From Archangium violaceum (GTDB taxonomy: Bacteria; Myxococcota; Myxococcia; Myxococcales; Myxococcaceae), in contig NZ_CP069338.1 in NCBI RefSeq assembly GCF_016859125.1, forward strand, positions 8,621,501 through 8,685,500: a stretch of DNA of 64,000 nucleotides. Reading direction: 5' to 3'. This document shows, one piece after another, positions 1 through 64,000 of the stretch. The notes under the pieces were generated by a model that searched no databases, was not told the DNA's origin, and saw only the letters and a list, made by a program, of their open reading frames with translations. A program made the position numbers and the translations under genes. Position 1 is the first letter of the stretch. Every line of letters starts with the position of its first letter.

Positions 1-389
1 ACAACACCAACAGCTTCGTGGGGCCGCTCACCGCCTCCATCGGGCCCTATCCGCTGGAGATTGGCCGGCAGCGCGTGACGGACGAGACCGCGGCGATGAC
101 GCCCGTGAAGGCCAACCACTCCGTCCTGAAGAACCCCAACCCGCTCGTGGCCGCGGACTTCGAGGGCTGGGTCCAGGAGCGTGGCCTCTACTTCGCCTCG
201 AAGTGGGACGATCGCTACCAGCCCGTGTTCGCCATGAATGATCCCGGCGAGGGACCGCTCCGGGGTGGGCTCCTCATCGCCCGGCATGGGAAGGGGACGT
301 TCATCTACACGGGTCTCGCCTTCTTCCGTCAGCTCCCCGCGGGCGTGCCTGGCGCCTACCGACTGTTCGCGAATCTCCTCGTCCAATGA
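1..389 (+). CDS. PIG-L family deacetylase, C-terminal fragment (runs off window start)
   Basis: Only about 128 C-terminal residues are in the window; the frame is open from base 3 and ends at the TGA at 387-389. The tail, with GKGTFIYTGLAFFRQLPAGV and the terminal GAYRLFANLL, resembles the ThuA/glutamine-amidotransferase-like C-terminal domain of the long (about 800 residue) PIG-L/LmbE-type zinc deacetylases of Bacteroidetes and myxobacteria. The catalytic domain and its zinc ligands lie outside the window, so the call rests on this tail alone. The stop overlaps the ATG of the next small gene, which itself overlaps a sodium:solute symporter gene. The three are probably translationally coupled and may take up and deacetylate an N-acetylated solute (inference). 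Confidence 0.65.
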   Translation, partial: NTNSFVGPLTASIGPYPLEIGRQRVTDETAAMTPVKANHSVLKNPNPLVAADFEGWVQERGLYFASKWDDRYQPVFAMNDPGEGPLRGGLLIARHGKGTFIYTGLAFFRQLPAGVPGAYRLFANLLVQ

Positions 390-556
390 ACACCGCTTCG
401 AAGCCTCCTGATGCGGCCGGAGCCTCCAAGCCCCGGCCCGAGCTCGACGACGCGCCGCCGCTCCTCGGCTCCTGGCGCAACATCTACCTCTTCGTGCTGG
501 GCACCTCCGCCCTGCTCATCGCCCTGTTCTGGGCGCTTACCCGGGCCTACTCGTGA
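386..556 (+). CDS. Small single-pass membrane protein, 56 aa
   Basis: A 56-residue frame starts at an ATG that overlaps the preceding stop (ATGA, 386-389). It ends in a TGA (554-556) that overlaps the GTG start of the symporter. Both junctions point to translational coupling, the main reason to call it a gene. The N-terminal 27 residues are polar and Pro/Ala-rich. They are followed by one hydrophobic helix (about residues 32-52, NIYLFVLGTSALLIALFWAL) and a very short tail. This suggests a small inner-membrane subunit or accessory of the symporter, but I recognise no family. The function is unknown. Confidence 0.6.
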   Translation: MNTASKPPDAAGASKPRPELDDAPPLLGSWRNIYLFVLGTSALLIALFWALTRAYS

Positions 557-2262
557 CATTGCTCGATTGGTTGGTCGTTCTCGGGACGACGGCGTTCATC
601 GTGGGGTGGGGGCTCTGGAAGTCCCGCAACGAGCGAAGCACCGCCGAGGGCTACCTGCGCGGGGGTCATGAGCTGCGCTGGCCCACCATCGGCCTGTCGG
701 TCATGGCCACGCAGGCGAGCGCCATCACCTTCCTGTCCGTTCCCGGTCAGGCCTACGAAGACGGGCTGCGCTTCGTGCAGTTCTACTTCGGACTGCCCCT
801 CGCGATGGTGATCGTCAGCGCCATCTTCGTTCCCATCTACTACCGGCTCAACGTCTACACCGCCTACGAGTACCTGGAGTCGCGCTTCGATCTGAAGACA
901 CGCCTTCTCGGCGCGTCGCTCTTCCTGATCCAGCGCGGCCTGGCCGCTGGCATCACCATCTACGCGCCCGCCATCATCCTCTCCGCCATTCTGGGCTGGC
1001 CACTCGAGCCGACCATCGTGGCCATTGGGGCGCTCGTCATCCTCTACACGGTGACGGGTGGCTCCAAGGCGGTCAGCCAGACGCAGAAGCAGCAGATGGT
1101 GGTGATGCTCGGGGGCATGGTCGTGGCCGCCATCGTCATCGTATGGCGGTTGCCCGAGCACGTGTCCTTCGGGCGGGCCGTGGATCTCGCGGGGGCCCTG
1201 GGCCGCATGAACGCGGTCAGCTTCGATTTCGACTTCCAGGATCGCTACAACTTCTGGTCCGGCATCACCGGGGGGTTGTTCCTGTCACTGTCGTATTTCG
1301 GAACCGACCAGTCCCAGGTGGGCCGCTACCTGACGGGCCGCTCCATCTCCGAGAGCCGGCTCGGGCTGTTGTTCAACGGCGTCCTGAAGATCCCGATGCA
1401 GTTCCTGATCCTCTTCGTCGGGCTCCTGGTCTTCGTGTTCTACCAGTTCACCGCGCCGCCCCTGCTCTTCAACCAGCCCCTGCGTGCCCGGGTCCAGGCG
1501 ACGGCGCAAGCGGATGAGTTCGCCCGTATCGAGGATCAGTGGGCGAGGGTGCAGGCCGACAAGCGCGCCGAGGCGGACCGTTACCTGGCGGCTCGCGAGT
1601 CCGGGGACCGCGCCGCCGAGACGAGCGCGAGAGAGCGCCTCGTGGCGGTCTCGGGCGTGGCGGACAAGCTCCGGACCGAGGCCAAGGCCGTGGTGGCCCG
1701 AGCCCTGCCGGGAGTGGAGACCAAGGACTCGGACTACATCTTCATCTCGTTCGTGAAGGACTGGATGCCCAGCGGGCTCGTGGGGCTGCTCATCACCGTC
1801 ATCGTGGCGGCGGCCATGAGCTCGATCGCGAGCGAGCTCAACGCCCTGGGGGCGACGACCACGGTCGACTTCTACCGGCGGGTCGTGCGCCGCGACGCCA
1901 CGGACCGGCAGGTGCTCGTCGCCTCCAAGCTGTTCACGGTCTTCTGGGGACTCGTCGCGGTGGCCTTCGCGAGCTTCGCCTCGCTGCTCGACAACCTCAT
2001 CCAGGCGGTCAACATCCTCGGGTCCCTCTTCTACGGGACCGTGCTGGGCATCTTCCTCGTCGCCTTCTTCTTCAAATCCGTCCGGGGCAATGCCGTCTTC
2101 CTCGCCGCGCTCACTTCTCAAGGAACGGTGCTCGCCCTCTTCGCCTTCACGGGGATCAGTTACCTCTGGTTCAACGTGATTGGCTGTGTGCTGGTGGTCG
2201 CGGTGGGCCTGACCATCCAGGCCGTCGCGTTCCAGCCGGCGCGAGCCAGTCCGTCCGTCTAG
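553..2262 (+). CDS. Sodium:solute symporter (SSS family)
   Basis: A 569-residue polytopic protein with about 13 hydrophobic helices and the SSS-family layout. The first helix is followed by GYLRGGHELRWPTIGLSVMA, then by helices containing LSVPGQAYEDG, SYFGTDQSQVGRYLTGRS and, late in the protein, AAAMSSIASELNALGATTTVDFY. The substrate is not evident; sugar or N-acylated amino sugar is plausible from the adjacent PIG-L deacetylase. Residues about 308-390 form a charged, Ala/Arg/Glu-rich insertion, probably a cytoplasmic helical hairpin or coiled coil, which is unusual for the core fold. The start is GTG at 553, overlapping the upstream stop. The TAG stop lies inside the CTAG target site of the downstream IS, yet the reading frame ends where it would without the insertion. 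Confidence 0.85.
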   Translation: MTLLDWLVVLGTTAFIVGWGLWKSRNERSTAEGYLRGGHELRWPTIGLSVMATQASAITFLSVPGQAYEDGLRFVQFYFGLPLAMVIVSAIFVPIYYRLNVYTAYEYLESRFDLKTRLLGASLFLIQRGLAAGITIYAPAIILSAILGWPLEPTIVAIGALVILYTVTGGSKAVSQTQKQQMVVMLGGMVVAAIVIVWRLPEHVSFGRAVDLAGALGRMNAVSFDFDFQDRYNFWSGITGGLFLSLSYFGTDQSQVGRYLTGRSISESRLGLLFNGVLKIPMQFLILFVGLLVFVFYQFTAPPLLFNQPLRARVQATAQADEFARIEDQWARVQADKRAEADRYLAARESGDRAAETSARERLVAVSGVADKLRTEAKAVVARALPGVETKDSDYIFISFVKDWMPSGLVGLLITVIVAAAMSSIASELNALGATTTVDFYRRVVRRDATDRQVLVASKLFTVFWGLVAVAFASFASLLDNLIQAVNILGSLFYGTVLGIFLVAFFFKSVRGNAVFLAALTSQGTVLALFAFTGISYLWFNVIGCVLVVAVGLTIQAVAFQPARASPSV

Positions 2263-2281
2263 CCCGGATTATTCACCAGGG
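2263..2281 (+). repeat. IS left terminal inverted repeat (19 bp)
   Basis: CCCGGATTATTCACCAGGG, the exact reverse complement of 3939-3957. Preceded directly by the target duplication CTAG at 2259-2262. Confidence 0.93.
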
Positions 2282-2496
2282 CCTGGCGAGAAGCCGCGAA
2301 GGGGCCGTGCGCAGACCCAGGGGGCACGATCTGACTCGTTGCCCCCATCTGTCAGGTGAGCGGAATTCAGGTTGGCAAAGGGGCGTGAAACCCGTGGGGT
2401 TGGATGCCAGTGACTCGCGCGCAGCACCAGACGCACCTCGGCCGTGTCGGCCAGGTGGTCGAAGCAGGAGCAGCGGGGTGTGCACCGCGAGTCAGC

Positions 2497-3846
2497 TCAC
2501 GAGGGCACCCAGCTCAGCGAGCCGGCCAGGGCCATGAAGACGGCAGCCAGCGGGAAGGACGTCGGCAAGCGCACCCACAGCCGACGCGCCGAGCGTGTCA
2601 CGTGGGCCGCCACCTTCAACAGGCTCAGCCGCAGCGTGTCCATCTGCATCGTGGCCAGGGCGGGAGCCTGTCGGCCCGCCTCGGTGCGCAGCGCATGCAT
2701 CAACACGTAGGCCGCCGCGTGAAGCAGCAAGCGCAGGAAGTTGGCCCAGAAGCTGGAGCAACTCAGCCGGTCGGCCAGCAGGGCGTTCTTCAAGTCCTTT
2801 ATGTAATTCTCGCACTGCCCGCGCTCGCAGTAGGCGTCGTAGAGCAGCTCGGGCGGGAAGCCTTGCAGCGAGGTGACGACGAAGCGCGGGTTTTCACCCT
2901 TGGCGCTCACCTCGGCCTTCATCACCACGTGGCGCTCGTGGGGCCAGGACTCGGCGGCGTAAGAGAAGGCGCCGAAGTGGCGCACGTAGGGGCGGCCCTG
3001 AGCGTACTGCTCGTTGGCGGCGGCCATGACAGCCTCGCCCCTGCGCTGGAGGACGGGATTGCGCGCCAGTCCCAGCAGGTAGTCGATGTCGCCCAGCTGC
3101 TCGTTGAGCTCCTCGAGCATTCGCATGACGCGCGGCATGGCGAAGCCCGAGTCGCCGCGCACCACCACCCGTACGTTGGGGAAGCGCTGCTTGAGAGCGA
3201 CAATCAGCCGGCGCAGCACTCCGGCGGCTCCTCGTGCGGCATGGGCGGTGCCCGGCCTCAAAATGGCGGTGACGAGCTGGCCCGTGGTGCCGTCGAACAC
3301 CAGCAGCGGATGGTACATGTGGGTGTCGTAGAAGCCGTGGAAGAGCGAGAGCTGCTGCTGGCCGTGCGTGGGGTCGTCCGTGCTGTCGATGTCGAGACCC
3401 GGCCCTCCAGGTGGCGTGCGACCTGATGCCGCACAGCGGCTCGCCCCTGTCCTCGCAGCCCACGCTCTGCCGCCTGGAGAACGCCGTGGACGGGCGCAGC
3501 GTGCGCAAGCTGCTGGGCGTCCTGGAGCAGCATTACCTCGACTCCTTCACCTCGCCCCCCGAGGTGGTGGTGCTCGACGCAGGGCGTGCGCGTCGTTGCA
3601 GTCTTCGTAGCCCAGGGCCATCTGGTAGACGCGCTGGCGCACCTGCTCCAGACGCGAGTGCACCACCCGCGCCGGGTCGCGTGCGTCAGGAATGCAGGCG
3701 GCCAGCTTCTGCGTGAGCCCCAAACGCTCGTCCATCAGCCTCAGCAACAGCGCTCCCCCATCGCTGGAGGTGTGTGGCGCGTCGCACGTGAGCTGAACCG
3801 GAAGAGTGGGGTGGAAGTGGAGGACGGCTGGAGTACAGTGCGTCAT
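2497..3846 (-). pseudogene. IS1380-family DDE transposase, disrupted by an internal inversion
   Basis: Read on the minus strand, the N-terminal part (ATG at 3846, MTHCTPAVLHFHP, then SSDGGALLLRLMDERLGLT and GYEDCNDAHALR) runs into a wrong frame and stops at 3547. The C-terminal part resumes at about 3390 with LDIDSTDDPTHGQQQLSLFH. It continues through the second catalytic-Asp region VVVRGDSGF and the Glu region YCERGQCENYIKDLK to a TGA at 2497-2499. The missing middle (DPALQVACDLMPHSG through FTSPPEVVVLD) is present but on the plus strand at 3397-3578. Flipping 3391-3578 gives a continuous frame of 449 residues, the normal length for the family. As it stands, neither fragment carries the full DDE set behind a normal start. 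The ATG at 3318 could at most yield a 273-residue C-terminal fragment. Confidence 0.9.
3391..3578. repeat. Inverted 188-bp segment bounded by 6-bp inverted repeats inside the transposase
   Basis: The segment starts with GTCGAG (3391-3396) and ends with CTCGAC (3573-3578), an inverted repeat. Between them the plus strand encodes transposase residues that belong on the minus strand. Re-inverting between the repeats joins GCCCTGCGTCGAGACCCG on one side and GTGCTCGACATCGACAGC on the other. Both junctions are in frame and match family sequence (HALRRDPALQ and VVVLDIDSTDD). It may be a genuine micro-inversion, a reversible switch, or an assembly error; sequence alone cannot decide. Confidence 0.85.
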
Positions 3847-3938
3847 ACGGGCGGGCGCTTCTGAGTCGGCCTGAGTTCTGGATAAACCCAAGCTAAATCA
3901 GGGGGCGTTACGCCCGCAACCGCCCTCCTTCTCCTCTA

Positions 3939-3957
3939 CCCTGGTGAATAATCCGGG
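3939..3957 (-). repeat. IS right terminal inverted repeat (19 bp)
   Basis: CCCTGGTGAATAATCCGGG, the exact complement of the left end at 2263-2281. Followed by the second CTAG copy at 3958-3961. Confidence 0.93.
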
Positions 3958-3961
3958 CTAG

Positions 3962-4447
3962 GAGCACACGCCTGCCCGGACAGCCCCATCCAGGCGGGAG
4001 GCAGCAGGGGCGTGGGCTGCTGGGGCACCGCACCGTGACGGCTTGGGGCTCAACACCACGCGCTCTGGGATAGCCCTTGCGCTGGCCGAGTGGGCGCGCT
4101 GGCCACCACCATCGCACCGGCCAGGGAACGGCCGCCGAGGCCCACCACCCACCGTGCCGTGGATGAAGAGACTTCCCCGGGGCAGAGGCAGGGCTGCGCG
4201 CTCACCGGAAGCGGGCGCCTAAGTCGGTCGCCAGAAGTTCTCGACACTAACGGGGCCTACACCCCTCTGGGGGCAAGCCCTTTGTGTGAAGGAACTTTGC
4301 TCACCTACTTGGTCACGGCCATCCAGGACGGGGCTCGACGGGCGATGTAGGACGGCGTCCGCTCGGCTGCTTCCTGGACGGCGGGGCGCCTTCCTGGCAC
4401 CTCGTGGTAGGTCCGGCCGCACGAGCCTTGATGGTGCGTGAACCGGC
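3962..4447. other. Non-coding or decayed region to the right of the IS
   Basis: This 486-bp stretch lies between the IS and the acyltransferase gene. Short open frames exist on both strands (for example 4050-4247 minus and 4090-4350 plus). None has a convincing ribosome-binding site, a conserved motif I recognise, or residue composition unlike a high-GC shadow frame. It may hold the promoter of the acyltransferase gene or the remains of genes damaged around the IS. I can support no specific feature in it. Confidence 0.4.
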
Positions 4448-4465
4448 ATGGGAAAAGGCGGGAAT

Positions 4466-5611
4466 ATGGCCTCTTCGCCTTCCTTCGCTCAGGTCGTCCC
4501 CACGGAGATGGACGGGAGCACCGTTCAGGCGCCGGGTTTGTCGACCGGGCCCCAGGGGCGCCGCTACTACCCCGAGCTCGATGGGCTTCGCGGCATGTCC
4601 GTGATGCTGGTGGTCATCGGACACCTGGCCCAGTTCGTCCTGCGAAGCGGCGCCTGGGGTGGGAGCCTGGCCGCGATGGGGGTGATGATCTTCTTCATCC
4701 TCAGCGGCTTCCTCATCACGGATCTGCTGTGCCACGAGCACGCGGAGACGGGCACGGTGCGGCTCGGCGCCTTCTATGTCCGCCGGATCCGCCGGCTCAT
4801 GCCCGCCTTCCTGGTGTTCGTGCTGTTCCTCGCCCTCTTCATCCAGATGGGCTGGGTCACGGACGTTCCCTGGTCGAGCATGGCCGCGTCGTTGGTCCAC
4901 CTGCGCAACGTGTTCGGCCGGGGAGACACCAACGCGCACCTGTGGTCGTTGTCGATGGAGGAGCAGTTCTACGCCGTGTGGCCGTTGCTCTTCCTGCTCG
5001 CCGGGCCGAGGAAGGCGCTGGTGGCCAGCCTCGTGGGGGTGCTCGGGGTGAGCCTCGTGCGGGGCGGGATGATCGCCCTGAACGTGCTCGACTACAACCG
5101 GGGCATCTACTACCTCCGCCCCTGGTTCCGCTTCGATTCGCTCCTCCTGGGCTGCCTGCTCGCGCTGGCGTGGAATGGCGGGGAGCGGAGCAGGAGGCTG
5201 GTCCAGAAGCTGGTGGCGTGGTGCTCGCCCGGGGTGTGTCTGGTGGCGCTGACGCTGTGGTCGGTCTACGCGGAGATGACCGCGATGAAGCCCGTGTTCC
5301 TGCTGGTTCAGGGACTGCTGGCCGCCGCGCTGGTCGCCGGATGCGCGCTGGGTGGGACGCACGCGTGGTTGCGGCTGCGCTCCCTCCGCTTCCTGGGACT
5401 CATCTCCTATTCGCTCTACCTCTGGCAGCAGCCCTTCCTCACCACCCGCACGCCGGACTGGGGCCCGCTGCGGGAGGCGCCGCTGTGCGTCGTGATGGCC
5501 TTCGCCGCGGCGCTCGCTTCCTATTACTGGGTCGAGAAGCCCTTCCGCGTGGCCCATCCTCAGAAGGCCACCGCGGAGTCCGTGACACCCGGTCCGCAGG
5601 CCGCGACGTAG
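4466..5611 (+). CDS. Acyltransferase 3 family (OafA/YrhL-type) membrane O-acyltransferase
   Basis: About 381 residues with roughly ten hydrophobic helices. The family signature is clear near the N-terminus: ELDGLRGMSVMLVVIGHLAQ, with the Arg and the His spaced as in acyltransferase-3 proteins, then FFILSGFLITDLL and FYVRRIRRLMPAF. Later SMEEQFYAVWPLLFLL and YSLYLWQQP match the same family. Such enzymes transfer acetyl or other acyl groups to exported glycans or lipids in the inner membrane; the acceptor here is unknown. An in-frame ATG lies at 4448, but ATG 4466 is better placed behind AAAAGGCGGG, so I prefer it. The gene stands alone between the IS region and a 280-bp intergenic stretch. Confidence 0.85.
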   Translation: MASSPSFAQVVPTEMDGSTVQAPGLSTGPQGRRYYPELDGLRGMSVMLVVIGHLAQFVLRSGAWGGSLAAMGVMIFFILSGFLITDLLCHEHAETGTVRLGAFYVRRIRRLMPAFLVFVLFLALFIQMGWVTDVPWSSMAASLVHLRNVFGRGDTNAHLWSLSMEEQFYAVWPLLFLLAGPRKALVASLVGVLGVSLVRGGMIALNVLDYNRGIYYLRPWFRFDSLLLGCLLALAWNGGERSRRLVQKLVAWCSPGVCLVALTLWSVYAEMTAMKPVFLLVQGLLAAALVAGCALGGTHAWLRLRSLRFLGLISYSLYLWQQPFLTTRTPDWGPLREAPLCVVMAFAAALASYYWVEKPFRVAHPQKATAESVTPGPQAAT

Positions 5612-5691
5612 GGTCCGGGGACGAGGTCTCCGTCAGTAGCCGACGCCGACTCGCCTCCACCACGGTTCCAGCCCCGGACATCACCGCGTCA

Positions 5692-5708
5692 CACCAGGGC
5701 CCCTGGTG
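5692..5708. promoter_or_regulatory. Perfect palindrome CACCAGGGCCCCTGGTG
   Basis: A 17-bp hyphenated perfect palindrome lies in the 280-bp gap between the acyltransferase and lipoprotein genes, about 80 bp past the former's stop. A nearby CCTGGTGAC (from 5722) repeats one arm. It could be a terminator stem without a T-run, or an operator for the downstream gene. The symmetry is seen; the role is a guess. Confidence 0.3.
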
Positions 5709-5891
5709 ACAGGTCTCACCGCCTGGTGACTGTTGTCATCCCCGCGGAGTGAGAAGCACGAGCGGTCGTTTCGTGAACATTCCTCCGTTCCGGGGGAGGG
5801 GACGGGCGGGGTTGCTGCCGCCGGGCCTCTCCGTTCATAGATTGGTCAGGGGCCCACGTGCGTAGAGGGGGCCGAGGGAAGGGGGAAGCCC

Positions 5892-6626
5892 ATGAGGATC
5901 GCGGGCGTGGTGGTGCTGGCCCTGATGGCCGGCGGATGCACATTCGTGCGGTTGGAGCAGCGCGATGGCTGTTGGGTACGGCAGACGACACGGTGGCCGA
6001 GGCAGCTGAAGGAGGAGATCGGCCCCTGCGAGCGGGAGAAACCCACCTGGTCGGAGGATCGGCTCACGCGCCTGGCGCAGGAGTGCATGGTGCAGGCCGA
6101 CTACCGCTGGAAGAACCGGGCCCTGGCGGCGTGGAACCGGGGAGAGCCGTTACCGGAGCCCGAGTCGGAAGCGAGCGTGCTCCAGTTCTGCATGAACGAA
6201 GCCGCGCACTCGGTGGTGACGGAGAACGAGACGCTCAAGAAGCGCCTGAGCGAGGTGAGCGCGGATCGCGACGTGTTGCGCGCCAGCGAGGAGAAGGATC
6301 GGGAGCACCTGCTCACCAGCCACGATCGGCTCACGGACGCGTTGGGGGAGGCGGCGAAGAAGCCGCCGGGCTCGGCGGTGGCCACGTCCATCTCCACGAG
6401 CGACGGGACCGCTACGACGCTCAGCGACAGCGACACCAGCGTGGCGCTGCCACGTGGAACCGAGCCAGGCTCGACTCCCGCCCCGCGCATGGGCGTGCCC
6501 GCTCCGGAGCCGCTTCGCCAGCGCGCGCCGAGGAATCTGACCGTGGAGCAGCCCAAACCCGACATGTGCGAGGGCTCGGCCACTGGGAATACCCCGTTCG
6601 AACCGTCCTCGTGCCCGCGGAAGTAA
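5892..6626 (+). CDS. Predicted lipoprotein with central coiled coil, unknown function
   Basis: A 244-residue protein. Its N-terminus (MRIAGVVVLALMAGGCTFVR) is a lipoprotein signal with the lipobox MAGGC and acylation Cys at residue 16. Residues about 20-110 are rich in Trp, Arg and Cys. About 108-155 (ENETLKKRLSEVSADRDVLR and following) look like a short coiled coil. The last 80 residues are low-complexity Thr/Ser/Pro. I recognise no family. It precedes coaBC by 45 bp on the same strand and may be transcribed with it, though no shared function is evident. Confidence 0.75.
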   Translation: MRIAGVVVLALMAGGCTFVRLEQRDGCWVRQTTRWPRQLKEEIGPCEREKPTWSEDRLTRLAQECMVQADYRWKNRALAAWNRGEPLPEPESEASVLQFCMNEAAHSVVTENETLKKRLSEVSADRDVLRASEEKDREHLLTSHDRLTDALGEAAKKPPGSAVATSISTSDGTATTLSDSDTSVALPRGTEPGSTPAPRMGVPAPEPLRQRAPRNLTVEQPKPDMCEGSATGNTPFEPSSCPRK

Positions 6627-6671
6627 CCAGGGAGGTTGCGAGCGCGTCCCCTCGCGCGTAAGGAAGCCTGC

Positions 6672-7892
6672 ATGGTGGCTTCGGCTCTGCAGGGGCGCCG
6701 GGTGATCGTCGGAGTGGGCGGCGGCATCGCGGCGTACAAGGCATGCGAGCTGGTGCGCGAGTTGGGGCGTGCCGGCGCGCAGGTGCGGGTGGCGATGACG
6801 GCGGCGGCGAAGGAGTTCGTCACGCCGCTCACCTTCCAGGCGCTCAGTGGGCACCCGGTGCTGACGGATTATTTCGATCCGTCGCAGGAGGGGAACTTCG
6901 GGCACCTGGATCTGGCGCGCTGGGCGGAGCTGTACGTGGTGGCGCCGGTGACGGCGGACCTGCTGGCGCGCATCCGGGCGGGGATGGGGAACGACGCGGT
7001 GACGACGTCGCTGCTGGCGTTCCGGGGGCCGGTGTTGCTCGCGCCCGCGATGAACGTGGCCATGTGGGAGAACGAGCGGACGCAGGAGAACGTGGCGGCG
7101 CTGCGCTCGGAGCCTCGCTTCCACCTGGTGGATCCGGGGGCGGGGCTGCTCGCCTGCGGAGACGTGGGCGCGGGACGGCTCGCGGAGGTGGGGACCATCG
7201 TGGAGGCGGCGAAGCGCCTCTTCGCCGAGGGACCGCTGGCGGGCCGGCGGGTGCTCATCACCGCGGGGCCCACGCGGGAGTACCTGGATCCGGTGCGGTT
7301 CATCTCCAACCCGTCGACGGGGAAGATGGGGCTGGCGCTGGCGCAAGCCGCGAAGGCGATGGGCGCGCGGGTGACGGTGGTGCTGGGTCCGGTGGGGGAG
7401 GTGGAGCGGGGCGGCTACGAGGTGGTGGACGTGGTGAGCGCCGAGGACATGGCGCGCGAGGTGCTGGCGCGGGTGGAGGAGGTGGACTGCTTCATCGCGT
7501 CGGCGGCGGTGAGCGACTGGAGGCCGGAGACGCGTGCGGCGCAGAAGGTGAAGAAGTCGGAGGGCCCGGAGAAGCTGACCCTGGTGCGAACGCCGGACGT
7601 GCTGGCCGAGGCCTCACGCCGGGTGTCGGGACGGGCGCGGCGGCCGGCGCTGGTGGGGTTCGCGGCGGAGACGGAGCGGGTGGTGGAGTACGCGCGCGAG
7701 AAGCTGGAGCGCAAGGGGCTGGACGCGATCGTGGCGAACGACGTGACGGCGCCGGGAGCGGGCTTCGGGGTGGACACGAACCGGGTGACGGTGCTGACGC
7801 GGGACGGGAAGCAGCGTGACCTGGCCGGGACGAAGCGCGAGGTGGCGCGCTCCATCCTGGACTTCGTCAAGGACTACATCCCCTACGGCTGA
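6672..7892 (+). CDS. coaBC: Bifunctional phosphopantothenoylcysteine decarboxylase / phosphopantothenate-cysteine ligase
   Basis: CoaBC makes 4'-phosphopantetheine for coenzyme A: CoaB joins cysteine to 4'-phosphopantothenate and CoaC decarboxylates the product with FMN. The N-terminal CoaC half shows GVGGGIAAYKACELVRELGR, the catalytic-His region NFGHLDLARWAE, the motif PAMNVAMWEN and the substrate clamp GDVGAGRLAE. The CoaB half begins at GRRVLITAGPTREYLDPVRF with SNPSTGKMG. It later carries the SAAVSDWRP, KKSEGPEKL and FAAETE motifs, ending at 406 residues, normal for the family. The ATG at 6672 has GGAAG upstream and fits the family start; an upstream in-frame GTG at 6636 is not favoured. 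The last 10 bp overlap the convergent gene at 7883. Confidence 0.95.
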   Translation: MVASALQGRRVIVGVGGGIAAYKACELVRELGRAGAQVRVAMTAAAKEFVTPLTFQALSGHPVLTDYFDPSQEGNFGHLDLARWAELYVVAPVTADLLARIRAGMGNDAVTTSLLAFRGPVLLAPAMNVAMWENERTQENVAALRSEPRFHLVDPGAGLLACGDVGAGRLAEVGTIVEAAKRLFAEGPLAGRRVLITAGPTREYLDPVRFISNPSTGKMGLALAQAAKAMGARVTVVLGPVGEVERGGYEVVDVVSAEDMAREVLARVEEVDCFIASAAVSDWRPETRAAQKVKKSEGPEKLTLVRTPDVLAEASRRVSGRARRPALVGFAAETERVVEYAREKLERKGLDAIVANDVTAPGAGFGVDTNRVTVLTRDGKQRDLAGTKREVARSILDFVKDYIPYG

Positions 7893-9220
7893 TCGCTCAC
7901 GAGCTGTTGCTGCGCGAGGATGTCCTCGACGAAGGACAGCTTCAGCTGGCGCGCGCGATCCAACCGTTCGGCGAGCGGCCCTGGATAGAGTCGGCCGCAG
8001 TTCCCGTCCCCCGCGTTCGCGTAGTACTGGCGTGCGCACGCCACGCCTTCCAGCCGATCCTTGTGCAGGCTCTGGTAGTACTTCAGCGAGAAGTCATTCG
8101 CGGAGCCGATGAGGCAGCCGGTCCAGAGGACCACCAGGGCCACCTTCCGGGCTTTCGTCCACGGTTCCAGGACGCTCCACCAGACGGCCGCAGCGAGCGG
8201 AACGAGGAGGAAGGCGATCTCCGTATAGCGAGAGGACTTGGCGCTGCTGACACCAAACCCGGCGCGTCCGATCGTGATCGTCACCAGCGCTCCGGCCACG
8301 GCGGCCAGCATCGCCACCAGCATCCACTGCATCGTGCTCAGTCGCAGGCGCGAGCGCAGCAGCAACCAGACCGACGGCACGACCACCGCGAGCAGGCAGA
8401 GCGCTCCCACCAAAACGCTCCGCTGCTCGAAGCCGAAACCGAGCCCCACCAGGTTGGTGAGGTACACCCAGAACCTGGACTGGTGTGGGAGCGTGAATTC
8501 CGGGTGGACGTCCAGGCGCTTCTGCCCGAGGGCCGCCGCACAGATTCCCGCGATGGCGATCAGGCTGGCCAACCCCAGTTGGAGAAGCTCCCGCCGCTTC
8601 GTGGAGGCGTCCTCTGCCCGGAAGGCGCGCAGGGCCTTGAAGCCCATGAACACCCCCATGGTCGCGATGCCCGAGGTGATGCCACTTGAGAACGAATAGG
8701 CCCCCACCACCAGGATCAGGGCCCCGGAGAGCAGCCGCCCGCTTCGCTGCTGCTCGTCGAAGAGCATCAGGATGCCGAGGCAGAGCATCAGCAGCGAGAA
8801 GTGGAACTGGAACTGGAAGCCCCAGACGTGATTCTCGTAGTTGAGGGGCGTCTCCAGGAACAGCATGAAGGCCAACAGCGCCACCAGCGGAAGGTTCGGC
8901 ACCATCCGGCGCACCATCCGCGTCAGCGTGAGCAGCAGCAACCCGAAGAACAGGAAATTGAAGACGACCAGTCCGACGTGGTTCCAGCCCGAAAGCCGGA
9001 AGAAGGCCCAGTGGACGAGCTTGGTCGTCACGATGCGGTGCTCGTTGTGGCGCTGGAAGATCCAATCGAGCGACAGCTGCCCCGAGGGGAATGCCTCGGG
9101 CTGCAGCATCTCCCACTCATCCCAGTACGGGACGTTGACGGCGTAGTGCCAGAGGATGGCCAGGTGCGCGAGGAACACCCCGACCGAGACGGCGATCGCC
9201 AGTCTAGGCCGCGTCCACAT
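7883..9220 (-). CDS. Polytopic membrane protein, possible GT-C type glycosyltransferase
   Basis: A 445-residue protein with an N-terminal signal-anchor helix and about ten further helices. The first periplasmic loop carries NVPYWDEWEMLQPEAF followed by QRHNEHRIVTTKL. An acidic WDEW loop after the first helix, with a His/Arg-rich stretch, is the usual arrangement in GT-C enzymes that use polyprenyl-phosphate sugars. No specific family is certain. It is the last gene of a minus-strand operon with a GT2 transferase and two sugar epimerases, so a role in transferring the operon's modified sugar to an outside glycan fits. The C-terminus overlaps coaBC convergently by 10 bp, and its start overlaps the GT2 stop region by 17 bp. 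Confidence 0.65.
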   Translation of the reverse strand: MWTRPRLAIAVSVGVFLAHLAILWHYAVNVPYWDEWEMLQPEAFPSGQLSLDWIFQRHNEHRIVTTKLVHWAFFRLSGWNHVGLVVFNFLFFGLLLLTLTRMVRRMVPNLPLVALLAFMLFLETPLNYENHVWGFQFQFHFSLLMLCLGILMLFDEQQRSGRLLSGALILVVGAYSFSSGITSGIATMGVFMGFKALRAFRAEDASTKRRELLQLGLASLIAIAGICAAALGQKRLDVHPEFTLPHQSRFWVYLTNLVGLGFGFEQRSVLVGALCLLAVVVPSVWLLLRSRLRLSTMQWMLVAMLAAVAGALVTITIGRAGFGVSSAKSSRYTEIAFLLVPLAAAVWWSVLEPWTKARKVALVVLWTGCLIGSANDFSLKYYQSLHKDRLEGVACARQYYANAGDGNCGRLYPGPLAERLDRARQLKLSFVEDILAQQQLVSDQP

Positions 9221-10010
9221 GCGGGATGCTCCGTGCGGCCGAGTCAGGAGTTGCCTTCATGGGCGCATGGCTCATCTTCTCGCGACGGTAGTCCCCACGC
9301 GACAACCACTTCTCGATGAGGCAGTACAGGACGATGAAGAGGTAGCGCGAGCCCATCTCCTTGATCTTCAGCTTGGAGACGCCCGTCTTCCGGTTGATCC
9401 AGTCGTTGGGCACCACCGCGTACGAGAAGCCTCGCACGATGGACTTGAGCGGCAACTCCACCGTCAGGTTGAAGTGATGACTGAGGAGCGGCTGGAGCCC
9501 CTGGATCACCTCGCGCCGGTACAGTTTGAAGGCGTTGGTGGTGTCGTTGTAGCTCAGGGTGAACAGCACCTGGATGAACGCGTTCGCCATCCGGTTCAGC
9601 ATCAGCTTCGGCAGCGGGTAGTCCACCACCTGGGCGCCGCGCGCGAAGCGTGACCCGAAGACACAGTCCACGCGCTTCTCTTCCATGGTGCGCCAGTAGC
9701 GCACCAGGTCCTCCGGGCGATCGGAGGCATCGGCCATGTAGACCGCCACCGCGTCACCCTTGAAGGACTCCAGCCCCTTGCGCACCGCGAAGCCGAACCC
9801 GTGCGGCGGCGTGTTGTTGACGTAGCGCACGCCCGTCAGCTCACGGCTGAGCCGGGCGAGAATCTCCTCGGTCTGATCCTTCGAGTTGTCGTTGACGACG
9901 AGCACCTCGTACTCGATGTGCTCCGCCGTCAGCTTCTCCACCAGTGCCCGGACGGTGGACTCGATGCAGCCCTCTTCGTTGTGGGCGGGGATGACGACGG
10001 AGAGCTTCAT
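9204..10010 (-). CDS. Family 2 glycosyltransferase (dolichyl-/undecaprenyl-phosphate sugar synthase type)
   Basis: A 268-residue GT-A enzyme. The N-terminus [20 protein letters not shown] is the classical GT2 start. [14 protein letters not shown] marks the nucleotide-binding Asp and [15 protein letters not shown] the metal-binding acidic motif. The C-terminal part has [15 protein letters not shown] and ends with a hydrophobic segment ([14 protein letters not shown]). The nearest functional analogues are polyprenyl-phosphate mannosyl/glucosyl synthases. That would supply the lipid-linked donor for the adjacent membrane protein (inference). The start at 10010 overlaps the stop of the upstream epimerase (ATGA, 10007-10010), so the two are translationally coupled. 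Confidence 0.85.
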
Positions 10011-11080
10011 GACACCCTCTTCACGCGCTCGGCGGTGGCTTCGACGATTTCCTTCAGGATGGTGCGCTGGTCGTAGCGGTACTTCCACTCGGGGTAGTCC
10101 TGCTGGAAGCGCCGCACGTCGCTGACCCACCAGATGTGATCGCCGGCACGCGCATCCGGGGACAGCGTGTACTGGAGCCGCTTGCCGCTGAGCTGCTCCA
10201 CGGTGTCGATCGCCTCGAGCATCGAGCAGTTGCTGTGGCGCGAACCCCCGATGTTGTAGACGGCGCCGGCGCGCGGCTTCTGGAAGAAGTGCCAGAAGGC
10301 ATTCACCAGATCGTAGGAGTGGATGTTGTCGCGGACCTGCTTCCCCTTGTAGCCGAAGATCGTGTAGGGCTTGCCGGTCAGCGCGCACTTGACGAGGTAG
10401 GCCAGGAAGCCGTGCAACTCCGCGCCCGAGTGGGCCGGGCCGGTGAGGCAGCCGCCGCGGAAGGTGCCCGTCTTCACGCCGAAGTAGCGCCCGTACTCCT
10501 GCACCATCACGTCGGCGGCCACCTTGCTGGCTCCGAAGACGCTGTGCTTGGACTGATCGATGGACATCGTCTCGTCGATGCCGTGCTGGGCGTACGCGTG
10601 GGAGGGATCGCACTCCCAGCGCGTCTCGCGCTCGACGAGCGGCAGGTCGTTGGGCGTGTCACCGTAGACCTTGTTGGTCGAGGTGAAGATGAAGGCCGCG
10701 TCGGGGGCGTGGAGGCGGGTGGCCTCCAGCATCACCAGCGTGCCCTGGGCGTTCACCGAGAAATCCGTGAAGGGCTCGCGCGCGGCCCAGTCGTGGCTCG
10801 GCTGCGCGGCGGCGTGGACCACGAGCGAGATGCGGCCCTTGTACTCCTCGAAGAGCTTGAAGATGACCTCCTGGTCGCGGATGTCCGCCGTCACATGGCG
10901 GAAGTTCTTCAGGCTCTGCTTGAGCACCGCCGTATTCCATTCGGTCGAGCCATCCTCGCCGAAGAAATACTTGCGCATGTTGTTGTCGATACCGACGACC
11001 TCCAATCCCTTCTCGTGCAGGAAGCGGACGGTCTCACTGCCAATCAGGCCGGACGAGCCGGTGACGATCGCGACGGACAT
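10007..11080 (-). CDS. NAD-dependent epimerase/dehydratase, CDP-paratose 2-epimerase-like
   Basis: A 357-residue extended SDR. The Rossmann motif is [15 protein letters not shown] (residues 6-20). The closest named relatives are CDP-paratose/CDP-tyvelose 2-epimerases (RfbE), with which it shares [10 protein letters not shown], a long insert before the active site, [17 protein letters not shown] and AVYNIGGS. The usual catalytic YxxxK is here F182-G-A-S-K186, so the Tyr is Phe. I recall the same substitution in close homologues, so it may define a subfamily, not a dead enzyme. The operon order is epimerase, this epimerase, GT2, membrane protein. The substrate is probably a nucleotide-linked sugar used by the neighbouring transferases. 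Confidence 0.8.
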
Positions 11081-11098
11081 TCTGGGTTCCTCGATTCT

Positions 11099-12163
11099 CT
11101 AGGCGAAAAGGGGCCGGAGCAGCGCCTCGCTCTGACCGATCCATTGGGCAATCTCTCCGACGATGGCGCGCACATCGCGCGTCGGCTTCCACCCGAAGGT
11201 GCGCTGCGCGAGGCTGGAGTCGGAGATGTACAGAGGGATGTCCACCGGGTTGGTGGTGGGATCACTCGCGATGGGGATGGTGTTGCCGGTGACCTGCTCG
11301 CACACCCGGGAGAGCTCGAGCAGCGAGGTGGAGATCTCCCGGCCGCCACCGACGTTGAACACCTGGCCGCTCACGCGGTCCAGCTGCGAGAGCTGCGTGG
11401 TGAGCAGCGAGAACAGATCCTCGGGGTGGAGCAGGTCGCGCACCTGCTTGCCCGTCCCGCCGAATCCGGTGTAGCGCAGCGGCTTCTTGAAGTAGTGGTT
11501 TGCCACCCAGAGGGTGAAGACGCCCTGGTCCACCTTGCCGAACTGGCCCGGACCCGCGATGACGCCGCAGCGGTTGATGACCGCGCGCATCTTGTAGCTG
11601 TGCACGTACTCCTGGATGATCAGCTCGGAGGCGAGCTTCGTCGCCCCGTAGAGCGAGCGGGGCAGGAGGGTGGTGAAGCTCTCGCTGATGCCGGCGGGGC
11701 CGATGCCGGCATGCACCTGCTCCGGGGAGATCTCGAAGCGGGTGGGGCCCTCGGAGTAGCGGATCTCCCGGAGCGGCTCGATGGAGTAGACGCGCGAGGT
11801 GGAGAGGAAGATCAGCCCGCCGGAGCGCTTGCGCGCGAACTCCAGGCAGTTGAGGGTGCCCACGAGGTTGGTGTCGAGGACGTACCTGGGGCTGCCATCC
11901 AGGCCCGCCAGCACGCTGGGTTCGGCCGAGGCCTCGATGAAGGCGTCGAACGTGCCGGGCAGGTCCTCCAGATCACCCGGGCAGCGGATGTCTCCGTGGA
12001 AGAAGCGGATGCCCAGCTCACGGAAGCGGGAGAGGTTCAGCTCGGCGCCGCGGCGTCGGAGGTTGTCCAGGACCACGACATCTGCCGATGGGTCCTGCCG
12101 CTTGAACGCGCAAGCAAGGCTGGCTCCGACGAAGCCAGCCCCTCCCGTGATGAGAATTTTCAT
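11099..12163 (-). CDS. NAD-dependent epimerase/dehydratase (extended SDR), first gene of sugar operon
   Basis: A 354-residue extended SDR with MKILITGGAGFVGASLACAF at the N-terminus, the adenine-ribose acidic residue in VVLDNLRRRG, LSTSRVYSIEPL for the catalytic Ser/Thr region and an intact YGATK active-site pair. FTLWVANHYFKKPLRYTGFG and GKQVRDLLHPEDL place it near CDP-paratose 2-epimerase-like and UDP-glucose 4-epimerase-like proteins. It resembles the next gene but is not its duplicate, and unlike that gene it keeps the catalytic Tyr. It leads the minus-strand operon, with 18 bp to the next gene and a plausible promoter at 12230-12259. The exact nucleotide sugar cannot be read from sequence. 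Confidence 0.8.
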   Translation of the reverse strand: MKILITGGAGFVGASLACAFKRQDPSADVVVLDNLRRRGAELNLSRFRELGIRFFHGDIRCPGDLEDLPGTFDAFIEASAEPSVLAGLDGSPRYVLDTNLVGTLNCLEFARKRSGGLIFLSTSRVYSIEPLREIRYSEGPTRFEISPEQVHAGIGPAGISESFTTLLPRSLYGATKLASELIIQEYVHSYKMRAVINRCGVIAGPGQFGKVDQGVFTLWVANHYFKKPLRYTGFGGTGKQVRDLLHPEDLFSLLTTQLSQLDRVSGQVFNVGGGREISTSLLELSRVCEQVTGNTIPIASDPTTNPVDIPLYISDSSLAQRTFGWKPTRDVRAIVGEIAQWIGQSEALLRPLFA

Positions 12164-12229
12164 GCTCTCCGCCCCTAGAGGATGCGGCTGAAACAGCCCC
12201 CCGGCCGAGGGTGTTCAGCCCAGGGCGGC

Positions 12230-12259
12230 TTATTACTTCGAGCCCCGGTTATCAAGCAA
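12230..12259 (-). promoter_or_regulatory. Possible sigma-70-type promoter of the sugar-epimerase operon
   Basis: On the minus strand TTGCTT (12254-12259) and TAATAA (12230-12235) are separated by 18 bp, in an AT-richer patch 67 bp upstream of the start at 12163. The fit to consensus is moderate. It is the only plausible box pair I see in the 306-bp gap to the divergent glycosylase gene. Confidence 0.35.
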
Positions 12260-12469
12260 ACGACAGCGCCTGAACCCGCTTGCCTGGCGAGACGGCGTTC
12301 CGGTCCCCCGCAGTGATGCGCGGAAAGTTCCTCTCTCTCGAGTGGGCAGGGCCGAAGGTGCCGTGGATCTCTCCCATGGCGCTGTGCTCGACCCTGAGGT
12401 AAGCGTACGGAAGCCCTACCCGGCAGGCGGTTGAATCAGGGCGCCTGGACCCATAAACCCCTAGTCACC

Positions 12470-13423
12470 GTGAGCGAAGCCCTCGATACCTCGCATGAGT
12501 TGAGCGAAGTGCTGGAGGACCTGCGCCGCCACCTCCTCTGGCAGGAGGAGGACGGTGGCCGGGTGCTTCAGGTGGATGCACGTCTGGCCGCTGAGCTGAG
12601 AGGCGCGGGCCTGGCACGTCTGCGTGCCCAGGCCGCGCAGTCCGCAGCTCCAGCCGCCGCGACCCAGGTGCCACCGGCCGCGCGCCCGATGGTCCCCCGT
12701 GTTACGCCTCCAGAACCCGAGCGCCCCCTGGCCGCGCGCGCGCCGCAGCAGGCGCCCGTCCGCCGTGAGGCCCCTCCGCCTCCAGAGAGGCTCATCGAGG
12801 CCCCGCCCCAGGTCCGCCCGTATACGGGCCCGTTGCCCGGGGTGGTGGACGGAGAGCGGCCGACGCTGGATGAGATCCGCCGCGAGTTGGGCGACTGCCG
12901 CCGCTGCAAGCTGTGCAGCGGGCGCAAGAACATCGTCTTCGGGTCGGGCAACCCGCGCGCCGAACTGGTCTTCGTGGGCGAGGGTCCCGGGGCCGACGAG
13001 GACGTGCAGGGCGTGCCCTTCGTGGGAGCCGCGGGCCAGTTGCTGACGAAGATGATCGAGGCGATGGGCTACCGTCGCGACGACGTCTACATTTGCAACG
13101 TGGTGAAGTGCCGGCCGCCGAACAACCGCAACCCCGAGCCGGACGAGGTGACGGCGTGCGAGCCGTTCCTGCGCGCGCAGCTCAGGGCGGTGCAGCCCAA
13201 GGCGATCGTGGCGCTGGGCAAGTTCGCGGCGCAGACGCTGCTGCGCGACAGCACGCCCATCACGCGGATGCGGGGCAACTGGCGCGAGTACGAGGGCATC
13301 AAGCTGATGCCCACCTTCCACCCGGCCTATCTGCTGCGCCAACCGGCGGAGAAGAAGAAGGCATGGGAGGACCTGCAACAGGTGATGAAGTTCTTCGGCA
13401 AGCAACCCGGGCAGCGCGGCTGA
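12470..13423 (+). CDS. Uracil-DNA glycosylase, family 4/5 type (Fe-S), with N-terminal extension
   Basis: It removes uracil from DNA in base-excision repair. The C-terminal domain shows the Fe-S Cys cluster region GDCRRCKLCSGRKNIVFG, motif GEGPGADEDVQGVPFVGAAG, NVVKCRPPNNRNPEPDE, TACEPFL and the second active-site motif FHPAYLLR, as in type-4 uracil-DNA glycosylases. Ahead of it are about 50 residues of a helical domain (HELSEVLEDLRRHLLWQEED) and a Pro/Ala-rich linker of about 70 residues. I believe this extension is common in myxobacterial members. Start choice is uncertain: GTG 12470 is used here; a TTG at 12431 would add 13 residues. Neither has a clear ribosome-binding site. Confidence 0.85.
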   Translation: MSEALDTSHELSEVLEDLRRHLLWQEEDGGRVLQVDARLAAELRGAGLARLRAQAAQSAAPAAATQVPPAARPMVPRVTPPEPERPLAARAPQQAPVRREAPPPPERLIEAPPQVRPYTGPLPGVVDGERPTLDEIRRELGDCRRCKLCSGRKNIVFGSGNPRAELVFVGEGPGADEDVQGVPFVGAAGQLLTKMIEAMGYRRDDVYICNVVKCRPPNNRNPEPDEVTACEPFLRAQLRAVQPKAIVALGKFAAQTLLRDSTPITRMRGNWREYEGIKLMPTFHPAYLLRQPAEKKKAWEDLQQVMKFFGKQPGQRG

Positions 13424-13451
13424 CCGGGATACCCCTGGAGGGGGAGACGCG

Positions 13452-14459
13452 ATGAAGGGAGTCCTCGAGACGCAGGAGATGCACTCGCCGGCGCTGGAGT
13501 CGAATCCATTGGGAGACCCGGCGCGGCGGCAGCTGTTGGTGTACCTGCCCCCTGGTTATGCCCAGGGCAATCACCGCTACCCGACGGCGTATTTCCTGAA
13601 TGCGTTCAGCGCGAGCGGCAAGTCGTGGACGAACTTCTCCGCGTTCTCGGTGAGCGTGCCCGAGCGGCTGGACGCGCTCGTGGCGGCGGGCACGATTCCT
13701 CCGGTCATCGGCGTGTTCCCGGACGGCTGGACGTCGCTGGGCGGGAGCCAGTGGGTGAACAGCGACGCCATCGGCCGCTACCGCGACTTCCTGGCCAAGG
13801 ACGTGGTGGGCCTCGTGGACCGCACGTACCGCACATTGCCCAGGCCGGCGGCGCGCGCGGTGCTGGGGCACAGCTCGGGCGGGTACGGCGCGCTGGTGAT
13901 GGGCCGCTACCACCCGGAGCTCTTCTCTCACCTGAGCGCGCAGTCGCCGGATGCGTACTTCGAGTATTGCTACCTGCCGGATCTCCCCAAGGCGGCCTCG
14001 GCGCTGCTCAAGGCGGGCGGGGTGGAGGCGTGGTACCAGGACTTCATCCGGCGCTCGCGCGAGACCAAGGCCCGCGGCGATGACTTCGCGGTCATCAACA
14101 TGCTGGCCATGGCGGCGGCTTATTCGCCGAAGAAGGGCGAGCCGCTCAACCTGGAGATGCCCTTCGATGCGCAGACGGGCCGGATGCGGCTGGAGGTGTG
14201 GAACCGCTGGCTGGTGCACGATCCCGTGCGCTTCGTGCCCAAGTTCGTGGACGCGTTCCGCAAGCTGAAGACCGTCTTCATCGACTGCGGCAGCCGCGAC
14301 GAGTTCAACCTGCGCTGGGGTGCGCGCATGGTCGCCGAGGACCTCAAGGCCGGTGGCGTCGAGGTCATTCACGAGGAGTTCGAGGACGGCCACACAGGCG
14401 TCAACTACCGCTTCGAGCGCTCCCTGTCGGTGATCGGCCCGAGGCTCGCGCTCGAGTAG
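13452..14459 (+). CDS. Alpha/beta hydrolase, esterase D/putative tributyrin esterase type
   Basis: A 335-residue cytoplasmic protein with the esterase fold. RRQLLVYLPPGYAQG begins the domain, PVIGVFPDGW marks the oxyanion region, and AVLGHSSGGYGALVMGRYHP is the GxSxG nucleophile elbow. The Asp (FIDCGSRDEFN) and His (FEDGHTGVNYRF) regions complete a likely triad. No signal peptide is seen. GGAGGGGAG lies just upstream of the ATG at 13452, only 28 bp after the glycosylase stop, so the two may be co-transcribed. The natural ester is unknown. S-formylglutathione hydrolase-like or ferric-enterobactin esterase-like activity cannot be told apart here. Confidence 0.8.
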   Translation: MKGVLETQEMHSPALESNPLGDPARRQLLVYLPPGYAQGNHRYPTAYFLNAFSASGKSWTNFSAFSVSVPERLDALVAAGTIPPVIGVFPDGWTSLGGSQWVNSDAIGRYRDFLAKDVVGLVDRTYRTLPRPAARAVLGHSSGGYGALVMGRYHPELFSHLSAQSPDAYFEYCYLPDLPKAASALLKAGGVEAWYQDFIRRSRETKARGDDFAVINMLAMAAAYSPKKGEPLNLEMPFDAQTGRMRLEVWNRWLVHDPVRFVPKFVDAFRKLKTVFIDCGSRDEFNLRWGARMVAEDLKAGGVEVIHEEFEDGHTGVNYRFERSLSVIGPRLALE

Positions 14460-14557
14460 CGGCCAGGTCTGGCTCGATGACGCGGGGCGTTGTCCTCGCG
14501 TCACGGCTCCCGGCTGGACATCCAGGTATCGATGCCTCTGGCGCTCCAACGTTCGCC

Positions 14558-14574
14558 CGGGTAGAGGCTACCCG
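14558..14574. terminator. Hairpin CGGGTA-GAGGC-TACCCG between esterase and lysine operon
   Basis: A perfect 6-bp stem with a 5-nt loop lies about 100 bp after the esterase stop and 50 bp before kdd. No T-run follows, so it may instead be an operator or leader structure of the kam operon. Confidence 0.3.
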
Positions 14575-14625
14575 TGCATTCGCGCGGGTGTGAGCTGTGC
14601 GCACCCGCGACCTGGAGAGGTAGCC

Positions 14626-15657
14626 ATGAGTAACGACCGCTACGGACTGTCCCGCGTCATCGGGGAGAAGGGCGTTCTGCCCCAGCGGGCGCGCGAGTTG
14701 GACCCCGCGCTGCCCTGCCGGGAGGCCGAGCTCCTCATCGACGTGGAGAGCCTCAACATCGACGCCGCCTCCTTCAAGCAGATCAAGGACGAGGTGGGCG
14801 CGGAACCGGCGCGCATCGCCGCCCGCGTGCAGGAGATCGTCCGTGAGCGCGGCAAGATGCAGAACCCGGTAACGGGCTCGGGCGGCATGCTCATTGGCCG
14901 GGTGAAGGAGATCGGCCCGAAGCACCCGGCGCACGGCGTGCTCCAGCCGGGAGATCGCATCGCCACGCTGGTGAGCCTCAGCCTGACGCCGCTCGTCATC
15001 GAGGAGGTGAAGGCCGTGCATCCGTCCATCGACCGGGTGGACATCCGCGGCCATGCCATCCTCTTCGCCACGGGCCTCTACGCGAAGCTGCCCACGGACA
15101 TGCCGGACACGCTGGCCCTGGCGGCCCTGGATGTGTGCGGAGCGCCGGCCCTGGTGGCCCGGTGGGTGCGCCCTGGCATGACGGTGGCCGTGCTGGGAGC
15201 TGGCAAGAGCGGTGCGCTGTGCCTCGCCCAGGCGCGCCGGGACTTGAAGGGGCAGGGCAGGTTGCTGGCCCTGGACATCTCCGAGCAGGCGCTCGCCACC
15301 TTGAAGGGGCTGGGGCTGTGCGACATCACGGTGAAGGTGGACGCCACGCAGGCCGTGGACGTGATGGAGGCCGTGTCGCGGGCCACGGATGGCGCGTTGT
15401 GTGATCTGGTGATCAATTGCGCCTCGGTGGGGAACACGGAGATGGCCTCCATCCTGAGCGTGAAGGATGGAGGAGCGGTCATCTTCTTCTCCATGGCCAC
15501 GAGCTTCACCGCGGCGGCCCTGGGAGCCGAGGGCGTGGGCAAGGACGTCACCATGCTCGTGGGGAACGGGTACGTGCCGGGCCACGCCGAGCTCACCCTG
15601 GAACTGCTGCGCGCCGAACCCGCGCTGCGCCGCCTCTTCGAAACGCGTTACGTATAG
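14626..15657 (+). CDS. kdd: L-erythro-3,5-diaminohexanoate dehydrogenase
   Basis: Kdd oxidatively deaminates 3,5-diaminohexanoate to 5-amino-3-oxohexanoate with NAD(P)+ in lysine fermentation. The 343-residue length matches the family. The N-terminal region carries YGLSRVIGEKGVLPQRA, and the nucleotide-binding part is MTVAVLGAGKSGALCLAQAR. The ATG at 14626 follows GGAGAGG at a suitable distance; an upstream in-frame GTG at 14590 would add 12 residues and is not favoured. It is the first gene of kdd-kamD-orf-kamE-kal-kce, 12 bp before kamD. The order and the presence of all partners make the call firm. Confidence 0.93.
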   Translation: MSNDRYGLSRVIGEKGVLPQRARELDPALPCREAELLIDVESLNIDAASFKQIKDEVGAEPARIAARVQEIVRERGKMQNPVTGSGGMLIGRVKEIGPKHPAHGVLQPGDRIATLVSLSLTPLVIEEVKAVHPSIDRVDIRGHAILFATGLYAKLPTDMPDTLALAALDVCGAPALVARWVRPGMTVAVLGAGKSGALCLAQARRDLKGQGRLLALDISEQALATLKGLGLCDITVKVDATQAVDVMEAVSRATDGALCDLVINCASVGNTEMASILSVKDGGAVIFFSMATSFTAAALGAEGVGKDVTMLVGNGYVPGHAELTLELLRAEPALRRLFETRYV

Positions 15658-15669
15658 TAAGGTGCCGAC

Positions 15670-17220
15670 ATGCCAGGTCCGTTCATCGAAGACGCGCGGA
15701 TTGCTCACGCGCGCAAGCTGGCGGAGGACATCACCGAGCCCATCTTCGAGCTCATCCGCCGCCACACCACCGTCTCCATCGAGCGCACCGTGCTGCGCTT
15801 CTTCGGCATTTCCGATGCCGGGCCCGGAGGCGTTCCACTCGCCAATCTGATGGTCGACCGGCTGAAGGCAGCCGGAGTGCTGAACAGGGGAGCGGCGTAT
15901 TGGTACGGCCGGGCCCTGCAGATGGGCGCCCGCAGTCCGCTGGAGGCCGTGGAGCGCCTGACCGCGCTGCCGGCGGAGAAGCTGGGGCCCCTCTCCCCGG
16001 AGATGGAGCACAACATCCGCGAGGCCGTCCAGGACGAGGCCCGGGCGGCCATGGACGATCTCAAGTCCCGCATCGCCCAGCGCGACGCACTGCGCAAGGA
16101 GCTGGGCAACTCTCCGGCGCCGCACAAGTACGTCATCGTGGCCACGGGCAACATCTACGACGACGTGGACCAGGCCCGGGCGGCGGCGCAGGCGGGCGCG
16201 GACATCATCGCGGTCATCCGCTCCACGGCGCAGTCGCTGCTGGACTACGTGCCCCACGGCGCCACGACCGAGGGCTACGGCGGCACGTACGCTACCCAGG
16301 AGAACTTCCGCATCATGCGCGAGGCCCTGGATGACGAGGGCCGCAAGCTCAATCGCTACATCCAGCTCACCAACTACTCGTCGGGCCTGTGCATGGCGGA
16401 GATCGCCTTCGCCGCGGCCTACGAGCGGCTGGACATGCTGCTCAACGACGCGATGTACGGAATCCTGTTCCGTGACATCAACATGCGGCGCACGTTCATC
16501 GACCAGTACTTCAGCCGCCGCATCTGCGCCCTGGCCGGCATCATCATCAACACCGGCGAGGACAACTACATCACCACCGCGGATGCCTACGAGGCGGCGC
16601 ATACGGTCATCGCCAGCCAGTTCATCAACGAGAGCTTCGCCAAACGCGCGGGCCTGAAGGACTGGCAGTTGGGCCTGGGGCACTCGTACGAGATCGATCC
16701 GTACCGGCCGGAGACGCTGCTGCTGGAACTGTCGCAGGCGATGCTCATCCGCCGGTGCTTCCCCGACGCGCCGCTGAAGTACATGCCGCCCACCAAGCAC
16801 AAGGAGACGGACATCTTCTTCAGCCACGCGTACGACGTGATGGCGGACCTGGTGGCCATCTGGACGCGGCAGGGCATCCAGCTGCTGGGGATGATGACGG
16901 AGGCCATGCACACGCCGCTGCTGGCGGACCGGTACGTGGCGCTCAAGGCGGCCAGCTACATCTACCGGGCGGCGGCTGGCATCGACGAGGAGTTCACCGT
17001 GCGCGAGGACGGGAAGATCGCCAACCGCGCGCGCGAGGTGTTCGGCAGGGCCATGGAGCTGCTGGAGGAGTGCCAGAAGGACGGCATGGTGGCGGCCATC
17101 GGCCGGGGCCACTTCGGTGACGTGAAGCGCACGGAGACGGGCGGCAAGGGGTTGGATGGCGTGCTGGAGAAGGCGCCGGACTACTTCAACCCGTTCCAGG
17201 ACATGCTGGAGGCGCCGTGA
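15670..17220 (+). CDS. kamD: Beta-lysine (D-lysine) 5,6-aminomutase, alpha subunit
   Basis: With KamE this adenosylcobalamin- and PLP-dependent enzyme moves the terminal amino group of beta-lysine (or D-lysine) from C6 to C5. The 516-residue protein has the family's TIM-barrel sequence, including GVPLANLMVDRLKAAGVLNR, YVIVATGNIYDDVDQARAAA, GADIIAVIRSTAQSLLDYVP and NYSSGLCMAEIAFAAAYERL. Full length and uninterrupted. Its TGA overlaps the start of the next reading frame (GTGATG around 17217-17222). The subunits are usually adjacent, but here an extra gene separates kamD from kamE. Confidence 0.95.
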   Translation: MPGPFIEDARIAHARKLAEDITEPIFELIRRHTTVSIERTVLRFFGISDAGPGGVPLANLMVDRLKAAGVLNRGAAYWYGRALQMGARSPLEAVERLTALPAEKLGPLSPEMEHNIREAVQDEARAAMDDLKSRIAQRDALRKELGNSPAPHKYVIVATGNIYDDVDQARAAAQAGADIIAVIRSTAQSLLDYVPHGATTEGYGGTYATQENFRIMREALDDEGRKLNRYIQLTNYSSGLCMAEIAFAAAYERLDMLLNDAMYGILFRDINMRRTFIDQYFSRRICALAGIIINTGEDNYITTADAYEAAHTVIASQFINESFAKRAGLKDWQLGLGHSYEIDPYRPETLLLELSQAMLIRRCFPDAPLKYMPPTKHKETDIFFSHAYDVMADLVAIWTRQGIQLLGMMTEAMHTPLLADRYVALKAASYIYRAAAGIDEEFTVREDGKIANRAREVFGRAMELLEECQKDGMVAAIGRGHFGDVKRTETGGKGLDGVLEKAPDYFNPFQDMLEAP

Positions 17221-17708
17221 TGCTCGGCTCGTTGCTGGTGATGGTGCTCGCGGCCGGGGAGCCGGCGGCGGAGCTGACGAAGTACGAGGTGAAGACGATC
17301 GCGCTCCAGGTGCCCTCCGACTGGAAGCAGTCCGAGGCGGACGGCACCCAGCGCTTCGATGCTCCCTCCGGCGACGCGTACCTGCTGGTGGACGTGGGCG
17401 CGGTGCAGACGGCGGGTATGAAGCCCAAGGTGTGCCTGGACAAGGTGCTCGCCGCCATGGGGAGCGCGCAGGGGTGGAAGCCGCTCAAGGTGGGCAAGGC
17501 TCCGGCGGCGCGGCGCGTGGATTCGGACACGACGCCGGATGGCGCCGAGTCGGTGGAAACGGTGACGTACGTGGGGTGTGACGGGAAGACCACCTGGTCG
17601 CTCGTCTTCCACATGAATGCGAAGAAGCGGGACCGCTTCGAGACGCTCGCGGACAAGGTGGCCGGTAGCGTCGCGTACGCGAAGGCCCCGGCGAGGAAGG
17701 GGAAGTAG
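17220..17708 (+). CDS. Unknown exported protein inserted between kamD and kamE
   Basis: A 162-residue frame with start ATG at 17220, sharing a base with the kamD stop, and ending 5 bp before kamE. The tight spacing on both sides argues for a real, co-translated gene. The N-terminus MLGSLLVMVLAAGEPAAE is a short hydrophobic segment that could be a signal peptide cleaved after AAGEPA. The rest is soluble and alternates Lys and acidic residues, with two Cys (about residues 69 and 121) that could form a disulfide. No family is recognised; PsbP/DUF-like small exported proteins have similar looks. Its link to cytoplasmic lysine degradation is unexplained. Confidence 0.7.
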   Translation: MLGSLLVMVLAAGEPAAELTKYEVKTIALQVPSDWKQSEADGTQRFDAPSGDAYLLVDVGAVQTAGMKPKVCLDKVLAAMGSAQGWKPLKVGKAPAARRVDSDTTPDGAESVETVTYVGCDGKTTWSLVFHMNAKKRDRFETLADKVAGSVAYAKAPARKGK

Positions 17709-17713
17709 CCGCC

Positions 17714-18502
17714 ATGGCGACGAAGCCGACGAAGCAGATCATCCGCCCCTATGGCGACCGTCGTGATGACGGCGTGGTGCAGCTGTCGTTCACGCTGCCG
17801 GTGCCGTTGTCGGAGAAGGCCAAGGAGGCCGCGGCGGTGCTGACGCGCAAGATGGGGTTCACCGACGTGAAGGTGGCCGCCGCCGAGCGCGCCGCCGACA
17901 CGTACACCTTCTTCATCGTGTACGCGCGCACGCCGCAGTCGCTCGACTACGCGGAGATCGACGTGCCCGAGGTCGTGGTGAAGAAGATGGGCTTCGACGA
18001 TCTCAACGCGCTCATCAAGGACAAGGTGGGCCGGCGCATCGTGGTGTTCGGCGCGTGCACGGGTACGGACACGCACACGGTGGGGATCGACGCCATCCTC
18101 AACATGAAGGGGTACGCGGGCGACTACGGGCTGGAGCGCTACCCGTGGTTCGAGGCGTACAACCTGGGCAGCCAGGTGCCCAACGAGGAGCTCATCAAGA
18201 AGGCCATGGCGCGCAACGCGGACGCCATCCTCGTGTCGCAGGTGGTGACCCAGCGCGACGTGCACAAGGACAACTCGCGCCAGTTCATCGAGGCGGCCAA
18301 GGCCGCCGGAGTCCATGGCAAGACGCTCCTGCTGCTGGGGGGGCCGCGCGTGGACCACAAGCTGGCGCTGGAGCTGGGCTTCGACGCGGGCTTCGGCCCG
18401 GGGACCAAGCCCTCGGACGTGGCCAACTACATCGTGCACCAGGTCCTCCAGAAGGAAGGCAAGGAGGAGAAGAACGTGCACTGGGAGGGGGAGCCCAAGT
18501 GA
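17714..18502 (+). CDS. kamE: Beta-lysine (D-lysine) 5,6-aminomutase, beta subunit
   Basis: The 262-residue B12- and PLP-binding subunit partnering KamD. The cobalamin-binding signature DxHxxG is D119-T-H121-T-V-G124, within [20 protein letters not shown]. The N-terminal domain ([20 protein letters not shown]) matches Kam[20 protein letters not shown] and [20 protein letters not shown] form the Rossmann-like B12 domain. A ribosome-binding site GGGGAAG lies before the ATG. Its stop overlaps the GTG start of kal by 4 bp (GTGA), so the two are translationally coupled. Confidence 0.95.
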
Positions 18503-18894
18503 GCAACGTGAAGGCGGTCATCCGGCTGCGCATGAGCAGCCACGACGCACACTACGGCGGCAATCTGGTGGACGGGGCGCGGATGCTCGGGCTGTTCGGC
18601 GACGTGGCCACCGAGCTGTGCATCCGCCTGGATGGGGACGAGGGACTGTTCCGCGCCTATGACTCGGTGGAGTTCCTCGCGCCGGTGTACGCCGGGGACT
18701 TCATCGAGGCGGAGGGGGAAGTCATCCAGGTGGGCAATACCTCGAGGAAGATGCGCTTCGAGGCGCGCAAGGTGATCCGCCCTCGGCCGGACGTGAACGA
18801 TTCGGCGGCGGACGTGTTGGCGGAGCCGGTGGTGGTGTGCCGGGCGAGCGGGACCTGCGTGGTGCCGAAGGACAAACAGCGAGGTCAGCGATGA
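18499..18894 (+). CDS. kal: 3-aminobutyryl-CoA ammonia lyase
   Basis: A 131-residue hot-dog-fold enzyme that removes ammonia from L-3-aminobutyryl-CoA to give crotonyl-CoA. [20 protein letters not shown] is the N-terminal signature. [20 protein letters not shown] and [14 protein letters not shown] follow as in the family. The start is GTG 18499 inside the end of kamE. The stop overlaps the ATG of kce (ATGA, 18891-18894). Length and position agree with known lysine fermentation clusters. Confidence 0.92.
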
Positions 18895-19724
18895 ACAACC
18901 CCATGGTCATCACCGCGGCGATGGTGGGTGCGGAGACGACGCGCGAGCAGACGCCCTACCTGCCCATCACGGCGGAGGAGATCGCCGAGGACGCGGTGAA
19001 GTGCCGGGAGGCCGGCGCGGCGATGGTGCACCTGCACGTGCGCACGGCGGACGGCAAGCCGTCGCAGGACACGGAGCTGTTCCGGGCGGCGATCCGGGCC
19101 ATCCGCAAGCGGACGGACATCCTCATCCAGGTGTCCACGGGCGGAGCGGTGGGAATGGGCGTGGACGAGCGTTGCGGCGGGCTGCGGCTGACGGGCGAGG
19201 ATCGCCCGGACATGGCCACGCTGACGACGGGCACGGTGAACTTCGGCGACGAGGTGTTCTGGAATCCGCGCCCGCTGGTGCGGGACATCGCCAGGCGGAT
19301 CAAGGCACTGGGCCTGCGGCCGGAGTTCGAGTGCTTCGACGTGGGCATGATCGACGAGGCGCGGGCGCTGGCGAAGGAGGGGGTGGCGGAGTTGCCGGGC
19401 CACTTCGACTTCGTGCTGGGCGTACCGGGGGCACTGACGGCGCGCGAGGACGCGCTGGACTTCATGATCAAGTCGCTGCCGGAGGGGAGCACGTGGACGG
19501 TGGCGGGAGTGGGGCGGCACCAGCTGCCATTCGTGGAACTGGCGGCGGAGCGGGGTGGTAACGCGCGAGTGGGGCTCGAGGACAACATCTACGTGTCCAA
19601 GGGCGTGTTGGCGAAGGGCAACTGGGAGCTGGTGGCGGAGGCGGCGAAGAGGGTGAAGGCGAAGGGCCGGACGCTCGCGACGCCGCAGGAAGCCCGCAAG
19701 CTCCTGCACCTGGACACTGTGTAA
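18891..19724 (+). CDS. kce: 3-keto-5-aminohexanoate cleavage enzyme (BKACE family)
   Basis: Kce reacts 5-amino-3-oxohexanoate with acetyl-CoA to give acetoacetate and 3-aminobutyryl-CoA. This 277-residue TIM-barrel protein shows the zinc-binding AAMVHLHVR (H47, H49), [12 protein letters not shown] for the phosphate/CoA-binding region, [11 protein letters not shown] and the late [20 protein letters not shown] containing further metal and substrate residues. Length is normal. The start overlaps the stop of kal. It ends the core operon; a hairpin follows at 19729-19749. Confidence 0.93.
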
Positions 19725-19728
19725 CCAC

Positions 19729-19749
19729 CCCTCTCCCCCTGGGAGAGGG
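19729..19749 (+). terminator. Hairpin CCCTCTCCC-CCT-GGGAGAGGG after kce (intergenic palindromic repeat type)
   Basis: A 9-bp perfect stem with a 3-nt loop begins 5 bp after the kce stop. The motif, followed by ACGGGGTGAGGG, is the widespread CCCTCTCC...GGAGAGGG intergenic palindrome seen in many proteobacterial genomes. It may end kam transcription or be a dispersed repeat copy. No T-run is present. Confidence 0.55.
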
Positions 19750-19818
19750 ACGGGGTGAGGGTAAACGGATCCCCGCGGAGGTCCGTGTACCCCCTCTGCG
19801 AACGAGGAACCCAGAAAC

Positions 19819-20595
19819 ATGGATACGGAGCTGCGAGGAAAAGGCGTCCTCGTCACGGGAGGCGCGGGTGGGATCGGGAGCGCGATCGTCCGAGCCTTCG
19901 CGGAAGAGGGCGCGAAGGTCGCGGTGCACTACAACCGGAGCGCCGACAACGCGGAGGCCCTGGCGAGGGAGCTGGGCGGAGCGGCGCTGAAGGCGGACCT
20001 GACGTCCGAGTCCGACGTGGACGCACTGGTCCCCGCGGCGGTGAAGGCGCTGGGGCGGCTGGACGTGCTGGTGGCGAACGCGGGCGTGTGGCCGCCGCCG
20101 GACGAGGGCGTGTGGCAGATGTCGCTGGAGCGGTGGCGCCGGACGCTGGCGGAGAACCTGGACAGCGTGTTCCTGAGCTGCCGCGCCTTCCTGCGCCACG
20201 TGGAGACGACAGGGACGGGCAACATCATCCTCATCGCGTCCACGGCGGGGCTGTTCGGCGAGGCGGGGCACTCGGACTACGCGGCGGCGAAGGGCGCGCT
20301 GGCGAGCGGGTTCCTCAAGAGCCTGAAGAACGAGATCACACGGATCGCGCCGCTGGGCCGGGTGAACACGGTGTGCCCGGGGTGGACGGCGGTGGAGCGC
20401 CACAAGGACAAGCTGGACAACCTGGCGTTCATCAACCGGGTGACGCGGACGATGCCGCTGCGCAAGGTGGGACGCCCCGAGGACGTGGCGCGGGTGGTGG
20501 TGACGCTGGCGTCGGACCGCATCTCCGGCCACGTGACGGGCGAGGTCATCACCGTGGCCGGCGGCATGGAAGGCCGCGTGCTGCACGAGGTCTGA
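19819..20595 (+). CDS. SDR-family oxidoreductase (3-oxoacyl-ACP reductase-like)
   Basis: A 258-residue classical short-chain dehydrogenase. The cofactor motif is VTGGAGGIGSAIVRAF, VANAGVW gives the NNAG-type stretch, and the active site is IASTAGLFG followed by YAAAKGALASG (Ser, Tyr, Lys). It lies 94 bp after kce on the same strand, so it may extend the lysine operon, but the hairpin between them could end transcription. The substrate is unknown; beta-ketoacyl or beta-hydroxyacyl chemistry would suit the pathway. Confidence 0.85.
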   Translation: MDTELRGKGVLVTGGAGGIGSAIVRAFAEEGAKVAVHYNRSADNAEALARELGGAALKADLTSESDVDALVPAAVKALGRLDVLVANAGVWPPPDEGVWQMSLERWRRTLAENLDSVFLSCRAFLRHVETTGTGNIILIASTAGLFGEAGHSDYAAAKGALASGFLKSLKNEITRIAPLGRVNTVCPGWTAVERHKDKLDNLAFINRVTRTMPLRKVGRPEDVARVVVTLASDRISGHVTGEVITVAGGMEGRVLHEV

Positions 20596-20599
20596 GGCG

Positions 20600-20833
20600 T
20601 CAGCCCTCGGAGCGGGGGCGCCGGCCGATCAACTCCAGCGCGCGCAGGGCCGCATCCCCCAGCGTCTGCTGACACGGGAAGCAGCCCTCGCCGCAGCAGG
20701 CCGGCCACTCCGAGGAAGGCGTCCGAAGCATCTGGCTCACCGCCGACCGATAGGCGAGTGGCAGGCCCACTTCCACACAGGCCTGCTGCACCGCCTCCTT
20801 CACGGCCGGGTCATTCACATCCACGTCATCCAT
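20600..20833 (-). CDS. Small Cys-rich protein, 77 aa
   Basis: A 77-residue protein with a cluster WPACCGEGCFPCQQTLGDAA (four Cys in residues 46-54) plus one earlier Cys, suggesting a metal site or thiol-based function. The N-terminal half is acidic and helical. It lies 18 bp downstream of the MFS gene on the same strand, so the two probably share a transcript. It meets the SDR gene convergently, 4 bp apart. I do not recognise the family. Confidence 0.6.
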   Translation of the reverse strand: MDDVDVNDPAVKEAVQQACVEVGLPLAYRSAVSQMLRTPSSEWPACCGEGCFPCQQTLGDAALRALELIGRRPRSEG

Positions 20834-20851
20834 GCTCGGCTCGTGAGGTTG

Positions 20852-22120
20852 TCAGGCGGTGGGGGTGGTGGTGACGAGCGGAGCGGCCTCGCGGCGCGAG
20901 CGGGTGGCTCGCCCGGCCAGCCCCATGGCGAGGATCAGCAGCCCCGCGGCCAGCAGGAAGGGGGCGCCGGGCAGGTTCCAGTCGAGCCGCGGACCGATGA
21001 AGTACGCGAGCGTCTGCGTGAAGAGCCCGGGGCCGATCATCCCCGCGATACCCATGAGGCTCGAGAGCGCGCCCTGGAGCTGGCCCTGCTCCGACGCGCT
21101 GATGCGGCTCGACATCAGCCCCTGCGACGAGGGCCCGAAGAGCCCCCACAGCGACATCACCGGCACTCCGAGCCAGAACAGCGTGCTGGTCGGCGCCAGG
21201 CCGTAGATGACGAAGCCGGCCATGCCGAACGTGAGCCCCATCAGGAGCGTGCGCCGCTCGCCCAGGCGCTTGACGAGCGGCCGCACCAGGCCGCCCTGGA
21301 CGATCAGCGAGCAGAAGCCCACGCCCGCCATGGTGAGCCCGACGGTGCGCTCGCTCCAGCCGAAGCGGTAGCTCCCATACAGGACGAACACGCTGGGCAG
21401 CGCGATATGGGAGAGGTTGTAGAGGAAGTGGACGCTCGCGAGCCCGAGCACCTCGGGGTTGGAGCGCAACAGGCGCAGCGCGCCCACCGGGTTGGCGCGC
21501 TTCCAGCTGAAGCCCTTGCGCCGCTCGGGGGGCAGGGACTCCGGCAGGACGAACAGGCCATACATCGCGTTCGCCAGGCTCAGGGCCGCCGACACCCAGA
21601 AGGGCATGCGTGGATCCGTGTCGCCCAGGACGCCGCCGAGCGCGGGCCCCAGCACGAAGCCCACGCCGAACGCGGCGCCGATCATCCCGAAGCTGGCGGC
21701 GCGCTTCTCCGGCGGCGTCACGTCCGCGATGTAGGCGCTGGCCGTGCTGATGCTCGCCGAGGTGATGCCCGAGATGACGCGGCCCAGGAACAGCCAGTTC
21801 AGCGTCGGCGCCAGCGCCATGAGGATGTAGTCGAGCCCCAGCCCGAAGTTCGACAGGAGGATGACCGGCCGGCGGCCGAACCGGTCGGAGAGCGCGCCGA
21901 GCACCGGCGAGAAGACGAACTGCATCAGCGCCCAGACCGTGGAGAACAACCCGAAGACCTCGGCCGCCCGCGCGGTGTCACCGTTCAGGAATCCGACGAC
22001 GATCCTCGGCAGGACGGGGATGATCATCCCCATGGCCAGGATGTCGAGCAGGACGGTCACGAAGATGAAGACCAGCGCGGCACGGCGCGGGGTCACGGGG
22101 GCATTCGGTTCAGCGGTCAT
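20852..22120 (-). CDS. MFS transporter, TetA-like drug:proton antiporter
   Basis: A 422-residue 12-helix transporter. AALVFIFVTVLLDILAMGMI and the A motif ALSDRFGRRPVILLSNFGLG (between helices 2 and 3) are typical of the tetracycline-efflux-like DHA1 group. FLGRVISGITSASISTASAY in helices 4-5 includes the motif-C-like region. The start is MTAEPNAPVTPRR at 22120. A longer frame to 22273 exists, but its extra 51 residues look like high-GC read-through. The substrate is unknown. It is likely co-transcribed with the small Cys-rich gene. Confidence 0.85.
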   Translation of the reverse strand: MTAEPNAPVTPRRAALVFIFVTVLLDILAMGMIIPVLPRIVVGFLNGDTARAAEVFGLFSTVWALMQFVFSPVLGALSDRFGRRPVILLSNFGLGLDYILMALAPTLNWLFLGRVISGITSASISTASAYIADVTPPEKRAASFGMIGAAFGVGFVLGPALGGVLGDTDPRMPFWVSAALSLANAMYGLFVLPESLPPERRKGFSWKRANPVGALRLLRSNPEVLGLASVHFLYNLSHIALPSVFVLYGSYRFGWSERTVGLTMAGVGFCSLIVQGGLVRPLVKRLGERRTLLMGLTFGMAGFVIYGLAPTSTLFWLGVPVMSLWGLFGPSSQGLMSSRISASEQGQLQGALSSLMGIAGMIGPGLFTQTLAYFIGPRLDWNLPGAPFLLAAGLLILAMGLAGRATRSRREAAPLVTTTPTA

Positions 22121-22170
22121 GGGCGCCGACGTCCTAGCACCTTCCAGGGGCCGGCGTGGAGATCCCGGGG

Positions 22171-24363
22171 TCAGTACGTCTCCGTGGAGCAACGGACATA
22201 GGTCTGCTTGGGGGCGCAGGTGGCGTTCTTCACCAGGGTCCAATTGGCCTGGGTCCAGATGGTCTGGGCCCAATCGGCGATCGTGTTGATCAGCGCGGGG
22301 TCCACGCCGTGGTATTTGAACTGCGGGAGCAGGAACCAGATGCGGTTGCCGAGAGTGCTGTCATAGAAGCCGTTGAGGGTCTCCGTCGTGCTCGCGCCGC
22401 CGCCGTTCAACCACTCCTCCCTGGAGTACTGGCGCGTCTTGTCCCACCAGGTGGACAGCAGGGCCTCCAGGATGGCCTTGCGCTCCTGGGCGGTGATATC
22501 GGACCAGCCCGGCATGTAATCGGGCATCACCATGCGGCTCAGGTCGGACGTGAACCGCGGACTCCACCCGGCCGATCCCGCCGCGTTGAGCCTGAGCGCG
22601 TTGTTCGAGATCTGCATGCTCTTCACCATCCAGAGGGTGAGCAACCCATTGCCGGATGGGGAGCCGGTGGCCGCTCGCTGTAGGTCCTTGAGGAAGCCAA
22701 AGGAGTAGCCCCAGTCGATCGGCCGTTGGGCACTGCGCTCCAGCCCTTCCGAATGGTTGCCATTGTAGAGGACGAGGGAGAGGTGGTACCACGCCATCGA
22801 GAAATAGGTGAACATCAACGGACTGTTGTCATTGATGCCCGTGTTGTTCCTGGGCAGCTTGAGCAGGTGCGGAGAGGTGTCGAAGCTGTAGTTCTTCATC
22901 CAGGCGCGTGTCTCGCGCGAGTCGGGGAACAGCTGGCGGTGATGTCCCTCGAGACCGAACTCCTGCATGAGCTCCCACGTCTTCACCATGTGCCAGAGCG
23001 CGGTGGAGTAGATCTTCCGCGAGTATGCGGTATCCAGGCCGGTGGTGGCGTTCGGGAACCTCGGCAGGAGGAACTCGTAGACGTACACGTTCCAGAGCGT
23101 GTGGGGGTGGTAGAGCTCGGTCCTGTAATGGGTGTAGCCCCCCGCCCGTACCTTCGCGGCCTGCTCCCGCAGGGGGGCGCTGGTGCCCGTCGCGGTGCCC
23201 TCACCGGCATATGCCTTGTTGAGCTTGTCATTGACGAAGGCGTCACCCCAGGCGTCCTTGGGGTGGATGCTCGGCAGCCAGTGGTTCCAGTCGGGCAGCT
23301 GGAGGGTGATGGGCATCTCGCGGGCGCTGAGATTCCCCGTCGTGGCGATGGCCGCCTTCGTGATTCCCGCCGGGAAGATGGATTTGAGGATGTCGCGATC
23401 CTTCTCCAGGACCGCGTCGATTCCGGCTCCCGCGGACCATTGCTCGACGGGCTTGGAGTCCAGTCCCGGCCCGGGCTGGTACGGCGGGTTCCACGGCCGC
23501 CCCGGGGCCGGCACGCCCGGCAGGCTCCGGATGTATGAGGCGATCTTGTTGCCTTCCGCCTCGGTCAATCCGTGGAACTTCGAGCGCTCGATGATGGCGA
23601 GGTTCGAGTAATTGAAATACTTCAGGTCCCGCCCGTCCTGGGTATGGCAGTCCATGCACCGGGCGCGCAGGGGCGTGGAATCCTTGTAGGAGCGCACCAG
23701 CTGCCGTGTGCGCCAGAGCTTCTCGCCCTCGGCGATGGAGGCGGCATCGGTGAGCGGTGCCTTCCAGTTGGCCGGATTGTCTTCCTGGAAGGAGGAGTCA
23801 GGCAGAACGCGGGTCCCATCGGCCCGTAGCAGGTTGAGCTTCAGCACCCGATAGCCGATGGTGCGCCCGTCCGTGGTGTTGAACCGGAAGGTGAGCTGGT
23901 TCGAGCCCGCGACGAGCGCTCCGGTGGGCACGCTCAGGTTCAGCTTCAGCGTCGCGAAGGCTCCGCCAATGCCTCCGTAATTCTTGCCAGACCCCTCCAC
24001 CGTCACCGTGGTGTTGTTCAGGTTCACCCAGGCGCCGTTGTTGAAACGGATGCTGGCCTTGTCCGCGTAGCTCAGGTTGTGGGCCTGCATCCAGAGCCGC
24101 AGCGGCTTCTGGGCGTCCTGCGCGGTCAGGTCGAAGGTCACGGTTTGCGTCAATCCCTCGCGGCCGATGACCTCGATGGGCAGACGAATGGGCGAGGCGA
24201 GCTCCTGCCCCGCGTCCTCTCGGGAGTCGCCCAGCACCTGCTCGGGCGGGATTTCCGTCCACTCCGATTCTTCGGGGGCCCCGAGGCAACCCGTGAGGAC
24301 CAACATGAGTCCCACCGCGAGGCGGGAGACGAGGGAAATGGGGATTTGTTGGATTGTCGACAT
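22171..24363 (-). CDS. Large haem-c-binding lipoprotein
   Basis: A 730-residue exported protein. The N-terminus ends in the lipobox MLVLTGCLG (acylation Cys at about residue 26). Residues about 60-215 form a beta-rich domain (LNLSVPTGALVAGSNQLTFR) resembling a carbohydrate-binding or jelly-roll module. A single haem-c motif CMDCH (C236-x-x-C239-H240) follows within a short cytochrome-c-like segment (GNKIASYIRSLPGVPAPG). The remaining 420 residues are Trp/Tyr/His-rich and helical with no family I know. A membrane-anchored redox or electron-transfer enzyme is likely. It lies 50 bp upstream of the MFS gene on the same strand and is separated from the divergent SUMF1-fusion gene by 133 bp. Confidence 0.8.
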   Translation of the reverse strand: MSTIQQIPISLVSRLAVGLMLVLTGCLGAPEESEWTEIPPEQVLGDSREDAGQELASPIRLPIEVIGREGLTQTVTFDLTAQDAQKPLRLWMQAHNLSYADKASIRFNNGAWVNLNNTTVTVEGSGKNYGGIGGAFATLKLNLSVPTGALVAGSNQLTFRFNTTDGRTIGYRVLKLNLLRADGTRVLPDSSFQEDNPANWKAPLTDAASIAEGEKLWRTRQLVRSYKDSTPLRARCMDCHTQDGRDLKYFNYSNLAIIERSKFHGLTEAEGNKIASYIRSLPGVPAPGRPWNPPYQPGPGLDSKPVEQWSAGAGIDAVLEKDRDILKSIFPAGITKAAIATTGNLSAREMPITLQLPDWNHWLPSIHPKDAWGDAFVNDKLNKAYAGEGTATGTSAPLREQAAKVRAGGYTHYRTELYHPHTLWNVYVYEFLLPRFPNATTGLDTAYSRKIYSTALWHMVKTWELMQEFGLEGHHRQLFPDSRETRAWMKNYSFDTSPHLLKLPRNNTGINDNSPLMFTYFSMAWYHLSLVLYNGNHSEGLERSAQRPIDWGYSFGFLKDLQRAATGSPSGNGLLTLWMVKSMQISNNALRLNAAGSAGWSPRFTSDLSRMVMPDYMPGWSDITAQERKAILEALLSTWWDKTRQYSREEWLNGGGASTTETLNGFYDSTLGNRIWFLLPQFKYHGVDPALINTIADWAQTIWTQANWTLVKNATCAPKQTYVRCSTETY

Positions 24364-24496
24364 TGCTTTGGGGCGAAATATTCACGCCTCGCACCACGGC
24401 TGAAAAGCAGGCCGCAGGGTGAGCGCTTCCCTGTCAGCGCGGACTCCAGGCGATGTTCCTCATGGCCCGAGGAGGCCCGGGGTAGCATCCTCCGCG

Positions 24497-26362
24497 ATGG
24501 GATTCGCAAAGCTGCTTCTGCTGTGGCTGGTGACGGCGGTGCCGTGTGAGAACACGCCGCCCCCCGGGATGGTGTGCATCGAGGGCGGAGACGCCATCGT
24601 GGGCGCCGACGAGCGCACTCCCGCCGAGCGACCGCGGCACGAGGTGTTCGTCGAGACGTTCTACCTGGACGCGAAGGAGGTCACGGTCCGCGACTACAGC
24701 CGCTGCGAGCGCGCGGGCGCGTGCCCCCGGTTGCCGCGCCCGTCGTACTACGCGCGCTTCCAACGCCCCGAGCTTCCGGCCGTTCCGATCACCTGGGACA
24801 TGGCGCAGCAGTACTGCGCGTTCGCCGGCAAGCGATTGCCCACCGAGGCCGAGTGGGAGAAGGCCGCGCGGGGACCCGAGGGACGGACCTTCCCGTGGGG
24901 CGAGGAGCCTCCGTCGTGCGAGAAGGCCAACTACAAGGGCTGCCCGGGAAACACGACGCTGCCGCCCGGCAGTTTCCCGCCCGGCCCCCATGGCATCTAC
25001 GACCTCGCGGGGAACGGCTACGAGTGGGTGAAGGACTGGTGGACCCCCTGCTACCTGGGCTGTGACAAGGCGTGTGGAGAGGCCTGCCTTCGCGCGAACC
25101 CGCGTGGGCCGTGCGACGGGGCTCGCCCGTGCAAGGGTTACACCCAGCGTGTGCTCAAGGGGGGCTCGTGGTACTGGCCCGAGGACATGCTGCGCGGCTC
25201 CTGGCGGCGCGGTCAGAACCCCACGAGCGGGCTCCACCGGCTGAGCTTCCGCTGCGCGTCGTCGACGACCCGGCTGTCCGCCTGGCCGCCCCGGTTCCTC
25301 ACCGAGCCCCCGGCCCGGCCCGCGGATCCCGCTCCACCGAGCGAGGAGGAGCGTGCGAAGGCGCTCGCGGTCGTCGAGGACACCGACATCTTCCAGATTC
25401 CCCTGTGCGGACGCACGGGCAGGGCGCGCGTCGATTGCCGCGACCCGATGAGCTACATCAAGTCGAACGAGGCGCTCCAATACCTCTTCGGTGACGCCAT
25501 CAAGAACGTGGGGGGTGGCTACGTCGGGCTCGGTGCCGATCAGGGCTACTCGTTCATCGCGCACGCCCGGAGTCAGTGGGCGTGGCTCTTCGACTACGAC
25601 CCGACGGTGGTCCGGCTCCACCACGTGCTACGGGCCGTGGTGAAGCGCGCGGCGACCCGCGAGGACTTCGTCGCGGCCTTCAGCGACAAGCGCGCGGCGG
25701 CGACGCGTGCCGCCATCGAGGAGGAGTGGTCAACGCTGCCGAAGGAAGAGCGTGCCGCCATCCAGGGGGTGTTCGAGCGCGCGCGGCGTTCGCTGTGGGC
25801 CAACTATACGCGCCAGTTGCGGCCCGCTCGCTGGACGGAGGGGTTCGGTTGGCTCCAGACCGACGAGAACTACCGCTACGTTCGTCTGCTCTTCGAACAG
25901 GGGCGCATCATCGCCCTCAAGGGCAACATGCTCACGGACAAGGCGCTGCCGTCCATCGCTCGCGCCGCGCGCTCCCTGGGCGTGCCAATCCGTGTCTACT
26001 ACCCGTCGAATGCCGAGGAGCAGTGGAAGCTGCTGCCTCCTCAGTACCGGGAGAACGTGCGACAACTGCCGTTCGACGAGCGCAGCGTGATCTTGCGAAC
26101 CTTGATTACCCACCGGTTCCACAAGTCGGACTCCCGTTGGCACTACATCATCCACGGTGGACTGCATGCCCAGGAGCACCTGGCGCTCCCGGGGTACACG
26201 AACGTCTGGAGCTTCATGGAGGATCGCCAGCAGGTGGGGGCGTTCCTCTCTTCCACCATCGTTGCCTCGGGCACGGACGGGGCTCCTCCCAAGAAGGATC
26301 GCTACCTCGACTTCCTGAGCTACATCGGCATGCCCTCGGGGCATACGGAGCCCACGCGGTGA
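24497..26362 (+). CDS. Exported SUMF1-domain protein fused to a LIC_10091-like domain
   Basis: A 621-residue two-domain protein. A short hydrophobic leader (GFAKLLLLWLVTAVPCENTP) suggests export, possibly as a lipoprotein. Residues about 25-265 are a formylglycine-generating-enzyme-like (SUMF1) fold: MVCIEGGDAIVGADE, AFAGKRLPTEAEWEKAARG, YDLAGNGYEWVKDWW, VLKGGSWYW and SFRCASS. The paired active-site Cys of true formylglycine-generating enzymes is not evident, so a structural or binding role is likelier. Residues about 300-615 (YLFGDAIKNVGGGYVGLGAD, then HARSQWAWLFDYDP) resemble the LIC_10091 family of unknown function. The ATG at 24497 fits the leader. The stop overlaps the GTG start of an M14 peptidase (GTGA), so both are made together. 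Confidence 0.8.
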   Translation: MGFAKLLLLWLVTAVPCENTPPPGMVCIEGGDAIVGADERTPAERPRHEVFVETFYLDAKEVTVRDYSRCERAGACPRLPRPSYYARFQRPELPAVPITWDMAQQYCAFAGKRLPTEAEWEKAARGPEGRTFPWGEEPPSCEKANYKGCPGNTTLPPGSFPPGPHGIYDLAGNGYEWVKDWWTPCYLGCDKACGEACLRANPRGPCDGARPCKGYTQRVLKGGSWYWPEDMLRGSWRRGQNPTSGLHRLSFRCASSTTRLSAWPPRFLTEPPARPADPAPPSEEERAKALAVVEDTDIFQIPLCGRTGRARVDCRDPMSYIKSNEALQYLFGDAIKNVGGGYVGLGADQGYSFIAHARSQWAWLFDYDPTVVRLHHVLRAVVKRAATREDFVAAFSDKRAAATRAAIEEEWSTLPKEERAAIQGVFERARRSLWANYTRQLRPARWTEGFGWLQTDENYRYVRLLFEQGRIIALKGNMLTDKALPSIARAARSLGVPIRVYYPSNAEEQWKLLPPQYRENVRQLPFDERSVILRTLITHRFHKSDSRWHYIIHGGLHAQEHLALPGYTNVWSFMEDRQQVGAFLSSTIVASGTDGAPPKKDRYLDFLSYIGMPSGHTEPTR

Positions 26363-28407
26363 GATTCCCGGGAGCGCTCATCCTCGCCCTCCTGCTCGTC
26401 GCGGGCAGCGCGCGGGGGGAGGGCTATCCCATTCCTCGCGGAGAGCACCCGGTCGCGTGGAAGGAGGAAGGGTCCGTCGGAGAGTGGCGGATCGAGGAGG
26501 AGGCGCTCGCACTCGGCAAGCCGCGCGCGACCCGCAACTTCTTCGTCCAGGAGCAGGCGGTCGCGTCCCCGGTGCCCTTCGTGCGCGCGCGGATCCAGAA
26601 CTCCGCTCGCGCCGATCTGGCGATCCTGTTCCGCGCGAAGGTTCGCGCGACCGAGCCCCTGTTCTCGCTCACGGGTTATGGCTTCTACCTGGATGCGCGC
26701 AGCGAGACGCTCGGGTTCGTGCGCTACGACGGGACGCGCCCCGACGACAGCGGCGTGCGTTCCAAGGTGCGCGGGCTCGCGAAGGTGGGGGAGCTCGAGA
26801 TCGTGCTCTTCCTCGCCGGGCCCGCCTTCGCCGCCCATGTGTACGACGCCCGCACCAAGGCGGAGCTCGCGAGCCTCGTCTGGTCCGACCCGGCGTTCTC
26901 CGAGGGCTCGCTCGGGGTGTACGCGAACAAGAGCCAGCCTCCCGAGGTGAAGGTCTCCCTGTTCGTGCCGGACCCACCACCCCAGGAGGCCTCGGCGCGT
27001 GATGGTCTCCCGTCCGGGTGGCTCGTGCGCGTCGAGCGGGGCCTGCGGTTCGCTCCGGAGCTGCGCCGCCATCTGCGCCGCGCCGCACGCGAGCCGGACT
27101 CCGACGTGTACGTGGCCAGCGAGCTCGGCGTGCACCTCCTGCGCACACGCGCCATCCGGACGCGCGATGTGCGGCCCGGTGTTCCATACCGCTTCCAGGA
27201 CGCCTCCTTCGAGGAGCGCCTCGCGCGTGCACGCAAGGCGCCCGTGCGCGACGCCTTCGTCGAGGGCATCAAGGACCCCGAGCTCATCGAACGTGCGATG
27301 CGGGCGCTCGCCGCGCGCGCCCCGGAGCGCACGCGCCTCATCGAGATCGGCCGCACGCACGAGGACCGGCCGATTCTCGCGCTGCTCATTGGCGAGTCGC
27401 TCGATGATCGCTCACGCCCGGCGGTGCTGCTGTGCGGCGGTACCCATGCGAACGAGGTGGTCACTCCCGAGCCGCCGCTCGACGCCGCGCGCTGGCTGTT
27501 GGAGAACCCGGGAGATCCGCGCGCCGCACGCTGGTTGCGCACGTTCCACTTCGTGATCGTCCCGCTCATCAACCCCGACGGCAGCCAGGGGTACTGGCAC
27601 GAGTCCACCGAGCGCGGGCGCACCAACCGGCGGCGGGACGCGCAGGCGGTCGAGCTGGGTCTCCGCGAGTACGGAGTCGACCTCAACCGCAACTATCCCT
27701 TCAGGTGGAAGAACATCGAGGATCGCTTCAACAGCGATGATCCGCGCTCGCGGTTCTTCCGAGGACCGTCCGCGGGCTCGGAGCCCGAGGTACAGGCGAT
27801 GATGCGGCTGGGCGAGGCGTGGCGCTTCGTCGCGATGGTGTCGTACCACGCGGCCGCGAGCCGCGTGCTCGTGCCGTACACCGTCGAGGGGGCTCGTGAG
27901 CCGAAGCCCTCGGCCGCGTGGGCGGTGGCGCCCGCCATGATCGACGCGGTCCACCGGCTCCCCGACGGCAAGCGCTACGAGGCCGTGAGCCGCCTCTATC
28001 CGGTGGGGGGAACGGATCAGGATTGGTTCTATTGGAGCTTCGGGACGCTCGCGTATCTGGTGGAGCTGCCGTTCTCGGCCCCGAGTGCGCGCCGGCCGCT
28101 CGCGCCGATGCTCGAGGGCGCACGGACCCTCTGGCAGGTCCTGGTCGATCGATTCCTCGAGGGTCCGTCGCTCACGGTCCGGGTGCCCGAGGCGTTCCGG
28201 GCGGAAGGGCCCGTCACCGTGGCCATCGACGAGATCGCCTGGCCCAATGGGGAGCGCTTCTCCTCGCACCCGGAGTCCGGCGTGTTCCACACCTACCTCC
28301 CAGCAGTCGGGCGCTACACGGTGCGCGCCACGAGTTCGTCTGGGAGGACGGTGTCGCGCACCGTCGAGGTGGGCGCGGGCCACGAGGTCGTCGCGCTCGA
28401 GCCGTGA
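26359..28407 (+). CDS. Exported M14-family zinc carboxypeptidase with N- and C-terminal extra domains
   Basis: A 682-residue protein with a signal peptide (LILALLLVAGSARGEG). Residues about 25-200 form a beta-sandwich-like region, followed at about 290 by the M14 domain. Zinc ligands are GGTHANE (H363, E366) and the His of MVSYHAA (H497). The family core GVDLNRNYPFRWK contains the substrate-binding Asn-Arg, and the catalytic Glu is E569 in YLVELPF. The last 80 residues look like a beta-sandwich (carboxypeptidase-regulatory-like) domain. The start is GTG 26359, overlapping the stop of the SUMF1-fusion gene. It probably trims peptides or peptidoglycan fragments outside the cytoplasm, with the upstream protein as partner (inference). 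Confidence 0.85.
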   Translation: MRFPGALILALLLVAGSARGEGYPIPRGEHPVAWKEEGSVGEWRIEEEALALGKPRATRNFFVQEQAVASPVPFVRARIQNSARADLAILFRAKVRATEPLFSLTGYGFYLDARSETLGFVRYDGTRPDDSGVRSKVRGLAKVGELEIVLFLAGPAFAAHVYDARTKAELASLVWSDPAFSEGSLGVYANKSQPPEVKVSLFVPDPPPQEASARDGLPSGWLVRVERGLRFAPELRRHLRRAAREPDSDVYVASELGVHLLRTRAIRTRDVRPGVPYRFQDASFEERLARARKAPVRDAFVEGIKDPELIERAMRALAARAPERTRLIEIGRTHEDRPILALLIGESLDDRSRPAVLLCGGTHANEVVTPEPPLDAARWLLENPGDPRAARWLRTFHFVIVPLINPDGSQGYWHESTERGRTNRRRDAQAVELGLREYGVDLNRNYPFRWKNIEDRFNSDDPRSRFFRGPSAGSEPEVQAMMRLGEAWRFVAMVSYHAAASRVLVPYTVEGAREPKPSAAWAVAPAMIDAVHRLPDGKRYEAVSRLYPVGGTDQDWFYWSFGTLAYLVELPFSAPSARRPLAPMLEGARTLWQVLVDRFLEGPSLTVRVPEAFRAEGPVTVAIDEIAWPNGERFSSHPESGVFHTYLPAVGRYTVRATSSSGRTVSRTVEVGAGHEVVALEP

Positions 28408-28501
28408 GCAGGCTTCCGCATCATGGGCTGTAAGAGTTCTTGGTCCGCCGCGTCTTCGTGGGTGCTTGCGGAGTGTCCAACGGAAAGGTAGTTCTCAGGC
28501 C

Positions 28502-28885
28502 GTGATAATCCGGCTCGTCGCCATCGGCTTCGCCCTGCTGCTGTCGATGCAGGCCGCCGCCCTCCCGGGCGGGACGATGCGGGTGTGCCGGTACACCGGT
28601 CAGCGGGTTGCCCCGTGCGCCTCCTGTCCCGGGAAGAAGCCCGTCGAGGAGAATCGGGTCCTTCCCCTGGGCTGCTGCGAGCTCCAGCAGGGCCATCGGG
28701 TGGACGTGGACGGTGCGGTCGCCGCGCTCGACTGGACGCCGCGGTTCCACGTGGTCGCGTTGCCGGCCGTGGCCTCCTGGCAGCCGCCAGAGCCTCCCTC
28801 CGAGCCGGTGCTCCGGGTCCGCTCCGGGCATGATCCGCCCCCTCGGGCGCGGCTGTTCCTCTCGTTGCGACAGCTCCTCATTTGA
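28502..28885 (+). CDS. Exported Cys-rich protein at the head of a copper/heavy-metal operon
   Basis: A 127-residue protein with a signal peptide (VAIGFALLLSMQAAALPGGT). Four Cys follow in MRVCRYTGQRVAPCASCPGK and two in LPLGCCELQQGH, suggesting metal binding or disulfides. The C-terminal half is Pro/Arg-rich. Homologues I recall in myxobacteria sit beside CusC/multicopper-oxidase genes as here, but I cannot name a family. The start is GTG at 28502. The next gene begins 107 bp downstream. Confidence 0.6.
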   Translation: MIIRLVAIGFALLLSMQAAALPGGTMRVCRYTGQRVAPCASCPGKKPVEENRVLPLGCCELQQGHRVDVDGAVAALDWTPRFHVVALPAVASWQPPEPPSEPVLRVRSGHDPPPRARLFLSLRQLLI

Positions 28886-28992
28886 GCCGGCTTTCCCCGC
28901 CGCCGTGACTGGAGGTGGCCTCGTGCCGCTCCAGGACGGGTGGCGTGTGTCCTCTGGCCGTTGCTCGAAAACCCTTTCCTCAGGTTCATACG

Positions 28993-29400
28993 ATGTCTCT
29001 CTCGACGAAGCTCGTGGCCGGAGCCCTGGCTCTTGGCCTGTCCGCTTGTGCCTTCGGTGCCGCGGAGCGTGTCCCTTCTCTGTCCGATCCCTCCAACCCG
29101 GAGGCGCCCGAGTCTCCGGTGCGTGGCATGGCCGCCGTGCTGGCCGACAATGCCTCCGCCTTCCCGTCCCATCCGGCTCCATCGGGGGCGGCGAAACATT
29201 CGGAACACTCACACGCCGGTGGTGCGGACGCGGGCACTCCCGCCGCCACCGGCTACGTGTGCCCGATGCATCCAGAGGTCACCTCGCCCGAGCCGGGGCG
29301 CTGCCCGAAGTGCGGAATGAAGCTCGTTCCCCAGAAGCCCGCGGAGTCCAAGCCCTCGGGTGGGCATGAACACTCCCACGGACACGAGGGCCACCGATGA
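28993..29400 (+). CDS. His-rich lipoprotein with heavy-metal-binding (HMBD/YHS-like) domain
   Basis: A 135-residue lipoprotein: ALALGLSACAF is the signal with lipobox Cys at about residue 19. The middle is low complexity with HSEHSHAGGADAG. The C-terminal module YVCPMHPEVTSPEPGRCPKC followed by GMKLVP is the heavy-metal-binding domain found at the ends of CopA ATPases and Cus proteins, and the tail is His-rich (GGHEHSHGHEGHR). It most likely binds Cu+ or similar ions in the periplasm. The stop overlaps the ATG of the efflux gene (29397-29400). Confidence 0.85.
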   Translation: MSLSTKLVAGALALGLSACAFGAAERVPSLSDPSNPEAPESPVRGMAAVLADNASAFPSHPAPSGAAKHSEHSHAGGADAGTPAATGYVCPMHPEVTSPEPGRCPKCGMKLVPQKPAESKPSGGHEHSHGHEGHR

Positions 29401-30767
29401 GCCGCCTGCTGCCCATGGTGGCCTTGTCCCTGTTCGCCGCCGGGTGCGCGACGCTGTCGCCCGAGCGCGGGCACGCGGAGCTCGGTGCCCTGGTCCGGGA
29501 GCGCGTGTCGGTTCCGACCGGTTGGGAGAAGGGTTCGCCCCCCGCCGAGGAGGTTCGCACCCATGTCCTGGAGTTGCTCCGTGACGGGCTCTCGCGCGAG
29601 GAGGCGGTGCGCATCGCGTTGGTGAACAACCCGTCCCTGCAGGTCGAGTACGAGGCGCTCGGTGTCTCCCAGGCGGAGATGGTGGAGGCGGGACTGCTGC
29701 GCAATCCCACGATTGGCGCGCAGGTCCGCGCTCCCAACGAGCCGGGCCTGGGCCTCGGCATCGAGTTCTCGATCGTGCAGGAGCTGCTCGACCTCTTCAT
29801 GCTCCCGGCGCGCAAGCGCATCGCCCGGCAGCAATTCGAGACGGACGTGCTGCGTGCCGCCCACGAGGCGCTGAGCGTGGTGGCGGAGACACGCGAGGCC
29901 TACACGGCGGCGCAGGCGGCCGAGAGGCTCCTGCGGTACCAGGCGCAGATCGTCGCCGCCGCCGAGGCCGCGGCCACGCTGGCCAGGATGCAGTACGACG
30001 CCGGCAACATCTCCGAGTTGGATCTGGGCATCACGCAGACCGCGTGGGAGGAGGCCCGGCTCGCCCTGGCGAGCGAGGAGCTGGAGCTCGTCGAACACCG
30101 CGAGCGGTTGAATCGGCTGTTGGGCCTCTGGGGTGAGCACACGGAATGGGCCGTGAGCGAATCCCTCCCCGAGCTTCCGCCCGAGGAGCCAGGACTGGAG
30201 CACCTCGAGCGGCTCGCCCTGCGGCGCCGGCTGGACGTCGATGCCGCGCGCAAGGAGGTGGCGCTGATGGATCAGTCGGTCTCGCTGGCGCGCGGCTCCC
30301 GGTTCATCGGGACCGTGGAGGTGGGGGTGAGCACGGAGCGCGAGCCGGATGGACTGCGGTTCACCGGGCCGAGCCTCGTGCTGGAGCTGCCCATCTTCGA
30401 TCAGCGCCAGGCGCTCATCGGTCGGCTGGAGGCGCAGCGGCGGCAGGCGGAGCGGCGGCTGACGAAGCTGTCCGTGGACGCACGCTCGGAGGTGAGGATG
30501 GCGCGGGCGCGGTTGCAGACGGCGCGGCGGCAGGCGGAGCACTACGCGAAGGTGTTGCTGCCCCTGCGCCGGCGTGTCGTCGAGCAGGCACAGCTTCAAT
30601 ACAACGCCATGGTGTTGAGCCCGTTCCAGCTGCTCGAGGCGCGGCGCGATGAAGTGCAGACATACCGGCAGTACGTGGAGACGCTGAGGGATTACTGGAA
30701 CGCCCGGAACGCGTTGGAGAACGCGGTGGGCGGCCGACTGACGGACGAGAAGGGAGACGCGCGATGA
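29397..30767 (+). CDS. Outer-membrane efflux lipoprotein (CusC/TolC-like)
   Basis: A 456-residue protein with a lipoprotein signal (MVALSLFAAGCATLSPE). The outer-membrane efflux repeats are recognisable: LSREEAVRIALVNNPSLQVE with a second half starting LERLALRRRLDVDAARKE, and long amphipathic helices that would form the alpha-barrel. GPSLVLELPIFDQRQALIGR and LQYNAMVLSPFQLLEARRDE match the CusC group of heavy-metal export systems. No inner-membrane RND pump or membrane-fusion gene lies beside it. It is coupled by ATGA overlaps both to the upstream metal-binding lipoprotein and to the downstream multicopper oxidase. Confidence 0.87.
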   Translation: MSRLLPMVALSLFAAGCATLSPERGHAELGALVRERVSVPTGWEKGSPPAEEVRTHVLELLRDGLSREEAVRIALVNNPSLQVEYEALGVSQAEMVEAGLLRNPTIGAQVRAPNEPGLGLGIEFSIVQELLDLFMLPARKRIARQQFETDVLRAAHEALSVVAETREAYTAAQAAERLLRYQAQIVAAAEAAATLARMQYDAGNISELDLGITQTAWEEARLALASEELELVEHRERLNRLLGLWGEHTEWAVSESLPELPPEEPGLEHLERLALRRRLDVDAARKEVALMDQSVSLARGSRFIGTVEVGVSTEREPDGLRFTGPSLVLELPIFDQRQALIGRLEAQRRQAERRLTKLSVDARSEVRMARARLQTARRQAEHYAKVLLPLRRRVVEQAQLQYNAMVLSPFQLLEARRDEVQTYRQYVETLRDYWNARNALENAVGGRLTDEKGDAR

Positions 30768-32113
30768 GCACGCGAGACACGAAGGGCTTGAGCCGGCGGC
30801 AGATGCTCGTCGCCAGTGGAGTGGGTGTGGCGGGTGGGGCGCTGTTGGCCTCCCGGGAGGTGCGAGCGGAGACGCTCCAGGCGGGCTCGAGGCACCTGCC
30901 TCCCGCGCGGCCCGGGCGGGACTACCAGCCGGTGGTGGTGCCCAACGGCTCGAAGCTGCCGTGGAAGGTGGTGAACGGGGTGAAGGTGTTCCACATGGTG
31001 GCCGAGGAGGTGGAGCACGAGTTCGCGCCGGGCTTGAAGGCGCTGTGCTGGGGCTACAACGGCCGCGTGCATGGTCCCCTCATCGAAGCGGTGGAGGGGG
31101 ACCGGGTGCGCTTCTACGTCACCAACCGGTTGCCGGCGCCCACCACGGTGCACTGGCACGGGCTGTTGCTGCCGAGCGGCATGGACGGAGTAGGGGGACT
31201 CAACCAGCGGGCCATCAACCCGGGCGAGACGTTCAAGTACGAGTTCACCCTGCGCCAGTCCGGGACGCTGATGTACCACTCGCACCACGACGAGATGACG
31301 CAGATCGCCCTGGGCATGACGGGGCTCTTCATCGTGCACCCGCGCCAACCGCGGGGGCCCAGGGTGGACCGTGACTTCGCCCTGATGCTGCACGAGTGGA
31401 AGCTGGAGCCCGGGGCCCGGCGGCCGGACCCGAACGCGATGAACGACTTCAACCTGCTCACGCTCAACGGCAAGGCATTCCCGGGGACGGAGCCGCTGGT
31501 GGTGAAGACGGGGCAGCGCGTGCGCATCCGGCTGGGGAACCTGAGCCCGATGGATCACCACCCCATCCACCTGCACGGCTACCAGTTCCGCATCACCGAG
31601 ACGGACGGAGGGGTCATCCCCGAGTCCGCGCGGCAGCCGGAGACCACGGTGCTGGTGCCGGTGGGCAGCACGCGAACGGTCGAGTTCGTCGCGGACGAGC
31701 CGGGTGACTGGGCCATGCACTGCCACATGACGCACCACGTGATGAACCAGATGGGGCACGGCATGCCGAACCTCATCGGGGTGAAGCCGGGTGACTTCGA
31801 CGAGAAGGTGCGCCAGCTGCTGCCGAACTACATGACGATGGGCCAGGCGGGCATGGGGGACATGGAGGAGATGGGCATGCCCGTTCCGGCCAACAGCATT
31901 CCCATGGTGGGCGGCCACGGGAGGTACGGCGGCATCACCATGGGAGGCATGTTCACGGTGCTCAAGGTGCGAGACCGGCTCGACAGCTACGCGGACCCGG
32001 GCTGGTACGAGAACCCGGCGAACACCCAGGCGCTGGCGGCGGCCGAGGCGGACCTGCTCCGCGACGGCATCGACGTCAATGGCAACCCGGGCGTCACCGA
32101 CGGAAACGCCTGA
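30764..32113 (+). CDS. Tat-exported multicopper oxidase
   Basis: A 449-residue two- or three-domain cupredoxin enzyme, likely oxidising Cu+ in the periplasm. The Tat signal SRRQMLVASGVGVAGG is followed by a cleavage region (REVRAET). Copper ligands are complete: VHWHG (H130, H132), YHSHHDE (H172, H174), DHHPIHLHGYQF (H266, H269, H271) and the type-1/type-3 site AMHCHMTHH (H319-C320-H321). A Met-rich tail (MGQAGMGDMEEMGMPVP) resembles that of copper-resistance oxidases. The start overlaps the efflux gene stop (30764-30767). A strong hairpin at 32118-32146 ends the operon. Confidence 0.93.
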   Translation: MSTRDTKGLSRRQMLVASGVGVAGGALLASREVRAETLQAGSRHLPPARPGRDYQPVVVPNGSKLPWKVVNGVKVFHMVAEEVEHEFAPGLKALCWGYNGRVHGPLIEAVEGDRVRFYVTNRLPAPTTVHWHGLLLPSGMDGVGGLNQRAINPGETFKYEFTLRQSGTLMYHSHHDEMTQIALGMTGLFIVHPRQPRGPRVDRDFALMLHEWKLEPGARRPDPNAMNDFNLLTLNGKAFPGTEPLVVKTGQRVRIRLGNLSPMDHHPIHLHGYQFRITETDGGVIPESARQPETTVLVPVGSTRTVEFVADEPGDWAMHCHMTHHVMNQMGHGMPNLIGVKPGDFDEKVRQLLPNYMTMGQAGMGDMEEMGMPVPANSIPMVGGHGRYGGITMGGMFTVLKVRDRLDSYADPGWYENPANTQALAAAEADLLRDGIDVNGNPGVTDGNA

Positions 32114-32117
32114 CCCT

Positions 32118-32146
32118 CCCCCCGCCTTCCAAGAGAGGGCGGGGGG
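32118..32146 (+). terminator. GC-rich hairpin ending the copper operon
   Basis: CCCCCCGCC (32118-32126) pairs perfectly with GGCGGGGGG (32138-32146) around an 11-nt loop, 5 bp after the oxidase stop. Position and stability fit an intrinsic-terminator-like structure, although no T-run follows. Confidence 0.6.
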
Positions 32147-32528
32147 GCAGCGTGTCCGGGAGCCACTTCCCGAGCAGTTCGATCTTCGCCAACTGCGTGA
32201 TCGGATCGCCATGGGGCTCGTTGATCCGCAGCCGGTACTGACAGAGCAGGCTGACGGCCTTCAATCCGCGGAGGAACAGCGGGTGTGCGCGTCTCGCGTT
32301 TTCTTGAATCACCAGTGCACCACCTTTCGTGGAACTGCCGGGTCGAAAGGCGCGTCATGGTGAGCGTAAAACGCAATCCAAGAATTCGCTGATATTCTAT
32401 ACCCCGAGCAACAGGCCCTGGGAGCCTGCTCGGGAGACGATGCGGCATACGCCTCCATGGATTCTCGTGGACGTGCCTGCCGCCGCGACAGCCGGTTCTT
32501 CGGAGCCGGGGAGTACGTTGTTGTTAGG
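32147..32528. other. Intergenic region with a possible degraded coding remnant on the minus strand
   Basis: The 380-bp gap between the copper operon and the histidine kinase holds one minus-strand stretch (about 32160-32312). Its translation looks protein-like: AHPLFLRGLKAVSLLCQYRL, then GDPITQLAKIELLGKWLP. It lacks a convincing start, ribosome-binding site or family match, and may be the tail of a lost gene or mobile element. Base composition drops around 32330-32400 (GTAAAACGCAATCC, TGATATTCTATA), which may include the promoter for the kinase gene. Nothing firmer can be said. Confidence 0.35.
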
Positions 32529-33767
32529 GTGAATCCCACCTTGACCCTTCCGCTCGAGTCCCCCGCGCCCGCCACCCGTGGCCACACCACCGAGCCCCTG
32601 GAGGGGGAGGTGGCGGCCGTGGGCCGCATCGAAGCCATCAAGACGGTGCTGCGGGTGCTCTTGCGGACGACGGGTCTGCGCTTGTCGGTGGTTGCGCGCG
32701 TCACGGCTGAATCCTGGACGTGCTGCGCGGTGCTGGACGAGATGAACTTCGGGCTCGAGCCCGGCGACACGCTGGAGCTCGCGACCACCTTCTGCAACAA
32801 CGTCCGCAATTCGGCCGCTCCGCTGCGCATCACCCATGCCAGCGTGGACCCTCGGTTCGCGAGTCATCCGGCGCCCAAGCTCTATGGCGTCGAGAGCTAC
32901 ATCGCCGTGCCATTGTATCGGCGCAATGGGTCGCTCTTCGGCGTGCTTTGCGCGCTCGACGCGAAGCCGGTCGAGCTCGGCGAGCACCTGCTGGAGATCT
33001 TCCGCCACCTGGCGGACCTCGTGGGCTACCAGCTCGAGCACGAGGACGAGCTGGGACAGCGTGATGCGCAGTTGATGGGGGCCCGGGAAGCCGCCCAGCT
33101 GCGTGAGCAGCTCATTGGTATCGTGAGCCACGACCTGCGCAGCCCCCTCAATGCCATCACCCTGTCGGCCGCGACGCTCATGCGCCGCACGGGCCTGGAC
33201 GATCGGGCGCGCCGGGGCCTCACCCGCATCCTGGATTCAGCGGACCGCGCCAACCGGCTCATCCGCGACCTGCTGGACTTCACCCAGGTACGCATGGGCA
33301 AGGCGCTCCCGATGCAGCGCAAGCCCATGGACCTTCACGCGCTCTCTCAGCAGGTGGTGGATGAGATGCAGCTCGCCGCTCCGGAACGATCCCTCGTCCT
33401 GCGATGCGAAGGGGATGGGCGGGGGGACTGGGATGCCGATCGCATCGCGCAGGTGCTCACCAACCTGCTCACCAACGCGTTGAAGTACAGCCCCGCCGAC
33501 GCGGGCATCCGGATAGAGACCCGCGGCGAGGGGGCGGTGGTGCTTCTTCGCGTGAGCAACGGAGGCGCCCCCATCCCGGCGCACCTGCTGTCCACGCTGT
33601 TCGAGCCGCTGACGCGGGGAACGCAGACCGGCGGAGAGCACCGCAGCATCGGCCTGGGGCTCTTCATCGTAGACCAGATCGTCCGGGCCCACTGTGGGAC
33701 CGTGGAGGTGCACTCCACCCTCGAGGAGGGAACGACCTTCTGCGTCCGCCTCCCACGACGCGCCTGA
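32529..33767 (+). CDS. GAF-domain sensor histidine kinase
   Basis: A 412-residue cytoplasmic kinase. A GAF-like sensor occupies about residues 35-175 (VLRVLLRTTGLRLSVVARVT and GVESYIAVPLYRRNGSLFGV). The HisKA box is IGIVSHDLRSPLNAITLSAA with phospho-acceptor H201. HATPase motifs are VLTNLLTNALKYSPADAGIR (N box), a degenerate G1 box (VSNGGAPIP) and SIGLGLFIVDQIV (G2). No partner response regulator is adjacent, so it is an orphan kinase, as is common in myxobacteria. The preferred start is GTG 32529; an in-frame ATG at 32457 would add 24 unlikely residues. Confidence 0.85.
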   Translation: MNPTLTLPLESPAPATRGHTTEPLEGEVAAVGRIEAIKTVLRVLLRTTGLRLSVVARVTAESWTCCAVLDEMNFGLEPGDTLELATTFCNNVRNSAAPLRITHASVDPRFASHPAPKLYGVESYIAVPLYRRNGSLFGVLCALDAKPVELGEHLLEIFRHLADLVGYQLEHEDELGQRDAQLMGAREAAQLREQLIGIVSHDLRSPLNAITLSAATLMRRTGLDDRARRGLTRILDSADRANRLIRDLLDFTQVRMGKALPMQRKPMDLHALSQQVVDEMQLAAPERSLVLRCEGDGRGDWDADRIAQVLTNLLTNALKYSPADAGIRIETRGEGAVVLLRVSNGGAPIPAHLLSTLFEPLTRGTQTGGEHRSIGLGLFIVDQIVRAHCGTVEVHSTLEEGTTFCVRLPRRA

Positions 33768-33888
33768 CGCGGTGCTTCCCCGTGCTACATGACGGGAGGG
33801 CCCCCTTTTCGCGTGGACCTCGTCAGGAGAGGAGCACGACACCGTGTGTAGGTGCGAAGATGCACCGCCAGAAAGACGAGGGGACGAC

Positions 33889-34680
33889 ATGAGGCCTGGA
33901 GTCGAGCTGCGGGATTACAACCGCGAGGCGTGGAACCGGCAGGTGGCGCAGGGGGACCGGTGGACGTTGCCGGTGGGGCCCGAGGTGATCGCGGCGGCGC
34001 GCCGGGGTGAGTGGAGCGTGGTGCTCACTCCGCACAAGCCCGTACCGCGTGCGTGGTTCGGGGACCTGGTCGGCAGGGACGTGCTGGGCCTGGCGAGCGC
34101 GGGAGGCCAACAGGGGCCGGTGCTCGCCGCGGCCGGGGCGCGTGTCACGGTGTTCGACAACTCGCCCGCCCAGCTCGGGCAGGATCGCAAGGTGGCCGAG
34201 CGCGAGGGCCTGTCGATCCGTCTGGTCGAGGGGGACATGCGCGATCTCTCGGTCTTCGCGGACGAGAGCTTCGATCTGATCTTCCACCCGTGCTCCAACG
34301 GCTTCGTGGACGACGTGCGGCCCGTGTGGCGCGAGGCCTTCCGGGTGTTGCGGCCCGGTGGGGCGCTGCTCTCGGGGTTCGCCCAGCCGGTCATCTACCT
34401 GTTCGACCCGGAGCTGGAGACGCAGGGCGTGATGCAGCTCAAGTACCGCATGCCGTACTCGGACCTCACGAGCCTCTCCGACGAGGAGCGCCGCCGCTAC
34501 ACCGACAAGGGCTCGCCCCTGTGTGTCGCGCACTCGCTGGAGGAGCAGATCGGCGGGCAACTCGACGCCGGGTTCCTGCTCGCGGGCTTCTACGAGGACA
34601 AACACATCGAAGGAGACCTGCTCTCCGAATACCTGTCGGGATTCTGCGCCACCCGGGCCGTGAAGCCCGCGAAGCGTTGA
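33889..34680 (+). CDS. Class I SAM-dependent methyltransferase
   Basis: A 263-residue methyltransferase (Methyltransf_11 type). Motif I is [20 protein letters not shown], post-[12 protein letters not shown], motif [15 protein letters not shown] and motif [17 protein letters not shown]. It opens with [20 protein letters not shown], which matches a group of small-molecule methyltransferases common in actinobacteria and myxobacteria. The acceptor is unknown. ATG 33889 sits behind GAGGGGA; a longer in-frame GTG start at 33844 is less likely. The GNAT gene follows 19 bp later and may be co-transcribed. Confidence 0.82.
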
Positions 34681-34699
34681 CACCCGAGCACCCCCGCCC

Positions 34700-35509
34700 A
34701 TGACAGATCTGCTCGAACGTTTGCAGTCCTATATGCGCCGGAGTGCCGCGGGACGTTACGAGTCCGTTCCGATTCCGCCCTTCACGGCGTTCTTCCTCGG
34801 CATCGACCCGCTCGTCTACTTCAACTACGCCATTCCAGACGGCCCCATCTCGGGAGACGTGAGCGAGCCCCTGCGGCGGCTCCGGGCGGCCTTCGAGGAG
34901 CGGCGGAGGGTGCCCCGCTTCGAGTACGTCTCCGAGCTGGCACCGGACCTGGAAGGCAAGCTCCTCGTCGCCGGCTTCCGGCGGGAAGCCGAGGCGCGAT
35001 TGATGGTCTGCACCCGCGAGAGCTTCACCCCCGTGGTGGCGCCGGAGGGGCTCTCGCTGTCGGTCCTCACGTCCGAGGCTTCTCGCGAGGAGGTGCGCGC
35101 GTATTGCACCACCTCGCGGCGGGGCTTCGTCCCGGACGAGCCCTACGAGGCCCCCGAGGAGGAGATCTCCAAGACGTTGGAAGACCTGAAGAGGGGCAGG
35201 GCGGTGCTGGGGCGCGTGGTGGGACAGCCGGCCGTGGTTGGCACCTACACCGCGCCCTCCGAGGGCATCGCCGAGCTCGGCGGGGTGGCGACGCTCGAGC
35301 GCTTTCGCAAGCGGGGACTCGGCACCGCGCTCACGTCCCGGGTGGCCCAGGAGGCCTTCGCGCAGGGCGTGGAGGTGCTGTTCCTGAGCACCCTCACCGA
35401 GGAGGCCGGCCGCATCTACGAGCGGGTGGGTTTCCGGTTCGTGACGCGGATGCTCTTCTACGTCGATGCCGCACACCCCGAGGGGGCCTCGTCTCCCGTA
35501 TCGGGTTGA
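34700..35509 (+). CDS. GNAT-family N-acetyltransferase
   Basis: A 269-residue protein. The C-terminal half is a GNAT domain with the acetyl-CoA pyrophosphate loop in FRKRGLGTALTSRVAQEAFA (motif A) and VLFLSTLTEEAGRIYERVGF (motif B), ending FVTRMLFYVD. The N-terminal 120 residues are a less conserved domain of the kind seen in two-domain GNAT proteins. The substrate is not evident. It is downstream of a methyltransferase on the same strand with 19 bp between them. Confidence 0.75.
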   Translation: MTDLLERLQSYMRRSAAGRYESVPIPPFTAFFLGIDPLVYFNYAIPDGPISGDVSEPLRRLRAAFEERRRVPRFEYVSELAPDLEGKLLVAGFRREAEARLMVCTRESFTPVVAPEGLSLSVLTSEASREEVRAYCTTSRRGFVPDEPYEAPEEEISKTLEDLKRGRAVLGRVVGQPAVVGTYTAPSEGIAELGGVATLERFRKRGLGTALTSRVAQEAFAQGVEVLFLSTLTEEAGRIYERVGFRFVTRMLFYVDAAHPEGASSPVSG

Positions 35510-35597
35510 GGTGGGTTCGCCCGGCCATCCACCAGGCGGGCAGGCGATGGGCCGATTTGTTCTCAGCCGCGCACGGGCGCGGTAGCTTGCGCGCGAG

Positions 35598-36455
35598 ATG
35601 GAGAATCACCTCGCTCGTTTGATCCTGTGTCTGGCCGTCCTGTTGTCCACGGGAGCGGTGCGTGCGGCGGCCGGAGAACCGTCCACCGCGACCGCGCCCG
35701 CGCTGGCGGGAGCCCAGCGGACCCGGACCGTGCTCCTGCTCGGTGACAGTCTGATCGTCACCAGCTTCGGCGAGTCCCTCGAGAGGTCGCTGAACGAGCA
35801 CCCCGGGGTCCGCGCCGTGCGGCGGGCGAAGTCCTCCACCGGGCTCGCCCGGCCCGACTTCTTCGACTGGATGAAGGTCGGACGGGAGGAGGTCGAGCGT
35901 CATTCCCCCGACGTGGTCGTCGTCATCATGGGGGGGAACGACGGGCAGGGACTCACGGACGAGAACGGCAAGGCGAAGGTTCAATGGGGGGCCTCCGGGT
36001 GGGAGGCCGCGTACCGCCAGCGTGTCGAGGACTTCCTGCGTGTCCTCGAGGCTCCCGGCCGGAAGATCCTCTGGGTCGAGTTGCCCATCACCAAACTGCC
36101 GAACTTCGAGCGCAAGCTGAGGGTGATTCGCCGCATCCTGCGCGAGGCCGTCTCGGCCCATGAGGCCGCGAAGCATCTCGACACGAAGCCGTTCTTCACC
36201 GACGCGCGGGGGGGAGTCCTGAGAGTGGCCCGGGTCGAGGGCTTCCGAAAGCCCATGCCCCTGCGGATGGCCGATGGGGTCCACTTCACGGTGGCGGGAG
36301 GCCGGTACTTCGCCAGCCAGGTTCATCCCGCGGTGATCGGATTGCTCGAAGCCGGTGGAGACTCGCGGCCCGCCAGCCCGGATCCGACCGCCTGCCGCCA
36401 GTCCAATGCCACGCCGGATGCTTCGATGTCGCCCGTGGCCCTCTGCCCTCCGTGA
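35598..36455 (+). CDS. Exported SGNH-fold hydrolase (DUF459-like)
   Basis: A 285-residue protein with a signal peptide (LILCLAVLLSTGAVRAAAGE). SGNH motifs are TVLLLGDSLIVTSFGESLER (block I Ser), VVIMGGNDGQGL (block III Asn) and MADGVHFTVAGGRYFA (block V Asp-His). The arrangement and the TKLPNFERKLRVIRRIL region fit DUF459 proteins, thought to act on cell-surface glycans or peptidoglycan O-acyl groups. The C-terminal 30 residues are low complexity. Stands alone. Confidence 0.8.
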   Translation: MENHLARLILCLAVLLSTGAVRAAAGEPSTATAPALAGAQRTRTVLLLGDSLIVTSFGESLERSLNEHPGVRAVRRAKSSTGLARPDFFDWMKVGREEVERHSPDVVVVIMGGNDGQGLTDENGKAKVQWGASGWEAAYRQRVEDFLRVLEAPGRKILWVELPITKLPNFERKLRVIRRILREAVSAHEAAKHLDTKPFFTDARGGVLRVARVEGFRKPMPLRMADGVHFTVAGGRYFASQVHPAVIGLLEAGGDSRPASPDPTACRQSNATPDASMSPVALCPP

Positions 36456-36489
36456 GGCTGGCGGTAGTGCTCCCCGCATGATGTGGGTC

Positions 36490-36717
36490 TCAGGCCTGGC
36501 CGGGTCCCGAGTCGGTCGGTGAAGGCGCGGGAGCGGGCGCCGGCTTCTTTGGAATCAGCGAGCGGCGCGGGCCCTTGATGGCGTAGTTCAGCAGCATCGC
36601 CCCCGGCAGGAGCATGCCCAGCCCCTGGGTGAGGTTGCTCGGAGGATGGACCACCGCGCCAAGGGCCATCGCCGCGAAGAGAAGACCACAGACCAGACGG
36701 ATGAGGAGGGTGTTCAC
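36490..36717 (-). CDS. Small two-helix membrane protein, 75 aa
   Basis: Two hydrophobic segments (LLIRLVCGLLFAAMALGAVV and LTQGLGMLLPGAMLLNYAI) are followed by a basic, Pro/Ala-rich tail. GTG 36717 is preferred because AAGGA lies 7 bp upstream; an ATG at 36771 would add 18 polar residues. No family is recognised. It is divergent from the DMT transporter, whose start lies 62 bp away. Confidence 0.6.
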   Translation of the reverse strand: MNTLLIRLVCGLLFAAMALGAVVHPPSNLTQGLGMLLPGAMLLNYAIKGPRRSLIPKKPAPAPAPSPTDSGPGQA

Positions 36718-36779
36718 GGGGGTTCCTTGGGACGGGTCGAACCATGATAACCAGGGGTTTCTTTCGTGCACGTCCGCCC

Positions 36780-37748
36780 ATGAGAAAGCCTTCGTCCGCC
36801 CTGCCCGCGATCCTGCTCGGTCTGGCCTCGGCGCTTTTTTTCACCATGACCTATGTGCTCAACCGCAACATGGCGGCGGCGGGTGGGTTCTGGGCCTGGA
36901 GCGCGTCGCTGCGCTATTTCATCATGCTGCCCCTGATGTTCGTGCTCGTGGCCGTGCGCGGAGGCTGGCCCGCGCTGTGGGCCGAACTGCGGCGCAACCC
37001 CCGCGAGTGGTTGCTCTGGGGCAGCGTGGGCTTCGGCGTCTTCTATTCGCTCCTGACGTTGTCGGCGGACTACGGGCCCTCGTGGCTGATCGCCGGTTCG
37101 TTCCAGATCACCGCGCTCGCGGGCCCGCTGTTGTCGCCCTTCATCTACACGGATGAGCGCCGGCGGATACCGCTCAAGGCCGTGAGCATGGGCTCGTTGA
37201 TCGTCGCGGGTGTCCTGCTCATGCAACTGGGCCACTTCCACATGGCCATGCCCGCCAGCGCCTGGTGGGCGCTGCTCCTCGTGGTGAGCTCCGCCGTCGC
37301 GTACCCGCTGGGCAATCGCAGGTTGATGCTGCACCTGGAGCGAGAGGGCGTCTCCCTGGATGCCAGCCAGCGCGTCCTGGGGATGACGCTGGGGAGCCTG
37401 CCGCTGTGGCTGGTGGTGGCGGTGTACGGCCATGCGCGGGTGGGGTGGCCGTCGCTGGCGCAGGTGCTGCAGTCCTCGGGTGTGGCGCTCTCCTCGGGAG
37501 TGATCGCCACCACCCTGTTCTTCCGCGCCAGCCACATGACGGCGAACAACCCGGTCGCACTGGCCGCCGTGGAGGCCTCGCAGTCCACCGAGCTGCTCTT
37601 CGCGCTGTTGTTGGGCGTGCTCTTCCTGGGCGAGCCATGGCCCTCCACGTTCAGCTTCGCGGGCGCGGTGCTCATCGTGGTGGGCATGGTGCTCTACAGC
37701 CGCATCAGCGTGAGCGCCGAGCTGGAGCCTTCCGTGGCGCGGACGTGA
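36780..37748 (+). CDS. DMT-superfamily multidrug-resistance-type efflux transporter
   Basis: A 322-residue protein with about ten helices in two EamA-like halves: AILLGLASALFFTMTYVLNR at the start and ASQSTELLFALLLGVLFLGE in the second half. The glycan-free loops and GGFWAWSASLRYFIMLPLM match the 'multidrug resistance efflux transporter' subgroup. The substrate is unknown. The start at ATG 36780 fits the first helix; a longer frame begins at 36744. Confidence 0.82.
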   Translation: MRKPSSALPAILLGLASALFFTMTYVLNRNMAAAGGFWAWSASLRYFIMLPLMFVLVAVRGGWPALWAELRRNPREWLLWGSVGFGVFYSLLTLSADYGPSWLIAGSFQITALAGPLLSPFIYTDERRRIPLKAVSMGSLIVAGVLLMQLGHFHMAMPASAWWALLLVVSSAVAYPLGNRRLMLHLEREGVSLDASQRVLGMTLGSLPLWLVVAVYGHARVGWPSLAQVLQSSGVALSSGVIATTLFFRASHMTANNPVALAAVEASQSTELLFALLLGVLFLGEPWPSTFSFAGAVLIVVGMVLYSRISVSAELEPSVART

Positions 37749-37763
37749 GGCGAGGCGGCGCCG

Positions 37764-38147
37764 CTATCCGAGCCAGGCGATGAAGGCGCGGATGGCCTCT
37801 TCCCGCCGACGGGAGGCCTCCTGGACGCGCTGGAGCGTGCCGGCCAGTGCGCCCATTCCCTTCGAGGCCCGCTCGGGAGCCGTGCGGTAGTTCTCGGCGA
37901 GTTGCACCAATTGCTCACGCAACCGCGGGTGGCGCTCGCGAACCCGGGCGGGCTCGGTGTCCGACTTCACCTCCGAGGCGAGCGCCATGGCGAGCCGCTG
38001 CCACTCATCGAGACCCTGCCCGGTGCGGCTCGCGAAGCCACGGCGCACCATGGGCCTGACGAAGAACGGCATGGATGAGAAGTCGCGCTCCGTGTCCTCG
38101 AGGGTGTTGCGGAGCGCGGCGACGAGCGTGACGGGGTCCGAGTTCAT
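37764..38147 (-). CDS. Helical protein of unknown function, 127 aa
   Basis: An all-helical, soluble 127-residue protein with many Arg and Glu, containing FFVRPMVRRGFASRTGQGLD and a C-terminal RREEAIRAFIAWLG. No motif or family is recognised. It lies 13 bp downstream of the P450 gene on the same strand, so co-transcription is likely. No ferredoxin-like Cys pattern is present, so it is not a P450 redox partner. Confidence 0.6.
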   Translation of the reverse strand: MNSDPVTLVAALRNTLEDTERDFSSMPFFVRPMVRRGFASRTGQGLDEWQRLAMALASEVKSDTEPARVRERHPRLREQLVQLAENYRTAPERASKGMGALAGTLQRVQEASRRREEAIRAFIAWLG

Positions 38148-38160
38148 ATGGCGGCGGAGC

Positions 38161-39342
38161 CTACCGCAGCGGACCCTCCAGGCGGAGTGGCAGGGCGAGG
38201 GGACCGCGCGCGATGATGGACTGTGACCAGGTCACGTCCCGCCGCGCGAGGGTGAAGCCGCGGATGCGCGAGAAGAGGGCCTCCATGCCGAGGCGCGCCT
38301 CCATCCGCGCGAGCATCGCTCCCAGGCAGAAGTGGGGCCCGTGGCCGAAGGCGAGCTGCCCCTGGTTCTCGCGGTCGATGATGAACCGGTCCGCCTGGGG
38401 GAAGCGGCCCTCGTCACGCATGGCCGCGCCGATCAGGGCGACGACGACGGAGCCGCGGGGAATCGTCACCCCGGAGAGCACCACGTCCTCGGTGGTCAGC
38501 CGGAGACTGCTCTGCCCGGGAGGCTCGTAACGGAGGACCTCCTCGATGAGCCGGGGGATGAGCGTGGGATTCTCGCGCACGCGCTCCAACTCCCGCGGGT
38601 GCTCCGAGAGCACGAGCATCGTATTGGCGAGGAGGTAGACGGTCGTCTCCACACCGGCTGGCACCAGCCCGAAGAGGAAGCTCAACAGCTCCTCGTGCGT
38701 CAGCGCCTCCGTGCGGATCAGCTCGCTCACGAGATCCTCTCCAGGGTCGGCGCGCCGCAGCTCGATGAGCGCGTTGAAGCAGCGTTCCATCTCCGCGAGG
38801 CTGTGGCGGATCTGCTCCATGCGCTGGGGTGAGGGCTGACTGGCGGGGATGCTGACCAGATCATCCGCCCAACCTTTCAAGCGGAGGGCCATGGCGGGCT
38901 CCAGTCCGAAGAAGAGGTTGAGCACGCGGGTGGGGAGGGGCAGGGCGAAGTCGGCGATGAAGTCCACCTCCTGGTGACGCACGGCGGCCTCGGCGAGCTC
39001 CTCGGCGATGTCACGGATGCGTGACTCCCACCGGCTCAGCGCCATGCCACTGAAGGCCCGGCTGACCATGGCGCGCAGCCGCGTGTGGTCCGGCGGATCC
39101 TTCATGACGAGCGAGTCCGCCGTGGGATTCCGCTCCAACCAGGGAGGCAGGAAGCTCTGGCCCAGGCCCGCCGACGAGAAGCGCCTCGGATCCTTGAGCA
39201 CTGTCACCACGTCGTCGTAGCGGCTGACGGCCCACATGCCTCCGGGCTCCACCTGGCACACCGCCCTTCGTCGGAACTCCGCGTAGAGAGGGTAGGGGTT
39301 GGCTCTCGCTTCGGGGGTCATCAAGTGGAGGGGCTGGTCCAT
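38161..39342 (-). CDS. Cytochrome P450 monooxygenase
   Basis: A 393-residue soluble bacterial P450. The haem loop is FGHGPHFCLGAMLARMEARL with the axial Cys at residue 339. The I-helix oxygen-binding motif is AGVETT (about residue 230) and the K-helix ExxR is EEVLR in LIEEVLRYEPPGQ. MTPEARANPYPLYAEFR at the N-terminus is typical of class I bacterial P450s. The ATG at 39342 is preferred over the longer frame to 39456. No ferredoxin or reductase gene is adjacent, so redox partners must come from elsewhere. The substrate is unknown. Confidence 0.92.
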   Translation of the reverse strand: MDQPLHLMTPEARANPYPLYAEFRRRAVCQVEPGGMWAVSRYDDVVTVLKDPRRFSSAGLGQSFLPPWLERNPTADSLVMKDPPDHTRLRAMVSRAFSGMALSRWESRIRDIAEELAEAAVRHQEVDFIADFALPLPTRVLNLFFGLEPAMALRLKGWADDLVSIPASQPSPQRMEQIRHSLAEMERCFNALIELRRADPGEDLVSELIRTEALTHEELLSFLFGLVPAGVETTVYLLANTMLVLSEHPRELERVRENPTLIPRLIEEVLRYEPPGQSSLRLTTEDVVLSGVTIPRGSVVVALIGAAMRDEGRFPQADRFIIDRENQGQLAFGHGPHFCLGAMLARMEARLGMEALFSRIRGFTLARRDVTWSQSIIARGPLALPLRLEGPLR

Positions 39343-39521
39343 GGCGCGGTTCCCTGTGCTGGGTTTGGAACCGGAGATGGCAAATGGCGGGCCAGCCGCT
39401 GCACGAGGGGGCGTGCCTCGGACGAGCCCGGTCGAATCGAACGGCCGCTCGTTCAAAATGGAAGAGGGGGAAGTGGGGCCTCGTCGCGTGCTACCGTCGC
39501 GCTTCCGAGAGGGACATCCCC

Positions 39522-39860
39522 ATGAAGATCAATCCAGGCGTCTGTATCCTCACGGGAGGCTTCAGCCTCTTCTTCCTCATCTCCGGGGTGCGCGCCCTGG
39601 TGCGCAAGCGGATGATGGTGGTCAACCCCGCCTCGCAGCAGGCCTGGCCTGGTTTGTTGGGAGCCATCCTCACCGAGGCCCGGAAGAAGTACGAGGTTCC
39701 CCAGGTCATGGAGGCACACCAGGAGCTCCACGTGGAGGCCACCGGAGCCCAGGCCGTTGGCATGGCCTGGCTCTACATCGTGCTCGGCGTGGGGTTCCTC
39801 TTCGTGGGCGTCTTCCACTTCCTCATGGAAAACGATCTCCTCGCGTTCTTGTTCGACTGA
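39522..39860 (+). CDS. Small membrane protein with two transmembrane segments, 112 aa
   Basis: The protein has a helix near the N-terminus (VCILTGGFSLFFLISGVRAL), a polar middle of about 45 residues, and a second helix (AWLYIVLGVGFLFVGVFHFL). GAGAGGG lies before the ATG at 39522. No family is recognised. It meets the OmpA gene convergently, 21 bp apart. Confidence 0.6.
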   Translation: MKINPGVCILTGGFSLFFLISGVRALVRKRMMVVNPASQQAWPGLLGAILTEARKKYEVPQVMEAHQELHVEATGAQAVGMAWLYIVLGVGFLFVGVFHFLMENDLLAFLFD

Positions 39861-39881
39861 GCCCTGTCGCCGGAGCCGGGC

Positions 39882-41180
39882 TCAGCGCTCGAGGATGACG
39901 AGCTCCACGCGCCGGTTGAGCTCGCGTCCGCGCGGGGTGATGTTGGGCGCCTTCGGCCGGGAGTCGGCGAGGCCCGCCGTCTCGATGCGCGCCGGGTCCA
40001 CCCCCGCCTGCACGAGCAGCTCCGCCACGGCCTTGGCCCGCTCCTCGGAGAGCTGCTTCCTCTCGCTCTCCTCGCCCTCCTGGTTGTCGGTGTGGCCCTC
40101 GATGCGGATGCGCTGGATGGGGCGCCGCACGAGCGTGTCCACGAGCTGTTGGAGGAGGACGTTGCCGCCCGGCAGCGGCGCCGCCTTGCCCTGGGGGAAG
40201 CGCAGGGGCTTGAGCAGCTCGAGCCGGTCGTTCTTCTCCTTCACGAGCTTCTTCTTCGGCGCGCGCACCAGCGCGAACTCCAGCGGTTGCGCGTTGCCTC
40301 CGGAGAGCAGCACCCGGCGCGTCTGCGCGAGGAAGCCGGGGGCGATGACGTCCACCGTGTATTCGCCCGGAGTCACCTCCACCGGCGTGGGCGCCTTGGC
40401 CCCCCGCTTCAGCGTCACCTTCTGGGTCGTGCTCCCGCGCACGGAGATCGTCGCCGCCACGGACTTGCGGAGCACCGTTGCCCGGACCAGGAGCTTCGCC
40501 TTCTGCGGCTGGGCCGCCGGGGTCGCCGGTGGCGGCTCGGGGTTGCCCGGAGGCCTCGTCGGCTCCGGTTGTGTCGGAGCCGGGGCGATCACCACGCCCG
40601 CGTCCGGCACCGAGGCTTTCTCCGGGTGGGGCTCGGGAGGGGGCGGCGGGCCGTCCTCGAGCTTCGCGATCATCTCCGCCGTCACATCGTGCGACAGCTT
40701 GACCTTCTGCCGCGGGTCCTTCGCCTCCGGCACCAGCATGGACATGGCCTTCACGTCCACGCGCAGCCCGCGCTGCGTCTGGAAGTTGAGCGTGGAGGTC
40801 ACGTTCCACAGCAGGCCGGACGTCTGGCTGAACAGGTTCCACGACGCGTCCATGTAGACGACGTTGGACACGAGCGTGTGGGGCCCGTCCTCCACCTGCA
40901 GCGTCGTCAGCACATGGGGGCCGGGGGAGGCGAGCTTCTCCACCGGCGGAACCTCGAGCGGCTTGCCGTCGAGGGTGAAGTGGACCTCCACGAGCTTGTA
41001 CCCGGAGGGATCCAATCCCGAGAAGAGCAGCCGCACCTCCGGCGATGGGCTTTTCACCATCTGCTGGAGTTCCCGGTCCAACTCGGCGCTCACCTGCTCG
41101 ACGGACGGTGGCTCCGCTGCACGCACCGCGTCAACGGAGAGCAGTCCCGTGAGCAAACCGAGCTTTAGCAGCGAGTCCAA
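39882..41180 (-). CDS. Exported OmpA-domain protein with Pro-rich and PEGA-like middle
   Basis: A 432-residue protein with a signal peptide (LLKLGLLTGLLSVDAVRAAE). Residues about 25-165 form a novel beta-rich region. A Pro-rich linker follows (about 178-215), then a PEGA-like repeat (VEVTPGEYTVDVIAPGFLAQ). The C-terminal OmpA/Pal peptidoglycan-binding domain is IRIEGHTDNQEGEESERKQL, then LSEERAKAVAELLVQAGVDP and the end GRELNRRVELVILER. It is likely periplasmic and tethers to peptidoglycan. A similar layout (PEGA plus OmpA) is frequent in myxobacteria. Promoter and partners are not evident. Confidence 0.82.
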   Translation of the reverse strand: MDSLLKLGLLTGLLSVDAVRAAEPPSVEQVSAELDRELQQMVKSPSPEVRLLFSGLDPSGYKLVEVHFTLDGKPLEVPPVEKLASPGPHVLTTLQVEDGPHTLVSNVVYMDASWNLFSQTSGLLWNVTSTLNFQTQRGLRVDVKAMSMLVPEAKDPRQKVKLSHDVTAEMIAKLEDGPPPPPEPHPEKASVPDAGVVIAPAPTQPEPTRPPGNPEPPPATPAAQPQKAKLLVRATVLRKSVAATISVRGSTTQKVTLKRGAKAPTPVEVTPGEYTVDVIAPGFLAQTRRVLLSGGNAQPLEFALVRAPKKKLVKEKNDRLELLKPLRFPQGKAAPLPGGNVLLQQLVDTLVRRPIQRIRIEGHTDNQEGEESERKQLSEERAKAVAELLVQAGVDPARIETAGLADSRPKAPNITPRGRELNRRVELVILER

Positions 41181-41276
41181 GGAAGGAAGTCCAGGGGGTT
41201 GGGAACTCCATCATCGCATATTGGCGGTACTTCTCCTGTTTCTGTCGCTCACGCTCCCACAGTAGACGAGCAACCG

Positions 41277-41304
41277 TTAGAATTTCTGCTCTTCCTGGTA
41301 TAAC
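41277..41304 (+). promoter_or_regulatory. Possible promoter of the secreted hydrolase gene
   Basis: TTAGAA (41277-41282) and TATAAC (41299-41304) are separated by 16 bp in an AT-rich patch 53 bp upstream of the ATG at 41358. The -10 box is good and the -35 weak. Confidence 0.35.
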
Positions 41305-41357
41305 GTTTTCTCAACCGATGAGAGCCCCCCCCTTCTCTCGGTTTCCAGGAGAGCTCC

Positions 41358-42737
41358 ATGCACTTGCTTCCCAGGTTGAAGTGGGCGCTTGCCGCCACCT
41401 GCGCCGTGCTGCTCGGTGCGAGCGGTGAAGCCCACGCCACCGCGGGTGTGGTCTTCGTCCACGGCACGGGCGATCAGTCACCGGGTTCGGCGACGAGTGG
41501 GTATTGGACCCAGAAGTCCCTCGATACGATGCGCAACGGGCGGCCCTATCTGGTCGTGGGCTATCCCGGCGCGAGCTGCGCGGGTTACAGCCAGTGTAGC
41601 TGGGGCTCCATCGTCGATCAGATCGTACCGTGGGTGAACGCCAACGGCATCACCAGCTTCACCGTCATCACCCACTCGAACGGCTCGAGCCCGCTGCGCT
41701 ACATGCTCGGCCACTCGGGCGCGGTGAGCGCCAATGGCAACGCGGTCAACGCGGTGACGAGCAGGATCTCCCAGGTCATCTTCATGGCGCCGGACCTCGC
41801 GGGGACGCCGCTGGCCGACCAGGTGACGACGAGCGGCTCGTTCCTCAACATCGCCAACAGCGTCGTCGAGTTCTTCGGCGGGGGGAGCTACAACAACCCG
41901 GCCGTGGTGCAGCAGCGCACCGACAACATGCGCGTGTACAACTCGAACGGCACCTTCGCGGGCACCCAGGGCGCGACCTCCGTGGGAGGCAAGGCGATCT
42001 CGGTGGTGCGTGGCAACAAGGTCTACGCCAACCTGTTCTCCAGTGACGCGCACTGCGGCGGCTATCTCTACTCCGTTGGTCTCAAGGCGGCGGCGCTGCT
42101 CGGCTGGGGAAGCTTCAACGCGGGCACCGACGGCTTCATCGGCAACGACAGCTCGGGTTACTTCGGCAACATCATCATCGACGACGGCCGGCTGAACCAC
42201 CACCAGTCGCGCCGCAGCTGCCACAACAGCGGCAACATCGTCGCGCAGAAGGTGGCCAACGCGCCCATTCCTCCGCCCTCGCAGCAGACCTTCGAGCCCG
42301 AGACCAACGTCCAGGCCGCGGCCCAGGCCTGCAACAACTACTACTCGGGCTACGCCACGGACTTCATGACCAACCATACGGTCTGGAAGTACGGCTGCTC
42401 CACCAGCCAGCTGAACAACGGCTACATCGAGCCCGACTGCCTCATCGCCTACGGCTACTCGAGCAGCTACCGCGTCCCGAGCACGGCGAGCTGGAACCCG
42501 TTCATCGATCCCTACTACTACCCGACCTGGCGCCAGGTCTGTCCCGACTCGTGGCAGGGCGATGGCATCTGCGACGCGTGCCTGGTGGCCAAGTACGGCT
42601 TCGATGCCACCACGGGCTCGACGGGCTCCAACGACTGCGTGCAGGCGCCTCCGGGTGGCTACAACTGGTGCGGGTCGCTCGCCTGGGACACGTACTGGGG
42701 CATTCATAACTACACCGTCGTCAAGGCCCTTCACTGA
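41358..42737 (+). CDS. Exported alpha/beta-hydrolase-like protein
   Basis: A 459-residue secreted protein with a signal peptide (LKWALAATCAVLLGASGEAHA). The N-terminal domain starts GVVFVHGTGDQ (oxyanion HG) and carries FTVITHSNGSSPLRYMLGHS, in which Ser after His-Ser-Asn-Gly or the preceding Ser could be the nucleophile in a lipase-like elbow. The second half is rich in Cys, Tyr, Asn and Trp (NGYIEPDCLIAYGYSSSYRV), suggesting disulfides in an extracellular protein. The specific activity is unknown; lipase, esterase or polyester depolymerase are possible. A DUF4785-like gene follows 20 bp downstream and is probably co-expressed. Confidence 0.75.
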   Translation: MHLLPRLKWALAATCAVLLGASGEAHATAGVVFVHGTGDQSPGSATSGYWTQKSLDTMRNGRPYLVVGYPGASCAGYSQCSWGSIVDQIVPWVNANGITSFTVITHSNGSSPLRYMLGHSGAVSANGNAVNAVTSRISQVIFMAPDLAGTPLADQVTTSGSFLNIANSVVEFFGGGSYNNPAVVQQRTDNMRVYNSNGTFAGTQGATSVGGKAISVVRGNKVYANLFSSDAHCGGYLYSVGLKAAALLGWGSFNAGTDGFIGNDSSGYFGNIIIDDGRLNHHQSRRSCHNSGNIVAQKVANAPIPPPSQQTFEPETNVQAAAQACNNYYSGYATDFMTNHTVWKYGCSTSQLNNGYIEPDCLIAYGYSSSYRVPSTASWNPFIDPYYYPTWRQVCPDSWQGDGICDACLVAKYGFDATTGSTGSNDCVQAPPGGYNWCGSLAWDTYWGIHNYTVVKALH

Positions 42738-42757
42738 GACCGAGAGGAAGAACGACC

Positions 42758-44140
42758 ATGACCTTCCACCGTTCCTTCGTTCAGTCCGCCAGCCTGGCGT
42801 TGGCGGTCGTCCTGCTCGGGGGCTTCACCCAGGAGCCGGCCGTGTCCTCACCCATGCGAAGCGCCTCGGGCGCCACGTTGTCCCCGGGTGACGTCGCCCC
42901 GGGCCGGCTGTACTCGCGTGCCGTCACCGAGAACCTCGGCAAGGGCCTCGTCTCGGTGTCCAACCCCACCTCGCCCAAGCAGCCCCTCCCGGCGCCGCTC
43001 GCGCCCGAGACGCGGCGCTCGAAGTCGACCGTGCTGCACGTGGCGCCCCGCTCGGCGGCGACGCAGCTCGAGCTGCCCATCGACGCGCCCGAGGACGCAT
43101 GGGTGATGCTCATCCCCAAGGGCGACAACGCCAAGGTGGGGGAGGAGGCCCTGCGCGACGTGGTGATGTTCGATTCGCGCGGCATCCGCGCGGACCTCAA
43201 GGCGGCGCGCGCTGGCAATGCCCAGCTGGGCGTGGACGCCGAGCGCCTGCAGGCCGCGGGCATCACCCGGCCCATCTCGATGCTGCGCCTGGACAAGGAG
43301 ATGGGCCGTGGCGCCTACAAGGTGAAGGTGGGCGCCAGGGCGGCCGAGGTGGGGCTGGCCATCGAGGTGCGCGTGCCCTCCTCGTCCATCGAGCTGTCGC
43401 TCACGGCCTCGGCGATGCAGCTCTTCCCGGGCGACGACGGCTACGTGACGGTGGGCGTGCAGTCGGCGGAGCGCATCGATCACGTGCGCTACGAGGCCGC
43501 GCTCTATACCCCGCGCTTCGAGCGCGACCGCGTGGTGCCGGTGGTGAAGGTGGGCAATGAGTACCGGGCCATGGTGTCGCGCGTGATGAATGAGCGCGAC
43601 GAGCCGGGTGCGTGGGTGCTCGAGGTGCGCGCGGTGGGTTCCGCGGGCGGTCAGGCCTTCGATCGGCTGGCGCAGACCGCGTTCGGCTTCACGGTGCCCA
43701 CGGCGCGCATCGCCTCGGCGGGCAAGGCGCGCCTGGTGCGTGGCGCGGGCGGCATGGTGACGGCGCTCGAGGTGGACGTGGTGCTCGAGAGCCAGGCCCT
43801 CGACCGCTACGAGGTGACGGGCACGCTCGTCGCGACGGACGACAAGGGCGTCGAGCGTCCGGTGGCCGAGGCGCAGGTGACGGATCTGCTCGACACGGGC
43901 TCCCACACGCTGACGCTGCGCTTCGAGGCGGGCCACGCCGGCCTGTCCAAGCTCGACGGCAGCTACGCGCTGCGTGGACTGCAGCTCTACTCGCTCGGCA
44001 CCAACACGCTGTATCACCGCCTCGCCAGCGGGCTCGACATCCGCATGCCGGCGGTGCGCGCCTCCGAGCTCGCGGCCTCCGAGCTCACGCCCGCCATCGA
44101 GAGCATGATGCACGCGGGCGAATTCGACGTCGGTCGGTAG
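42758..44140 (+). CDS. Exported DUF4785-like beta-sandwich protein
   Basis: A 460-residue exported protein with a signal segment (QSASLALAVVLLGGFTQEPA). The mature part is mainly beta strand: QLELPIDAPEDAWVMLIPKG, IELSLTASAMQLFPGDDGYV and YALRGLQLYSLGTNTLYHRL. Order and composition resemble DUF4785 domain-containing proteins reported beside secreted hydrolases. No catalytic residues are evident. Since it follows the hydrolase by 20 bp, it may act as its partner, chaperone or surface anchor (inference). AGAGGAAG lies upstream of the ATG. Confidence 0.7.
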   Translation: MTFHRSFVQSASLALAVVLLGGFTQEPAVSSPMRSASGATLSPGDVAPGRLYSRAVTENLGKGLVSVSNPTSPKQPLPAPLAPETRRSKSTVLHVAPRSAATQLELPIDAPEDAWVMLIPKGDNAKVGEEALRDVVMFDSRGIRADLKAARAGNAQLGVDAERLQAAGITRPISMLRLDKEMGRGAYKVKVGARAAEVGLAIEVRVPSSSIELSLTASAMQLFPGDDGYVTVGVQSAERIDHVRYEAALYTPRFERDRVVPVVKVGNEYRAMVSRVMNERDEPGAWVLEVRAVGSAGGQAFDRLAQTAFGFTVPTARIASAGKARLVRGAGGMVTALEVDVVLESQALDRYEVTGTLVATDDKGVERPVAEAQVTDLLDTGSHTLTLRFEAGHAGLSKLDGSYALRGLQLYSLGTNTLYHRLASGLDIRMPAVRASELAASELTPAIESMMHAGEFDVGR

Positions 44141-44282
44141 GACGAACCCCTCCGGTCCGCACGGCCGCCCCCTCCGTTTTCCGGCGGCCGTGCGCCCGGG
44201 TCTCTCCTATAGGGCAGTGGTACTCCGGTCCGGCTCTTCACATGTGGTTCTTGATGGGAGCACGCGAATTCGGAGGTCCCTG

Positions 44283-46310
44283 GTGGTGCATGAAGTTCCG
44301 CACGCGAGCCTGTTGCTGGTGGATGAGCGACAGGAAAGTCTCCTGGCGCTGGAAGCCTCCCTCGCTCCACTCGGCCCGCGGCTGGTGACGGCCAACTCGG
44401 CCGAGGATGCGCTCCGCCGGTTCCTGCACGAGGACTTCGCCCTCATCCTCCTCGACGTGCACCAGGAATGGGAGGAGGGGCTCGTCTCGGCCCGGTTGCT
44501 CCGCGAGGTGTGGCGCTCGCGTTCCACGCCTCTCCTTCTTCTCACCGAGGAGCCGGAGCCCGCGCGTGTCCGGGAGGCTCATGCGCTCGGGGCCGTGGAC
44601 TGTCTGGCCAGCTCACACGATCCGGATGTGCTCCGGGCCAAGGTGTCCGTCTTCATCGAGCTGCATCAGCGCAACACCGAGCTTCGCCGGGCCCGGGTGG
44701 CCCTGGCGGAGCGCGAGGAGCGATTGCGCTTCATCCTCCAGGCCGGTGGCCTCGGGCAGTGGAGGCTGGAGCTCCCGACGCTGCGGCTGGATGCGTCGGA
44801 GGGCTGCAAGAACAACTTCGGCCTGCCTCCCGAGTGGGCGCTGTCCTCGTATGAGGCCTTGCTCTCGCTCATCCATCCGGAGGACCGCCAGGGAATGACG
44901 GAGGCCGTGGAGCGGGCGCTGGCCACATGCGGCGACTACTCCGCGGACTATCGCGTCGTGCCTCCAGGCGGAGGCCTGCGTTGGGTCGCGGCGCGTGGGC
45001 GCGTGGAGTGTGGCCCGGACGGTAGACCCGTGGGCATGGTTGGCATCACCCTGGACATCACGGAGCGGATGCGCGGTGAGCAGAGGCTCGGCTTCCTGTC
45101 CGAAGCGAGCCGGTTGCTGACCGAGTCACAGGAGCCGGACGACGCCCTGCAGCGCGTCGCGCGGCTCGCCGCCTCGTCCGTGGCCACGTATTGCCTGGTG
45201 GATCTCCTCCAGGAGGATGGAGGGTTCCAGCGTGTGGCCGCGGCGCACCGGGAGCCGTCCCTGGAGGAGGCCATCCAGCAGGCCCGGCGCTTCACGCCCC
45301 AGTCCGACGTCTCCGCGCTCGTGGCCGAGGCATTGCGACATGGCTGGACGAAGCTCTACACGGACCTCACTCCCGAGCATCGGCGGCGGAGCGCCGTCAG
45401 CCCCGCGCACCTGGAGCTCCTGGAGCGATTGGATCCTCACTCCGTGCTCCTGGTGCCGATGAAGACGCGGGAGCGGCCCTGGGGCGTCATCACGTTCGCT
45501 CGCGCGGGCGCGGCCGAGCGGTTCGACGAGGGCGACATGGACATGGCCGAGGAGCTGGCCCGCCGCGCGGCGTCCGCGCTGGAGAACGCCCGGCTCCTTC
45601 GCACCACGCAGGAGGCGGTACGGCTCCGGGACGAGTTCCTCTCGGTGGCCAGTCATGAGCTCAAGACACCGCTCACGCCCTTGAGCCTCAAGCTCCAGGC
45701 CCTGGCGCGCGCGGTGAAGGGTGGAGGGTGCGCGGACCTGGAGCGGCGGTTGCCGGGAGAGGTCGACGTGATGCGCCGGCAGGTCAAACGTCTCTCGGAC
45801 CTGGTGAACGAGCTGCTCGACGTATCGCGCATCAGCTCGGGCCGGCTGTCGCTGGCGCTCGAGCAGGTCGACCTGACGGCGCTCGTTCGCGAGGTGAGCT
45901 CCCGGTTCGAGCCCGAGGCGGAGCGGGTCGGCTGCCGTCTCCACATCATGAACGACGGCGCCCTGCTGGGGTGTTGGGACAGGCTGCGACTCGAGCAGGT
46001 GGTCTCCAACCTGCTCTCCAATTCCATCAAATACGGAGCGGGCAGACCCATCCACATCCAGGTCGGGGCATCGGAGCGGGGGGCGCGGCTCGTCATCCGG
46101 GACGAGGGCATCGGCATCCAGGAGGAAGCGCTCTCGCGCATCTTCGGCAAGTTCGAGCGCGCCGTCTCCGAGCGGAACTACGGAGGGTTGGGGCTGGGCC
46201 TCTACATCACCCGGCAGATCGTGGAGGCCCATGGCGGAACCATCCGGGTGGAGAGCGCGCCAGGGCAGGGCGCGACCTTCACCCTGGAGCTGCCCCTGCG
46301 CCCCGGTTAG
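44283..46310 (+). CDS. Hybrid sensor kinase: receiver-PAS-GAF-histidine kinase
   Basis: A 675-residue cytoplasmic protein. Residues 1-125 form a receiver domain with phospho-acceptor D58 in FALILLDVHQEW; the usual Lys near ASSHDP is missing. A PAS domain follows (LRFILQAGGLGQWRLELPTL to VGMVGITLDITER). A GAF domain comes next (about residues 270-435, SVATYCLVDLLQEDGG and SVLLVPMKTRERPWGVITFA). The kinase core has FLSVASHELKTPLTPLSLKL (H458), VVSNLLSNSIKYGAGRPIHI, RDEGIGIQEEALSRIFGKFE and GGLGLGLYITRQIVEAHGG. GTG 44283 (or 44286) is preferred because GGAGGT lies 5-8 bp upstream; an ATG at 44190 would add 31 unlikely residues. Confidence 0.85.
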   Translation: MVHEVPHASLLLVDERQESLLALEASLAPLGPRLVTANSAEDALRRFLHEDFALILLDVHQEWEEGLVSARLLREVWRSRSTPLLLLTEEPEPARVREAHALGAVDCLASSHDPDVLRAKVSVFIELHQRNTELRRARVALAEREERLRFILQAGGLGQWRLELPTLRLDASEGCKNNFGLPPEWALSSYEALLSLIHPEDRQGMTEAVERALATCGDYSADYRVVPPGGGLRWVAARGRVECGPDGRPVGMVGITLDITERMRGEQRLGFLSEASRLLTESQEPDDALQRVARLAASSVATYCLVDLLQEDGGFQRVAAAHREPSLEEAIQQARRFTPQSDVSALVAEALRHGWTKLYTDLTPEHRRRSAVSPAHLELLERLDPHSVLLVPMKTRERPWGVITFARAGAAERFDEGDMDMAEELARRAASALENARLLRTTQEAVRLRDEFLSVASHELKTPLTPLSLKLQALARAVKGGGCADLERRLPGEVDVMRRQVKRLSDLVNELLDVSRISSGRLSLALEQVDLTALVREVSSRFEPEAERVGCRLHIMNDGALLGCWDRLRLEQVVSNLLSNSIKYGAGRPIHIQVGASERGARLVIRDEGIGIQEEALSRIFGKFERAVSERNYGGLGLGLYITRQIVEAHGGTIRVESAPGQGATFTLELPLRPG

Positions 46311-46322
46311 GGCCTCCTGGCC

Positions 46323-47705
46323 TCATGCCCGACGCAGCACCCGCCCCGAGGTGGCGGGCAGCGGCCCGAGCTGGAGACGTCCCCCCCGCAGGGTGAAGCG
46401 GCGCCCGGGCTCCAGCAGATCGATCCAGTCGCCATCCGGCGTCCCGGTCATCGGAACCTCCACCTCCGCTGGCTTGTCCGAGGCATTCACCGCCACGACG
46501 AGCAGCTCGCCCCCGCGCTCCCGGGCGAACGCCAGCTGCTCGTTGCGCACCAGCAGCTCCCGGTAGCTTCCCTGCCGGAGCGCCTCGTGCTGGTGCCGGA
46601 GCGAGGCGAAGCGGGTGATGGCCTCGCGCAGACCGGGATGGGGAGGCTTCGCCGGGCCCGGGGGCTCGGGAAGAGCGGGCCGGAGCGGACGGTCATCGCC
46701 GCCCTCCTTGCGACCCGTCTGTCCCCACTCACTGCCGTAATAGATGGAGGGCACGCCGGGGAGGGTGAACAGGAGCAGGTAGAGCAGGGGAAGGTGGCGT
46801 GCGTCCTTCAAGAGGCTCGCGGCCCGGTTCACGTCGTGGTTGTCGGCGAAGGTGTAGAGGGACAGGCCCTCGTACATGCCGCTGGGCGCGACCTGCCGCT
46901 TCAGTGTGTGGGCCAGCTCGAAGTAGTTCCGGTCGTTGTGGCTGGACCAGAGTCCCTTCCACAGGGCGTAGTCCGTGGTGGCGTGCAGCCGTCCTGGCCG
47001 GGCCCACTGGCGGTAGTCGCCGTGGATGACCTCGCCCATGAGCCACAGCTCCCGGCCGAGTCCGCGGCAGAAGGAGGCCAGGCCATCGAAGAAGTCGAGG
47101 TCCATGGCGTCCGCCGCGTCGAGCCGGAGGCCGTCGATCCGAAAGCGCTCCACCCAATGTGTCACCGCGTCGAAGAGGTGCCGGCGGACCGCCTCCTCGC
47201 GCAGCTCCAGCTTCACCAGATCCTCCACGCCGTGCCAGCCCTCGTACACGAAGGGGTCCCCGAAGCGGTTGTGTGCATCGAAACGCAGACCGCGGAACCA
47301 TGTCCGGTAGGGGGATGCCGGGCCCTTCTCCCGCAGGTCCCGGAAGGCCCAGAAGGACCGGCCCACGTGGTTGAAGACCGCGTCGAAGATCACCCGCATC
47401 CCGCGCGCATGCAGCCCGTCCACCAACCGGGCGAGCGTGGCCTCGTCACCCAGGCGGCGATCCACGTGGAAGTAGTCCGCCGTGTCGTAGCCGTGGGTGG
47501 AGGACTCGAAGAGGGGTCCGAGATAGACGGCGTTCACCCCCAGCGCGGCCCAGTGGTCGAGCCAGGGCAGGAGGCGATCGAGACGCGCGACAGGGGCGCT
47601 CTGGAAGTCGTTCGTGGCGGGGGCACCGCAGGCACCCAGAGGGTACACATGGTAGAAAACCGCGTCGTGCACCCAGGCAGGCTCTCGCAGGGTCTCTGAA
47701 GGCAT
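46323..47705 (-). CDS. Alpha-amylase family (GH13) glycosidase
   Basis: A 460-residue cytoplasmic glycosidase. GH13 conserved regions are intact: region I DAVFNHVGR (108-116), region II RIDGLRLDAAD with nucleophile D196, region III LMGEVIHGDY with acid/base E225, and region IV FADNHDVNR with D291. The C-terminal beta domain ends LQLGPLPATSGRVLRRA. The length and lack of signal peptide suit intracellular maltodextrin or trehalose-related metabolism; the exact subfamily is not clear. The start at ATG 47705 (MPSETLREPAWVHD) is preferred to the longer frame at 47747. Confidence 0.9.
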   Translation of the reverse strand: MPSETLREPAWVHDAVFYHVYPLGACGAPATNDFQSAPVARLDRLLPWLDHWAALGVNAVYLGPLFESSTHGYDTADYFHVDRRLGDEATLARLVDGLHARGMRVIFDAVFNHVGRSFWAFRDLREKGPASPYRTWFRGLRFDAHNRFGDPFVYEGWHGVEDLVKLELREEAVRRHLFDAVTHWVERFRIDGLRLDAADAMDLDFFDGLASFCRGLGRELWLMGEVIHGDYRQWARPGRLHATTDYALWKGLWSSHNDRNYFELAHTLKRQVAPSGMYEGLSLYTFADNHDVNRAASLLKDARHLPLLYLLLFTLPGVPSIYYGSEWGQTGRKEGGDDRPLRPALPEPPGPAKPPHPGLREAITRFASLRHQHEALRQGSYRELLVRNEQLAFARERGGELLVVAVNASDKPAEVEVPMTGTPDGDWIDLLEPGRRFTLRGGRLQLGPLPATSGRVLRRA

Positions 47706-47851
47706 GCCGCCAGGGATATGCACCCGCGGGTGCTGCCTCAAGGTCACTTCACGTGGGGGAGGACGACCCGGGCACCGCCGGCCCGAAGCCTCCCAGTGCA
47801 GGCAGGCGGCCTGCTACCGTCGCCGCCACCCTTCACGAAGAGGTTCTCCCC

Positions 47852-49066
47852 ATGGCTCCCCGCGATTTCAACCGGGGCGAGTTTCTCGCCCTCGCCGGTC
47901 TGTTGGCCGGCTCCTCCCTCCTGCGGGGCACGGCGGAAGCCGCCGCGCCCAAGGCCGCTCCACCCACGAAGAAGGACGCCGCCGGCCCCACGCGGGAACA
48001 ACTGCGCCGAGGCTGCCGTGCCTCGCTCGTGCTCGGCTCCTCCGAGAACGAAGGCGCGGAGCTGATCCGCGTGGGCGAGTGGGTGCGGCGTCAGGGGCTG
48101 GGGACGGACGTGTACGGACATGGCGAGCTCGTCCAGTCCTTCGAGAAGCGCATCGCGGGCCTGCTCGGCTTCGAGGAGGGGTGCTTCATGCCGACTGGCA
48201 CCATGGGCCAGCTCATCGCGCTGCGGATGTACGCGGACGCCGGGGGCAGACGCACGGTGGGCCTCCACCCGTCCTCCCATCATGTGCTGCACGAGAACGA
48301 CAGCTACTCCGTGTTGCACGGACTGCGCGCGGTGCTGCTCTCGCCCTGGGCCCGGCCGGTGCTCGCCAGTGACGTGAAGGAGGCCCGCGAGCCGCTCGAT
48401 GTCGTCAGCGTCGAGCTGCCCGTGCGGTGGTTGGGTGGGCAACTGCAGACCTGGGAACAGCTCGAGGAGCTCAAGCGCACCTGTCGCGAGCAGGGGGTGA
48501 AGCTGCACATGGATGGGGCGCGCTTGTGGGAGAGCCAGCCCTTCTACGGGCGCTCCTACGCGGACATCTGCCGGGGCTTCGACTCCGTCTACGTGTCCTT
48601 CTACAAGATGGTGGGGGCGATGGGCGGGGCGATGCTGGTCGGCGGACGCGACTTCATCCGCACGGCACGCCTCTGGAGGCACCGGCACGGCGGGAACATC
48701 TTCCAGATGTGGCCCTACGTCGCGTCGGCGGCGATGCGCCTGGATGACGTGCTGGCCCGCATTCCGGGCTACGTCCAGCGCGCGAAGTCCATCACCGAGG
48801 CGCTGGCGGCGGACTCCCGGCTCACGGTGCTACCCCGGCCGGTGCAGACGAATCTGTTCCGCGTCTTCCTGCGTGGGGACCCGGCGGCGTTGTCGGGTCA
48901 GCGCGACCGCATCGCGCGCGAGCACGGCGTCTGGGTGGCCAACGGCTTCAGCCCGACACGCGTGCCCGGAATCGTCGAGACGGAGCTGCAGGTGGGCGCG
49001 GAGCTCGCGGACCTCGGGGACGCGGACGCCGCGCGCGCCTTCCTCCGGTTGCTCGAGCCGGCGTGA
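47852..49066 (+). CDS. Exported PLP-dependent beta-eliminating lyase (threonine-aldolase-like)
   Basis: A 404-residue fold-type-I PLP enzyme of the threonine aldolase/beta-eliminating lyase group. DVYGHGELVQSFEKRIAGLL, FMPTGTMGQLIALRMYADA, KLHMDGARLWESQPFYGRSY (Asp contacting the PLP ring) and VSFYKMVGAMGGAMLVG (the Lys that binds PLP) are the family motifs. It starts with DFNRGEFLALAGLLAGSSLL, which looks like a Tat-type leader but has only one Arg at the twin position. This is followed by a low-complexity linker. Export is thus possible but not certain. The substrate is unknown. Confidence 0.85.
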   Translation: MAPRDFNRGEFLALAGLLAGSSLLRGTAEAAAPKAAPPTKKDAAGPTREQLRRGCRASLVLGSSENEGAELIRVGEWVRRQGLGTDVYGHGELVQSFEKRIAGLLGFEEGCFMPTGTMGQLIALRMYADAGGRRTVGLHPSSHHVLHENDSYSVLHGLRAVLLSPWARPVLASDVKEAREPLDVVSVELPVRWLGGQLQTWEQLEELKRTCREQGVKLHMDGARLWESQPFYGRSYADICRGFDSVYVSFYKMVGAMGGAMLVGGRDFIRTARLWRHRHGGNIFQMWPYVASAAMRLDDVLARIPGYVQRAKSITEALAADSRLTVLPRPVQTNLFRVFLRGDPAALSGQRDRIAREHGVWVANGFSPTRVPGIVETELQVGAELADLGDADAARAFLRLLEPA

Positions 49067-49084
49067 GCGTTTCCGTGGGAGGAC

Positions 49085-49606
49085 TCAGCCCGCGCGCCGC
49101 TGATCCCTCGGGTACTCCACGACGTTGGCCGGGTGGGCGCTCACGGTGTGGGGGCTGCCGACGCGCAGACGGAGCAGGAGCTTCGCGCTCGGCAGGAGGA
49201 ACAGCACGGCGCCCACCCCCGTGAAGCCGAGCGGCGCGAGCAGGGGCGGCGCCACGGAGAAGGCCCCCTCGAAGCTCGCGTACGAATACTGCCCCTGGAG
49301 CTCCTCCAGCAGCGCGAGGAAGTGGACGACCGTCCCCACCAGGCCGATGAGCACGCCCGCGCCGCCGACGAGGCGCGCCGTCCACGCGAACACCGGGCGG
49401 GACCTCGGGATGCAGACGATTGTCATCAGCACGAAGCCGATGACGCCATAGAGCACCGGGACCGCTTGCAGTCGGTTGTCGAAGTCCTTTCCGGCCCAGT
49501 GGCCGATGGCGGCATCGAAGGCCAGTGCGACGAGGCCAGGGGCGAGGGCGAGCGCGACCGCCTTGCGCGAGTTGCGCCGGGCCCAGAGAAGAAGTCTGCC
49601 GAACAT
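49085..49606 (-). CDS. Four-helix membrane protein of unknown function, 173 aa
   Basis: Hydrophobic helices can be seen near KAVALALAPGLVALAFDAAI, YGVIGFVLMTIVCI, GVLIGLVGTVVHFLALLEEL and LLAPLGFTGVGAVLFLLPSA. The start MFGRLLLWARRNSRK at 49606 is preferred to the longer frame at 49678. No family is recognised. It is convergent with the PLP lyase, 18 bp apart. Confidence 0.65.
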   Translation of the reverse strand: MFGRLLLWARRNSRKAVALALAPGLVALAFDAAIGHWAGKDFDNRLQAVPVLYGVIGFVLMTIVCIPRSRPVFAWTARLVGGAGVLIGLVGTVVHFLALLEELQGQYSYASFEGAFSVAPPLLAPLGFTGVGAVLFLLPSAKLLLRLRVGSPHTVSAHPANVVEYPRDQRRAG

Positions 49607-49703
49607 GTATGGAATCTCCGGAAGGGGACCCTCCCTATACCTGGATTGTAAACCTCTATAAACTCGGGCCTGACGCACAGCGTCGTACGCTCCCGGGTGC
49701 TCC

Positions 49704-51953
49704 TCACGCCGGCTTCTGGACGGGGCTGTAGGGCAGCTCCAGGGTGAAGGTGGCTCCCTTCCCGGGCCCTTCGCTGTGGACGGTCAGTGAGCCGCCCAGC
49801 TCCTGCGCCGCCAGGGCACTGGAGTGCAGGCCGAAGCCGTGCCCCTCCTCGCGGGTGGTGAAGCCGTACTGGAAGATGCGGGTGAGCATCTCCGGCGCGA
49901 TCCCCATGCCGTTGTCGTGGACCTGGACGCGGACGCGGTCGGCGGCGGTCTGCTCCATCTTCACCGTCAGGAGCCGTTCGCTCGGTGTTACCGTGTCCAT
50001 GGCGTATTTGGCATTGCTGACCAGGTTGACGAGGATCATCAGCATCTTGTGCTTGTCCGTCATCACGGGCGGCAGGGGCGCCATGTGCCGCTGCACCTTC
50101 ACCTGGTGACGGGAGAGCCCGGCCGAGTTGATGCGCAAGGCGTCCTCCACCAGCTCCGATAGGGAGACCTGCTCGTGCAGCCGGGGCGTCCGGGCGTAGT
50201 TCTGTTGCACCTTGACGATGTCGCCGATGTGCTCGGTGTAGCGGCCCACGTCATCCAGCAGGGAGACGAGCTCCTGGCGGTCCTCCATCAGGTTCTCCCC
50301 CAGCTTGTTCAGGAAGGGCAGGAGGTGCCGCCCGCGCTCGTCCTGGGTGAGGAAGACAGCGAGGTCACCCTGGCGCTCCTCGAGCATGTGGGCCACGCGC
50401 CCCACGTGCTCGAGCTTCATGTCCGTCATCCTCTCCTTGGCCACCTGGGCCGAGGTGTAGACGCTGTTGAGCACGTTGCCCACGTTGTGCAAAACGTTGG
50501 TGGCGATCTCCGCCATGCCCGCCTGGCGAGCCGTCTGCACCAGATGCATGTGGACCTCCTTGAGCTCGCGGGTGCGCTCGTCCACTCGCTGCTCCAGCCC
50601 TTCGTTGGCCTGGCGAAGGGCCTCTTCGCGCCGCTGGACCTCGTTGGCCATGAGCTGGAAGGCGCTGGCCAGCTGCCCCAGCTCGTCGTGGCGGGCGGTG
50701 TCCAGCGCCACCGCGCGGGTGAAGTCACCGGCCGCCACCTTGTCGGTGGCCTGGGTCAGCTCCTTCAGCGGATGGGAGATCTGCTGCTGGAGCACCCGGT
50801 ACATGATGGCCAGCTCCAGCAACAGCGACACGATGCCGATCAGCAGGACGTAGCGCGCTCCGAGGAACGCGGGCTGGGACACCACACTCCTGGGCAAGAC
50901 CGTGGCGAGGTTCCAGCCGGGGCCCCGCAGCCGCGTCACGCCGATGTACTCGTCGTACTCCGGGAGCTTCAGGACGTTCTGACCGGACCCGCGGTTCTTG
51001 ACGCGTTCGAAGAGGCTCCGCAGGTGGTCCGCGTTCTCCTTGGAGCCGAGCCGACTGGCCGCGAGGTCGGGCTGCGCGGTGGCGCTCAGGATGTCGTAGG
51101 GGCTGGTGGCGCTCTCCAGCTTCAGCGCGGGATGGGCGATGAGCTGGCCATCGTCGCGGAAGATCACGTTGTAGGCACCGGGCAGGTGGTCGTTGATGGT
51201 GCGCGCCATCAACTCGTCGAGGAGGACATCGTGGCCGATCGTCGCGACATGGCGGCCGTCCAGGTCCACCGGAGTGGAGACCGAGACCATCCATTTCCGG
51301 GAGACGGTCTCCAGGTAGATGCCGGTCCAGAGGGTCTGCCTTCGTGGATTGTTCTCGGGGAGGCCGAGGGCGAAGTCCTCGTAACCAGCGGTCGAGAAGC
51401 CAGCCTCGAGTTCCTGGCCCCAGGTGGGAGCTCCCGGCAGATAGCCCAGGAGCGCGCCCTCGGGGAGGGTGACATAGGTCGTCCTGAAGCGGATATGGAA
51501 GGCGGGCCCATACCGGGAGAGCACGTCGTACACGGCCATGAACCGGGCGCGGAACGCGTCATCGAGGGCCACGTGCGGGGCGATGAATCCCTGAACCATC
51601 TTCGTGCCATCGAAGCGCTCGAGCCGGTTGCGGACCGTCCCATCGGGCAGGCGCACGAACAGACCATCGAAGCGGGCGCTCACGTCCTGCCCTTGGAGGG
51701 CCCGGATTTCCTCCACCAGGACCTTCCTGAGGGCAGCGTGGTTGTCCTCCGCCAACACGAAGATGGACTGCTCGCGCTCGCCGCGCTCCGACACATACTG
51801 CTGCAACTGCGTGAGGGTTTCGATGCGCAGGGTGCGGAGCAGGTGGAGGTAGCTGAGGAACGTGGACAGGGCGATGATGACCCCGATGCCCACGCCCATC
51901 TTGAGGAGCGTTGAGCGGGCCAGCGAGGCTCGGGAGCTGGATGCTGGATGCAT
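49704..51953 (-). CDS. Membrane sensor histidine kinase (Cache-HAMP-HATPase)
   Basis: A 749-residue transmembrane kinase: an N-terminal helix (KMGVGIGVIIALSTFLSYLH), a large periplasmic region of about 320 residues resembling a double Cache sensor (WTGIYLETVSRKWMVSVSTP, DDGQLIAHPALKLESATSPY), a second helix (YVLLIGIVSLLLELAIMYRV), a HAMP domain (ISHPLKELTQATDKVAAGDF) and a coiled coil. The phospho-acceptor region is the variant EIATNVLHNVGNVLNSVYTS with His at about 489. This HNVGN box is one I associate with a kinase group common in myxobacteria. Then come MILVNLVSNAKYAMD, VHDNGMGIAPEMLTRIFQYG and GHGFGLHSSALAAQELGG. No adjacent response regulator. Confidence 0.87.
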   Translation of the reverse strand: MHPASSSRASLARSTLLKMGVGIGVIIALSTFLSYLHLLRTLRIETLTQLQQYVSERGEREQSIFVLAEDNHAALRKVLVEEIRALQGQDVSARFDGLFVRLPDGTVRNRLERFDGTKMVQGFIAPHVALDDAFRARFMAVYDVLSRYGPAFHIRFRTTYVTLPEGALLGYLPGAPTWGQELEAGFSTAGYEDFALGLPENNPRRQTLWTGIYLETVSRKWMVSVSTPVDLDGRHVATIGHDVLLDELMARTINDHLPGAYNVIFRDDGQLIAHPALKLESATSPYDILSATAQPDLAASRLGSKENADHLRSLFERVKNRGSGQNVLKLPEYDEYIGVTRLRGPGWNLATVLPRSVVSQPAFLGARYVLLIGIVSLLLELAIMYRVLQQQISHPLKELTQATDKVAAGDFTRAVALDTARHDELGQLASAFQLMANEVQRREEALRQANEGLEQRVDERTRELKEVHMHLVQTARQAGMAEIATNVLHNVGNVLNSVYTSAQVAKERMTDMKLEHVGRVAHMLEERQGDLAVFLTQDERGRHLLPFLNKLGENLMEDRQELVSLLDDVGRYTEHIGDIVKVQQNYARTPRLHEQVSLSELVEDALRINSAGLSRHQVKVQRHMAPLPPVMTDKHKMLMILVNLVSNAKYAMDTVTPSERLLTVKMEQTAADRVRVQVHDNGMGIAPEMLTRIFQYGFTTREEGHGFGLHSSALAAQELGGSLTVHSEGPGKGATFTLELPYSPVQKPA

Positions 51954-52162
51954 GGTGACCTGGCCTTCCTATAGTGCCGAAGCACGAGGAGCCAGGGGGG
52001 GGCGGCGTTCTGTCCGGCACCAGGACTCCGGGTGCGAGGCCATTGCTCTCGCCGCGCTGCACCCGGGTCGTTATGGTGAACGGGTTCATCCGGGTCATCC
52101 TGGGAGGGTGCTCCGGATGGCTCTGGACATCAAAGACAGGCTCGAGGAGGAGCGGAGGACCG

Positions 52163-52597
52163 ATGCTGAAGATAAGACATATCGATCATGTCGTGTTGAG
52201 GGTGTCTGATGTCAAGCGCATGATGGATTTCTATATGGACGTCATCGGCTGCTCTCTCGAGAAGATCCAGGAGGAGTCCGGCCTGTACCAGGTGCGGGCG
52301 GGGAGCTCGCTCATCGACTTGATCCCCGTGGATGGCCGGCTTGGACGGATGGGGGGGGCGGCACCAGGGAAGGAAGGTCGCAACCTCGACCATTTCTGTC
52401 TGAGGATCGACCCGTTCGATGCGGACGAGATCATTCCGTATCTGAAGAGCAAGGGCGTCGACCCCGGGAAGGTGGAATCCCGGTACGGGGCCGAAGGCGA
52501 GGGACCGTCGATCTATGTGACGGATCCCGAGGGAAATGTCGTGGAGCTGAAAGGTGCTCCGTACCCCCGGTCCTCCTCATCCCCGGACAGCCGCTGA
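52163..52597 (+). CDS. VOC-family (glyoxalase/bleomycin-resistance fold) protein
   Basis: A 144-residue single-module protein. Metal-ligand positions typical of the fold are visible: His in IRHIDHVVLRVSDVKRMMDF, His in RNLDHFCLRIDPF and Glu in DPEGNVVELKGAP. The spacing of the beta-alpha-beta units is normal. GCGGAGGA lies before the ATG at 52163; a longer frame to 51974 is not favoured. The substrate is unknown. It resembles small glyoxalase-like enzymes more than fosfomycin-resistance proteins. Confidence 0.83.
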   Translation: MLKIRHIDHVVLRVSDVKRMMDFYMDVIGCSLEKIQEESGLYQVRAGSSLIDLIPVDGRLGRMGGAAPGKEGRNLDHFCLRIDPFDADEIIPYLKSKGVDPGKVESRYGAEGEGPSIYVTDPEGNVVELKGAPYPRSSSSPDSR

Positions 52598-52669
52598 CGC
52601 CGCGCCGCTTCGAGATCGTGCTCGTGCCGCGCGGCTCCAGCGAGCCCGTCTGGCTGCCGCGTTGAGCGT

Positions 52670-53242
52670 TCAGCCCATCTTCATGCAGTGGGGGCGGGCC
52701 TGCAGCCGATCGACATAGGCATCGATCGTGGGCCGGCCGGTCTTCGTCCCCCATATGCGCATCCAGATGAACATCGAGCCGATCATCACATCGGCCGCGG
52801 TGAACCAGTCGCCGAACAGGTAGGGCCCCTTGCCCAGCTCGCCCTCGACCACGTTCAACACGGTTTCGAAGTCCGTCCAGCCGCGCTGGGGCAGCGTCTC
52901 CACCTTCATGAGCTTGTCGCCCATCGCGGGCTCGAGCTGCGACGTCGAGTACACCATCAGGGACAGGTAGCGCCCCCGTTCCGGCGTGCCCGGCTTCGGC
53001 GCGAGGTTGGCCTCGGGGTACTTCTCCGCGATGTACATACAGATGGCCGCGCCCTCGAACACCCGCGCCTCGCCATCCACCAGCGCCGGCAGCTTGCCGG
53101 AGGGGTTGATCTTCAGGAACTCCGGCGACTTGTGTTCGCGCTTCTCGAAGTCGATGGGCACGAGCTCGTACTTCGCTCCGCTCTCATCGAGCATCCACTT
53201 GCTGATCGCCGCACGGCTCTTGGGGTAGTAGTAGAGCTTCAT
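52670..53242 (-). CDS. Glutathione S-transferase family protein
   Basis: A 190-residue two-domain GST. The thioredoxin-like N-terminus is MKLYYYPKSRAAISKWMLDE with a likely catalytic Ser or Tyr. FLKINPSGKLPALVDGEARV contains the cis-Pro and FEGAAICMYIAEKYPEANLA the glutathione gamma-Glu site. The helical C-terminal domain has FGDWFTAADVMIGSMFIWMR, containing the conserved Asp. GGAGGAGAA precedes the ATG at 53242. The family includes detoxification and ligand-binding members. Confidence 0.87.
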   Translation of the reverse strand: MKLYYYPKSRAAISKWMLDESGAKYELVPIDFEKREHKSPEFLKINPSGKLPALVDGEARVFEGAAICMYIAEKYPEANLAPKPGTPERGRYLSLMVYSTSQLEPAMGDKLMKVETLPQRGWTDFETVLNVVEGELGKGPYLFGDWFTAADVMIGSMFIWMRIWGTKTGRPTIDAYVDRLQARPHCMKMG

Positions 53243-53374
53243 CGGTTCTCCTCCGAGGTGTTGGGTGCCCTTCACCCAGCGGCCGGCACTTCATCAGAAT
53301 TGAGTCCCCGGTCCGAGAACTAACTGCACTGATGTACAGGGCTGAGCAGGCTGGCTCGAAGCGGCCCGATAGGG

Positions 53375-54187
53375 TTACGGAGATTTTCGGGTGGGAGCGG
53401 AGTCGTCCAGTTGCTGGACTGCTCGCTCGACAGCGGCCAGTACCTGCTGGTGCAGGGCTCGCACCGCCTCAGGCTCCAGGGTGGGACCCGGGGCGCCGTG
53501 GCGCTTCGCGAGCGCGGCATCGATGAGCGATGGGTCGGTGAGGCGTTCGCGTGCCCACGTGGCGGCGGCCGCCTTGGTGCTCCACACGCCCTCCTCGACA
53601 TGGCGCCAGGCCCGGCACGCATTGAGCACGTTGTTGGGGCTCACCGGCTCGGCGCGTGAGTGCCATGTGAGCGAGTCCCGGATGGCGTCGAGCACCCAGG
53701 CCCGTGGAAGGGGTGCCAGCATCTCATTCGGGGGAGGGCCCGCCAGGGGCACGCCGTGACCGCGTGCGATGTCGAGGTCGATGACGAACCAGTGGGTCGC
53801 TTCCTGCTCGGGATTGAGGCCGAGCCAGTGGTTCATGCCGGCCCCCGTGTTGAAGTTCATCTCGAAACGCAGGGGCCTGGATGGAGCGGCCACGGCCTCC
53901 TTCGCGTAGAGCACGAGCTCCAACCCTCGGGCGGGGCAGGGGAGGGCGCGGTGATCGAGTGCCTCGGCGATCGCCTGTCTGGCGCGGGTCTCCAGCGGGT
54001 GTGCGCAGACGGCGATGATGTCGATGTCGCTCCGCCCTGGCTCATAACCCTCCAGGGCCACCGAGCCGATGAGGTAGACGCCCAACAGTTCGTCACCGAG
54101 CAATGCCCGAAGGCATCTCACGACTTCAGCCCCGTAACGAGCGACCTCGGGGGCGATTGGCCTGTGAGTCTCCTGGTCGTGTCCCAT
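53375..54187 (-). CDS. Nucleotidyltransferase, aminoglycoside adenylyltransferase-like
   Basis: A 270-residue protein with the polymerase-beta-type motif GSVALEGYEPGRSDIDIIAV (Gly-Ser and D54, D56). The C-terminal helical domain resembles the ANT(3'')-type or DUF4111 portion (CRAWRHVEEGVWSTKAAAAT). It adenylylates or otherwise modifies a small molecule or protein by analogy; substrate not evident. A resistance role in the adjacent peptide cluster is conceivable. GGGAGGAGAA precedes the ATG at 54187. The MFS gene ends 54 bp upstream on the same strand, so the gene could be part of that operon. Confidence 0.78.
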   Translation of the reverse strand: MGHDQETHRPIAPEVARYGAEVVRCLRALLGDELLGVYLIGSVALEGYEPGRSDIDIIAVCAHPLETRARQAIAEALDHRALPCPARGLELVLYAKEAVAAPSRPLRFEMNFNTGAGMNHWLGLNPEQEATHWFVIDLDIARGHGVPLAGPPPNEMLAPLPRAWVLDAIRDSLTWHSRAEPVSPNNVLNACRAWRHVEEGVWSTKAAAATWARERLTDPSLIDAALAKRHGAPGPTLEPEAVRALHQQVLAAVERAVQQLDDSAPTRKSP

Positions 54188-54241
54188 TTCTCCTCCCAAT
54201 GAGAGGAGGAATACCAGTGAAGGGCTCGGCTCCAAAAGGGT

Positions 54242-55423
54242 TCATCGTGCGGCGGTCATACGGTGGACGCGCCAGGCGAGTGCCATCAAACCCAGAACCA
54301 GAAACAGGCCGAGGCGCAGCAGGCCGCTCCACCCCAGCACCGACAGGAGGGCCCCGGACGTCAGCGACGCCATGCCGCTGGCGGCGAACACGCACAAGTC
54401 ATTGAGCCCCTGTGCACGATAGCGCTCGGATCCCGAGCGACTGCGCGCCACCAGGGTCGTCGCGGTCACGAACACGAAACACCACCCGACACCCACCAGC
54501 GCCAGCCCGACCAGGTGCCCTCCAATTCCCGGAACCCAACTGATCAGAAACCCCACGAGCAGGAAGAGCAGCCCCAACGCCTGCAACCGTGCGATCGACA
54601 TTCTTTTCAGAATGGCGCCGATCGACAGCGAGGGCAGGTACATGCTCAGCAGGTGCACCTGTATCACCCAGCTCGCTTCCTGAAGCATGTATTGCTCGAA
54701 GCCACACATCTGCAAGGGTGTCGGCACCATCAGCAGACTCATCACCAGGAAGGCACCGGCGCCCATGGCCACCATCGGCCAATACAACGCGCGGGCGCGT
54801 GCATCGGGTGTGGCGGAGACCTCGGAGACGAACGCGCTCTGCGGTTGGTACAGCAGCAACGAGAGCGCGGCCAGAACCTGGAGCATCGCCAGGACCAACA
54901 GGACCCGGGGAACGTAATCCGACGTCCGTCCCTCCAGCAGGCCGAAGAGCGAGATGCCGGGAAAGATGCCAACGGCGCTGGCGAGCTGGATCAGGGTCAG
55001 CAGGCGCGGGGCCCTGCTGCTCTGCTGCCCCTCGAGGATGGCGAAACGATACTGCTGCACGAAGGAGCCGTGCAGACCGACACCGAAGACGGCTGCGCAG
55101 AACAGCCAGAAATCGAACCGGTGTACCGCTCGTGCCGCGAGCGCCAGGCAGCTGGCGGCCAGCAGCGCCGAGGCGATGAAGCAGCGCTTGCGTCCGAAGT
55201 GGCGCATCAGTTGGCTGGCGGGCCAGGTGCCCAGCGCCGAGGACAGCACCATCACGGCCACCGGGAGGGTCGCGAGCCGCACATCCACCGCGAGCCATTT
55301 ACCCACCAGGCTGCCGACGAACTGGATCGAAACCGCGCTGGCGAGCCCCACGACCTGGCACAGCAGCAGGACCCGCGTGTTGATGGACGTGGCGGGCGCG
55401 GCCCATGGAACTCGGAGGATCAC
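54242..55423 (-). CDS. MFS transporter in the peptide cluster
   Basis: A 393-residue, 12-helix major facilitator. It has RVLLLCQVVGLASAVSIQFV in helix 1, and ASQLMRHFGRKRCFIASALL includes a weak form of the A motif between helices 2 and 3. FGVGLHGSFVQQYRFAILEG follows in the fourth-fifth helix region. It groups loosely with bacterial putative drug or metabolite exporters. Its ATG overlaps the stop of the WH-motif gene by 4 bp (55420-55423), so it belongs to the peptide operon. It may export the mature peptide or its product (inference). Confidence 0.82.
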   Translation of the reverse strand: MILRVPWAAPATSINTRVLLLCQVVGLASAVSIQFVGSLVGKWLAVDVRLATLPVAVMVLSSALGTWPASQLMRHFGRKRCFIASALLAASCLALAARAVHRFDFWLFCAAVFGVGLHGSFVQQYRFAILEGQQSSRAPRLLTLIQLASAVGIFPGISLFGLLEGRTSDYVPRVLLVLAMLQVLAALSLLLYQPQSAFVSEVSATPDARARALYWPMVAMGAGAFLVMSLLMVPTPLQMCGFEQYMLQEASWVIQVHLLSMYLPSLSIGAILKRMSIARLQALGLLFLLVGFLISWVPGIGGHLVGLALVGVGWCFVFVTATTLVARSRSGSERYRAQGLNDLCVFAASGMASLTSGALLSVLGWSGLLRLGLFLVLGLMALAWRVHRMTAAR

Positions 55424-55938
55424 CGAACGTGCTCCTCATCGAGCGCCGCGATGGTGTCCAGGGAAAGGCCCAGCTGCTGGTGGAGGAAGCGCACCATGGT
55501 CCAGTGGGGGAGTGCACCCTCGTCGAAGGGACCGAACTCCTCGCGATACAGCGGCAGCCAGCGCAGTGCCTCCTCGAGCATCTGCTCCCGGCCGGGTTGG
55601 CTCTGCTGGTAATCCTCGTACGGCAGGCTGCGGTGATGGATGAAGAAGCGTCCCGGCAGGCGCTCCTCGCACAGCTGCCGATACTCCCGGGTCTGCAGGA
55701 TCAGATAGTGCCAGACCTCATCGATCGCCTGCTCCACGGGCAGGAACAGCCCGGCCAGCCGCTCCGGGTAGCGCGAGATCAGGTACAGGTACTTCAGGCA
55801 TTCGATGACCTGCCGCTCGACGTACGTGGGCTCCCCGCCGGTGGTCCGCACGAAGTGCCGCACCACGCCGGAGAAGAACGCGTCATCGAGCAGGGCCCTC
55901 AGCGCGTCGGTCGTCACCCTGGGTTGATTGGAGTTCAT
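55420..55938 (-). CDS. Small WH-motif protein of unknown function in the peptide cluster
   Basis: A 172-residue soluble helical protein. The core reads LPVEQAIDEVWHYLILQTRE (W76-H77) and then LCEERLPGRFFIHHRS (C90, H101-H102). The pattern D-E-x-W-H-x-x-I-L-x-T-x-x-Y followed by Cys and a double His resembles the repeat of plant and bacterial 'glycine-rich domain-containing protein' (DUF1399-like) families. Their activity is unknown, although His and Cys suggest metal binding. It lies between the adenylate-forming enzyme and the MFS gene, with 4-bp overlaps on both sides. It may act on the precursor peptide or recruit it. Confidence 0.7.
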   Translation of the reverse strand: MNSNQPRVTTDALRALLDDAFFSGVVRHFVRTTGGEPTYVERQVIECLKYLYLISRYPERLAGLFLPVEQAIDEVWHYLILQTREYRQLCEERLPGRFFIHHRSLPYEDYQQSQPGREQMLEEALRWLPLYREEFGPFDEGALPHWTMVRFLHQQLGLSLDTIAALDEEHVR

Positions 55939-57206
55939 GCGTCACCTTGTCCTGTCATCTCGGATTCCCGCACCAACCAGGCGTACTTCCCGGACTTGCC
56001 GATCGCGATGTGCTCGCGATGTTCGAGGACGCATTCGAGACCGGCGACCTCCAGGCTCCTTTGTCGCAGCTCGCGCGCCACGGTCGGATCGACGGGCCTG
56101 TTGTCGAAGGTGGTGTACAGCAAGCGGGCCTGTCGCGGCGTCTTCAGGTGAAGTTGATAGAGGAAGATGGACGGCGTGGCGTCGGAGATCCAGTCGTCGA
56201 GAGCCGCCTGCGAGAGCACCCCCCCATGTTCGAGCCGCAGCAGCTCCCTCTCCCTCCCGCAGAACCGGCGAATCCGAAGCGGGTCGGGAGAGCCATCGAC
56301 CGTCTCGGCACAATCGCCGGAGCGATAGCGGATCAGCGGCATGTAGGGATTGCGCAGGCTCGAGACGATGATGCTGTAGATCGTGCTGCCCTCTTCGACC
56401 GGGATCAGCTCCAGGTGCATCTTGTCGAGATAGGGCCAGTACCGTCCGTGGCGGTCGCTGTAATACAGATAGCCCAGCTCGGTGCTGCCAAACAGGTCGA
56501 TGATCGGGCAGTCGAAGTGCTGCTGCAAGAACCGCTGCACGTTCTTCGGCGTGTACTCGTAGGCATGAATGATGCTGGCCGGCTTCGGAAAGCGCTGCCA
56601 CGAGCCCTGGTCCAGGGTCTTCCGCACCAGATGCGCGAGGTGGTAGCTGTCACAGTCGAGGTGATACGCGCCCAGGGGATGCTCCCGCTGGACGACGGTC
56701 ATTTCATCCAGCATGCGCTCCACGTCGTCACGCTCCCAGAGCGCCGGATCGAGCCGCAGGTTGAGGTAGAGCGTGCGCGAGTCGAGCCGACGCTCCTCGA
56801 GGCTCGGAAGGGCCCGCGGCTCGGTGCCGCGCTTCCTCGCGTTGAGCCGCGCCACGTGCTCGGTCGCCAGCACGGTGGTGATCGAGACTCGCTGGCAGTT
56901 CTGCTGCCAGGTGACGGCGATGTCGGGATGCTCGCTCCACAGTTGGTAGTAGGACTTCAGCAGGAAGAAGGGAGGGCGGATGATCTGCATCCGTGCGTGA
57001 TTGGTTCCGGTCGAGAGCACGAACTCCGCCTCGCCAATCTTCAATGCCTCGGCGAGCCTCGGGGTCATCCAATTGTCCGGGAACCCCCTGGCGATCTCCG
57101 GCTTCTCCAGAATCGGGAAGAAGCCCTGTTCGATCGACTGGTGGTAGATGGGGATGTCCCTGACCTGATCGATCATCTCGACGAGCGTCTGTCTTCGGGC
57201 GTTCAT
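55935..57206 (-). CDS. PaaK/CapK-like adenylate-forming enzyme
   Basis: A 423-residue member of the ANL superfamily close to phenylacetate-CoA ligase and coenzyme F390 synthetase-like proteins. The phosphate loop is S65-T-G-T68 in EFVLSTGTNHARMQ. The adenine/aromatic motif is LFGSTELGYLYYS (about 238-250) and the ribose-binding Asp is in LIRYRSGDCA (about 291-300). Such enzymes activate a carboxylate as acyl-AMP and then transfer it to a thiol, amine or hydroxyl. Here the likely acceptor or substrate is the Cys-rich peptide encoded upstream, or a small acid. The stop overlaps the start of the WH-motif gene (55935-55938), and its own start lies 152 bp downstream of the peptide gene. Confidence 0.82.
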   Translation of the reverse strand: MNARRQTLVEMIDQVRDIPIYHQSIEQGFFPILEKPEIARGFPDNWMTPRLAEALKIGEAEFVLSTGTNHARMQIIRPPFFLLKSYYQLWSEHPDIAVTWQQNCQRVSITTVLATEHVARLNARKRGTEPRALPSLEERRLDSRTLYLNLRLDPALWERDDVERMLDEMTVVQREHPLGAYHLDCDSYHLAHLVRKTLDQGSWQRFPKPASIIHAYEYTPKNVQRFLQQHFDCPIIDLFGSTELGYLYYSDRHGRYWPYLDKMHLELIPVEEGSTIYSIIVSSLRNPYMPLIRYRSGDCAETVDGSPDPLRIRRFCGRERELLRLEHGGVLSQAALDDWISDATPSIFLYQLHLKTPRQARLLYTTFDNRPVDPTVARELRQRSLEVAGLECVLEHREHIAIGKSGKYAWLVRESEMTGQGDA

Positions 57207-57342
57207 GGGTTGAGTGGGGGAGGGGAGGTGGTTGAACGGGCCAACGAGAGGCGTTGCATCAGCCCTACGGAGCGGGCGCGAGCGAGGCGGGAATCCACGG
57301 GAACGAGGAGCTTTCCCCCCTCGCTCGCGACCCGGACTACCC

Positions 57343-57368
57343 TCTCAGCTGATACCTATCAGCTGATA
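57343..57368. promoter_or_regulatory. Two tandem palindromes (TCAGCTGATA-CC-TATCAGCTGA) overlapping the precursor stop
   Basis: TATCAGCTGATA at 57357-57368 is a perfect 12-bp palindrome. TCTCAGCTGATA at 57343-57354 differs by one base from it, and the centres are 14 bp apart. Together TCAGCTGATA-CC-TATCAGCTGA (57345-57366) also forms a perfect 10-bp inverted repeat. The structure overlaps the stop codon (57359-57361) of the peptide gene. It could be a hairpin limiting read-through into the downstream enzymes or a tandem operator. The symmetry is seen; the role is a guess. Confidence 0.6.
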
Positions 57369-57553
57369 CAGCCGGTCTTGGAGATGCAGCCGGCCTTGGA
57401 GACGCAGCCGGTCTTGGAGATGCAGCCGGCCTTCGCGGAGACGGCCGGTCCAGAGACGCAACCGGCATCGACGACCGGCGTGCCGGCGGAGTTGGCCGCG
57501 ACCCACTGGTTCCAAAGCTGGTCATGGGCGAGCTGGCGGATCAGGTTTTTCAT
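57359..57553 (-). CDS. Candidate ribosomal peptide (RiPP-like) precursor with tandem K-[AT]-G-C-[IV]-S repeats
   Basis: A 64-residue peptide. The first 28 residues (MKNLIRQLAHDQLWNQWVAA, then NSAGTPVV) look like a leader, with an amphipathic helix containing L-x-x-L and two Trp. Residues 29-64 form six hexapeptide units: D-A-G-C-V-S, a degenerate G-P-A-V-S-A, then KAGCIS, KTGCVS, KAGCIS and KTGCIS. Cys are at 32, 44, 50, 56 and 62, the last four exactly six residues apart. GGAGGT lies just before the ATG at 57553, and a promoter-like sequence lies at 57666-57694. The next genes are an adenylate-forming enzyme, a WH-motif protein and an exporter. No LanM, YcaO, radical-SAM or other classical modifier is near. 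A Cys-rich metal-binding peptide is the alternative. Confidence 0.75.
   Translation of the reverse strand: MKNLIRQLAHDQLWNQWVAANSAGTPVVDAGCVSGPAVSAKAGCISKTGCVSKAGCISKTGCIS
57362..57433 (-). repeat. Four tandem 18-bp repeats encoding K-[AT]-G-C-[IV]-S
   Basis: Read on the minus strand the unit is AAGRCCGGCTGYRTCTCC, repeated four times without gaps. The last unit changes its final codons to TGT-ATC-AGC, and these same bases form an arm of the palindrome over the stop codon. Confidence 0.85.
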
Positions 57554-57665
57554 ACGAACCTCCGAGACTGAACGGGTTGGATGATGCAAGGACAAATACA
57601 CACTTCCACAGCCGCACCCGGATGCGCTCGGGTGCTCCTCGGCCCGGCTGCGCGACCGTGTGTTT

Positions 57666-57694
57666 GTTTTAAGGTTCAACTTGTCTGGGGTCAA
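57666..57694 (-). promoter_or_regulatory. Possible sigma-70-type promoter of the peptide operon
   Basis: On the minus strand TTGACC (57689-57694) and TAAAAC (57666-57671) are exactly 17 bp apart, in the most AT-rich stretch of the region. A start there would leave a leader of about 105 nt before the ATG at 57553. This gap also separates the divergent monooxygenase gene, whose own promoter I cannot identify. Confidence 0.45.
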
Positions 57695-57711
57695 GGCCTT
57701 GCTTGTTTTAA

Positions 57712-59445
<1,734 letters not shown>

Positions 59446-59484
59446 AGCAGGACGTGTCCAGGTCCTATACGCGACCCGTCTGAC

Positions 59485-59510
59485 ATGGGGGGTGATCGAA
59501 TGATCCCCAT
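59485..59510 (+). terminator. Hairpin ATGGGG...CCCCAT after the monooxygenase
   Basis: ATGGGG (59485-59490) pairs with CCCCAT (59505-59510), with further pairing GATC/GATC inside, 40 bp after the stop. It may end transcription; no T-run is seen. Nearby TATAGGGTTGCTCG and TATAGGGCTCG are imperfect direct repeats. Confidence 0.35.
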
Positions 59511-59666
59511 ATAGGGTTGCTCGTATAGGGCTCGTTGGTATGTACGAGCCGCTCCCCGGTAGGTACAAGCATTCGCGCGAAACGGGGCTTCCCGGACATT
59601 TTCTTCTGGGAGCAAAGGGATGCGAGTCATTGGGACCCGCCCCCAACCAGGCCCCGAGGAGCGCTC

Positions 59667-60770
59667 ATGAATTCAAAGTACGCACTGGATCTCCTGATCG
59701 ATCTGGCGTTGATCGCCGGCTTCGGGGTGCAGCACTCGATCGTCGCCATGGTGCGCCTCAAGGCCATCATCCAGAAGCTGACGGGGATCGATCCCATCGC
59801 CTGGCGCGGTGTGCAGTCCTTCATCAACGTCTCGTACCTGCTGATGGCGTGCATCCTCTGGCGCGAAGTGCCCATCGTCATCTGGGATTTGCAGGGAGTC
59901 TGGTATTGGGTGGCGGGGGTGATCCTGGTGGCCTCCTGGGCCTGGTACTTCCAGATCCACCTCTTCGAGTACGACTGTGGCATGGCGTTCGGCTCGTCGG
60001 CGGTGCTGGCGCGCCTGCACAACGCGAAGCCGCCACCGATGGAGATGTGGAAGGTGGGCACGCGGCGCTGGCTGCGCTTCCCCGTGCACACCGCCTTCTT
60101 CCCGATGTTCTTCGCGTTTCCCCGGATGACGGCGAGCCTGCTGCTGCTGGCCATCGTGGCGAACGTGGCCAACATCATCGGTACCGTCCTCTACGACCGG
60201 CGGATGGTGTACCTGGTCAAGGACGCCTACCGTGAGTACCAGAAGGTCACGGGCCTGCTCCTGCCCCCGCTGCTGCGCGCTCCGGGCGGCGCGAAGGACA
60301 TGAACCTTCCCTCGCCGTGGCACTGGTCCCGCGTGTCCCACAACGTTCCGGGCCTGTTGCTGGGCCTGCTGGTGGGCTCGCTGTTCTGGAGGTTCCTGGG
60401 CCCCGTCAGCCTCGTCACGGAGGAGCTCGTTCGTGCGTGGCTCAGCGCCTTCCTCGTCGCGGTGACGGGCGGGGGACTGGTGGGCGTGGTGCACGCGGCG
60501 CGCGGCGCCGTGCTGGAGCTCACGTATCAGCGGGTGCTCACGATGCTCGCCACCAACACGGCCCTGATGAGCGCGGTGTCGCTCCTCACGTGGCTGGGCC
60601 TCTGCTTCGCCACCCAGGGGGACGTGCCCGTCCTCTACATCTTCTTCCCCATGTGGATGACCATGCTGTGGCTGGGTCACTTCGTGGCGTCGACCGTCTT
60701 CTTCGGGCTGCGGCCCTCGTTCGTGCCGGGCCCGGCCGCCGGCACCGTGACCGCCAAGGCCATTCCCTGA
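59667..60770 (+). CDS. NnrU/ICMT-like polytopic membrane protein
   Basis: A 367-residue membrane protein. Residues 1-205 have about six helices and the motif pattern of NnrU/isoprenylcysteine-methyltransferase-like proteins: [51 protein letters not shown] and [20 protein letters not shown]. The last segment corresponds to the C-terminal substrate and cofactor site of that fold. A second block of about four helices ([17 protein letters not shown] to [16 protein letters not shown]) has no match I know. If it is a methyltransferase, a Cys- or lipid-borne carboxylate is possible. It is the first gene of a five-gene operon, 18 bp before the next start. Confidence 0.7.
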
Positions 60771-60788
60771 TCGTCCTGGAGCGATGCC

Positions 60789-61622
60789 ATGACCGCCTTT
60801 TCCTCACTCATCCGTCCGTTCAACGTCAAACCCACCCTCCTCCCGCTCTCGCAGGGCTACCGCGGCGCGTGCTGGGCACCTCCCGCGGCGCTGGACGCCG
60901 CGCACAAACAGGCCATCTACGGCGCGCTCCGCGAGGTCTCCACGCTCGCCTTCGGCGCCGACATGGCGCCCTACTGGCGTGACCGCTCTCTCGACGGCTA
61001 CCTGGACAAGATCACCCGCTTCTATTTCATCCACAACGCGGAGGACCGGGTCGTCGGCTGGACGGGCTACCACCGGCTGACATTGGCCGGGCAGACGTGC
61101 CTGTACCTGGACTCGACGGGGGTGCTCCCCGAGCTCCAGAACACCGGCATCATGACGGGGCTGTTCGGACAGTTCCTGCTGACGGAGTTGCTGCGCGCGG
61201 GCACGCGGAGCCTCTACGTCTCCATGCGCACGGAGAACCCCGTCGTCTACCAGTCCTTCTACAAGGTGGCTGGGGAGCGGAACACCTTCCCCAGCCTGTC
61301 CACGCCGGTGCCGGAGAGGGTCCAGGAGATGGGCCGCCAGCTCGCCGCCTGGCTCAAGCAGAGCGACAAGTTCGACGCGCCGTCGCTGCGGGTGAAGGGG
61401 GCGTACGACAACCTCGACGCGCTCTACGGCGAGCTGCCCACCTGCAACGACGACAACATCAACACCTACTTCCGTCAGCACCTGCGGCCCGTGGATGCCT
61501 TCCTCGTGCTGGCGAAGCTGTCCGGCCCCAGCACCCTGCTGTCCCTGGCCACCAAGAAGCTCGGCAAGGCGCTTCGTGGCAACCGCGCGCGCCGCCCACA
61601 GGCGGAGAGCAGGACCGCCTGA
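60789..61622 (+). CDS. GNAT-like acyltransferase-fold protein
   Basis: A 277-residue soluble protein. TCLYLDSTGVLPELQNTGIM followed by TGLFGQFLLTELLRAGTRSL resembles the beta4-alpha3 region of GNAT enzymes, with a pyrophosphate-loop-like Q-x-x-G. SLYVSMRTENPVVYQSFYKV corresponds to the next strand and helix. The C-terminal third (NDDNINTYFRQHLRPVDAFL) has no match I know. Acyl-CoA-dependent acylation is plausible but not shown. It is operon gene 2, with 18 and 27 bp to its neighbours. Confidence 0.65.
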   Translation: MTAFSSLIRPFNVKPTLLPLSQGYRGACWAPPAALDAAHKQAIYGALREVSTLAFGADMAPYWRDRSLDGYLDKITRFYFIHNAEDRVVGWTGYHRLTLAGQTCLYLDSTGVLPELQNTGIMTGLFGQFLLTELLRAGTRSLYVSMRTENPVVYQSFYKVAGERNTFPSLSTPVPERVQEMGRQLAAWLKQSDKFDAPSLRVKGAYDNLDALYGELPTCNDDNINTYFRQHLRPVDAFLVLAKLSGPSTLLSLATKKLGKALRGNRARRPQAESRTA

Positions 61623-61649
61623 GCACGGGCGCAGGAGGACTCCTACCCC

Positions 61650-62978
61650 ATGGAAGACACACCCATGATTCTTGATGACGTCGAACGCAGCTTCTGGGCG
61701 ACGGACGGTTGCAGGAACATCCCCGAGATCGGGCTGAACCTGTCCGCGCTGAAGCAATACCTTCCCCAGGGTTGGCACTACCTGGTCTACCTGGCCCGGC
61801 TCGCGAACACGATCCGCTCGTTGCAGCGCGGCGATGGCTCGATGGTGGCCGAGGAGCTCTCGCGGCAGCTTCTCGAGCAGTCCGCGCTGGCGCTGGAGGC
61901 GGCGGCCAGTACCTGCCCGGACGAGGAGGTGGCGGAGATGATGCGTCTGCGCGCCGAGGGGTTGCGGCGCAACGACACGCGCGAGGCCGCGACGGCCCTG
62001 GCCCGCGCGAAGAACGATCGGCTGGTGGTGCTCTGCGGGCCGCTCGTCACCTGGCCCGGCAAGAGCAGCGCCTATCTCCACTCCACCTGCGTCGCCCTGG
62101 AGGACGAGGTGCTCACGCGGCGTGTCCGCGCGCTCGAGGCGGAGCTGGGTACGCTGCGCGGCTATTACGAGAAGCTGCTGGGCCTGGAGGGCTTGGAGTT
62201 GGCGGAGTTCCCCTCCTATACCATCAGCGAGCTGGTGCTCTGCGGTGGCGAGGCGAATGGCTTCCCCAAGCACTTCACCTACTTCCTCCCCGAGGACGAG
62301 GGGCACCGCAAGATCAAGCCCCGCAAGACGTTGCTCTTCCACAACATCTACCTGGAGCGCATCCGCTGCCTGAGCCTGCCGCTGCTCAGGAGCCTGTGCC
62401 CGGAGCTGACGGTGGCGGACGAGGACGTGTGCGATCCCCTGGTGGCGCTCACCTGGTTCCGCGGGCACGACGTGGGGCACTACTGGCGCCACCGCGATGC
62501 CGCCTTCGGCAAGTTGCGGGAGCTTGGCACGGCCCGCTCCTACGCGCTCCAGGAGGCGCTCTGCGACGTGCTCGGCTTCCTGGCGCTGCACGGGCCGTGG
62601 CGCCAGGAGGCGCGGCATGACGCGCCCATGGGCTTCTACCTCGCGGAGATGCTCCGCTTCCTCGGCCGCGGCTACCAGGCCATCCATCCGGACTTCGAGG
62701 CCGCGCACATCGTGCTCTCCTATCTGGTGAAGAAGGGCTTCGTCTCCCTGGACGCGGAGCGCGGCGAGCTGCGCCTCACCCAGGAGCTGTTCCAGAAGGG
62801 CGTGACCGAGGTGGCCGAGCGGCTCATGCGCGCCGTCCTCGGCGGTGACGTGGACGAGGCGCGCCGTCTGCTCGCGGAGCACGGGCTGGCGGCGGATCCG
62901 CGCCAGAGCCACCTGGATGCGGTCATCCGCCGCGCCGCGAGCATGGGCAATGACATCCGCTACATCTACGAGGGCTGA
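61650..62978 (+). CDS. Uncharacterised putative metalloenzyme with HDxxH motif
   Basis: A 442-residue soluble, mostly helical protein. ALTWFRGHDVGHYWRHRDAA contains H273-D274-x-x-H277 with H281 and D283 close behind. ALQEALCDVLGFLALHGPW and HPDFEAAHIVLSYLVKKGFV follow with more acidic and His residues. The order of His and acidic residues suggests a helical di-metal or HD-like metal centre, but it does not match the canonical HD-domain or HExxH pattern. The N-terminus carries FWATDGCRNIPEIGLNLSAL. DUF6421-like proteins are a possible match that I cannot confirm. It is gene 3 of the operon. GCAGGAGG lies before the ATG at 61650; ATG 61665 is an alternative. Confidence 0.65.
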   Translation: MEDTPMILDDVERSFWATDGCRNIPEIGLNLSALKQYLPQGWHYLVYLARLANTIRSLQRGDGSMVAEELSRQLLEQSALALEAAASTCPDEEVAEMMRLRAEGLRRNDTREAATALARAKNDRLVVLCGPLVTWPGKSSAYLHSTCVALEDEVLTRRVRALEAELGTLRGYYEKLLGLEGLELAEFPSYTISELVLCGGEANGFPKHFTYFLPEDEGHRKIKPRKTLLFHNIYLERIRCLSLPLLRSLCPELTVADEDVCDPLVALTWFRGHDVGHYWRHRDAAFGKLRELGTARSYALQEALCDVLGFLALHGPWRQEARHDAPMGFYLAEMLRFLGRGYQAIHPDFEAAHIVLSYLVKKGFVSLDAERGELRLTQELFQKGVTEVAERLMRAVLGGDVDEARRLLAEHGLAADPRQSHLDAVIRRAASMGNDIRYIYEG

Positions 62979-62979
62979 C

Positions 62980-63765
62980 ATGACGGGCAGCGACAATCTG
63001 AAGGGCAGGCGTGTGGTGCTCACGGGCGGGGCCAGTGGCATCGGCAGGGTGACGGCCGAGGCGTTCCTTCGGGCGGGGAGCCGGCTGGCCATCATCGACC
63101 GTGACGAGGCGGCCCTTCGCCAGGTGGTGAAGGAACTGGGCCACGACGTGTCGGGTTTCGCCGCGGACGTGTCGGATCCGGCCTCGCTCCGGGACGCCTT
63201 CACGAATGTGGACCGGGTGATGGGCGGTGTGGACGTGCTCATCGCGAACGCCGGCATCAGCGTGCGGCGTCCCTTCCTGGAGATCTCCCCGGAGGAGTGG
63301 CGGCGGGTCGTCACCACCAACCTGGACGGAGTCTTCTTCTGCGCGCGCGAGGCGGCCACGCGAATGATGGCGGGGCAGGGTGGCGTCCTGTTGTTGATGG
63401 GCTCCACCAACGGCCTGGTGGGCTACCCCTATTACGCCTCGTACAACGCCTCGAAGGCGGGCGTCATCGAGCTGGCGCGTTCGCTCGCCATCGAGCTGGC
63501 CCCGAAGGTGCGGGTGAACGCCATCTGTCCCGGCTACGTGATGACGCCGATGCAGGAGCGCGAGTACACGCCCGCGATGCTGGAGAAGGTGAACGAGAAG
63601 ATCCCCCTCCGGCGCCACGCGCGTCCCGAGGAGATCGCCGACCTCTTCCTCTTCCTCGCCTCGGATAGGGCCCGGTACATCCACGGCCAGGCGCTCGTCA
63701 TCGACGGAGGCGAGCTGGCGGGTGGACTGGCCAGCGCGGGAGTGAGCAGCGAGGGCCAGGGATGA
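62980..63765 (+). CDS. SDR-family oxidoreductase
   Basis: A 261-residue classical SDR: cofactor motif VVLTGGASGIGRVTAEAF, Asp specificity loop LAIIDRDEAAL (suggesting NAD), VDVLIANAGISVRR, catalytic Ser in LLLMGSTNGLVG, YASYNASKAGVIELARSLAI (Tyr, Lys), and the C-terminal YIHGQALVIDGG. The substrate is unknown. The start is 1 bp after the preceding gene's stop, and its own TGA overlaps the ATG of the DUF2817 gene (63762-63765). It is firmly part of the operon. Confidence 0.88.
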   Translation: MTGSDNLKGRRVVLTGGASGIGRVTAEAFLRAGSRLAIIDRDEAALRQVVKELGHDVSGFAADVSDPASLRDAFTNVDRVMGGVDVLIANAGISVRRPFLEISPEEWRRVVTTNLDGVFFCAREAATRMMAGQGGVLLLMGSTNGLVGYPYYASYNASKAGVIELARSLAIELAPKVRVNAICPGYVMTPMQEREYTPAMLEKVNEKIPLRRHARPEEIADLFLFLASDRARYIHGQALVIDGGELAGGLASAGVSSEGQG

Positions 63766-64000
63766 GCCGCCCGGGCACCACCGCCGGCGCGGAGCTGTTC
63801 TCGCCGGACTACGCCGTTGCCCGCGACCGCTTCCGCGCCGCGTGCGCGGACGCGGGCTTCCAGGCCCACTGCTACCCGATGCCGGCATCCGCGTCCGGTG
63901 TGGAACTGACGGTGGACGTCGCCGTGGGCGGCACGGTGGATGCCCGGCGCGCGCTGCTCGTCACCAGCGGGCTGCACGGCGTGGAGGGCTTCATCGGCTC
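63762..64000 (+). CDS. DUF2817 / M14-like metallopeptidase, N-terminal part (runs off window end)
   Basis: The first 79 or so residues are in the window, ending with ALLVTSGLHGVEGFIGS. SGxHGVEGFxGS is the signature of DUF2817 proteins, which have the zinc-carboxypeptidase fold with His and Glu of HGVEG as likely metal ligands. FSPDYAVARDRFRAAC near the start is also typical. The start overlaps the SDR stop (ATGA). In this operon it might trim a peptide, linking it to the divergent peptide gene, but that is a guess. Confidence 0.8.
   Translation, partial: MSRPGTTAGAELFSPDYAVARDRFRAACADAGFQAHCYPMPASASGVELTVDVAVGGTVDARRALLVTSGLHGVEGFIG

Follow-up and report, generated by a model that had tools for sequence, protein, structure and literature searches.

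Gene Arrangement and Distribution of the Module

The window, i.e., the whole 64-kb stretch of DNA that was analyzed, carries on its minus strand the genes for a short precursor peptide (57359..57553), a PaaK-type adenylate-forming enzyme (AD, 55935..57206), a 172-amino-acid protein referred to here as WH (55420..55938), and an MFS exporter (54242..55423). As the preliminary description had stated, the WH ORF contains the string DEVWHYLIL together with C90, H101, and H102, and the residue numbers were rechecked. The reported gene overlaps are also present: the stop of AD and the start of WH share 4 nt (55935-55938), and the stop of WH and the start of the exporter share another 4 nt (55420-55423). 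The depiction of WH as a small helical protein agrees with its predicted structure, which has 13 helices and no strands (mean pLDDT 87.3).

In six comparisons with myxobacterial homologs, dN of WH was 0.02-0.12 and dS was 0.17-0.41, therefore indicating a constrained gene under purifying selection. These values, and the homologs found in the family and in other phyla, rule out a chance or spurious ORF, and judged by such comparisons WH is a real gene.

Strong matches to WH (81-100% identity) occur in seven of the 96 genomes of the window's family, its own genome included, and the strong matches to AD lie in the same seven, so the suggested co-occurrence of WH with a PaaK-like gene holds. A scan of a species-genome collection added 32 loci, namely four in Sorangium, 11 in Streptomyces, seven in Nocardia, two each in Amycolatopsis and Saccharopolyspora, and one each in Kutzneria, Sciscionella, Actinokineospora, a Pseudonocardiaceae bacterium, Burkholderia, and Paraburkholderia; this is an undercount, because the scan is seeded by short peptide patterns that must match exactly. 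Together, 39 loci with a close WH homolog (the window, L002-L007, and L013-L044) were thus available from Myxococcota, Actinomycetota, and the Burkholderia group, although their sequences are related and counts over loci do not represent independent events. AD lies directly upstream of WH, and a precursor peptide gene upstream of AD, in all 39. The distance matrices of WH and AD were correlated with r = 0.956, a value reached in none of 2000 permutations, for the 30 of the 39 loci in the AD alignment (which leaves out L018 with its in-frame stop, seven Streptomyces loci, and L043). WH homologs retain 50-70% identity between phyla, and this suggests that the whole unit may have been horizontally transferred between them. 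A phage origin was considered and rejected, as AD is absent from phages and WH has two weak matches there. The window's own genome also carries a second, distant WH-like gene at 7547547-7547804, which has no Cys tail.

The conserved module is the precursor peptide, AD, and WH, usually with an MFS exporter. Comparison with five MFS queries identified an MFS protein adjacent to WH in 30 of the 39 loci; L035 has a partial MFS match, located in an 11-helix protein adjoining WH. No MFS-like protein was found beside WH in the other eight (L017, L018, L021, L023, L024, L026, L028, and L031; the L024 stretch stops about 1.1 kb past WH), and no other many-helix membrane protein adjoins WH in these loci, apart from L026, where an MgtE-type protein does so. 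Since the exporters are of several groups, the exporter has been swapped while peptide, AD, and WH stayed together. WH had been proposed to take a specific step in maturation or export. A role beside the peptide is backed by all 39 loci, but eight of them have no recognized MFS-like protein next to WH, which makes a function in export less probable.

On the plus strand, a flavin monooxygenase is encoded at 57808..59445 (the listed ORF starts at 57715). It contains FxGxxxHxxxWP, matching the type I Baeyer-Villiger fingerprint FxGxxxHxxxW[PD], and scores 311 bits against the NCBIfam PtlE model (cut-off 1100). Such a gene is linked to the module in 15 of the 39 loci, comprising all 11 myxobacterial loci, in which it is either divergent, upstream on the same strand, or downstream of the MFS gene, and four actinobacterial ones (L032, L033, L034, and L036), in which it adjoins the MFS gene and has the same orientation. 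In the other 24 loci, none was found in the sequence examined, which for some of them is short. The neighboring region of the window at 59667-62978, which encodes a weakly MddA-like membrane protein, a GNAT-like protein, and a 442-aa protein of no family, has no match in the related loci that were examined. No gene common by function to the actinobacterial clusters was found among ten neighboring ORFs of five loci, and those neighboring genes that were scanned included no dedicated protease shared by the clusters.

Precursor Peptide and Intercistronic Stem-Loop

The precursor of 64 amino acids consists of the leader MKNLIRQLAHDQLWNQWVAANSA followed by five GC[IV]S units. The leader-like part covers residues 1-23 (57485..57553, minus strand) and, when the 39 precursors were compared by eye, was of the type MxxLIxxxAxDxxWxxWVAANSA across the loci. 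The core-like part (57362..57484, minus strand) has its units at G31, G43, G49, G55, and G61, and its DNA holds a 29-nt direct repeat in three copies with a spacing of 18 nt. Elsewhere in the window, translation in all six frames yields just two more GC[IV]S strings.

The precursors of the 39 loci are 38-76 amino acids long and have 2-7 units. All of their 129 cysteines fall within GC[IV]S, and a lysine stands two residues ahead of the glycine in 117 of the 129 units. The C-terminus is GCIS in 32 precursors and GCVS in one, while six extend past the last unit. Asp and Glu are absent after the first unit in 31 of the 39. One Sorangium precursor (L016:6213-6560) has a decayed first unit (GGVA) and five others that are kept, as if repeat units were gained and lost freely.

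RNA folding predicts a strong stem-loop between the precursor and AD (57273..57334, minus strand). The gap between these two genes folds better than its shuffled versions, with z below -2, in 34 of the 39 loci (z -3.35 in the window), and no Rfam family matched near the stem-loop at gathering scores. The structure is likely an intercistronic attenuator or an mRNA-processing hairpin, which would let the precursor be made in excess. Overall, all 39 loci have the arrangement by which a RiPP locus is recognized, in which genes for putative modifying proteins adjoin that of a ribosomal precursor made up of leader and core.

The PaaK-Type Adenylating Enzyme

AD is 423 amino acids long and contains a P-loop (STGT), GSTE, YRSGD, GRE, and a C-terminal GK, all of which are near-invariant in 30 sequences. 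Its match to the Pfam AMP-binding model is below the cut-off (E 0.24). The predicted structure (pLDDT 88.8) matches PaaK1 and BT_0428 best (Z 24.2, rmsd 3.5, 357 aligned residues), followed by ClxA (Z 22.8), AjiA1 (Z 20.7), and NatL2 (Z 20.4). By its modeled fold and its adenylation motifs, AD belongs to the ANL superfamily and is of the PaaK type, with adenylation as its predicted activity.

NatL2, ClxA, and AjiA1 share the PaaK-type fold and the ANL motifs with AD, but their identity to it is just about 13-16%. In NatL2, a C-terminal extension is reported to block the movement required for the CoA step, an ester is formed from the acyl-adenylate, and the product is handed to a zinc enzyme (PMC7204872); ClxA is reported to make esters and amides with ATP (PMC12519233). 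NatL2 and ClxA use small aryl acids, whereas the gene for AD is tied to a ribosomal peptide. Use of CoA by AD is possible. An action of AD on Asp or Glu side chains of the core is unlikely, given that the 31 precursors noted above have none after the first unit.

In Streptomyces sindenensis (L018:6710-6862), the AD gene is interrupted by an in-frame stop after about 50 codons, and the peptide and WH look intact. In other myxobacteria (L106 and L107), relatives of AD with 30-33% identity adjoin genes that were named by eye as cysteine-desulfurase-, ATP-grasp-, radical-SAM-, and amidotransferase-like, and probably belong to another pathway with the same type of ligase.

Conserved Residues and a Putative Metal Site in WH

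Across the 39 AD-linked WH sequences, 49 columns are invariant, including D73, E74, W76, H77, T83, Y86, C90, G96, H102, and R103. In a broad alignment of 17 sequences, D73, H77, T83, Y86, C90, G96, and H102 are still invariant, as is L51. A metal site of H77, C90, H101, and H102 had been proposed, with conservation of these residues among homologs as its check. Three of the four (H77, C90, and H102) are found in all 39 sequences, but position 101 is His in only 19 and otherwise Asn (10), Glu (9), or Asp (1), which rules out a site that depends on H101. Since D73 is invariant while H101 varies, D73 is the better candidate for the fourth residue, and the putative site is to be read as D73-H77-C90-H102. 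In protein farnesyltransferase, Asp, Cys, and His are the protein ligands of a zinc ion that activates the substrate thiol. Because the Asp/Cys/His set of WH resembles these ligands, we favor thiol activation as the putative function of the site.

Kinship of WH to the GRDP-Like/DUF1399 Domain

No model of Pfam, NCBIfam, or PHROGs matched WH above its cut-off. Plant (AtGRDP1/2), bacterial, and giant-virus proteins of the GRDP-like/DUF1399 type (PF07173) resemble WH in the pattern D-x-x-W-H-x5-T-x2-Y-x3-C-...-G-...-H and in their helical fold, but WH falls under the Pfam cut-off. The WH of the window gave no match to PF07173 at E 1 or 10, and the model weakly matched 3 of the 39 AD-linked sequences (best E 0.14). 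A PF07173 search gave no match in the window's own genome, with control genomes likewise silent, and two sub-threshold matches in 92 family genomes.

By profile comparison (hhalign), the 39 WH sequences aligned over 116 columns, with a probability of 98.5, to seven distant relatives that had themselves been collected by their similarity to WH; one of the seven scores 22.2 bits on PF07173, for which the gathering cut-off for the whole protein is 22.7 bits. In the viral structures of BFVD, the first match of the WH model is named Glycine-rich domain-containing protein-like (probability 1.00, E 0.023). Ranks 1-3 are giant-virus proteins with probability 1.00 and E values of only 0.023-0.12, and the remaining 47 matches listed have probabilities of at most 0.10. 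The profile search against DUF1399-like families that the preliminary description had called for thus yields distant kinship, supported by profile and by structure, but no direct match above the cut-off and no Pfam membership. Sequence and model comparison therefore place WH among the divergent relatives of the GRDP-like/DUF1399 domain, of which it is not a member by Pfam's own rule.

Among solved structures, a sequence search returned one chance-level match to WH, an iota-carbonic anhydrase (E 0.1), and a profile search none. A Foldseek search of the PDB with the WH model gave probabilities of at most 0.08 (terpene synthase, TetR, CopM, and others), and a second fold comparison with the PDB gave a best Z of 2.4 with no convincing match, which does not amount to proof of a new fold.

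Cysteine-Rich Tails in Distant Relatives of WH

Relatives of WH that are not linked to AD often end in a cysteine-rich tail. We counted tails in a set of unlinked relatives from three phyla, collected with a profile that stopped short of the tails, with one row per distinct protein and AD-linked loci removed. At least two cysteines in the last 30 residues were present in 17 of the 33 unlinked relatives, a moderate proportion over rows that are related, vs. none of the 39 AD-linked WH (three of which have one cysteine) and 16 of 363 control ORFs from the AD-linked loci. An earlier, partly biased unlinked set had given 20 of 31. The tail is missing in 16 of the 33, including 11 of the 13 myxobacterial relatives (two of the 13 have it).

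Cysteine-rich ends occur, for example, in distant plasmid-borne relatives from Rhizobium gallicum (...CKGCNGCAAGCVS), Agrobacterium (two proteins, one ending ...CKGCSACSSCGGGGSCTVH), a 7.9-kb plasmid of E. coli (...VCGCSGKGCGAGCSCNSR), and Streptomyces (...DCSQCHSGCSESNYDGQ). Relatives from Deinococcus and from another Streptomyces have no such tail. The relative in L084 also carries a TIGR04222 domain.

The neighborhoods of some of these genes were also recorded. On an Agrobacterium plasmid (L070:4358-8703), two Cys-tailed WH-like proteins, a GT4-type glycosyltransferase, and an ABC transporter are encoded in a row, an arrangement reminiscent of glycocin clusters, and in R. gallicum (L065) the tailed gene and a glycosyltransferase lie amid nif genes. 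A WH-like protein is also encoded on small plasmids in 25 Escherichia plasmid records (L069:6662-7360; about 8 or 13 kb among those listed); the one that was read has a Cys/Gly-rich tail and is annotated as hypothetical.

In plants, AtGRDP2 of Arabidopsis likewise combines DUF1399 with a Gly-rich C-terminal part that has cysteines scattered through it (PMC4299439). WH differs from AtGRDP2 in that it has no Gly/Cys tail; its partners are instead a distinct Cys-repeat peptide and an AMP-ligase. Because unlinked relatives are often Cys-tailed, while AD-linked WH come with a separate Cys peptide instead, one domain may handle cysteine segments often in cis and, in the module, in trans, as though a former tail had become a peptide of its own; we regard this pattern of sequences as a lead, not as proof.

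Proposed Maturation Route and Alternatives

Taken together, WH is very probably part of a peptide-maturation module. More tentatively, and with somewhat less than even confidence, we propose that cysteines are acylated with the aid of WH in the maturation, with AD as partner, of a ribosomal peptide. Beside the linkage, conserved residues, and fold kinships observed, we infer a route of adenylation, leader docking, acyl transfer, cutting, and export. In this route, AD would adenylate a small carboxylic acid to an acyl-adenylate; a small acid is assumed because the nearest solved relatives of AD include aryl-acid AMP-ligases. The leader of the peptide would dock on WH, which would bind the KxGCIS cysteine, probably via a metal for which some of D73, H77, C90, and H102 would serve as ligands, and would present or activate the thiol, so that the acyl group passes to the cysteine (or to the adjacent serine). 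A host protease would then cut the units out and the MFS protein would export the cut product, while the flavin monooxygenase might oxidize it in some lineages.

Alternatively, WH might be a recognition or scaffold factor only, similar to an RRE, with neither a metal nor catalytic activity; by binding the leader it would deliver the core to AD, which alone would catalyze the reaction. The conserved leader with its two tryptophans, the strict linkage of AD and WH, and the failure to find an enzyme fold for WH are all in keeping with such a role. However, WH has 49 columns that are invariant across three phyla, with polar or charged residues in many of them, more than we would expect from pure docking, and the D/H/C/H set is retained in relatives that have neither an adjacent AD nor this leader. 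We consider a purely docking WH possible but unlikely.

The peptide could also serve as a carrier, as pearlin carrier peptides do, with its cysteines holding an (amino)acyl thioester that WH and the flavin enzyme modify in place, and with the MFS protein exporting the small molecule that is set free. Multiple identical thiol sites, MFS exporters of several kinds, and the monooxygenase linked in 15 of the 39 loci would fit with this, but no common releasing enzyme was seen in the clusters, the monooxygenase is missing from the stretches of the other 24 loci (some of them short), and the repeat number ranges from 2 to 7, so that a carrier function appears quite improbable. Least probable, and hardly to be expected, is that WH modifies the cysteine (e.g., by oxidizing it or closing a ring at Cys-Ile-Ser), with AD working elsewhere, such as on the C-terminal carboxylate to give a thiolactone: 33 of the 39 precursors stop exactly at GC[IV]S, the C-terminus is the sole core carboxylate in the 31 that have no Asp or Glu after the first unit, and the residue set of WH is metal-like, but six precursors run past the last unit and internal units would have to be cut before having a C-terminus at all.

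Relation to Known Peptide Pathways and Significance

The module proposed here to acylate cysteines resembles multi-unit RiPP clusters of the cyanobactin-like logic: it too has a short leader with core units in tandem, enzymes encoded next to the precursor, an exporter, and a hairpin 3' of the precursor gene. Pfam and NCBIfam scans found no YcaO, LanM, radical SAM, ATP-grasp, or MNIO protein among the precursor, AD, WH, and MFS proteins, and to our knowledge the module contains no RiPP enzyme class described so far; therefore, it points to new chemistry on cysteine. The carrier-peptide pathways of pearlins are similar in their short ribosomal peptide that may act as a scaffold, but the core module has no PEARL enzyme, and its cysteine is internal and repeated. 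We found no description of the pair of an ANL enzyme and a DUF1399-like protein, or of the module, in open PMC papers, the GC[IV]S peptide motif was met there in unrelated texts only, and a term search of the decRiPPter paper returned nothing on the module. We regard the module as a candidate for a new RiPP class.

A broader reading, speculative and on balance doubtful, joins two claims, namely that an ANL ligase and a DUF1399-like protein modify the KxGCIS cysteines in a new RiPP class, and that the DUF1399/GRDP-like domain is a general handler of cysteine segments. In this joint reading, plant, giant-virus, and many bacterial forms of the domain would act in cis on the Gly/Cys tail of the same chain, and WH would act in trans on a separate peptide. 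GRDP-like proteins occur in giant viruses, as the BFVD matches indicate, and in bacteria; the domain is also found in plants and is still labeled a domain of unknown function there (PMC4299439). If the reading is true, the DUF1399 domain would gain its first biochemical role. The probable three-gene peptide-maturation module, common to three phyla, also offers a small, tractable bacterial system for learning the function of the DUF1399/GRDP-like domain.
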